This document shows, piece after piece, positions 1 through 30,631 of a DNA stretch of 30,631 nt (position 1 is its first letter; each line of letters starts with the position of its first letter). Position numbers and translations under genes: made by a program. The stretch comes from a virus. The stretch lies in the IMG/VR virus record IMGVR_UViG_3300009093_000034, positions 1 to 30,631 of that record; one strand, 5' to 3'. The notes beneath the pieces are model-generated. The model was not told where the DNA came from. It saw only the letters and a program-made list of their open reading frames with translations, and searched no databases.

Positions 1-1044
1 CTGATCTCGATAAGCTTCGTAGGCTTCTTTCTTTGAAAAACCGTACTTCATCAAGTGTTGGATGATATCGTCAGTTGTTAGGTCTTTGTTAGCCATCATG
101 TGGATGGCATGTTTGATACCAAAAGATCTCGCGTCAGACTCGTTCAAGTTCTCTCCTTCTCCGGTATACCAATCTTCGTCCTTTACATCTTTGGCAGAGT
201 CAGACTCGGTCAAAGGTTCTTTAGGATTTAGACTCTTGATTCTAACTTGGGTGTAAGGAACTCCAGTCGCCTTAGAGAACTCAGACTTAGCATGTCCAGC
301 TGTGGAGTTATTGTAAACGATTGGAGTGATGTCTTCTCGGCCAAGAGCTCTTGCTTCGTAAGAACCGACCTTTCCGACTGGTGTCTTAGGAGTGGATCTG
401 CTGACAAGAGACTTGTAGGACTTGTCAACAACGTCTAGAGCTGAGAGTCTGATGAAGTCGTCTTCTGTCTTTCCATACTTTGAGGTAAAGATGTCGAAAA
501 GATCTTCGTCTGAATATCTGTTTGTGATCCAGAAGTAAGCTTTCTCTTGGTCGATTCCAAAGTCGTTGGTAAGATAAAAAGAAGCAAGTCTTGCGATCTT
601 GTCTGCGATCTCCATGTCTCTGTTCTTTAGGATAGCTTCTTCGATTCTAGGAAGAGGAGATTGTTCTAACCACTCTCCAAGAAGTTGGACAGCAAGCCCT
701 TTGATGAACTCTTGGTCTTCTGGGTCTTCTATCTTTTTACCGTCACCGACAGCTTCAACAGCTCCAGTGATGACAGCGGACATGTCGTCTTCATTCTCGA
801 TCTTATCGGGATCGAGCATACCAAGGAGATTGGTGATCTTTTCTTGAGCTTCTTCACGAAGGTCTTTTCCAATGATCTCGAAGTCTTTGACTTGAGAAAA
901 ATCGACGAACTGTCCTCTTTCGTTAACGATGACCAATCTGTCATCTTTCTTTCTAAGAAAGCCAACAAACTCCTTTTCAGTAAGAAAAGTTTTGTCAGTG
1001 TAAACAGCTTCTAACAATTGACCTATCATGAGACGGTGGTTCAT
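1..1044 (-). CDS. Hypothetical phage protein, C-terminus cut off by the window edge
   Basis: An open frame of 348 codons runs without a stop from the ATG at 1044 to the left edge, so the C-terminus is missing. It begins MNHRLMIGQLLEAVYTDKTF. An in-frame ATG lies 15 bases upstream (1059), but I chose 1044 because AGGGAG sits 5 bases before it. The protein is acidic and helical in character, with no membrane segment and no motif I recognise. It is transcribed away from the tail fibre gene at 1093, with only 48 bases between them. Function unknown; a virion or assembly role is a guess from position only. Confidence 0.8.
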   Translation of the reverse strand, partial: MNHRLMIGQLLEAVYTDKTFLTEKEFVGFLRKKDDRLVIVNERGQFVDFSQVKDFEIIGKDLREEAQEKITNLLGMLDPDKIENEDDMSAVITGAVEAVGDGKKIEDPEDQEFIKGLAVQLLGEWLEQSPLPRIEEAILKNRDMEIADKIARLASFYLTNDFGIDQEKAYFWITNRYSDEDLFDIFTSKYGKTEDDFIRLSALDVVDKSYKSLVSRSTPKTPVGKVGSYEARALGREDITPIVYNNSTAGHAKSEFSKATGVPYTQVRIKSLNPKEPLTESDSAKDVKDEDWYTGEGENLNESDARSFGIKHAIHMMANKDLTTDDIIQHLMKYGFSKKEAYEAYRDQ

Positions 1045-1092
1045 AGGGACTCCCTGCATATGAATAGTTAGTGTCGAAACCACTAATTTCTC

Positions 1093-2025
1093 ATGGCTGA
1101 ACAACAAGGCTCTATCAGATTCAACGCGACTTCTCTTCTATGGGAAGCTTCCTCAAATACGGCAGGAGGCGATGGTTCATTCGTCAACATCTCATTGTTT
1201 GGCCACCAACACACATCAGCAGACATAACTGATGCTACCAACGCCCCTACTCCAGAAGTCATAGCCGAGAGAGACAGTTTGGGTGGTATCTCTTTTTCCT
1301 ATATCAACATAGGAGCAACAGCAGAGAACCTTTCTACGGCTTCCATCGGTCCAAATAGGTTAACGTTAGGACCTCAAGACCCTTCCATGATCACCCAAAA
1401 CCAACAGGGACTCTCCTTGAGAGTGGGTGGAACAACGCCTCCCCTAAAGACCTTGTTGAACGATGGTTCTAACATCACTCAAGTCTTGAACGCCACAAGA
1501 GGAACCACTGTTGTTGTTGGTACCTCGACTTATAACCCTCAGTACGTAGTCACAGGGACAGCAGCAATGATTGAGTTTGGCCCTACTCTTTGGAGATTCT
1601 CCACAGCACCTTCTGGAACTGCAGGAAACCCAATCACTTGGACCTCTCAGATGAGTTTTGAGTCTGGTGGCTTTAACATTGGACCGGTTGGTTCTCCTAC
1701 CTTCGCAGTAGCCGTAGGTGGAGATGCAGTCTTTGCTAACAACGTCACCGCTGTTGCATTCAAGACAGTTTCTAAGATGTCTTTGAAGGAGAACATCAAG
1801 AAATTTGAAGAGTCTGCTCTATCTGTTATCTCAGATCTTAAGATCGTCTCCTTCAATTACAAAAAAGACAAGAAGAAGGTTCCAAGAGTCGGTATCATCG
1901 CTGACTGGACTGATGATACTAGAATCTCAGGCCCTAAGAAAGACTCTTTTGACCTTGCCAACACTGTTGGTCTTCTTCTCAAAGCAGTTCAAGAACTTAA
2001 TGAAAAGATCGAGACAAGGAGATAA
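1093..2025 (+). CDS. Tail fibre or tail spike with C-terminal S74 intramolecular chaperone domain
   Basis: 310 aa. The N-terminal two thirds is Gly/Ser/Thr/Asn-rich with little charge, typical of beta-structured fibres, and includes FGHQHTSADITD (36-47), a motif common in phage fibres. The last ~85 residues match the peptidase_S74 family: SKMSLKENI at 227-235, then VGIIADW and a terminal helix. In the family, the chaperone trimerises the fibre and then cuts itself off using a Ser/Lys pair five residues apart. Ser227 and Lys232 have that spacing, so cleavage before Ser227 is expected. The protein should mediate host recognition. No clear ribosome site precedes the ATG. The next gene starts 3 bases after the stop. 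Confidence 0.85.
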   Translation: MAEQQGSIRFNATSLLWEASSNTAGGDGSFVNISLFGHQHTSADITDATNAPTPEVIAERDSLGGISFSYINIGATAENLSTASIGPNRLTLGPQDPSMITQNQQGLSLRVGGTTPPLKTLLNDGSNITQVLNATRGTTVVVGTSTYNPQYVVTGTAAMIEFGPTLWRFSTAPSGTAGNPITWTSQMSFESGGFNIGPVGSPTFAVAVGGDAVFANNVTAVAFKTVSKMSLKENIKKFEESALSVISDLKIVSFNYKKDKKKVPRVGIIADWTDDTRISGPKKDSFDLANTVGLLLKAVQELNEKIETRR

Positions 2026-2028
2026 ATT

Positions 2029-2298
2029 ATGTCAGATTCCGATAATACTACACCACAGCAGCCTACTAAAGCTCATGAGGTCTCACCTGGAGTGATCTCC
2101 ATGATGAGAGTTCAGGTTCGTAAAGCTGTGAACGTAGGTATTTTTCTATCAGTTGCAGGAGTAGCTTTGGCAGGAGCCTTAGCTATCATCGGTTCTCGTT
2201 TTGAACTTGTTCCTGTGGCCTTAGCTTTGATCGCAGGAGGACCAGCTCTTATATCAACCGCTCTTGCATGGAAAGCATGGCAAGCTCAGGCTGAGTAA
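2029..2298 (+). CDS. Small two-helix membrane protein, possible holin
   Basis: 89 aa. A polar N-terminus (about 1-30) is followed by two hydrophobic segments, about 35-55 (VGIFLSVAGVALAGALAII) and 60-80 (VPVALALIAGGPALISTAL), separated by a short turn with Arg and Glu, and a short polar tail. Size and topology fit class II holins, and the position after a fibre gene is common for lysis genes. No endolysin is visible nearby, so it could equally be another small inner-membrane protein. AAGGAG precedes the ATG by 7 bases and overlaps the end of the fibre gene, so the two are probably translated from one message. Confidence 0.75.
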   Translation: MSDSDNTTPQQPTKAHEVSPGVISMMRVQVRKAVNVGIFLSVAGVALAGALAIIGSRFELVPVALALIAGGPALISTALAWKAWQAQAE

Positions 2299-2310
2299 GA
2301 AAGGAACTTT

Positions 2311-2535
2311 ATGGGTGAATGGATGATTCAGTCGGATTCTGGTGAGTTCGACGAAGCTTTTATAGACGCGGTGAGAGACATAGGAAGCATCGACGAGTTA
2401 TACTCTATGACAGATGGAGACATCGATGATGCTGCAGAAACCATAGTTGGTACTGCTCATTTCCTCAGCAACATCCCAACTGATAGGTCTGTTGTAGAAC
2501 AGGCCATCGATTTTCTTCTAAACAATGGTTTTTAA
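2311..2535 (+). CDS. Small acidic hypothetical protein
   Basis: 74 aa, strongly acidic (many Asp/Glu, very few basic residues), no Cys, no membrane segment. The first half reads as alternating acidic helices (FDEAFIDAVRDIGSIDELY). I do not recognise a family. AAAGGAA lies 4 bases before the ATG and the gene starts 12 bases after the preceding membrane protein, so it belongs to the same short operon. Confidence 0.7.
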   Translation: MGEWMIQSDSGEFDEAFIDAVRDIGSIDELYSMTDGDIDDAAETIVGTAHFLSNIPTDRSVVEQAIDFLLNNGF

Positions 2536-2548
2536 CGGAGAATCTTTA

Positions 2549-2558
2549 TGAGATATTA
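2549..2558 (+). promoter_or_regulatory. Putative promoter, TGAGATATTG family (copy 1)
   Basis: TGAGATATTA in the gap before the HNH gene. The same 9-10 bases recur in three other plus-strand gaps (17248, 20683, 27798). It reads as an extended -10 box (TG, one base, GATATT). An initiation site about 7 bases later would leave a leader holding GGAGG and the ATG at 2592. A 12-base palindrome, TATCTATAGATA (2557-2568), overlaps its 3' end and could bind a regulator. Confidence 0.5.
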
Positions 2559-2591
2559 TCTATAGATACGTAAACATGACGGAGGTAGGAC

Positions 2592-3218
2592 ATGACAGAC
2601 ATTCTCAACACCCCTGTGCTTGTCTTGAACAAGCACTACGTTCCTATTGATACCACCACTGTCAAGGATGCCTTCGTTAAGCTCTGGGGCGAGATCGCCG
2701 AGGCCGTCATTGTTACGGAGCACGGAGCTTACGAGAGCTACGACTTCAAGTCTTGGGCTGATTTGACAGCTTACAGGGAGATGTTCGACGAGGCTGAGTT
2801 CATCTCAACCCCTTCGATCGAGTTGATGATCCCCAGGATCATTCGTACGATTCACTACGATCGTATGTCCCAGAAGAAACTTCAGCCTTCTCGTAGGAAC
2901 ATCTACGAGCGAGACGGATACACTTGCCAGTACTGTGGAAAGAGGAAGCCGACCAAGGAACTCAACTTGGACCACGTTCTTCCTCAGGCTCAGGGTGGAA
3001 AGAGCACTTGGACCAACTTGGTCTGTGCTTGTATCAAGTGTAACTCCAGGAAGGACTGCAGAACTCCTGCTGAAGCTCACATGCCTTTGCTTCGTCAGCC
3101 CTTCATGCCTCACGTTTCTTTCAGGATCGGGGTTCCCCTTACTGCAAGAAAGCACTACAAGTCCTGGGACCACTTCATCAGTACGATGTACTGGGAGACT
3201 CCTCTCAAAGAGGATTAG
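2592..3218 (+). CDS. HNH endonuclease
   Basis: 208 aa. The centre holds a zinc-supported HNH fold: CQYC at 112-115, LDHVLPQAQGG with catalytic His128, Asn142, and CIKC at 147-150. The family makes metal-dependent nicks or breaks in DNA. About 95 residues before it (starting ILNTPVLVLNKHYVPID) resemble the N-terminal domain of stand-alone HNH proteins of bacteria and phages. It could be a homing-type nuclease or an enzyme that acts on host DNA. GGAGG lies 6 bases before the ATG. Base composition looks more GC-rich than most neighbours. It begins a two-gene unit bounded by a promoter-like motif at 2549 and a terminator at 3775. Confidence 0.9.
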   Translation: MTDILNTPVLVLNKHYVPIDTTTVKDAFVKLWGEIAEAVIVTEHGAYESYDFKSWADLTAYREMFDEAEFISTPSIELMIPRIIRTIHYDRMSQKKLQPSRRNIYERDGYTCQYCGKRKPTKELNLDHVLPQAQGGKSTWTNLVCACIKCNSRKDCRTPAEAHMPLLRQPFMPHVSFRIGVPLTARKHYKSWDHFISTMYWETPLKED

Positions 3219-3242
3219 GTTTCAGATAAGGAAGGTCCATAA

Positions 3243-3752
3243 ATGGGATCGATGTCGGACAGCCATCTCCAGTTTCTTCTTCACGAAGAGCTGGAGACCT
3301 CACCCGGCCACATGTTGATCGTGATTCGTGGTCTCCCTGGTTCAGGGAAGTCCACTCTGGCTAAGAAGCTGAAGAGCTACTTCGACGGAGCCGCTGTGAG
3401 TGGTGAAGATGCCTTCCACAAGGCCGAACACTTTGAAGCTGACATGTTCTTCACCAAGCCTGACGGTTCGTACAACTGGACGCCTCAGGCCGTGGGCTAC
3501 GCTCACAAATGGTGTCAAGAATCCGTGTCCAAGGCTCTTGAAGATCATCAGGTCGTGATCGTGAGCAACACCTTCACTCAGATGAAGGAAATCAATCCTT
3601 ACTTGGAGATCGCGAGCAAAGCTTCGGCTAAGGTCGTAGTTCTGTCTAAGGACTTGAACGTCAACTACGGTAACGTTCATGGAGTTCCTTCTGAGACCCT
3701 GACGAAGATGAAAGAGCGTTGGGTTCCGTTCAAAGGGGAGATCATCCTCTAA
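3243..3752 (+). CDS. P-loop kinase, NEDD4BP2-like / polynucleotide-kinase-like
   Basis: 169 aa. Walker A GLPGSGKST at 30-38 follows the strand MLIVIRG, and a later strand (VVIVSNTF) plus NPYLEIA near 115-125 match the AAA_33 group of kinases related to N4BP2 and T4 polynucleotide kinase. The group transfers phosphate from ATP, often to nucleic-acid ends or nucleotides; the substrate here is not known. The first 23 residues precede the usual family start (MLIVIRG), but AAGGAAGG lies before 3243, which supports the longer form. It is the second gene of the unit that starts with the HNH nuclease and ends 23 bases before a strong terminator. GC-rich like its partner. Confidence 0.8.
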   Translation: MGSMSDSHLQFLLHEELETSPGHMLIVIRGLPGSGKSTLAKKLKSYFDGAAVSGEDAFHKAEHFEADMFFTKPDGSYNWTPQAVGYAHKWCQESVSKALEDHQVVIVSNTFTQMKEINPYLEIASKASAKVVVLSKDLNVNYGNVHGVPSETLTKMKERWVPFKGEIIL

Positions 3753-3774
3753 ACAAAGTTTTCTTTGTTACCAT

Positions 3775-3805
3775 AAAGGTCGTCGAAAGACGACCTTTTT
3801 CTTTT
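3775..3805 (+). terminator. Rho-independent terminator
   Basis: A perfect 10-bp stem, AAAGGTCGTC / GACGACCTTT, with a GAAA tetraloop at 3785-3788 is followed by a T-rich run. It ends the HNH/kinase unit. The terminator at 28029 has the same GAAA-loop design. Confidence 0.9.
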
Positions 3806-3811
3806 ATATTA
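3805..3811 (+). promoter_or_regulatory. Putative promoter, TATAyTA family, leaderless configuration (clamp loader)
   Basis: TATATTA directly after the terminator T-run and exactly 5 bases before the ATG at 3817. If this is the -10 box, transcription would begin at or next to the A of ATG. No ribosome-binding sequence is present. The site at 11789-11795 has the identical motif and spacing. Confidence 0.5.
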
Positions 3812-3816
3812 CCTAT

Positions 3817-4938
3817 ATGCAAAATTGGACAATTTCAAAACGACCCACAAAACTCTCAGAGCTTTGGGGTCTCGAAGGTCTGAAGACTTATCTATCAGAC
3901 AATAAATTTCCAAAAGCCCTACTGTTCCGTGGACAGTTTGGGTCAGGAAAAACTACCGTAGCAAAGATCATCGCTTCAATGTTGGTCTGTCAAAACCCTG
4001 GTGATCATGGAGATCCTTGTTGTGAGTGTGCCTCGTGTAAGGCAGTTATCAACGAGACTTGGGATCGTGACGTTCAGATGATCGACGGAGGAAACTCCGG
4101 AAAGTCTGATGTTCAAGATAGGATCTCAGAGTTCGTAGCAACTGGACCTTTCTATGATCGAAACAAGGTCATGATCATTGAAGAGATTCAAGAGCTATCA
4201 GACGCAGCAAGGAACTCTTTGCTCAAGTACCTAGAAGCTCCAAGAGAGAAGATCTACTTCATCCTCTTGTCCATGGAACTCTCTAAGAGTTCAGGCTTCA
4301 ACTCAAGAACAGTTCCTTTCAACTTTAACCCTGCTCCTGTCAAAGACATCATGCTCTACCTTAAGACCATGATGGAATCAGAAGGTCTTTGGAACGACGA
4401 GAACATTCCAAAAGAGTTCAAGATCAAAGGTCTTGCTACCATCGCCCAGACTTCGTCTGGTAGTTATCGACAGGCTCTTCAGACTCTTGAGCAAGCTCTT
4501 AAGGGAAAGTTCTACACACCTGAGTCCATCAGAGACAACATGGGATTGGTGGACGATGAAGAGGCTGTCGAGGTTCTTCTTCAGTTGATGGATCTTGATG
4601 TTGAGGTCTTCACCAAGATCTACAAGAACAAGAACCTCTTCCAGTTCTTTGGAATCGCTATCAGAATTCTTGGAGATGCCAAGGTCTATAAGACTCTTGA
4701 CTTCCTCCCATACGAGGACAACACTCCTTTTGCTGAGAACACCAAGAGAGTTGCTGGACACAAAAACCTAAATGCTTTGGTCAAGACCTTTATGGATCTT
4801 GAACCTCTTTCAAAGCCCTATCTCAGAGATGCCGAGTTCATTCTCCATCTTGTGAAGTTCTTTGAAGATAACCAAGGACCTTCTGGAGTTACAAGAATCC
4901 AAGAACCTGTGGTTAGAACAAGGGCGGTAAAGCAGTAA
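3817..4938 (+). CDS. DNA polymerase clamp loader ATPase (gamma/tau-like)
   Basis: 373 aa. It starts MQNWTISKRPTKLSELWG, like gamma/tau and RFC proteins. Walker A is GQFGSGKTT (39-47). A zinc module with Cys58, Cys68, Cys71 and Cys74 follows, as in bacterial tau/gamma. The Walker B position reads VMIIEEIQ (118-125) rather than the usual DE-x-H, and the SRC motif is NSRT (about 162-165). The protein would load the sliding clamp onto primed DNA using ATP. The C-terminal 150 residues resemble the collar region only loosely. It has no upstream ribosome site and may be read from a leaderless message. The next gene starts within its stop codon (TAATG). I see no separate delta-like subunit in the window. 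Confidence 0.9.
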   Translation: MQNWTISKRPTKLSELWGLEGLKTYLSDNKFPKALLFRGQFGSGKTTVAKIIASMLVCQNPGDHGDPCCECASCKAVINETWDRDVQMIDGGNSGKSDVQDRISEFVATGPFYDRNKVMIIEEIQELSDAARNSLLKYLEAPREKIYFILLSMELSKSSGFNSRTVPFNFNPAPVKDIMLYLKTMMESEGLWNDENIPKEFKIKGLATIAQTSSGSYRQALQTLEQALKGKFYTPESIRDNMGLVDDEEAVEVLLQLMDLDVEVFTKIYKNKNLFQFFGIAIRILGDAKVYKTLDFLPYEDNTPFAENTKRVAGHKNLNALVKTFMDLEPLSKPYLRDAEFILHLVKFFEDNQGPSGVTRIQEPVVRTRAVKQ

Positions 4939-5246
4939 TGAAGACCACAGTCAAGGCTCTTGAGAAAGAACACCAAGAATCTGAAGAGATGGATCAATCG
5001 TTCGAGAAGAATCCGGCCAAGAGAGCCATTCAAGAACTCTTCTCAGGTCCATTTCATGGAAATGCTTACAAACGATACTCTTTGGCACAGATCAAGGACA
5101 GAGTTGTAGAAGCTCTAGACAAGGCCATTGAGGATCCAAAGATCATGATCTACAAGGCCACAGCAACCCGTCTTCTTGCTAAAGTCAAGAAGATCAAAGA
5201 CTCCAATGAGCTCCTACTCGTATTGAACGAGTATCTGTTTACCTAA
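4938..5246 (+). CDS. Hypothetical protein coupled to the clamp loader
   Basis: 102 aa. The ATG overlaps the stop of the clamp loader gene (TAATG at 4936-4940), so translation is probably coupled. The protein is highly charged and helical, with no Cys and no membrane segment; the second half reads as two amphipathic helices. T4 makes its clamp loader from two adjacent genes (44 and 62), so a small loader accessory subunit is possible, but I see no sequence match and the protein is shorter than gp62. Function unknown. Confidence 0.7.
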   Translation: MKTTVKALEKEHQESEEMDQSFEKNPAKRAIQELFSGPFHGNAYKRYSLAQIKDRVVEALDKAIEDPKIMIYKATATRLLAKVKKIKDSNELLLVLNEYLFT

Positions 5247-5247
5247 A

Positions 5248-6105
5248 ATGTCAGAAAAAATAACCAAATATTCCTCGTCCAGGTTGGGAACCTTTGAATC
5301 CTGCAAGTTGAAGTATGATCTTTCATACAATCAAGGTTTGTACGCAGATGATTCCCAGCAAGCTTTAGTCACCAAAAAAGGAACAGCGTTCCACGATTTC
5401 GCAGAACGTTACACACCAGATTGGACCGAAGAGAAGATTGAAGCAGAGAGACTTGCCATCGAGACAAAGTTCTCTCTTCCTCCAGAGTTCTCTCTTAAAA
5501 ACCCAGTCAAGAGGTTCATCGAGTTCTACAATCTTGTGATCCAACCAGTCATCGATTCGGGTGGAAAGTTCCACAGAGAGATCGCATTTGACTTCAGCTT
5601 GGATGGAAAAAGTTTCACAGGTCGATTGGACATCTTGCTTGAGAAAGCAGATGGAACCTTTGTGATCCTTGACCACAAGACCAAGAAATCTACTTCTACC
5701 TCGTACTACGCAGACCAGATGCTTCTTTACGTCTGGGCTCTTCATAAGCAATTTGGGATCCCAGAGAACGAACTCGCTAGACGAGTCTCTATCTCGATCT
5801 TCTTCCCCTTTGCAAACCCTGATGAACCTGAGGTTTCAAAGTTGATCAAGGCCGTGAAGTTCACGGATGTTCAACTTAATCAAACCAGAGAAAAGAAGAA
5901 AGAGTTGATCCAGATCATTGAATCTGGAGAATGGGAACCAGAACCTACCATCTCTAAGATCTGTGAGTTCTGTTCCTTTGCAGGTATGAAGAAGTACTGC
6001 AAACTATCCGCCGACGTAGGAATTGTCCCTACTAGGGGAATCATCATAAAGACAAGAGAGTGGGCTCTAAATGTTGAGAAGACTATACCTGTTCGACGTA
6101 GATGA
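5248..6105 (+). CDS. RecB/Cas4-type PD-(D/E)XK nuclease with predicted Fe-S cluster
   Basis: 285 aa. Nuclease motifs appear in order: SSRLGTFESC with Cys19, AFHDFAERY with His49, GRLDIL with Asp128, LDHKTKK with Asp142 and Lys144, and ADQMLLYVWAL with Gln157. The C-terminus has Cys249, Cys252 and Cys261. Together with Cys19 these are the four cysteines that hold a 4Fe-4S cluster in AddB and Cas4-type nucleases (PDDEXK_1 family). It would act as an exonuclease in recombination or DNA-end processing, in keeping with the RecA homologue at 11804. The gene starts 2 bases after the previous stop and its end overlaps the next gene by 35 bases. Confidence 0.88.
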   Translation: MSEKITKYSSSRLGTFESCKLKYDLSYNQGLYADDSQQALVTKKGTAFHDFAERYTPDWTEEKIEAERLAIETKFSLPPEFSLKNPVKRFIEFYNLVIQPVIDSGGKFHREIAFDFSLDGKSFTGRLDILLEKADGTFVILDHKTKKSTSTSYYADQMLLYVWALHKQFGIPENELARRVSISIFFPFANPDEPEVSKLIKAVKFTDVQLNQTREKKKELIQIIESGEWEPEPTISKICEFCSFAGMKKYCKLSADVGIVPTRGIIIKTREWALNVEKTIPVRRR

Positions 6106-6646
6106 TACTTTAGTCATCTCTAAATCTCAAGTTCTTGTTAAAGTCAAGGGAGAAACCTTAAGACTTCCAACAACCAGATGGAGACATTTCAAAGCAGAGA
6201 ACCCAGATGCTGAGGTCTCTTATGAAGAGTTCATGGGTGTAGAGTCTTTGACAGAAGGTGAGTTCGGTCCTGCTTTTTCTCTCTTTACCTATTGGTGTTC
6301 AAGAAAGTACGAAGATATTGATGTCGGGATCTTGACAAATAGGTCTACAGAACCTGGAGTCATCTTCCAAGGTCTTACTGAGTTGTGTCAAAAGTTTAAT
6401 GATTCTGAATGTCATGTCAATCCAAACTTGATCTTTGCAACCAATAGTGCTTTCTACTATCCTCTGTTAAAGCACATGTCTCCATCTGAACAAAAGGCAG
6501 AGATCGTAGAAGCCATGATTCCTGAATATTCTACCATTTTTTTCATTGATGATGACCATGCTAACTTGGCTGCAGTTGGAAAGCTTCATCCTAAGATCAT
6601 CACGGTTGATCCTCATAGGTATGCCAAAGATTACTTGGCGTCTTGA
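6071..6646 (+). CDS. HAD-superfamily phosphatase-like protein
   Basis: 191 aa. Motif I is LFDVDDTLV near the N-terminus (nucleophile Asp9 and Asp11), motif II is ILTNRS, and motif IV is FFIDDDHANL. The family removes phosphate from small metabolites or nucleic-acid ends through an aspartyl-phosphate intermediate; the substrate is unknown. T4 polynucleotide kinase combines a P-loop kinase with an HAD phosphatase. Here a kinase-like protein (3243) and this one are separate genes about 2.3 kb apart, so a split end-repair pair is possible but unproven. The start overlaps the nuclease gene by 35 bases and has only a weak purine stretch upstream. Confidence 0.82.
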   Translation: MLRRLYLFDVDDTLVISKSQVLVKVKGETLRLPTTRWRHFKAENPDAEVSYEEFMGVESLTEGEFGPAFSLFTYWCSRKYEDIDVGILTNRSTEPGVIFQGLTELCQKFNDSECHVNPNLIFATNSAFYYPLLKHMSPSEQKAEIVEAMIPEYSTIFFIDDDHANLAAVGKLHPKIITVDPHRYAKDYLAS

Positions 6647-6655
6647 GACGTAATC

Positions 6656-6692
6656 GTGGATTTTCCACTAACTATCCTATCAAAGATAGGAG
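6656..6692 (+). promoter_or_regulatory. Leader hairpins that enclose the ribosome site of the AAA+ gene
   Basis: Two hairpins fill the gap before 6699: GTGGA/TCCAC (6656-6668, loop TTT) and TCCTATC AAA GATAGGA (6675-6691). The second contains most of the AGGAG that serves the ATG at 6699. Folding would hide the ribosome site, so this could be a translational operator. A shorter palindrome, CGTCT TG AGACG (6639-6650), spans the stop of the upstream gene. Confidence 0.5.
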
Positions 6693-6698
6693 ATCTTC

Positions 6699-8594
6699 AT
6701 GGCAGAATTGAAGCCCGGCATTTGGCCTGTCAAACCCACTCAGTTTAAGCAAATTGACCCCAACTATCCTCATAGTGGTTTTCTACCAGCAGAACCTGGC
6801 GAGCAAGAAGGCTTTGTAACTCCTTTCAAACACAGGTATCCATCTGATGGTGGTTCTCAGAACATCCATCCTTCCCAAACCAGCGAGATCTGGAAGAACA
6901 GAGGAAAGGACAAGTATCGAGACATCAACCCAACTGAAGCTCCAGACTTTGACCGCTATTCAACTCCTCAGAGTGCCATTCAGGCTGCTAACAAAGGTGT
7001 AGCGGGAATGGGAAACCCTAACGAAGCTGATGCCTCAAACCTAGGAGCAATTGTGCAAAAGAACGATCTAGCTGTAAGGTCCAAGAGACCATCCGGTTCC
7101 TTCAAGGAAGCCATCGACATCGCCTTAGAGTATGACTCTGAACAAGACGATGAAGACTCAGAAGGTCTTGATACCCTTGAGCATGCTCACGAGCATCCTC
7201 ACACTGAGACTGAAACCACCGAAACTTACAAAGAAAGAGTTAAGAACACCGCCATCAGACTTGTTGAAGCTACCGCAAAACAGGAATCTGTTGCTGAGTT
7301 CGTTAATATGAACCCACAAGGAACTCTTGACGACTACTTGGCTTGGGCCAAGAAGAACGGAAAGCCTCCTGTTTCTTACGTCTCTTACAGAGTCATGAGA
7401 CAGAACATTCTTTCTGGAATGGCTAGTTACTTGACTCCAGAAGCTCAAGCAGCTTCTCAGAGACCTGAGTTTGACAGATCTAAGGCAACCGGTCCTCTTG
7501 CTGACCTTTTGAACCTAGTTGACACAGCAACTGATGAAGAACTCAGAACCGAAGCTTCGGTTGCTGAAAAGTTCTCTTCTATCTGGGCAACTGCTTACAA
7601 CTGTGCTAGAGGAAAGTCCATCAAGAGACACGCCTTCATCTGTGGTGCTCCTGGTGTTGGTAAGACCTTCACCTTGAAGACCGCTATTGAGAAAGGTCTT
7701 GCTCAAACCTCCGATACTCTAGTCAAGAGACGCGGTTCTATCGGTAAAGCACAATCAGACATCCTAGCCTTCCTCTATGAGAAGAAAGATGGCCACGTTA
7801 TCGTTCTTGATGACTGTGACGGCTTCCTTACCGGAGCTGATGACGACGTTATCAACATCCTCAAGGCCGCAATGGACCCAGACGATCCTGAAGTTTCCAT
7901 CTCCAGCACGATGAGAAGAATGGTTGCTAAGAAGCTTGGTCTTCTTGGTGAGTCTACTCGTCATGATGGTGTTAAGTTTCTCCAAGACAGACTTTATGGT
8001 CGTAGATTCACCGAGGACGAAGATGACCTTGCCGGCGGTGATGAGGAAGAAGAAACCCCAGAACAACCAGAGAGCGAAGACATCGAGGCAGAAGGAGAAG
8101 AGGACTTTGGAGAACTTCCAGAGACTTTCAAGTTCCTTTCTAGGATCATCTTCATCTCTAACCTCCGCAGAGCAGACGTTCCAGAAGCCATCATTGACCG
8201 TTGTAAGGTCGATGAGCTTGTTCTTTCTAGAACTGAGATCATGGAAAGAATCCGAGAGGTTCTTCCTGAGCTCTTGAAGAACGAAGACAAGTATACTCCA
8301 GAAGAACTTGATTGGGCAAAGACCAACGTTTACAAGTGGTTAGCTGCTACCGTTCAGGCAGATGCTGAAGGTGCTTCTATTCCAACTCCTCAAGGAGCTA
8401 TCGCTCCGGACATCAAGGTCAGCATTACCTTCCGACTCTTTATTGACTTGGTTGATACCTGGTTGTTCATGTCTACTCAAGGCTACCAAGAAGGATTAAC
8501 TCTTGAAGCTCTTGAGAAGAAGATGACCCTCCCATTTATCATCAGAGTTATCTTCCCAGCTCTTAAGGGTGACGCAAGACCAAAAAGGCGCTAA
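6699..8594 (+). CDS. AAA+ ATPase, role unknown
   Basis: 631 aa. The ATPase core lies at about 290-530: Walker A GAPGVGKT (316-323), Walker B VIVLDDCD (367-374), sensor 1 IIFISNLR with Asn488, and an arginine-finger-like IIDRC with Arg501. A highly acidic insert (about 439-473) separates Walker B from sensor 1. The N-terminal 140 residues are Pro/Gly-rich and low in predicted structure. Then comes an acidic, His-rich stretch (EHAHEHPHTE near 161-170). The C-terminal 100 residues are not recognised. AAA+ proteins of this type remodel DNA or protein complexes; which one here is not evident. The ribosome site AGGAG lies inside a hairpin. Confidence 0.85.
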   Translation: MAELKPGIWPVKPTQFKQIDPNYPHSGFLPAEPGEQEGFVTPFKHRYPSDGGSQNIHPSQTSEIWKNRGKDKYRDINPTEAPDFDRYSTPQSAIQAANKGVAGMGNPNEADASNLGAIVQKNDLAVRSKRPSGSFKEAIDIALEYDSEQDDEDSEGLDTLEHAHEHPHTETETTETYKERVKNTAIRLVEATAKQESVAEFVNMNPQGTLDDYLAWAKKNGKPPVSYVSYRVMRQNILSGMASYLTPEAQAASQRPEFDRSKATGPLADLLNLVDTATDEELRTEASVAEKFSSIWATAYNCARGKSIKRHAFICGAPGVGKTFTLKTAIEKGLAQTSDTLVKRRGSIGKAQSDILAFLYEKKDGHVIVLDDCDGFLTGADDDVINILKAAMDPDDPEVSISSTMRRMVAKKLGLLGESTRHDGVKFLQDRLYGRRFTEDEDDLAGGDEEEETPEQPESEDIEAEGEEDFGELPETFKFLSRIIFISNLRRADVPEAIIDRCKVDELVLSRTEIMERIREVLPELLKNEDKYTPEELDWAKTNVYKWLAATVQADAEGASIPTPQGAIAPDIKVSITFRLFIDLVDTWLFMSTQGYQEGLTLEALEKKMTLPFIIRVIFPALKGDARPKRR

Positions 8595-8598
8595 TTCC

Positions 8599-9900
8599 AT
8601 GCAAGAAAACGGTGCCATCCTCGTCACAGACGTCAGGTACAAGTCTAATCCTTTCCTAGTTAAGCAACTTAACTGGTGGAAAGAAAAGACCTTGTACGAC
8701 GTTCTGGTGAATGGAGACCTAAACTCATTGGTGTCTCATGCCTTCAAAGAAGGATATGAGCACCTCATTGTCTTGTCTCCTGAGAATGACATTGATCTTC
8801 AGGAACAAACCATTTACAGATCCTATGATAGGATGTTCGAGTCCATCAGGTTTGTAGAAGAGGTTGGACCAAGAGTTCACATGAGAGAAGCAGACCCTGC
8901 TCAGGCTCAACAACCTGGAACTCAGCAAGCTGCTCAGCCACAGCCTCAACCAGCTCCTGCCAACAGTCCAGCATCTCTAACTCTGTTTGCTATGAACGCC
9001 AACCCTCCATTGAAGGGTTTTAAGAATGTCATCAGTTCTTTCTCTGGTTTGAAACTAGCACAAGGAACCAAACTTCTTAAGGTCTTGATGCCTCCTGAGG
9101 CTAACACCCTTGGAGCAGACTTCAGATTCAGCATCCTTCCAGAGTTCTATCCAGACGCAGCAAAGTCAAAAGCTTTTGATGAAAAGGATTGGTTTCCACT
9201 AGGAACTGATCAACCAATAGCCACAACCATCCAGGGAATACTCACAGCCATGAAGGTGGCTAACCCAGCGGCCTTCCCAATCTATGTAGGTGGTAGCCAA
9301 GTTGCTGCAGCCAAGTTGATTCAGGCTCTTCAAGCTGGAGGGTTTGCTCTTCAACAAGGTCCTCAAGTCAACGGTTCTGACAATGTAGACACGACCATTG
9401 GACCAGCAGCTGTTAAGATCTGTGACCAAGCCAACATCACTGGAAAGAAACCAGAAGAGGCCAAGAAGATCAGAGACACAGCTACCAAAGGTAAGGCTGT
9501 TAAGATCGATGAGAAGCAGAAACTTGCTGTTAAGTTGTTCTTAGGATATTGGTCTTACGCCAACAACCTCATTGACCTCAAAGCTAACCCAAGATCTGGT
9601 AAGAACCTTGCTTACTTCAAGAACCTTCTTTCTGCTGAAGACAAAGCTGTTGTGGATGAAGTGTCTGATGCCATTGGTATCAAGAACGCTGTTACTGCTG
9701 CTCAGAACATTGGTAGATTGGTTGGATTGGGTCCTAACGACGAAAAAGATAAGGACAAGGACAAGAATAAAAAAGAGGAAGACAAAGCTCCCTCTCAAGA
9801 TACCACCATCTCTCCAGATGGCGGAAAACACGTATTCGATGTTGCTGCTATTGTTCTTGCTCCAGAGTTTCAATCACTCTACTCTAAGCTTGACCTTTAA
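8599..9900 (+). CDS. Hypothetical protein with Gln/Pro linker and charged C-terminal linker
   Basis: 433 aa from the ATG at 8599, four bases after the AAA+ gene stop; a GTG at 8569 in the same frame would add ten residues and overlap that gene. The N-terminal domain (about 1-95, ILVTDVRYKSNPFLVKQLN) is followed by a Gln/Pro/Ala-rich linker near 96-125. A larger middle domain follows, then a Lys/Asp/Glu repeat (KDKDKDKNKKEEDK) near 385-400 and a short C-terminal segment. No known motif. The close link to the AAA+ gene suggests that the two proteins work together. Its stop overlaps the stop of the opposing sigma-like gene by four bases. Confidence 0.8.
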   Translation: MQENGAILVTDVRYKSNPFLVKQLNWWKEKTLYDVLVNGDLNSLVSHAFKEGYEHLIVLSPENDIDLQEQTIYRSYDRMFESIRFVEEVGPRVHMREADPAQAQQPGTQQAAQPQPQPAPANSPASLTLFAMNANPPLKGFKNVISSFSGLKLAQGTKLLKVLMPPEANTLGADFRFSILPEFYPDAAKSKAFDEKDWFPLGTDQPIATTIQGILTAMKVANPAAFPIYVGGSQVAAAKLIQALQAGGFALQQGPQVNGSDNVDTTIGPAAVKICDQANITGKKPEEAKKIRDTATKGKAVKIDEKQKLAVKLFLGYWSYANNLIDLKANPRSGKNLAYFKNLLSAEDKAVVDEVSDAIGIKNAVTAAQNIGRLVGLGPNDEKDKDKDKNKKEEDKAPSQDTTISPDGGKHVFDVAAIVLAPEFQSLYSKLDL

Positions 9901-10574
9901 AGCTTGAATCTGTTGGAGATCTCTTCAACTAGAGACTCTAGAGCTTTGATCTCTTTGATCCCCAAAGTATACACTTTCTCAAAAGACTCTTTCCAATTCT
10001 TGAGTCTAGGCTTTCTGATGTACATCAAGATGTAAGGTCTAGCTATCATCCTTAGATGATAAGGAGCGATCTCGTCAAAGTCCTTCAAGGTCTTTTGAAC
10101 CACTTGAAAGAAGTCTTGTTCTGAGTTGTGATCAAACTCAGGTTCGTAACTCTCATTGTGAGAGTTCACAGCACTCAAATGGAACCGCTCTGTCAACTCG
10201 CCTAACTCTGTGCTATGGTCTGTGCCATCTCCAAGAGCTGCATTGAGTGATAGTTCGCTATCCACATTTCGTTGCTTACTGCTGTAAAGAGTCTCAAGAA
10301 CCTTCCACTTTAACAGACCACCAAATGATGCTGTGACGATGAAGTCATCCTGTTCTAGATACCTAGACATGAACTTGCTGGCAGCATCGATAGCGACAGC
10401 CTGAACGTGGTCAGGATCAAGAAATTTCCTGTTCTTCGTCATCTTCAAAGCCAAAGATCTTGCGTACAAGATCAAGACCTCATACATCTTCTTCCAGGCA
10501 TCAGGATCCTTGGTTTTGAGATAGATGGTTTGGAGATTTTCTAGATCAACTTCAGTCTTAGGCTTAGCTGCCAT
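9897..10574 (-). CDS. Sigma-like RNA polymerase factor
   Basis: 225 aa. Residues about 20-110 have the pattern of sigma70 region 2: a helix with AWKKMYEVLILYARSLALKM, then DPDHVQAVAIDAASKFMSRYL, then SFGGLLKWKVLETLYSSKQR. This resembles ECF-like and phage late sigma factors. The C-terminal half is acidic and has no clear region 4, like short phage sigma factors such as T4 gp55. It would direct host RNA polymerase to phage promoters. The gene follows the clamp-like gene with 2 bases between stop and ATG, and GGAG lies 5 bases before the ATG. Weaker alternative: a non-sigma DNA-binding protein. Confidence 0.65.
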   Translation of the reverse strand: MAAKPKTEVDLENLQTIYLKTKDPDAWKKMYEVLILYARSLALKMTKNRKFLDPDHVQAVAIDAASKFMSRYLEQDDFIVTASFGGLLKWKVLETLYSSKQRNVDSELSLNAALGDGTDHSTELGELTERFHLSAVNSHNESYEPEFDHNSEQDFFQVVQKTLKDFDEIAPYHLRMIARPYILMYIRKPRLKNWKESFEKVYTLGIKEIKALESLVEEISNRFKL

Positions 10575-10576
10575 CT

Positions 10577-11569
10577 TTACTCCGTCAACTTTGCAAACAC
10601 AACGTCAAGGTCTCTTTGTCCTGAAGAGTTCTCAAGATAGAATCTAACACCCGCTCCGTTCTGTTCATCTGGTTTTGCATCGTTAAACTCAAGAGTGACT
10701 TGGTCATCATCGCTGAGTGGTTCAATAGTTGTCTTGAGTGCATCACTGATGAGGATGAACTCTGCGTTCTCAATCTCTGGTTGAGTCTGTTCAATGATCT
10801 CTTCTACATCAAGAACCTTGTTGATGTCTGTGGTAGGATGTTGATACTTGAGGTTCAAGATCTTTTGATCGGTCCACTCAAACGTGATTGGCTTCCAGAT
10901 GCTAGCCTCGTACATGCCTGAGAAGAACTCAATAGCTTCCTTGAGCTTAGAAACCTTGATACCTAGTCTGGTTCGTCTAAGAGCATCAGGTGTGATTGCT
11001 TCAAGGTCTGAGTCACTAGGGATTGAGATGTTACAGGTTTCCACCATGATAATGAACCTGAAGTTCTTCACATAAGGGTGTTCCCAACAAACTGTTCTAG
11101 TAGCTTCGTCATAGTAGACAACGTCTGTCTGCTCTAGAAACTCGAAAAGACTGAGAACGTTCTTATGTAGAGAAAAGAAATCCAACTTGGAGTTTCCATA
11201 GTTAGCTGTCCCGTTCTCTCTGTAGATGATCGTTCTGTCAGCGTAAATCAAGTGATCCGGATAAACAGCGATCGAGTTGTTCTTGATGTTCACCCCCATG
11301 AAAGACATGGCTTTCTTAGAGAAGGTCATGAACTCAGGAGAGAGTTGAAGCTGAACACCCTTGTCCTTGATCGCAGGAGATCTGTTGTCATAGAATGACA
11401 TCAACTCCACTAGATCTGGATTGGTGAGTTCAATGTTGTTGACACTCAAGGTGATCCTATCATCCACAGCACCCTGAAGTCTCAGGGTGGTAGGAGTGAA
11501 GGTATAGATCATTTGAAGGTCGCCTTGTCCTGCGGTCTTCTTTGCTGCGTTGACAAACTTAGATGTCAC
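10577..11569 (-). CDS. Probable sliding clamp, larger downstream part
   Basis: 330 aa from a GTG at 11569. No exact motif defines clamps, but the overall pattern fits: repeated strand pairs (LRLQGAVDDRITLSVNN; VQLQLSPEFMTFSKKAM), a linker, then SKLKEAIEFFSGMY and a C-terminal domain ending DLDVVFAKL, much like the end of T4 gp45. The start is odd. The first codons overlap the stop of the 74-aa frame at 11559-11783 by 11 bases, with no ribosome site. The upstream peptide supplies what looks like the missing N-terminal strands. A +1 shift at the stop would give a 401-aa protein, close to bacterial beta-clamp size. Context (clamp loader at 3817, RecA, flap nuclease, sigma) supports a clamp. Confidence 0.5.
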   Translation of the reverse strand: MTSKFVNAAKKTAGQGDLQMIYTFTPTTLRLQGAVDDRITLSVNNIELTNPDLVELMSFYDNRSPAIKDKGVQLQLSPEFMTFSKKAMSFMGVNIKNNSIAVYPDHLIYADRTIIYRENGTANYGNSKLDFFSLHKNVLSLFEFLEQTDVVYYDEATRTVCWEHPYVKNFRFIIMVETCNISIPSDSDLEAITPDALRRTRLGIKVSKLKEAIEFFSGMYEASIWKPITFEWTDQKILNLKYQHPTTDINKVLDVEEIIEQTQPEIENAEFILISDALKTTIEPLSDDDQVTLEFNDAKPDEQNGAGVRFYLENSSGQRDLDVVFAKLTE

Positions 11570-11783
11570 ACAATACAGCGAAAGGAGTCTCTACCTTTTC
11601 CTTGAGAGGGATCTCATAGGAGAACATGGACTTCACTCCCTTCAAGTAAACCTTGAGGGAGGTGTCCTGTAGAACGAGGTAAGATTTAGAAAAGGATGAC
11701 ATGAGGTAACTGAAAAGCTTGTTCTTGAGGACGATAGCTTTTACAGAATCATTTGATAGAGTTGTTCGTACTATGTTAGCCAT
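11559..11783 (-). CDS. Probable N-terminal piece of the sliding clamp, separate reading frame
   Basis: 74 aa ending TPFAVLCDI at a TAA (11559-11561). The sequence (LSNDSVKAIVLKNKLFSYLM... then FSYEIPLKEKVETPFAVLCDI) follows the start of T4 gp45, in which a first helix and strands lead into FDVAIYDLNGFLGIL. Here the matching continuation (KFVNAAKK) lies in the next frame. Codon GAC ATC then T then AAG would restore the reading. Possible explanations are a programmed +1 shift, termination with reinitiation at the overlapping GTG, a true split gene, or an assembly error; no homopolymer is present at the junction. TATATTA lies 5 bases before the ATG with no ribosome site. Confidence 0.55.
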   Translation of the reverse strand: MANIVRTTLSNDSVKAIVLKNKLFSYLMSSFSKSYLVLQDTSLKVYLKGVKSMFSYEIPLKEKVETPFAVLCDI

Positions 11784-11788
11784 TTGAT

Positions 11789-11795
11789 TAATATA
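11789..11795 (-). promoter_or_regulatory. Putative promoter, TATAyTA family, leaderless configuration (clamp)
   Basis: On the minus strand TATATTA is followed by 5 bases and then the ATG at 11783, the same geometry as at 3805. It lies in the 20-base gap after the recA-like stop, so it would serve as an internal promoter for clamp and sigma. No ribosome site. Confidence 0.45.
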
Positions 11796-11803
11796 AGATC
11801 TAG

Positions 11804-12895
11804 TTAGTCTTCAGATGAAGCATCACTTAGAACTTCTTCAGGGTTGATCTCAGGAGGAAGTGTTTCATCCTCGTCATCGTAACCAGTAGCTCCCTCAACG
11901 TCAAGAATCGTGGTTCCCATCAACATCTGGTTGATTTGATCCTTGATCTCTTTGTACTCTGCTGGGTGAGCATTGAGCCAATCTTGAACCTTCTCAAGTC
12001 CATTTAGGTTGAATCCGTACTTCTCAGACTTGTACCAAGCACCTGCACGAGTGATGACTCCTAACTGAGTAACAAAGTCAATGTACTCACTGTCGACATC
12101 AAAACCAGTTTTGAAGTTCAAGTTGAGTTCAGCATCTCGGAATGGAATGCCTGCTTTGTTCTTACCGTTTCGAACACGAATGACGATACCAACGATCTCA
12201 CCCTTGTCCTTGATGGTATCGATCTTGGTGATTCGGTTTCTAACTGAAGCGTAGAACTTGATGGCCTTTCCATCAGCAACTCTGAAGTCTGGTCCTGGTC
12301 CAAAACTCTGGTTCTCACGTTCCTGGCTGACGATGATCATTCCAACGTCGTATCGTTCCAGAATAGGGTTGAATTTCTTAAGTCCAGCTGCGAACAGACG
12401 TGCCGTTCCGCCGAAGTCAGCTTTTCCAAACTCTGCTGCCATAACTGCTGCAGAAGGAGTGGTAGAAGCACTGTCCCAGATGATCAAACCAATGTCGTTA
12501 GGGTTGGCTTTTAAGATCTCTTCAACAACTGCGAAACCCTCCTCTCCATTTTCAGGACGAATGAAGACGAACTTGTCTTCACTGATATCAAGACCTAACT
12601 TAACAGCAAAATCCTTGTCAAAGGTTCTCTCAAAGTCAACATAGATGATGACATTGTGGTCTGGCTGCTTCTGAATCTCAGCTGCGATGTAGGTAGAGAG
12701 AGTAGACTTTCCAGAGGACTCAGGTCCGTGAAACTGGAAGATACGTCCAATAGGAAAACCACCACCGAACAAGAAGTTCAATCTAGGTGAAGATAAGAAC
12801 ATTCTCTTGACAACACCTGAGACATTAACGTCTCGAATGGTAGACTGGTAGTTCTTTTTAATTTTTGCTAGGCTTGCCTTAAGATTCGAGGCCAT
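11804..12895 (-). CDS. recA: RecA/UvsX-type recombinase
   Basis: 363 aa. Walker A GPESSGKST (57-65) matches bacterial RecA closely. The Walker B strand IGLIIWD ends at Asp141. The DNA-binding loop region holds FGPGPDFRVADGKAIKFYAS followed by VRNRI. The C-terminus has the acidic tail typical of RecA. It should form filaments on single-stranded DNA and drive strand exchange for repair and recombination-dependent replication. AAGGAG lies 6 bases before the ATG. The first 17 bases overlap the end of the winged-helix gene, which points to co-transcription. Length is near that of bacterial RecA (about 350). Confidence 0.93.
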   Translation of the reverse strand: MASNLKASLAKIKKNYQSTIRDVNVSGVVKRMFLSSPRLNFLFGGGFPIGRIFQFHGPESSGKSTLSTYIAAEIQKQPDHNVIIYVDFERTFDKDFAVKLGLDISEDKFVFIRPENGEEGFAVVEEILKANPNDIGLIIWDSASTTPSAAVMAAEFGKADFGGTARLFAAGLKKFNPILERYDVGMIIVSQERENQSFGPGPDFRVADGKAIKFYASVRNRITKIDTIKDKGEIVGIVIRVRNGKNKAGIPFRDAELNLNFKTGFDVDSEYIDFVTQLGVITRAGAWYKSEKYGFNLNGLEKVQDWLNAHPAEYKEIKDQINQMLMGTTILDVEGATGYDDEDETLPPEINPEEVLSDASSED

Positions 12896-13682
12896 GGATT
12901 CTCCTTAATAATAGATCCGTGTATGCGTATTTTTGTTCTGAGTAGTGAACCTCAGGAGTGGTCTTTGAGTTAGACAAGAACGAAGAGATGAACTTGTCAA
13001 AAGAATGGTAATTGAAACCGTGCTTAAGAACGTCGATGTCAAGAGTTCTTGTGACTAGAGAAAAGTCAAGAACCTTTCCTGTCGTTCTGTTTCTCACCCA
13101 ATTGATGATCTGTCCAGTGAGCTTAGAATCCCACTTCAGTGGGTTCTTAGACTGACTCAACCATGAGTGGGAGAGAAGAGTGATAACTCCACGAGCGTCT
13201 GTTCTCATCTTATCAAAGAGTGCATCGAGAGTAGGAACTGGATCAACCATCTCAAAGGCCATGGCCATTCCAAGGTTGATCTTCTCATAGAAGGACTCTT
13301 TCTTGTAAGCTTCAAGTTGAGCCACCTGCTTGGCGTTAGCAAAGACACTTAACATCGTATCAAAGTTGATCTTGATGTATCGAGCTGCTGGGAAGCCACG
13401 AGTGGATGAGTTGATTAGACTTTTCTTTTCAAGGAGTTCGAAGGCTCTCTTTTGACGAGCAGCTGGAATTCCTAACTGCTTTTGAAAGAGCCTAATTGGA
13501 CAAGGAAAAGCACCATCAGGCTCAAGTTGGTCCTGATTCTTGTTCATCTTGTGGAGGCCAATTAACTCTCCAAACAAGATTGCTGCTGTGCCAGAGTTAA
13601 CATAGCACAGCAGCTTTTTATTTACCTTTGTGAAAGCATCTTCATCAAACGCTAAAACGATATCTTCGACGTCTGTTACCAT
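12879..13682 (-). CDS. Winged-helix DNA-binding protein, probable replication initiator or helicase-loader type
   Basis: 267 aa. Residues about 28-110 read as a winged helix: AAILFGELIGLHK, then IRLFQKQLGIPAARQKRAFELLEKKSLI, then a wing with RGFPAARYIKI. This resembles the N-terminal domain of phage and plasmid replication initiators and DnaD-like proteins. The remaining ~155 residues show no known motif. The position between flap nuclease and RecA supports a replication role; a transcription regulator is the alternative. The ATG has no ribosome site, but TATACTA lies 6 bases before it. Confidence 0.65.
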   Translation of the reverse strand: MVTDVEDIVLAFDEDAFTKVNKKLLCYVNSGTAAILFGELIGLHKMNKNQDQLEPDGAFPCPIRLFQKQLGIPAARQKRAFELLEKKSLINSSTRGFPAARYIKINFDTMLSVFANAKQVAQLEAYKKESFYEKINLGMAMAFEMVDPVPTLDALFDKMRTDARGVITLLSHSWLSQSKNPLKWDSKLTGQIINWVRNRTTGKVLDFSLVTRTLDIDVLKHGFNYHSFDKFISSFLSNSKTTPEVHYSEQKYAYTDLLLRRIHGLES

Positions 13683-13688
13683 TCAAAG

Positions 13689-13695
13689 TAGTATA
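13689..13695 (-). promoter_or_regulatory. Putative promoter, TATAyTA family, leaderless configuration (winged-helix gene)
   Basis: On the minus strand TATACTA is followed by 6 bases and the ATG at 13682. It occupies the 23-base gap after the flap nuclease stop. With a usual -10 to start distance, transcription would begin at the ATG. Confidence 0.45.
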
Positions 13696-13705
13696 ACAGA
13701 CGCGA

Positions 13706-14653
13706 TTATTCTTTCATTGAAGAGACACTTCCGAAAACAAATGACTTTTGAGCTTGTTTAATTCCAAGTGCTATCTCGACAGAGTTTGTGATAATTGATG
13801 AGTTTCTACCAATACAAACTCGAGATAAGAAATGTTTCTCGCCAATAGGCTGAGCTTCAACAAGTTGCAAGTTAATCTGGAATTGACTTGGATCATTTTT
13901 AATTGCAGATAAGATCTTGTAAGAATCAGCATCTTTGTGAGATGCAATCTCTAGATAAGTCTCTGCAAGAGGGTTTCCATAAAGTTTGATCAACTCTTTG
14001 AACTCTTCAACATTGTTTGTGTTATGAGGAAGAAGATGAGGAATGTTGTCCGCGTCATCTCCAAACACAGACTTGTAAAAAGTCACGCTGTTCAAACTTG
14101 GAAGATACCCTTTTTCTTCTAAGAAATCTGAAGGAGTCTTTGGTTCTCCATCTAAGTAAGGGAGATAATGAACTTGACTAGACAAGTATCTTGTCCAATC
14201 TGAGTCATTTGTCACCAACAACGCTGACTGTTCTTTCTCTAAGTAAGAGAACACTGGAGCAACAAGATCGTCAGCTTCTCTATTCTGAATCTGGATGGTG
14301 ATGTAATGAGGATCTTGGGCCAAGAAATAGTAACGAAGAATCGACAAAGAGTTGATGAACTCTTGTGATGCTAATCTTCTATTTCCCTTATAGTTCTCAT
14401 AGATCTGTTTTCTTCCAGAGAAGTTCTTAAAAGGTTTCTTTACAGAGGTGGAAGGCGAGAAGTAGTCAAAAAGAAGGTAAACCTTGGACTTTTCATCTCC
14501 AAACTTTTCTTTAAGTTCTTTGATCTTTTGGATGATCTTTCCAACCAAGATTGGATAGATCTCCTTTGGTCCTACGGTCTCACTAGTCTCAGTTCTGTCA
14601 TACAGTTTGTGAGCTAGGTTAAAAACATCGAGAAGAAGACAACTATAGCGCAA
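13706..14653 (-). CDS. 5'-3' exonuclease / flap endonuclease (FEN, T4 RNase H-like)
   Basis: 315 aa. Acidic metal ligands occur in FEN order: LLLDVFN (Asp9), LFDYFSP (Asp63), NREADDLV (Glu126, Asp128, Asp129), TNDSDWTRYL (Asp150, Asp152) and FGDDADNIP (Asp199, Asp200, Asp202). ENYKGNRR (86-93) is the basic helical-arch segment. The enzyme removes RNA primers and 5' flaps during lagging-strand synthesis. The start is a TTG at 14653 with AAGAGG 5 bases upstream, inside the last codons of the preceding small gene. Length is close to T4 RNase H (305). Confidence 0.9.
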   Translation of the reverse strand: MRYSCLLLDVFNLAHKLYDRTETSETVGPKEIYPILVGKIIQKIKELKEKFGDEKSKVYLLFDYFSPSTSVKKPFKNFSGRKQIYENYKGNRRLASQEFINSLSILRYYFLAQDPHYITIQIQNREADDLVAPVFSYLEKEQSALLVTNDSDWTRYLSSQVHYLPYLDGEPKTPSDFLEEKGYLPSLNSVTFYKSVFGDDADNIPHLLPHNTNNVEEFKELIKLYGNPLAETYLEIASHKDADSYKILSAIKNDPSQFQINLQLVEAQPIGEKHFLSRVCIGRNSSIITNSVEIALGIKQAQKSFVFGSVSSMKE

Positions 14654-14654
14654 G

Positions 14655-14840
14655 TTAACCTCTTATTCTGGTCAAGACTTTGTTAACGCCTGGTGACACT
14701 TCCATGATCTTTTGGTTGCCAGCTAAGTTCTTCTTAGCTTCTTCTAGCTGCTCAGGTGTAAGACCTGGCTTGCTAGGAGCTGGAGCTTCTACTGGCTTGT
14801 GTTGCTCTGCAAACTTTGGAGTAGCAGTGGGTTCGCTCAT
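14655..14840 (-). CDS. Small hypothetical protein, Pro/Ala-rich
   Basis: 61 aa with a Pro/Ala/Lys-rich first half (PVEAPAPSKPGLTPEQ) and a basic end (VNKVLTRIRG). No known motif. AGGAGG lies 5 bases before the ATG, directly after the stop of the small acidic gene at 14854. Its last codons contain the ribosome site of the flap nuclease gene, so a role in setting translation of that gene is possible in addition to any protein function. Confidence 0.65.
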   Translation of the reverse strand: MSEPTATPKFAEQHKPVEAPAPSKPGLTPEQLEEAKKNLAGNQKIMEVSPGVNKVLTRIRG

Positions 14841-14853
14841 ACGTTCCTCCTAA

Positions 14854-14991
14854 TCAATATGGATGGTGATCTTCCTCACCATCATCATAAAAGTCATCGG
14901 TATCAATACCGAAAACATCCTCGACATAGTTATCATCCCAGATCTCAGAAGGATCTAAGGTTTCATCTATATCTTTTTCTTGTTCACTCAA
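14854..14991 (-). CDS. Very small acidic protein (45 aa)
   Basis: An open frame with a TTG start at 14991, reading LSEQEKDIDETLDPSEIW from the second base on (Met first) and ending EDHHPY. About 18 of 45 residues are Asp or Glu. GGAG lies 7 bases before the TTG. The TTG overlaps the TGA stop of the previous gene (TTGA) and the stop is followed directly by the AGGAGG of the next gene, so it fills what would otherwise be a 150-base hole. Context supports a real gene; function unknown. Confidence 0.65.
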   Translation of the reverse strand: MSEQEKDIDETLDPSEIWDDNYVEDVFGIDTDDFYDDGEEDHHPY

Positions 14992-15449
14992 GACTTTTCT
15001 CCAAAGCATTCCTTAGGACCAATGAAGTTGGTAACCGGAGGGTCCTTAGGGTTCAAGAGATTTAGTAGCAAACCGTATCTGGAGAGATCTTTTCCCTTTT
15101 TCACAGTGATAACGTACTTTTGCTTGTACCACATGACATCGTGGTAGATGATTGGTATGACCGCAGAGTACACGGTTTGATTCAGAAGAAGGGGCTTCTT
15201 TACTTTCTTGTTCTCATTGGTGACCCAAATTTCTGAAGTTGGATCAAAAGAACCAGGATGCAATGTGAAGACAGCTTGTTCGTATCTTTTGTCTCCTGGA
15301 AAGTCAATAGAGGAAGGGTAATCTAACTTAAGTGTCTTGAATAGATCCAAACTGAGGTTTGAACTTTCAGATCCACTTACGATTAATTCTTGGCCATCTT
15401 TAGACTGAAGCTCTATGTAACCTAGTGTCAGATCCACTAAAAATGGCAC
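14988..15449 (-). CDS. Hypothetical protein
   Basis: 153 aa from a GTG at 15449 with AAGGGG 6 bases upstream. The start lies 50 bases inside the end of the glycosyltransferase gene, in another frame. The sequence is mixed alpha/beta with several hydrophobic strands (VYSAVIPIIYHDVMW) and no Cys-rich or nucleotide-binding motif. I do not recognise it. The overlap suggests co-translation with the glycosyltransferase. Confidence 0.7.
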   Translation of the reverse strand: MPFLVDLTLGYIELQSKDGQELIVSGSESSNLSLDLFKTLKLDYPSSIDFPGDKRYEQAVFTLHPGSFDPTSEIWVTNENKKVKKPLLLNQTVYSAVIPIIYHDVMWYKQKYVITVKKGKDLSRYGLLLNLLNPKDPPVTNFIGPKECFGEKS

Positions 15450-16395
15450 GTCTTTCCCCTTTTGTAAAGAATTTGAGTCCTTCTGGACAGATACTTAGTA
15501 GGAACCTACCCCAATACTTCATGTACCGATTCCACTTAAATCGGTTCACGAGGTTCCACCACTTCGTTCTCTCCCACTTTTCAACATCTACCTTTCTCAT
15601 CCAAAGGTGAAACAAGTATTGAGTTTTTGTGACCCTGAACTCTTCTGGACCTTCATTTCTCCAACTAAGGAGAGTGGTGATCGGAAGATTGTGAAGATCA
15701 GCGACTTGACACATCAAACCCTGTTCTGCATAAACAGAAGGCCAACCACCTAAACCGTCTCTTTCTTTTTGGGTCAAACTGGCCTTTGAAACAACCGTGT
15801 TGTCCTTCACAAAAGAGTCGAACAAATAGAAGAAGTGTTCTCTAGCTGAACCAGGAGGGAAATAAAAGAGAGCTGTGTTTTGTGGGTTCACCGACCAATC
15901 TAACTTCACATCCATAGGAAAGTGTGGACCGAATGGGATTCCATTCTTTCTAGGATACATTCCTCTAGGGTCTTTGTGGAGAAAGAACGGTGGTTTTGGA
16001 AAGAGGAAAGAGGTCTCGAAGTCTTGGAGAAGCCAAAGGTCTGTGTCCAAACCAATGGACTCTCCATTGTTCTTAAGAGAATCTCTCCAGGCTTCAATCT
16101 TAGGAGCTCCCCATAACCCGTTAGGATATTCAAGATCTCCAGTGAACTCTTTTTTGTACTTTGTAAGAACATCGGAGTCAATCTTATCCCAAAGCTCTAA
16201 AAGACCAGCTTCGGTGATTTGACTCAACGACTCTTTGTCAGTGTAGAGAAAGACATCACCGATCCCAAACTTCTTCCAAGATATAACAGAGAGAACATAG
16301 CCAAGCTTGGTGTTGAGAAGAAGCTTCTTTGGCCTGTTGTGGTACTTGTTCTTTTTGCTGTTTGGAATCTTGTAGATTGATTGTGTTGCGTTCAT
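15400..16395 (-). CDS. Glycosyltransferase-like protein (GT-A fold, DUF6734-like)
   Basis: 331 aa. KLGYVLSVISWKKFG followed by VFLYTDKES (about 31-56) resembles the first Rossmann-like unit of GT-A enzymes. GLDTDLWLL contains the metal/sugar-nucleotide motif Asp117-x-Asp119. YAEQGLMCQVA is like the acceptor-side segment seen in DUF6734-type transferases. It is rich in aromatic residues and Lys/Arg near the C-terminus. It would move a sugar from a nucleotide donor; the acceptor could be phage DNA, a virion protein or a host surface molecule. The ATG lies 6 bases after the thyX stop without a clear ribosome site, so it may depend on coupling. Confidence 0.6.
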   Translation of the reverse strand: MNATQSIYKIPNSKKNKYHNRPKKLLLNTKLGYVLSVISWKKFGIGDVFLYTDKESLSQITEAGLLELWDKIDSDVLTKYKKEFTGDLEYPNGLWGAPKIEAWRDSLKNNGESIGLDTDLWLLQDFETSFLFPKPPFFLHKDPRGMYPRKNGIPFGPHFPMDVKLDWSVNPQNTALFYFPPGSAREHFFYLFDSFVKDNTVVSKASLTQKERDGLGGWPSVYAEQGLMCQVADLHNLPITTLLSWRNEGPEEFRVTKTQYLFHLWMRKVDVEKWERTKWWNLVNRFKWNRYMKYWGRFLLSICPEGLKFFTKGERRAIFSGSDTRLHRASV

Positions 16396-16401
16396 TTTAT
16401 T

Positions 16402-17208
16402 TTATGAGAGTTTCTCTTCCAATGCTGGGAAAAGTTCCTTAAATCTAAGAGTTCCTTTTGTTCCAAAAGCTAGCTCAATCTTTTCTTTCAGTTGACTATC
16501 TTTTAACAGATACTCTTCTACGATAAAAGTTACCTCTTCTTTAGTAAGTTGAGCACCAAAGAAGACAGCGTTTTCCCAAGCAGTCACAGCAACTGGAACA
16601 ATAGGCTTGATGAGTTCCAAGACCTTTTTGGCCAAGTCTCGAATCTCCAACTGAGCATGGTGATGCAATCTCAAACCTAAGAAGTGAAGCAAGTTATGAA
16701 GGTCAATTGTCCACATCATCTCTGTCATCGTTGCGACAGGAAGGTTGATTCTAGACAATTCCTTAGCAGCGTTCATCGCTGTCATCTTCTTGTACAAGGA
16801 GAAAGACTCTGCCATGTTCTCATTGTACTCTGCAACCATCTCGTCAGAGTTTTCTAAGAACTCTTCTTTTCTCCCTTGCTTATTCTTGTCGGACTGAATA
16901 GGGAACGAGTCTGGAAGAAAGTAATCCTCAGGAAGATCTACGTAACGTCCGCTGATCTCATTGAAAGAACTTGTCCTGTGTCTCATCAACTGACGAGCTA
17001 CAAAGATAGGAAGCTTTACTCGGAAAGTAAATTTCACACTCTCAAAAGGAGTGGTGTGTCTGTTTCTCATCAAGTAGTTGATGAGACCCTTGTCTCCCTC
17101 GGTCAAAGAGGCAGAGTGTTTTCCATAAGAAACTCTTGCACAATTGACAATTCGAAGGTCATCGCCCATGTGATCTACGAGCTCGACCTTGATCTGATCT
17201 AATCCCAA
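16402..17208 (-). CDS. thyX: Flavin-dependent thymidylate synthase ThyX
   Basis: 268 aa. The diagnostic ThyX motif RHRxxSxNExSxR is present as RHRTSSFNEISGR (76-88). Ser81 and the FAD/dUMP-binding Arg residues are in place, and a second His-rich region (LHNLLHFLGLRLHHHAQ) near 170-186 completes the site. It methylates dUMP to dTMP using methylene-tetrahydrofolate and reduced FAD. The start is a TTG at 17208 with AAGGAG 6 bases upstream. It heads the long minus-strand operon and complements the phage ribonucleotide reductase in supplying DNA precursors. Length is typical (220-270). Confidence 0.95.
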   Translation of the reverse strand: MGLDQIKVELVDHMGDDLRIVNCARVSYGKHSASLTEGDKGLINYLMRNRHTTPFESVKFTFRVKLPIFVARQLMRHRTSSFNEISGRYVDLPEDYFLPDSFPIQSDKNKQGRKEEFLENSDEMVAEYNENMAESFSLYKKMTAMNAAKELSRINLPVATMTEMMWTIDLHNLLHFLGLRLHHHAQLEIRDLAKKVLELIKPIVPVAVTAWENAVFFGAQLTKEEVTFIVEEYLLKDSQLKEKIELAFGTKGTLRFKELFPALEEKLS

Positions 17209-17227
17209 AATTTTCTCCTTAATTCTT

Positions 17228-17234
17228 TAGTATA
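17228..17234 (-). promoter_or_regulatory. Putative promoter, TATAyTA family (thyX operon)
   Basis: On the minus strand TATACTA precedes the TTG of thyX by 19 bases, with AAGGAG between. It sits in the 80-base divergent gap, back to back with the plus-strand motif at 17248. I see no good -35 box at 16-18 bases. Confidence 0.4.
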
Positions 17235-17247
17235 AAAAGAAAAGTTA

Positions 17248-17257
17248 TGAGATATTG
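17248..17257 (+). promoter_or_regulatory. Putative promoter, TGAGATATTG family (copy 2, rIIA)
   Basis: A perfect TGAGATATTG, identical to the copies at 20683 and 27798. It overlaps an ATG at 17247 that could otherwise be taken as the rIIA start, which argues for the later ATG at 17289. Confidence 0.5.
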
Positions 17258-17288
17258 TAGTCATACCTATCAGGAGTCCTATACTCGT

Positions 17289-19466
17289 ATGAAAGACCAT
17301 GTGATCACCGACAACGTCATTACAAACATGCCTTCGTCAGGTCGAAACTTTACCATCAAGGCATCGAGAAAATCCTTCCAGGTTTTGTCCAGCGGTCTTT
17401 ATGAAGACAAGATCAAGGCCATCATCAGGGAGATCTCTTGTAATGCTATCGATGCACACGTTGCCGGTGGACAAACAGAAAAGAGATTTCAGGTCCATCT
17501 TCCTACCAACTTTGAACCTTGGTTCTCGGTCAAAGACTTCGGTATCGGAATGGATGAAAACACCGTGAATGATGTTTTTACTTCTTATTTTACATCCACC
17601 AAAAGTACTTCCGATGATTACATCGGAGCTATGGGACTCGGTTCAAAGAGTCCCTTTTCTTACACGGACTCCTTTACTGTCACGTCAATCAAGGATGGGA
17701 TCAAGGTCAAGTTCGTAGCCGTTATCAACAATGAAGGCGTCCCTGATCTTCTTCCTCCTTTGGAGAATGGTCCCACGGATGAGCCTTCTGGAACGGAACT
17801 TTCCTTCCCTGTTGATACCACAGATTGTGAGACTTTTGCTGAAAAAGCTGTTAGAGTCTTCATGCACTTTGATGAAGATAAGCGTCCCGAGGTGAACACC
17901 AAGATCTATCACGACAAGCTTGCCTTCTTTGAACAGAAGTTTCAAAACTTCTACTCTGGAAAAGCAAAGAACTGGAAACTTTTCAGCATCAATAACTGGA
18001 ACATGCCTGATGGAACTTACCAAGGTTCCTGTGTATTCGTTCGAATGGGACAGATTTTGTATCCTTTCGCTGAAGATCGGATTCAGGATGACTTTATCCG
18101 AAAGACCCTTTCCAACCAGTATCAGATGGTTCTTGATGTTCCCATCGGAACCTGTGACGTTGCTCCTTCCCGTGAGAAGCTCAACTACGACGCCGAAACC
18201 ATCTCCAATGTCAACAGTCTTCTCAAAGACGCAGTCGATGAGATGATGAGCATCTTCGACGAAGATCTTAAGACTAAGACTCTTTGGGAACAGGTTTCGT
18301 TCCTTCGGGACAAGAGAACCAAGTCAAATCACCCTGCCATCGTAGCTCTTCTTCACATGCCTGAAAGGGAGAAGTTCATCACCTCTTCTACCGGCATCGG
18401 TGTGAAGATGCTCAACGCAAGCGAACAGTGGAGACCTGTGAACTCCGTCATGGCCTACAACAGAAAGACCAGAAATGATGGGTCTGTTCAACTTGGACGA
18501 AATGTGAACGCGTTCTCTGTTTATCCTGGTTCAGAAACCGTGGTAATGGACTTAACCGTTGACTTCTTAGTCAAGGGAAACAAGAAACCTCCGAAGACTC
18601 TTCCAGTTCCTCTTAGAGGAAGTCTTCGTGCTTACCTCGCCCAGAATCCTGGGGTCGAGAACATCATCACAGTTGTTAACGGCGACCAGACCGTCTTTGA
18701 CGAGATGGGAAACCCTCCTACGATCAAAGGTTCTGACCTTCCTAAGCCTCTTAAGACTACTTACGTCAAGAGGATCAAGGGTGGAAAGGACAAACCTTCA
18801 GTTGACGTTTGGGGAAGTCCAATTGAACAGGCTGTCATCGACGATGCAGATGAGATCGTAGTTCTTGAGTGGAATACTACCACTCGCAGAATGGTGGTTG
18901 GAAACACGACTTGGAAACTTGGTGACTTCAGCGGTATGAACAACATGTTTCGGGATGTTGCTCATGTCACGAAATTGAAGACGATCTTCACTCGTAGAAC
19001 CACCTTGGAGATTGAAAAGGATGCCAAAAATCCTGTCAAGAATCCTAAAGTTCTGACTTACACTGAATGGGTTAACAAACACTATGACAGTGTTTACAAG
19101 GTTCTTGAGATCGCTTATGGTGAATCTAGAAATAGTACCATCCGAAATTCTTGGATTGGTAAGATGGTTTTTGAAAACTTGGTCGTTGCTAACTCTCACC
19201 CCATCTTGATGGCCATCAAGAACATGGATGATTCTCAGATCACCAAAAGAAACAACAACATCCATGGCCTGACCATGATCTTGAATAACTCAAACCTGAA
19301 GCTTCCTGAGGATTATCAGCCCAAGATCCTTGAACAATTGGAAAACATTCTTCCCTTGCTTCATGTAGCTTCCAGAACACTTTACAGTGTGAGCATTTCT
19401 GTTGCTCAAGACATCGCTGCTTACATCAGATCCAAGAAGGATCAATTAGATACTTTGACTTTGTAA
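17289..19466 (+). CDS. rIIA: rIIA-like protein, GHKL ATPase
   Basis: 725 aa. The N-terminal GHKL (HATPase_c) fold has an N-box REISCNAIDAH (47-57), a G1 box DFGIGMD (83-89) and a G2 region GAMGLGSKSPFSY (113-125). The layout and length match T4 rIIA (725 aa), whose product is membrane-associated and protects against superinfection exclusion and host defence. I start at 17289 because the frame's first ATG (17247) falls in the promoter-like motif. AGGAG lies 12 bases before 17289, a long spacing also seen at nrdA. rIIB follows after 63 bases, as in T4-like phages. Confidence 0.85.
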   Translation: MKDHVITDNVITNMPSSGRNFTIKASRKSFQVLSSGLYEDKIKAIIREISCNAIDAHVAGGQTEKRFQVHLPTNFEPWFSVKDFGIGMDENTVNDVFTSYFTSTKSTSDDYIGAMGLGSKSPFSYTDSFTVTSIKDGIKVKFVAVINNEGVPDLLPPLENGPTDEPSGTELSFPVDTTDCETFAEKAVRVFMHFDEDKRPEVNTKIYHDKLAFFEQKFQNFYSGKAKNWKLFSINNWNMPDGTYQGSCVFVRMGQILYPFAEDRIQDDFIRKTLSNQYQMVLDVPIGTCDVAPSREKLNYDAETISNVNSLLKDAVDEMMSIFDEDLKTKTLWEQVSFLRDKRTKSNHPAIVALLHMPEREKFITSSTGIGVKMLNASEQWRPVNSVMAYNRKTRNDGSVQLGRNVNAFSVYPGSETVVMDLTVDFLVKGNKKPPKTLPVPLRGSLRAYLAQNPGVENIITVVNGDQTVFDEMGNPPTIKGSDLPKPLKTTYVKRIKGGKDKPSVDVWGSPIEQAVIDDADEIVVLEWNTTTRRMVVGNTTWKLGDFSGMNNMFRDVAHVTKLKTIFTRRTTLEIEKDAKNPVKNPKVLTYTEWVNKHYDSVYKVLEIAYGESRNSTIRNSWIGKMVFENLVVANSHPILMAIKNMDDSQITKRNNNIHGLTMILNNSNLKLPEDYQPKILEQLENILPLLHVASRTLYSVSISVAQDIAAYIRSKKDQLDTLTL

Positions 19467-19471
19467 ACTTT

Positions 19472-19501
19472 GTTTTCGCCTTAGGAGCGAAACGTATATT
19501 A
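19472..19501 (+). promoter_or_regulatory. Hairpin plus putative TATAyTA promoter before rIIB
   Basis: GTTTTCGC / GCGAAAC (19472-19493, loop CTTAGGA, one bulged T) is followed by TATATTA at 19495-19501. The hairpin has no T-run, so it is a weak terminator at best, or an operator. TATATTA would give rIIB its own promoter with a leader that holds GGAGGAG. Confidence 0.4.
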
Positions 19502-19529
19502 CTAAGTGAATTAGGAGGAGCACACCAAT

Positions 19530-20591
19530 ATGATTCGATTTGTGCAGACCCCGAAGGGAGTCTCAATCTATCTTGGCAATGACACACTCATTGTCTCGAA
19601 GACCCATGAGAACTTCCAGGCGGTCATCAATGCCTTGGCCGACGATAAGACGACCGAGGAACAGGTTCGCGAACTCGCTGACCTGAAGAAGAGCGTCGAC
19701 CTATGGTCGAAGGGAGAGCTCAAGGTAGGAGACGACGATGTCGTTACCTACAAGGCCCGCGGCCTGAGTCCCAAGCTCACGAGCAGGATCCTCAAGTTGG
19801 TCAAGGAAGTTTCGGCTAAGCCCGACAACGCCAAGACCCTCGAGATCCTCACCGCATTTCTGGGAAATCTTTTCCAGAACCCTTCAAGGACCGCTGTCGA
19901 AGGTCTCTATGGCTTCTTGGAAGCCTGTGATCTTCCTTTGACCACTGACGGTTTCTTCCTCGCCTACAAGAAGGTTCGTCCGGACTACGGTTCGATTCGC
20001 GCCACGCCTGAAGGCATCCACCTGGACAACACTCCAGGAAAGGAAGTGACCATGGATCGAAACCTGGTTGACGAGAACCCCAACAACACCTGTTCTACCG
20101 GACTTCACGTGTGCTCGTACAACTACCTCACTCACTACGGTGACAGCGAGCTCGATCGTGTGGTTGTTGTCAAGGTCAATCCGAGAGATGTTGTGGCGGT
20201 TCCTACCGACTACAGCAACCAGAAGATGCGCACCTGTGGGTACAACGTCATCGACGAGATCCCCAACAACGAGGGCGAGGTTCTTACCTCTTGGACCTAC
20301 AGCGCCAAGCCTATCAATTGGATCCGAGACACTGTCGAGGAACTCAAGAAGGCTTACGCAGAAGCGTTCAAGATCAAGATCGCCGATCTTGAGGTCAACA
20401 CGGCTCTCTTTGGCTACGGTATCACCGATCGCCAGAAGAACGAGTTCCTCATCGGTCTAGTCAAGCAGTTCAAGCTCTCTACCGGTCTTACGGACTCCAG
20501 TGCCGAAAAGATCATCGAGTGGGGTGCCAAGAACACCGGCTTTGGAAACATTCGAAGCATCCTTAAGTGGATCTCGAACTTCGCAGCCTAA
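19530..20591 (+). CDS. rIIB: rIIB-like protein
   Basis: 353 aa. The second half matches the rIIB family: LTTDGFFLAYKKVRPDYGSI, then VTMDRNLVDENPNNTCSTG and GLHVCSYNYL, ending in VVVVKVNPRDVVAVP. In T4, rIIA and rIIB act together at the host membrane during infection; the biochemical function is still unclear. GGAGGAG lies 9 bases before the ATG. The gene looks clearly more GC-rich than rIIA, using many GCC, GAC and AAG codons, possibly because of strong expression or a separate history. A double hairpin follows its stop. Confidence 0.88.
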   Translation: MIRFVQTPKGVSIYLGNDTLIVSKTHENFQAVINALADDKTTEEQVRELADLKKSVDLWSKGELKVGDDDVVTYKARGLSPKLTSRILKLVKEVSAKPDNAKTLEILTAFLGNLFQNPSRTAVEGLYGFLEACDLPLTTDGFFLAYKKVRPDYGSIRATPEGIHLDNTPGKEVTMDRNLVDENPNNTCSTGLHVCSYNYLTHYGDSELDRVVVVKVNPRDVVAVPTDYSNQKMRTCGYNVIDEIPNNEGEVLTSWTYSAKPINWIRDTVEELKKAYAEAFKIKIADLEVNTALFGYGITDRQKNEFLIGLVKQFKLSTGLTDSSAEKIIEWGAKNTGFGNIRSILKWISNFAA

Positions 20592-20597
20592 AAAGTA

Positions 20598-20627
20598 AAG
20601 GTCTGCTACGCCTTTAGTAGAGACCTT
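20598..20627 (+). terminator. Hairpin after rIIB
   Basis: AAGGTCTgCTAC pairs with GTAGAGACCTT around loop GCCTTTA (11 pairs, one bulged G). No T-run follows. It lies 7 bases after the rIIB stop and may stabilise the 3' end or pause polymerase ahead of the terminator at 20638. Confidence 0.55.
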
Positions 20628-20637
20628 GATTAAGTTG

Positions 20638-20676
20638 CCTCCTGGGAAACAGTTTAGACACCCAGGAGGATTTTTT
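20638..20676 (+). terminator. Rho-independent terminator after rIIB
   Basis: A perfect 9-bp stem, CCTCCTGGG / CCCAGGAGG, with a 14-base loop is followed by A and six T. It closes the rIIA-rIIB unit just before the next promoter-like motif. Confidence 0.85.
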
Positions 20677-20682
20677 ATCTTC

Positions 20683-20692
20683 TGAGATATTG
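20683..20692 (+). promoter_or_regulatory. Putative promoter, TGAGATATTG family (copy 3)
   Basis: A perfect TGAGATATTG six bases after the terminator T-run. The ATG at 20709 follows 16 bases later, with AGGAG in the leader. Its position between a terminator and a gene strongly suggests a promoter. Confidence 0.55.
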
Positions 20693-20708
20693 AGATTAGG
20701 AGACGAAA

Positions 20709-20987
20709 ATGAAGACCCTTCTTTTGCTCATCGCTCTTGGTAACGGCCACTTTCAAGAACAGATCGTCTATCCTGACCACACGGTGGAAGGAGTTGTTTC
20801 TTTCGAAAAAGAGAACAAGGTCAATGTTCAGTTGAAAGGAAACACGATCCCGTCAAGCTACAAGGTCAAGAATGACATCTTGGTCGTGGAAGAGATGGGT
20901 TTTGCTGTGGAGAATCATGGCAAGGAGATCTGGTTGATCCCGTTGACTGAAACTCACTACAACAAGATCATCCTGAAGAAGAATTAA
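20709..20987 (+). CDS. Small hypothetical protein
   Basis: 92 aa. It starts MKTLLLLIALGNGHFQEQIV: a short hydrophobic run too short and too soon broken for a sure signal peptide. The rest is beta-rich and basic (VVSFEKENKVNVQLKG, IWLIPLTETHYNKIILKK). AGGAG lies 7 bases before the ATG. It is a single-gene unit with its own promoter-like motif, the kind of arrangement common for early host-takeover genes. Function unknown. Its TAA shares the palindrome TTAA with the stop of the opposing gene. Confidence 0.75.
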   Translation: MKTLLLLIALGNGHFQEQIVYPDHTVEGVVSFEKENKVNVQLKGNTIPSSYKVKNDILVVEEMGFAVENHGKEIWLIPLTETHYNKIILKKN

Positions 20988-21472
20988 CGAGCGAAGTTGA
21001 TAGGAACGATAGTGGCTCCGATCGAACCTTCTTTGCTGGTGAGTCGGAGTCCTTCTTCCATGAGTAAGAAGAGTTGTTCTTCAGAATCAACTTGGTGTTG
21101 GAAAGAATCAACGATGATTCTGAGGCATCGATTGACTTGGTCTGTCAACACAGTTTTTTGTTCTTGAAGTTCCTTGATGACAGAACCAAGGCTCTCAAGA
21201 TTAGCGGTGTCTGTCTTGACACCATTGATGTCCATGCTTGGAGTGTACATCAATCCAGGCAATCCAAGGTGAGCAGTGCCAACGTTGGCAGGTTTTGAGT
21301 ACTTGTAGGTCAACTCTGCATACTTGGTCTCAGAATCAAGAAGGTCCTGAACTGCTTCATTGTACACAGGAAGAAGCTTAGAGACAAGCTCTAAGTTGCT
21401 GACAACATTTCCGTGATGTTGGTTGAACTCTGTCTTAAGTTGAGCAAGAAGCTCCTTGGCATTGACTGTCAT
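20984..21472 (-). CDS. Hypothetical protein with coiled-coil character
   Basis: 162 aa. Long helical stretches near 25-60 and 90-135 (LESLGSVIKELQEQKTVLTD) have heptad-like spacing of Leu, Ile and Val. The segment between (PANVGTAHLGLPGLMYTPSM) is non-helical. No enzyme motif. The start codon overlaps the stop of the upstream gene (TAATG), so it is translationally coupled to the 179-aa protein and may form a complex with it. Function unknown. Confidence 0.75.
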   Translation of the reverse strand: MTVNAKELLAQLKTEFNQHHGNVVSNLELVSKLLPVYNEAVQDLLDSETKYAELTYKYSKPANVGTAHLGLPGLMYTPSMDINGVKTDTANLESLGSVIKELQEQKTVLTDQVNRCLRIIVDSFQHQVDSEEQLFLLMEEGLRLTSKEGSIGATIVPINFAR

Positions 21473-22011
21473 TACTTTACCTCGTAAAAGATCTTGGTTC
21501 CAGCTGGGTACTCAACACCTTCAAAGAAGGTAGATTGATTTAGTACCAAAAAAGGCAACTGAGGTTCGTGCTTAGGGTACGGAGCCACAGGAGAACCAAC
21601 GACATTGGCGAGATTTTCACTAGCAGATTGAACGTCTTCCAAGTTCTTCTTGGGATAGACAACGTTTAATTGAGCACTACGATCATTCACCCCATCTCCA
21701 CCAAACTCTGGTCCTAACTTTGCACCTTCAGGTGTGAAGAGGAAGTAATTGGCCCAAAATGAAAGGTCAGCTGCGTCAGAGTCAAAAGCTGTCTGTAGAC
21801 CCTTGAGAGCACTCACGAGAGGGTTCTCTTGGATCATACCAAACTCTTCGCTGGTAGTTCCTTGTGAGGAATTTTGAGGAGATCCTGGGATCTGAGATGG
21901 TCGATCTACAAAGTATCGCTGAGCAAACTCATCAACGTTCTCTCCTGTAGGAGGAAGAAAGTTGACGTCTTTCAGGAACTCAGCGATCGTAGATTCCTTA
22001 AAGCCTTTCAT
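21472..22011 (-). CDS. Hypothetical protein
   Basis: 179 aa. A polar, Ser/Gln/Gly-rich segment near 38-56 (SQIPGSPQNSSQGTTSEE) links an N-terminal helix region to a domain with several aromatic residues (LSFWANYFLFTPEG). The C-terminus is beta-like (VEYPAGTKIFYEV). No Cys and no known motif. It overlaps both neighbours by TAATG, making a tight three-gene operon (22011-23693, this gene, 20984-21472). Confidence 0.75.
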   Translation of the reverse strand: MKGFKESTIAEFLKDVNFLPPTGENVDEFAQRYFVDRPSQIPGSPQNSSQGTTSEEFGMIQENPLVSALKGLQTAFDSDAADLSFWANYFLFTPEGAKLGPEFGGDGVNDRSAQLNVVYPKKNLEDVQSASENLANVVGSPVAPYPKHEPQLPFLVLNQSTFFEGVEYPAGTKIFYEVK

Positions 22012-23693
22012 TACTTGTAAGCTCCAGCCTTTCCTAAGAGTCCTTGACCTTCGAACTCGTCCTTGTATGCTTTGAAAGCATACTGATCAAGTTCCTTGAG
22101 CCAAGCGTCATCGATCTCGTAGTACATGTTGTCAAGGCGATCTAACCATTTGTGATCTAGCTCACCTTCTTTGGCGTCTTCTTCTAATTGACCTTCTTCG
22201 TTACAATCATAGCAAGGAGCAGTTCCTTCACCGTGGCATTCTTCACAGTCGACTTGATCGATGTTTCCATCTTCGTCCTCGTCTTCAACTGTTCCTTCAC
22301 CATCGCATTCTGGACACTTTACATATCTTTTGTTGTGGCAAGAGTAACATTCTTCATGAACACCTTGAACAACATCAGCAATACTTTCAAAAATAGTGAA
22401 AACCTTTACTCCAGTATCGGTCTTAAAGATACCTTCTCTAGAAGCTAGTTCTAACATCTGGTCTTGAAGATCTGTGTCATAAGAGTTGTTGCTAAAGTAT
22501 CCTCGTTTCTCAGAGGCATACCCGTTATCAAGATACTGCATGATTCCACCATTACCGATCTGGTAGTTAGCAGCTCCAAAGAACACAACAATTGCTGCTT
22601 CATCTCCATAGGTATGTAGAATGTACTCAATGAACTCTCCCCAACTCTTGTCTTTAGCAGGACCGTTGTCTTGCCAATCTTCGTAACAAATGTCCATAAT
22701 GGTCTGGAGGAAGCCGTGTTCTTCACCACTCTTTGGGGTTGCCTTTAATTTAGAGACAAGGTTTTGGGTGATCTTTTCTTGAAGTCTTTTATCGTTCATG
22801 TTTGTTCCTTTTGTGGATTCTTCAAAATCTTCATTCAAAAACTCATTAGGATTCACTGCATTCAAGAAGTCTTGAGCCAAAAGAGTTGCTGCAGAATGAA
22901 CAATGCTTGCGTGGTCTTTTGCTAAGTGCCATCTTTTAGCATCTTCAATGAAAGAAACAATGGTTTCTAAGCTCACCATATTGTTGATCCAATTTCTAGT
23001 TTTGTCTTGGTTGTAGTCATCTTCTGAAAGAAGTTCAACTGCGTCATCAATAACTTCATCGACAATTTCATCATGCTCATGTCTAAATGAAGATTCTTCA
23101 AATCTAGTCTCGTGTTCAAAATCTTCAATCATGTCTTTTGGATCATTTAAGACTTCAAGAACTACTTCAGATAGCTCATCTGCATCAGACATGTTAGTAA
23201 TTCTTTCTACATAACTTTTAACAAAACGATCCAAACTCTTAGAGTTTTTAACCTTAGTTTTGTTTTTTATGATCATCTTGAAAACTTTTTTAACGTTTCT
23301 AATGATGTCGGCCATGTAGTTATTCCACTCATCATTCCATTCATTTACATCGTCTTCGTCTTGCTCAAAGTCCATGTTTTCAATTTTTCTTTCATGAGAC
23401 TTAAAGGCTTCGAGATCATCCTTAAGGGACTCGATAGCTATTTTGTCCAAGTTAGGTTGCATTCCGCCTCTAGCCTGCATAAGGTTCACCATAGAGTCGG
23501 AACCAAGTGATTCTGAAAGGAGATTAGAAAGAAGAGAATCTAAGGTGTTAAGTGCTTCATGAGCCTTGAAACCATGTACAAACATAGCCTTTCTTTGCGC
23601 GTCAGCTTTCTTCTTTGAACGGAATTTGTGTGGATGTTTTGGAGGATTATCTCCAACATTTTCGTAGCCACCGTCAACTTTCTCTGTGCCCAT
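22011..23693 (-). CDS. Multidomain protein with DnaJ-type CxxC zinc repeats, DMP19/DUF4375-like segment
   Basis: 560 aa, in three parts. Residues 1-295 are helical and extremely charged, with acidic runs (DFEQDEDDVNEWNDEW) and a basic N-terminus. A middle segment near 320-400 (GEFIEYILHTYGDEAAIV, then IGNGGIMQYLDNGY) resembles the DUF4375/DMP19 family, whose hallmark is NGGxxQY. Residues about 447-497 carry four CxxC pairs (CYSC, CPEC, CEEC, CYDC), two followed by Gly-Glu-Gly, as in the zinc domain of DnaJ. No J-domain (HPD) is seen. The function is unknown; DNA mimicry or a folding role are guesses. AAGGAG lies 10 bases before the ATG. Confidence 0.75.
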   Translation of the reverse strand: MGTEKVDGGYENVGDNPPKHPHKFRSKKKADAQRKAMFVHGFKAHEALNTLDSLLSNLLSESLGSDSMVNLMQARGGMQPNLDKIAIESLKDDLEAFKSHERKIENMDFEQDEDDVNEWNDEWNNYMADIIRNVKKVFKMIIKNKTKVKNSKSLDRFVKSYVERITNMSDADELSEVVLEVLNDPKDMIEDFEHETRFEESSFRHEHDEIVDEVIDDAVELLSEDDYNQDKTRNWINNMVSLETIVSFIEDAKRWHLAKDHASIVHSAATLLAQDFLNAVNPNEFLNEDFEESTKGTNMNDKRLQEKITQNLVSKLKATPKSGEEHGFLQTIMDICYEDWQDNGPAKDKSWGEFIEYILHTYGDEAAIVVFFGAANYQIGNGGIMQYLDNGYASEKRGYFSNNSYDTDLQDQMLELASREGIFKTDTGVKVFTIFESIADVVQGVHEECYSCHNKRYVKCPECDGEGTVEDEDEDGNIDQVDCEECHGEGTAPCYDCNEEGQLEEDAKEGELDHKWLDRLDNMYYEIDDAWLKELDQYAFKAYKDEFEGQGLLGKAGAYK

Positions 23694-23738
23694 TAGTGCC
23701 TATCTCCTTGCCAATGGTGAATTAGTACTTCAGATTCG

Positions 23739-23745
23739 TATATTA
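23739..23745 (+). promoter_or_regulatory. Putative promoter, TATAyTA family (nrd operon)
   Basis: CGTATATTATT in the 160-base divergent gap. The two bases before it (CG) match the rIIB copy at 19495. Transcription from here gives a leader of about 100 bases containing the hairpin at 23762. Confidence 0.45.
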
Positions 23746-23761
23746 TTAGAATCCGTAAATT

Positions 23762-23806
23762 GTGCAAAATCAGAAAAATCTAATCTAGAATTTTGGAATT
23801 TTGCAC
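23762..23806 (+). promoter_or_regulatory. Nested inverted repeat in the nrdA leader
   Basis: GTGCAAAAT (23762-23770) and ATTTTGCAC (23798-23806) are perfect inverted repeats of 9 bases. Inside lies a smaller AAAAT / ATTTT pair. It sits between the promoter-like motif and the nrdA ATG at 23854 and could be an operator or an RNA element that senses nucleotide state. It does not look like a NrdR box. Confidence 0.5.
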
Positions 23807-23853
23807 TCCACAAAACACTAATTAAGACTCGTGCACAGGAGCAAAAGTTCACC

Positions 23854-26178
23854 ATGCTGATCACCAAAAAAGATGGTTCTAACCAGCCTTTTGATGAGAA
23901 CAAGGTTCTCAAAACCCTCAAGATAAGATCTGAGGGACTATCTGGAGTTAATCAAGATAAAATTTTCAAAGAGTTCACCAAGAACATCGCCGAAGGAATC
24001 TCAACGTCTGACCTAGAGAAGATGCTGATCCTTTCCGCGTCTTCATTGGCTGAAACTCACTTGGATTATGACAAGCTTGCCACTAGACTCTTCCTTCAGA
24101 AGATCTACAAAGAGGTTCTTGGCGGAACAGCTTCAGATGAAGAAAGAGACTCTGCTCACAAGCACGCTTTCATCCATTTCATTGACTCCTCTCCTCTTCT
24201 TGACGATAGAATGAGAAACTGCTTCGACTTGGTCAGACTCTCCAATGCTCTTGATCTTGAACAAGACAAGAGGTTCAACTTCCTTGGTCTCACAAGCATC
24301 TACGAGAAGCTTCTCATTCGTGATGAAAACGGCTTCGTCAAAGAAACTCCACAGATGTTTTTCATGCGCGTCGCTATGGGTCTTTGTCTTGAAGACGTGG
24401 ATGATTTCGTCCTTGATCTTTACGGGATCTACTCTCGTCATGAAGCCATCAGTTCAACCCCAACTCTCTTTGCTTCCGGCTTGAAGAAGGCTCAATTGTC
24501 TTCTTGTGCTGGTGGAGTCGTTACCGATACCACGGAGTCCATCTTCGGAACAGCTGAAGACTCTTTCAATCTTGGTAAGTGGAGCTATGGAATCGGTACC
24601 TCTGTTTCCAAGCTTCGTGCCATCGGAAGCACAGTTAAGTCCACAAGAATCCAATCCAGCGGAATCATCCCATTCCTTCAGATATACAACGCCATCTGTA
24701 ACTCGGTCAATCGAGGAGGTCGTAAGAGAGGAGCCATGTGCTTCTACCTTGAGAACTGGCACTATGAGACTGAGGACTTCATCAAGCTTCGCAGAAACTC
24801 TGGTGATGAGAGAATGAGAACCCACGATCTCAACACCGCTCTTTTCATCTCTGATGAGTTCATGAAGAGAGTTATGAGAGACGAGCAATGGATGCTCATC
24901 GATCCTAAGGAAGCCATTGACAACGGTTACGACCTCACAGAGCTCTCTGGAAGAGCTTTCTCTCAAGCCTACAAAGAACTTGAGAACCTAGCTAAGGCCG
25001 GTAAGATCAAGCTCTTCAAGTTCATCAAGGCTAAGGACCTTTGGAAGCAACAGCTCCTTAGCCTCTTCGAGACCGGACACCCTTGGGTCACGTTCAAGGA
25101 TGCTATGAACGTCAGGAACCCAAACCAGAACTCAGGAAACATCTACTCCAGCAACCTCTGTACAGAGATCGCTCAGAACGTTCTTCCAGATGCCTCGGGA
25201 GCAGGAGAGTATTTCAACTGTTTCTTGGCTTCTGCTAACCTCGGTGAGATGTTTCATCCAGAGACCCAGTTCGATGTTGAGAAACTTACCCACGCTGTTC
25301 GAATCTTGGTACGAGCTTTGGACAATGCAAATGATTTGAACTATTACCCCACAGAAGGTGTAAGAGCCGGTTCACAACGATACCGTTCTATCGGTGTTGG
25401 AGTTATGGGATGGCAAGACCTTCTATTTAAGAACAAGATTCCTTTTGATTCTCCTGAAGCTGTTGATCTTCTTGATCGAGTAGCTGAGGTTTGGAGTTAC
25501 GCTGCAATTGATGCTTCTGCGGCTCTTGCTGTTGAAAGAGGAAGTTACCAGAACTTTGAAGGAAGTCTTTGGAGTCAAGGAATTCTTCCAGTTGACACCT
25601 TGGCCATGCTCTCAGAGTCAAGAGACCTTCCATTGACCGTAGAGTCAACCACTCGTCTGGATTGGGACGTCTTGAGAGAGAAGGTAAAGAAGGGCATGAG
25701 AAACGGTTACGTTATGTCTCCTGCTCCTAACGCTTCCACCGCTCTTTACTTGGGAGTTTATCCAGCTACTGAGGCTCAATATGCCAACATGTACTCCAAG
25801 GAGAACATGCTCGGTAAGTTCTCTATCATCAACGAGTATCTTGTAGATGATCTAGCTAAACTAGAGGGAATTGACGTTGAAGAAGTAGTTCAGAAGATCA
25901 AGAACTCTCGAGGAGATCTAGCAAAAGCTGGAATCAAGGACGAGAAGATCCTTGAGCTTTACAGAAATGCTTTTGAGGTAGATCCATTGGCACAGGTCGA
26001 ACAAGCCAAGGTGCTTGCTAAGTGGATCGACCAATCACACTCCAGGAACATCTTCCTGGACACAAACAGTGGCAAGGTCTTGAATGATGTGTATCTTCAA
26101 GGTTGGTTGGGAGGTGTTAAGACCTTCTACTACTTGAGATCCAAGGCCGCCACATCAGCAGAGAACTCGACAGAATAA
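23854..26178 (+). CDS. nrdA: Ribonucleoside-diphosphate reductase, large (alpha) subunit, class I
   Basis: 774 aa from the ATG at 23854. The frame stays open upstream to 23686 but that part crosses the divergent promoter gap and the usual ATP-cone start is MLITKKDGSNQPF. Active-site residues are present: Cys218 (LSSCAG) and Cys456 (FNCFLAS) as the redox pair, Asn434-x-Cys436-x-Glu438 in SSNLCTEI, and the radical-relay Tyr pair in TFYYLRS. The protein reduces ribonucleotides to deoxyribonucleotides. It ends RSKAATSAENSTE without the C-terminal Cys pair that normally re-reduces the active site. AGGAG lies 12 bases before the ATG. Glutaredoxin and nrdB follow in one operon. Confidence 0.95.
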   Translation: MLITKKDGSNQPFDENKVLKTLKIRSEGLSGVNQDKIFKEFTKNIAEGISTSDLEKMLILSASSLAETHLDYDKLATRLFLQKIYKEVLGGTASDEERDSAHKHAFIHFIDSSPLLDDRMRNCFDLVRLSNALDLEQDKRFNFLGLTSIYEKLLIRDENGFVKETPQMFFMRVAMGLCLEDVDDFVLDLYGIYSRHEAISSTPTLFASGLKKAQLSSCAGGVVTDTTESIFGTAEDSFNLGKWSYGIGTSVSKLRAIGSTVKSTRIQSSGIIPFLQIYNAICNSVNRGGRKRGAMCFYLENWHYETEDFIKLRRNSGDERMRTHDLNTALFISDEFMKRVMRDEQWMLIDPKEAIDNGYDLTELSGRAFSQAYKELENLAKAGKIKLFKFIKAKDLWKQQLLSLFETGHPWVTFKDAMNVRNPNQNSGNIYSSNLCTEIAQNVLPDASGAGEYFNCFLASANLGEMFHPETQFDVEKLTHAVRILVRALDNANDLNYYPTEGVRAGSQRYRSIGVGVMGWQDLLFKNKIPFDSPEAVDLLDRVAEVWSYAAIDASAALAVERGSYQNFEGSLWSQGILPVDTLAMLSESRDLPLTVESTTRLDWDVLREKVKKGMRNGYVMSPAPNASTALYLGVYPATEAQYANMYSKENMLGKFSIINEYLVDDLAKLEGIDVEEVVQKIKNSRGDLAKAGIKDEKILELYRNAFEVDPLAQVEQAKVLAKWIDQSHSRNIFLDTNSGKVLNDVYLQGWLGGVKTFYYLRSKAATSAENSTE

Positions 26179-26200
26179 AGGAAAAGGAAGGAGAAGAGGT

Positions 26201-26494
26201 ATGGTTAAGATCTACACCACCAATAGCTGCGCTGTTTGCAAGCGAGCTAAGACTGATATGCTAGTTAAGGGCATTGCATATGAGGAGCACAACGTCGAAG
26301 ACAACGAACAAGACTTTGACGTGATGATTGAGGCGACTGGAAAAACTGCCGTTCCTCAATTTGACATCGATGGAGAGTGGGTGGTAGGTTACAACTCTTC
26401 GGTCATTGAGAAGGCTTCACGAGATGAAGACGACTTTGAACTTGTTGGAGTAGGTGGACAAGAGTACGCAACTTGCGAATCTTGTGAAGGTTAA
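26201..26494 (+). CDS. Glutaredoxin (NrdH-like) with extra C-terminal CxxC tail
   Basis: 97 aa. The thioredoxin fold is clear: KIYTTNSCAVC with redox Cys10 and Cys13, TAVPQF with the cis-Pro, and a closing helix ending near residue 77. NrdH and Grx proteins are usually about 75-85 aa. Here a Gly-containing tail of about 20 residues follows and ends ATCESCEG, with Cys92 and Cys95. Such a tail is typical of NrdA C-termini, and the adjacent NrdA lacks it. The protein should reduce the phage ribonucleotide reductase. It lies between nrdA and nrdB, with several purine-rich ribosome sites before the ATG and one base between its stop and the nrdB ATG. Confidence 0.9.
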   Translation: MVKIYTTNSCAVCKRAKTDMLVKGIAYEEHNVEDNEQDFDVMIEATGKTAVPQFDIDGEWVVGYNSSVIEKASRDEDDFELVGVGGQEYATCESCEG

Positions 26495-26495
26495 C

Positions 26496-27497
26496 ATGGG
26501 AATTCTAGATATCCGAGATGAGATGGAGAACAAAGAACTCCATCGAAATCCATACCCACAATTTCTCAAACACTTTACCAACGGTGTAGCCAACAACTGG
26601 ACAGTTGCTGAGATCTCTCTTCAAGACGATCAAGAGCAATGGAACGTTCCTGGAAAGTTGACTGATGAAGAGAAGCAACTTGTTCTGAAGAACCTTAAGT
26701 TCTTCGGAGTTTGTGAAGCTCTTACCATGGACAACGTTGCTGTTGCTATCCTTCCTAGAATTCAAGACGGTTACGTGAGAATGGCATTGATTCGCCAAGC
26801 TTATGAAGAAGCTCTTCACTCTCAAACCTTCTTGACCATCGCTGAGTCTCTTTCCATTAAGATCTCCGACATCTATCAAGAGTACAAGGACACGCCTTCT
26901 GTTAAGGCCAAGATTGATTTTGTTAATTATCTGATTGGACAAACAGAGAAAGACGGTTTTGATATCACAACGATTGAAGGTAAGCAAGATCTTCTTCAAG
27001 ACATGATCGGGTTTTTCCAGATCCTTGAAGGAACCTTCTTCTTCACCAACTTTGCTCAATTGTTCTCTCTTCGTCGAAAGAACAAGATGAAAGGACTATC
27101 CAGCTTCATTGACTACATTGCAAGAGACGAATCTGTTCACATTGCTATCGGCCGAGACCTGATCAACATCATCATCAAAGAGTATCCCGAGATCTGGACT
27201 CCATCTTTTAGAGAAAAAATGAGTACATCTTTTGCAACCGCGGTTAGATTAGAAGATGCTTACTTAAACGATACTATTCCAGAGACTCTTCTAGGTCTTA
27301 ATCGAGAATCGTTTAAGGATTACATTCGATTCATTGCCAATCGAAGAATGAAAGGTATTGGTCTAGAAGGTCTTTGGCCTAACATGAAAAATCCTTTCCC
27401 TTGGATGAGTACAGAGAATGATCTCCCTACTGAAACGAACTTCTTCGAGTCTAGACCAAAAGAGTACAAAACTGGCGATGTCAACATGGACTTCTAA
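26496..27497 (+). CDS. nrdB: Ribonucleoside-diphosphate reductase, small (beta) subunit, radical Tyr replaced by Phe
   Basis: 333 aa from the ATG at 26496, which has GAAGG 5 bases upstream; an in-frame ATG at 26454 lies inside the glutaredoxin gene. Six metal ligands are present by alignment to known R2 proteins: Asp45, Glu105, His108, Glu178, Glu212 and His215. The residue four after the first His, Tyr122 in E. coli R2, is Phe112 here (EEALHSQTF). Chlamydial class Ic R2, with a Mn/Fe centre, has Phe at this place but Glu as first ligand, whereas this protein keeps Asp. Tyr324 near the C-terminus fits the radical-transfer Tyr356. Confidence 0.95.
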   Translation: MGILDIRDEMENKELHRNPYPQFLKHFTNGVANNWTVAEISLQDDQEQWNVPGKLTDEEKQLVLKNLKFFGVCEALTMDNVAVAILPRIQDGYVRMALIRQAYEEALHSQTFLTIAESLSIKISDIYQEYKDTPSVKAKIDFVNYLIGQTEKDGFDITTIEGKQDLLQDMIGFFQILEGTFFFTNFAQLFSLRRKNKMKGLSSFIDYIARDESVHIAIGRDLINIIIKEYPEIWTPSFREKMSTSFATAVRLEDAYLNDTIPETLLGLNRESFKDYIRFIANRRMKGIGLEGLWPNMKNPFPWMSTENDLPTETNFFESRPKEYKTGDVNMDF

Positions 27498-27529
27498 CTC
27501 AGACTAATTGAGAAAATAGGAGAAACATT

Positions 27530-27796
27530 GTGAAATACACATTGACCTTAGACATGGCTTATGACGAAGCTGAAGACATCTTTGAATTTTTAGCACAAAT
27601 TGCTCCCTTAGGAGTTTGGACAATTCTATCTGAACGTCATAGTGCAGGTGGAGGTTGGCCTTCTTTTACTTTCGCTGCTGAAGATAAAGAAGCCTTGAAG
27701 AAACTTTATAGGATCTACAACGGTGGAGAAGCTGATGAAGAAGATGATGATTTCGATTCAGACTTTGAAGAGTTTTTTGAACAAGAGAACTCTTAG
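27530..27796 (+). CDS. Small acidic hypothetical protein
   Basis: 88 aa from a GTG at 27530 with AGGAG 7 bases upstream. The first 65 residues look like a small alpha/beta domain (MKYTLTLDMAYDEAEDIFEF, GGGWPSFTFAAED). The last 20 residues are almost all Asp, Glu and Phe (EADEEDDDFDSDFEEFFEQE), an acidic tail that could mimic DNA or bind a basic partner. It is probably the last gene of the nrd operon. Function unknown. Confidence 0.75.
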   Translation: MKYTLTLDMAYDEAEDIFEFLAQIAPLGVWTILSERHSAGGGWPSFTFAAEDKEALKKLYRIYNGGEADEEDDDFDSDFEEFFEQENS

Positions 27797-27797
27797 T

Positions 27798-27807
27798 TGA
27801 GATATTG
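27798..27807 (+). promoter_or_regulatory. Putative promoter, TGAGATATTG family (copy 4)
   Basis: A perfect TGAGATATTG in the 28-base gap before the ATG at 27825. TTGAAC at 27777-27782 lies 18 bases before the GATATT hexamer and would serve as a -35 box. Of the four copies this is the best complete promoter. Confidence 0.55.
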
Positions 27808-27824
27808 AATCCACGGAGGAGTTA

Positions 27825-28025
27825 ATGCCCGAAGAGACATTGACCGAACAGGACATCCGGAAAGCCTTCTCTGAAGGTAAGGTTGTCCAGGTGAAGATCC
27901 CCGGAGATTCTGGTGTGATCGATCAGCGACCTGGTTTCAAAGGGTCGGATCTGAACATCAAGTGGAACTCCGGAATGCGAACGCCGTTCTTCATGAACAA
28001 AGACACGGTCTTCACGATCAAGTAA
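27825..28025 (+). CDS. Small hypothetical protein
   Basis: 66 aa. An N-terminal helix (TEQDIRKAFSEGKVVQVKIP) is followed by a beta-like part ending FFMNKDTVFTIK. No known motif. GGAGGAG lies just before the ATG. It forms a one-gene unit between the promoter-like motif at 27798 and the terminator at 28029, and looks more GC-rich than the nrd genes. This suggests a separately controlled, possibly early, gene. Confidence 0.75.
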   Translation: MPEETLTEQDIRKAFSEGKVVQVKIPGDSGVIDQRPGFKGSDLNIKWNSGMRTPFFMNKDTVFTIK

Positions 28026-28028
28026 AAG

Positions 28029-28054
28029 AAAAGGTTCCCGAAAGGGAACCTTTT
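28029..28054. terminator. Bidirectional rho-independent terminator
   Basis: An 11-bp stem, AAAAGGTTCCC / GGGAACCTTTT, with loop GAAA (28040-28043) has T on the plus side and, read from the other strand, T after the hairpin as well. It lies between two converging genes and can end both the 66-aa gene and the terminase gene. Confidence 0.88.
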
Positions 28055-28058
28055 TCAT

Positions 28059-30278
28059 TTATGGTCTTCGAAGACCCATGGTTTGTAATCTTTTCATGGT
28101 ATCGATCTTGGCTTGTTCTGCCGTCTTTTCAACGATCTTGTCAGGGTCAAAGATCTCGTGCCCCAAGAACTCATACTTTCGTAAGAGCTCACAGTTGGCA
28201 GCTAGAACGTCTGCACCGTCTTTTGCATGGATGCCAATCATGCTGGTCAACCAGTTCTCGTCACCTTCGTAGACCAAGTCGCCGTTCGTGTGGTCGATCT
28301 TCATCGTACCAGTCTTGTGTCCTGTGGCATCTTTTCTCTTAACCATCTGAAGACTTCTCATGTTGTTCTTGGCGTGGATGTTGTGTCCCATCTTGAACCG
28401 ACCCGTCTCAACTAGACCGACAAAACCAATGTAAGGCTCAATGGTCTTGTCTACTGAGAGAAACTCAACCTCAAGACCGCGACGAAGAAGACTTTGTACA
28501 GCGGGTTCAGATTGGAACCGGTCGAAAGAGACTTTGCTGATGGTCAACATTCCCTCATCGATCAAGTCTGTGATGAAACATCTGATGGCGTCCAAGTTGA
28601 TACGTCCACCAGCAGGCGTGATCATGATCAACATGTCGTTGATGTACACGTTCTCGTACAGATCTCCACCTGAAACCTCTGCTCCAGCTCGAATGGTCTT
28701 CATCTGTTTCTCAACATGAGAGACTCCAATAGCTGCAACGTCTCCAGAGATGGATTGGTCAACAGAAACCACACGAGGAAGGTGAGGGTTTCTCCAAAAT
28801 CGATATCTATCCAAACTTCTGATGAAGAAGATGTCTTTCACTTGATTCCAGATCAACTTCTCAGGAGCATCCATAGAAGGAGCGGTCAAGTGTTTGTAGA
28901 AGGATCTAAGTTTTGGAACGAACACCCTATCCACCACACTTCCGTCGTAGAAGATCTTATCAGATGAACCAGCTGGGATACCAGCTTGGTCCTTTAGAGC
29001 CTCAAAGAGGTTTTCTTCAAAGGTAGCTTGATAGTCCTTTCTAGCTCCGTCCTTCTCTTGAAGGATCTTAGGAACCTTGATGACGTCAGGCATGTACTCA
29101 GGAACTGAGGCTCTGTCAATAACGATAGGTGGTTTACCTTTACCTCCGATGAACACGAAGAAGGCCTTGTCGTCTTTTACTTCTCCCTTTTCATCAAAGG
29201 TGTCTTCAGGAAAGTCTCTTTTGTTGAAGTGCCAACGAGAACCTCGGACGATGTAGTTCTCAGGGTTCTTAGGAGCATCATTGACGATCCAATCATCGAT
29301 TGGATTCTCAAGGGAGTTAGGAGAGGAGTCTAGAACGAACCTACCAAAGTAGTTGCTCTTCATACGAGACTCAATACGAGATCTGAGCTTGGTGAAGAAC
29401 TTGAAGACGAAGTCGTCAGACTTTCCGGCATCAGAGAAGAAGCTCAACTCGGTCATGTTTCCAACGGCGATAGTCTGTCCCAAGAGTCCGTTAGGGTTTG
29501 AGATCAACTTGAAGTTGGCACCGCCAGAGAACTGAAGAGCAGAGGTTGGAACTGCCGTTGTCCAGTAGATCTTATCGATGTTTCCCATTCTTGAGAAGTC
29601 TCGGTCCCTTTCAAGCATGGCATCTTTTGAGTGAACCTTCTCAAAGAACTCTGAGGCTTGGAGCATGTTGAGCATTGGTTCAAGAAGCAACTCAGAAGAC
29701 TTCTTCAAAGAGGTTGCTGCGTAAACTTGGGTGTAAACGGTAGCTGGAGAATGGCCTAGGTATCTCCAAGGAGCTCTCATCATGGAGAAGTTCATCCCCA
29801 AGAAGAGGTTGACTAGAACTACCATGAAGGACTTACCGAAACCAATGTAAGGGTTCAGAACCAAAGTTCTGTAAGGCTTGAGAGGATCAAGGAACTCAAT
29901 GAAAGCTTTTCTAACCCAAGGATAGATCGTGTTAGCAGTCTCTCCTAGGTATCGTGATGTCAAGAACTCTTCAGGCGTTGGTGGTTTATCTCTGAAGTTA
30001 ACCCTCCAGCTGTTGGAGAGAAGATCCTGCTTCTCAGCGTTGGACATGTGAGGGTCTGTCAAGATGAAATCAAGAGCAGCTTTGATCTGAGGAAGGCTGA
30101 TGCCTTTTACCTCTGGTCGTTCAAGTAGCGATGTGTCTCCAGCAAGGAGATCCTTGAGCATGAAGTCTAGTTCTTTCAAGACACTAGGATCAATGGAAGA
30201 CAGAGGGGCGGAAGGAAGTGCATCCAATAAAGTAGGATGCGGATTGACCAAATTTATTGGTTCTCGTTCTACATTCAT
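28059..30278 (-). CDS. terL: Terminase large subunit
   Basis: 739 aa from the ATG at 30278; a GTG six bases earlier (30284) is in frame, and neither has a clear ribosome site. The ATPase part has a Walker A-like GFGKS (146-150), a Walker B candidate GNMTELSFFSDAG near 273-285, and a coupling motif LDSSPN near 316. The nuclease part has VVSVDQS (Asp507), KVSFDRFQS (Asp586) and HAKDGADVLAA (Asp687, Asp690), the RNase H-like layout of TerL. It pumps phage DNA into the capsid and cuts it. It is longer and more divergent than most TerL proteins. No small subunit is seen next to it. Confidence 0.85.
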   Translation of the reverse strand: MNVEREPINLVNPHPTLLDALPSAPLSSIDPSVLKELDFMLKDLLAGDTSLLERPEVKGISLPQIKAALDFILTDPHMSNAEKQDLLSNSWRVNFRDKPPTPEEFLTSRYLGETANTIYPWVRKAFIEFLDPLKPYRTLVLNPYIGFGKSFMVVLVNLFLGMNFSMMRAPWRYLGHSPATVYTQVYAATSLKKSSELLLEPMLNMLQASEFFEKVHSKDAMLERDRDFSRMGNIDKIYWTTAVPTSALQFSGGANFKLISNPNGLLGQTIAVGNMTELSFFSDAGKSDDFVFKFFTKLRSRIESRMKSNYFGRFVLDSSPNSLENPIDDWIVNDAPKNPENYIVRGSRWHFNKRDFPEDTFDEKGEVKDDKAFFVFIGGKGKPPIVIDRASVPEYMPDVIKVPKILQEKDGARKDYQATFEENLFEALKDQAGIPAGSSDKIFYDGSVVDRVFVPKLRSFYKHLTAPSMDAPEKLIWNQVKDIFFIRSLDRYRFWRNPHLPRVVSVDQSISGDVAAIGVSHVEKQMKTIRAGAEVSGGDLYENVYINDMLIMITPAGGRINLDAIRCFITDLIDEGMLTISKVSFDRFQSEPAVQSLLRRGLEVEFLSVDKTIEPYIGFVGLVETGRFKMGHNIHAKNNMRSLQMVKRKDATGHKTGTMKIDHTNGDLVYEGDENWLTSMIGIHAKDGADVLAANCELLRKYEFLGHEIFDPDKIVEKTAEQAKIDTMKRLQTMGLRRP

Positions 30279-30392
30279 AATCACTTAGTAGCGCCACATT
30301 GAATAGTTATTTATTCAATAAAAAAATTCAATCTGTTTACTAGCTCCAAGCTGTACACTAATTATTTTACCCCATTTTAGAGGTTAAAAACC
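30279..30392. promoter_or_regulatory. AT-rich divergent gap with an inverted repeat
   Basis: Lies between terL (-) and the last gene (+). ATTGAATA / TATTCAAT (30298-30305 and 30312-30319, loop GTTATT) is followed by seven A and a third ATTCAAT (30326-30332). Promoters for both directions are expected here, but I find neither of the two motif families. TACACT at about 30354 could be a -10 for the rightward gene. Confidence 0.4.
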
Positions 30393-30631
30393 GTGTCTGA
30401 CAGCAAAAAGGTAGGTCCAAATCGTTGGACCCGAAGGTTCTTTACAGCAGGAACCGCCGTGCTTGGATTCATTCTCATTCTGTTCACAGTCTTCTATGCT
30501 AAAACTGTGTCCTTGAAGGCTCAAGAAGAGGATTCTATCCTTAAACTTAGAAACCTTCAATTCAACTACGTTTCTGGTGTCTTAGCTGAAGAGTTAAGAG
30601 ACGCTGACAAGTTCTCCAAGGAACTTACGTT
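30393..30631 (+). CDS. Membrane-anchored protein, C-terminus cut off by the window edge
   Basis: The open frame from a GTG at 30393 (AGAGG 9 bases upstream) runs to the right edge with 79 full codons. It begins MSDSKKVGPNRWTRRFF, then one hydrophobic segment (about 18-37, TAGTAVLGFILILFTVFYA) and a polar helical region (KAQEEDSILKLRNLQF). A basic N-terminus before one membrane helix predicts the C-terminal part outside the cytoplasm. No family recognised. Confidence 0.75.
   Translation, partial: MSDSKKVGPNRWTRRFFTAGTAVLGFILILFTVFYAKTVSLKAQEEDSILKLRNLQFNYVSGVLAEELRDADKFSKELT

Follow-up and report, generated by a model that had tools for sequence, protein, structure and literature searches.

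How is a class I ribonucleotide reductase (RNR) kept turning over when its large subunit, NrdA, ends without redox cysteines and the gene next to it encodes a glutaredoxin (Grx) that ends with a pair of them? A pair of cysteines at the C-terminus of class I RNR reduces the disulfide in the active site and is itself reduced by Grx or thioredoxin (PMC6187632; PMC5704485); all class I NrdA are stated to keep this pair (PMC6187632). The question is raised by a phage locus in a stretch of 30,631 nucleotides, hereafter the window (positions 1 to 30,631 of IMG/VR record IMGVR_UViG_3300009093_000034, whose whole length is a 305,833 bp contig). The relevant features are the following:

23854..26178, + strand: nrdA, class I RNR large subunit of the ATP-cone type (NrdAz-like), 774 aa (Pfam, Cys positions, tree)
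26128..26175, + strand: C-terminal stretch of NrdA, YYLRSKAATSAENSTE, from the Tyr759-Tyr760 dyad to the final residue (alignment with P0003, P0004 and P0005)
26179..26200, + strand: spacer of 22 bases, with an AAGGAG ribosome-binding site 7 bases ahead of the Grx ATG (sequence; upstream regions of 25 window genes)
26201..26494, + strand: Grx, 97 aa, active site CAVC, with a putative C-terminal redox arm (PF00462, E=4e-12; Foldseek)
26435..26491, + strand: the arm, Grx residues 79-97, predicted to be disordered and ending CESCEG, with Cys92 and Cys95 (AlphaFold2; alignment with fusion tails)
26496..27497, + strand: nrdB, radical-generating subunit, 333 aa, class Ic-like (PF00268; structure matches; motif EEALHSQTF at 104)

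The nrdA frame opens with an ATG at 23854 and closes with a TAA at 26176-26178. Pfam revealed the RNR barrel, the all-alpha domain and the ATP-cone in the encoded protein (PF02867, 3e-150; PF00317, 4e-14; PF03477, 6e-7), and the nearest solved structure is 5im3, which we take to be the NrdA of P. aeruginosa. Alignment with relatives showed that the active-site pair Cys218/Cys456, the thiyl Cys436, Asn434, Glu438 and the radical-path dyad Tyr759-Tyr760 are all conserved. The only cysteines of the protein are those at positions 123, 178, 218, 282, 296, 436 and 456, none lying past Cys456. An earlier note made from the sequence had reported that the last ~60 residues are devoid of Cys, which proved correct and extends to the last 318. 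Three relatives (P0003, P0004 and P0005) run on from about the dyad-containing stretch into a CxxCQ tail, and the window NrdA terminates after SAENSTE. A tail hidden in another frame ahead of Grx was ruled out because the NrdA stop and the Grx ATG are only 22 bases apart. Because its own chain does not end in a redox Cys pair, the window NrdA is a variant of class I NrdA (NrdAz-like) and not a standard member.

The gene that follows encodes a dithiol glutaredoxin fold with a CxxC active site (C10-A-V-C13) and a cis-Pro loop (V51-P52), as found with Pfam, AlphaFold2 and Foldseek, the top Foldseek matches being E. coli Grx3 and other Grx/NrdH proteins. This Grx is probably recharged by glutathione. 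As the same note had described, the protein continues beyond the usual fold to an ATCESCEG ending, the tail proper reading C92-E-S-C95-E-G. AlphaFold2 gave pLDDT values above 90 for the core blocks, below 50 for residues 79-88 and a mean of 58 for the last block, such that residues 79-97 are predicted to form a disordered arm. The likeness of this extension to an NrdA tail, also claimed in that note, was borne out by alignment with the tails of NrdA-Grx fusions: the arm aligns position by position with them, the final C-E-G included, and 29 residues separate the GY turn from the first tail Cys in the window arm versus 17-27 in the fusions. The ribosome-binding site in the spacer is similar to those preceding several other window genes among the 25 upstream regions compared.

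We then asked how unusual this pair of genes is. Loci were collected from IMG/VR, GTDB genomes and GenBank phages with NrdA, Grx and NrdB queries, and the NrdA C-termini of the 285 loci from the first searches were made non-redundant. A Cys pair was present in 79 unfused and 59 Grx-fused NrdA, and the window phage was the one case of an NrdA without a tail. The NrdB-anchored scan added 38 NrdA (38/38 tailed), and five further diverse phage NrdA were all tailed, as were ~20 bacterial class I NrdA. Left out of the bacterial set by judgement were some dozen class II-like proteins that lack a tail of the class I type and one ORF truncated at a contig end. Conversely, a CxxC tail was found on 5 of 84 separate Grx ORF rows, and all five were copies of the window sequence. 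The absence of the tail from NrdA together with its presence on the adjacent Grx is thus real and unique in the loci searched. Chance is an unlikely cause of the pattern, because every other closed class I NrdA examined carried the tail and a tailed separate Grx occurred only in the window sequence; a chance extension of Grx was likewise rejected, this being the sole tailed sequence among the 84 rows. A tail-less NrdA of the same clade accompanied by a Grx without CxxC, which would have spoken against the proposal of the earlier note, was looked for and not found in these loci; nor did the survey of homologues yield a related phage with the same split, a sharing that the note had thought worth checking. 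In a published survey, the strict CXXC was present in 1737 of 2022 class I sequences, and departures from it therefore exist (PMC9531940), but the literature we found mentions no compensating tail carried by Grx.

A Cys pair placed behind a Grx domain has a counterpart in phages. The cyanophage S-TIM5, phage C48C1, S-CBWM1 and dozens of IMG/VR contigs encode in one chain the order NrdA-linker-Grx-arm-CxxC(E-G/A); in S-TIM5, the YYLR motif of NrdA is followed by the linker, the Grx domain and the ending NECAACEG, and the C48C1 and S-CBWM1 fusions end in DECRACEG and DCVACEA, respectively. Most of the NrdA recovered by the Grx scan were of this fused type. Going by the order of these domains, NrdA is very probably already served in many phages by a Cys pair tethered to it on the arm that follows Grx, and the same order strongly suggests that a CxxC tail behind Grx is able to serve NrdA. 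The window NrdA and Grx are collinear with the fusions end to end, that is, in body, linker, Grx, arm and tail, and share with them the Grx and NrdA as one unit and, after the NrdA body and Grx, an arm with terminal C-x-x-C-E-G. However, the fusions are one polypeptide, whereas the window phage has two genes, with a stop at 26176 and a Grx that has its own ribosome-binding site and ATG. In addition, the fused NrdA are short (~640-680 aa), lack the ATP-cone that the window NrdA has and are only 25-30% identical to it, and in the tree the window body falls outside the fused clades.

The fusions are frequent in IMG/VR, especially with short NrdA (L001, L002, L170 and many of L089-L284); the literature found gives only a count of grx::nrdA virus fusions, two. 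The S-CBWM1 fusion (L170:2307-5279) has an annotated intein within its NrdA part, and in Pseudoalteromonas phage J2-1 (L172:4998-7514) the Grx is placed on the N-terminus of an NrdA with a normal CEGGGCKI tail.

We consider it likely that the window encodes a class I RNR whose redox shuttle resides on a separate protein, the Grx arm reducing Cys218-Cys456 of NrdA in trans. Turnover on ribonucleotides would leave the Cys218-Cys456 disulfide in an NrdA that has no C-terminal pair of its own to reduce it. Glutathione would recharge Grx at Cys10/Cys13, from which electrons would pass, within or between molecules, to Cys92/Cys95 of the arm; Grx would dock on NrdA, and its flexible arm would enter the active site and reduce Cys218-Cys456. 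Docking, the electron path and the action in trans are what we infer from the arrangement. In a linked NrdA-Grx AlphaFold model (pTM 0.82), the NrdA body was confident, and the arm, with pLDDT values of 26-29, was not placed. In yeast Rnr1, the tail reportedly serves the neighbouring subunit, which would ease such a separation.

A partial precedent for delivery in trans may be seen by analogy in the class II NrdJa/NrdJb, where, as in the window phage, the C-terminal redox element is encoded by a separate gene; unlike the window Grx, however, NrdJb is a zinc-finger cysteine-rich domain and not a redoxin (PMC5704485). Against action in trans, when the isolated cysteine-rich domain of the S. nassauensis class II NrdJd was supplied in trans, the one reconstitution cited, the enzyme showed no activity with TCEP (PMC5704485), a reductant that reportedly acts solely through the C-terminal cysteines. 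A class I RNR with a dedicated Grx as its reductant is also known from the Grx::NrdB fusion of Facklamia ignava and Francisella, in which the Grx is on NrdB, unlike in the window phage (PMC6187632).

Three other explanations were weighed. The one that survives best, although we hold it to be unlikely, is that the two ORFs yield a single NrdA-Grx-tail chain working in cis as in S-TIM5, either through a programmed +1 frameshift or because a one-base error of assembly or sequencing split them. In its favour, the open frame of Grx extends back to 26138, in the +1 frame and overlapping the end of nrdA, and a shift at the stop would give the stop-free ...STE-KGKGRRRG-MVKIYTTNSC..., collinear with the fused relatives. 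However, the position where a Grx canonically starts is marked precisely by a strong ribosome-binding site and an ATG, the nrdA stop shows no evident slippery sequence, and in the tree the window NrdA lies outside the fused clades. Moreover, the sequence is identical in a second IMG/VR contig (11,778 bp, zero mismatches or indels), which may belong to the same phage population and hence is not fully independent. Quite improbable, in our judgement, is that the arm is unused on NrdA. The active-site pair would then be reduced with small thiols (directly), the core of Grx or, in a mixed dimer, a host NrdA tail as the electron donor, and CESC would have another role or none. It is true that the link between arm and NrdA comes from sequence and that, even when the tail domain is absent, the active-site cysteines of an RNR can be reduced by DTT (PMC5704485, PMC6459318), but the arm matches the fused NrdA tails at each position including the final C-E-G, and in the loci searched the sole tailed separate Grx adjoins the sole tail-less NrdA. 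That NrdA is a decaying pseudo-enzyme with a truncated tail, in a phage dependent on host dNTPs, would suit a single lineage without close relatives but is very hard to credit when every catalytic and radical-path residue is retained, no internal stops occur, the ATP-cone is kept and an intact nrdB is adjacent.

Returning to the action of the Grx arm in trans, the origin of the arm may be approached from the trees. The window NrdA body, on a long branch, groups with the ATP-cone CxxCQ NrdA at 95/98, the fused clades being separate at 100/99, and is 40-45% identical to the former versus 25-30% to fused NrdA. With the NrdAz-type proteins (5im3 and phage relatives ending CESCQ or CEACQ; body ~38-45% identical) it has in common the catalytic residues and the ATP-cone, but in all those examined the tail is on NrdA. 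A simple fission of a known fused NrdA-Grx was rejected, the window body being in another clade. The ending of the arm has two kinds of likeness: CESC is common in the CxxCQ clade, and C-E-G, typical of the fused lineages, closes 57 of 59 fused versus 2 of 80 unfused NrdA. As the body is of the CxxCQ clade but the CxxCEG ending is of the fused-lineage type, capture or recombination appears as possible as a move of the tail from the window NrdA itself. A grx gene may have been inserted ahead of the tail codons of an NrdAz gene, an NrdAz gene may have recombined with a fused one, or the likeness may be convergent. The earlier note had proposed that the swinging arm moved to Grx and acts there in trans; of this, the complementary loss and gain stands, the action in trans is plausible and gains strength from the comparison with the fusions, and the move from this NrdA is one of several possible routes. 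We find it fairly likely that the locus encodes a tail-less class I RNR whose obligatory arm is supplied in trans by a dedicated Grx with a copied or captured NrdA tail.

In the Grx tree, the fused domains fall into at least two groups, and therefore phages may have placed the tail behind Grx on more than one occasion. The window Grx clusters with S-TIM5-type and bacterial GrxC sequences in a mixed group whose order the few alignment columns do not resolve. In the NrdA tree, the fused label requires several changes, and in one relative of the fused phages (L131:3177-5219) NrdA itself carries the tail (CIMCEG) and the gene immediately downstream encodes a Grx without one, such that the tail and Grx modules look exchangeable. 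If the trans reading is true, then together with the two fused Grx lineages phages would have placed the RNR tail behind Grx independently up to three times. Grx-fused NrdA were already known; what is new, among the loci searched, is an NrdA and a tailed Grx as two adjacent genes, and the pair draws attention to the phage fusions as well. A natural NrdA with intact chemistry and the arm on its reductant would offer a direct test of whether the tail must be tethered, of the way in which redoxins locate NrdA and of a possible relay through tail, Grx and active site, and would be a natural two-component system for studies of RNR turnover.

The nrdB gene starts one base past the end of Grx, and its product has Phe112 in the position of the radical Tyr of class Ia enzymes. 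The nearest solved chains are 6y2n, 1syy, 4d8f and 2ani, and the motifs EEALHSQTF, EG.FF and RDES.H align with 1syy, a Chlamydia-type R2; this Phe and the metal-ligand motifs, read from the sequence, point to a class Ic-like class I enzyme. The consensus with two aligned NrdB relatives (phage Illi-2 and Acinetobacter) has Tyr in the place of Phe112. The 305,833-bp genome holds one NrdA and one Grx; alternative reductants were sought in it and none was clear, no thioredoxin lying above the cut-off and one weak thioredoxin-like match lying under it. Scans with single proteins found no close relative except the second contig of the same phage. On the reverse strand of the window, a 560-aa protein (22011-23693) has no J domain match and carries near its C-terminus a weak DnaJ-like CxxCxGxG zinc-type repeat, under the Pfam cut-off. 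The large terminase (28059-30284, - strand) has no Pfam match and is very divergent, with ~20-24% identity to known phage terminases, and the phage therefore reads as an isolated lineage.
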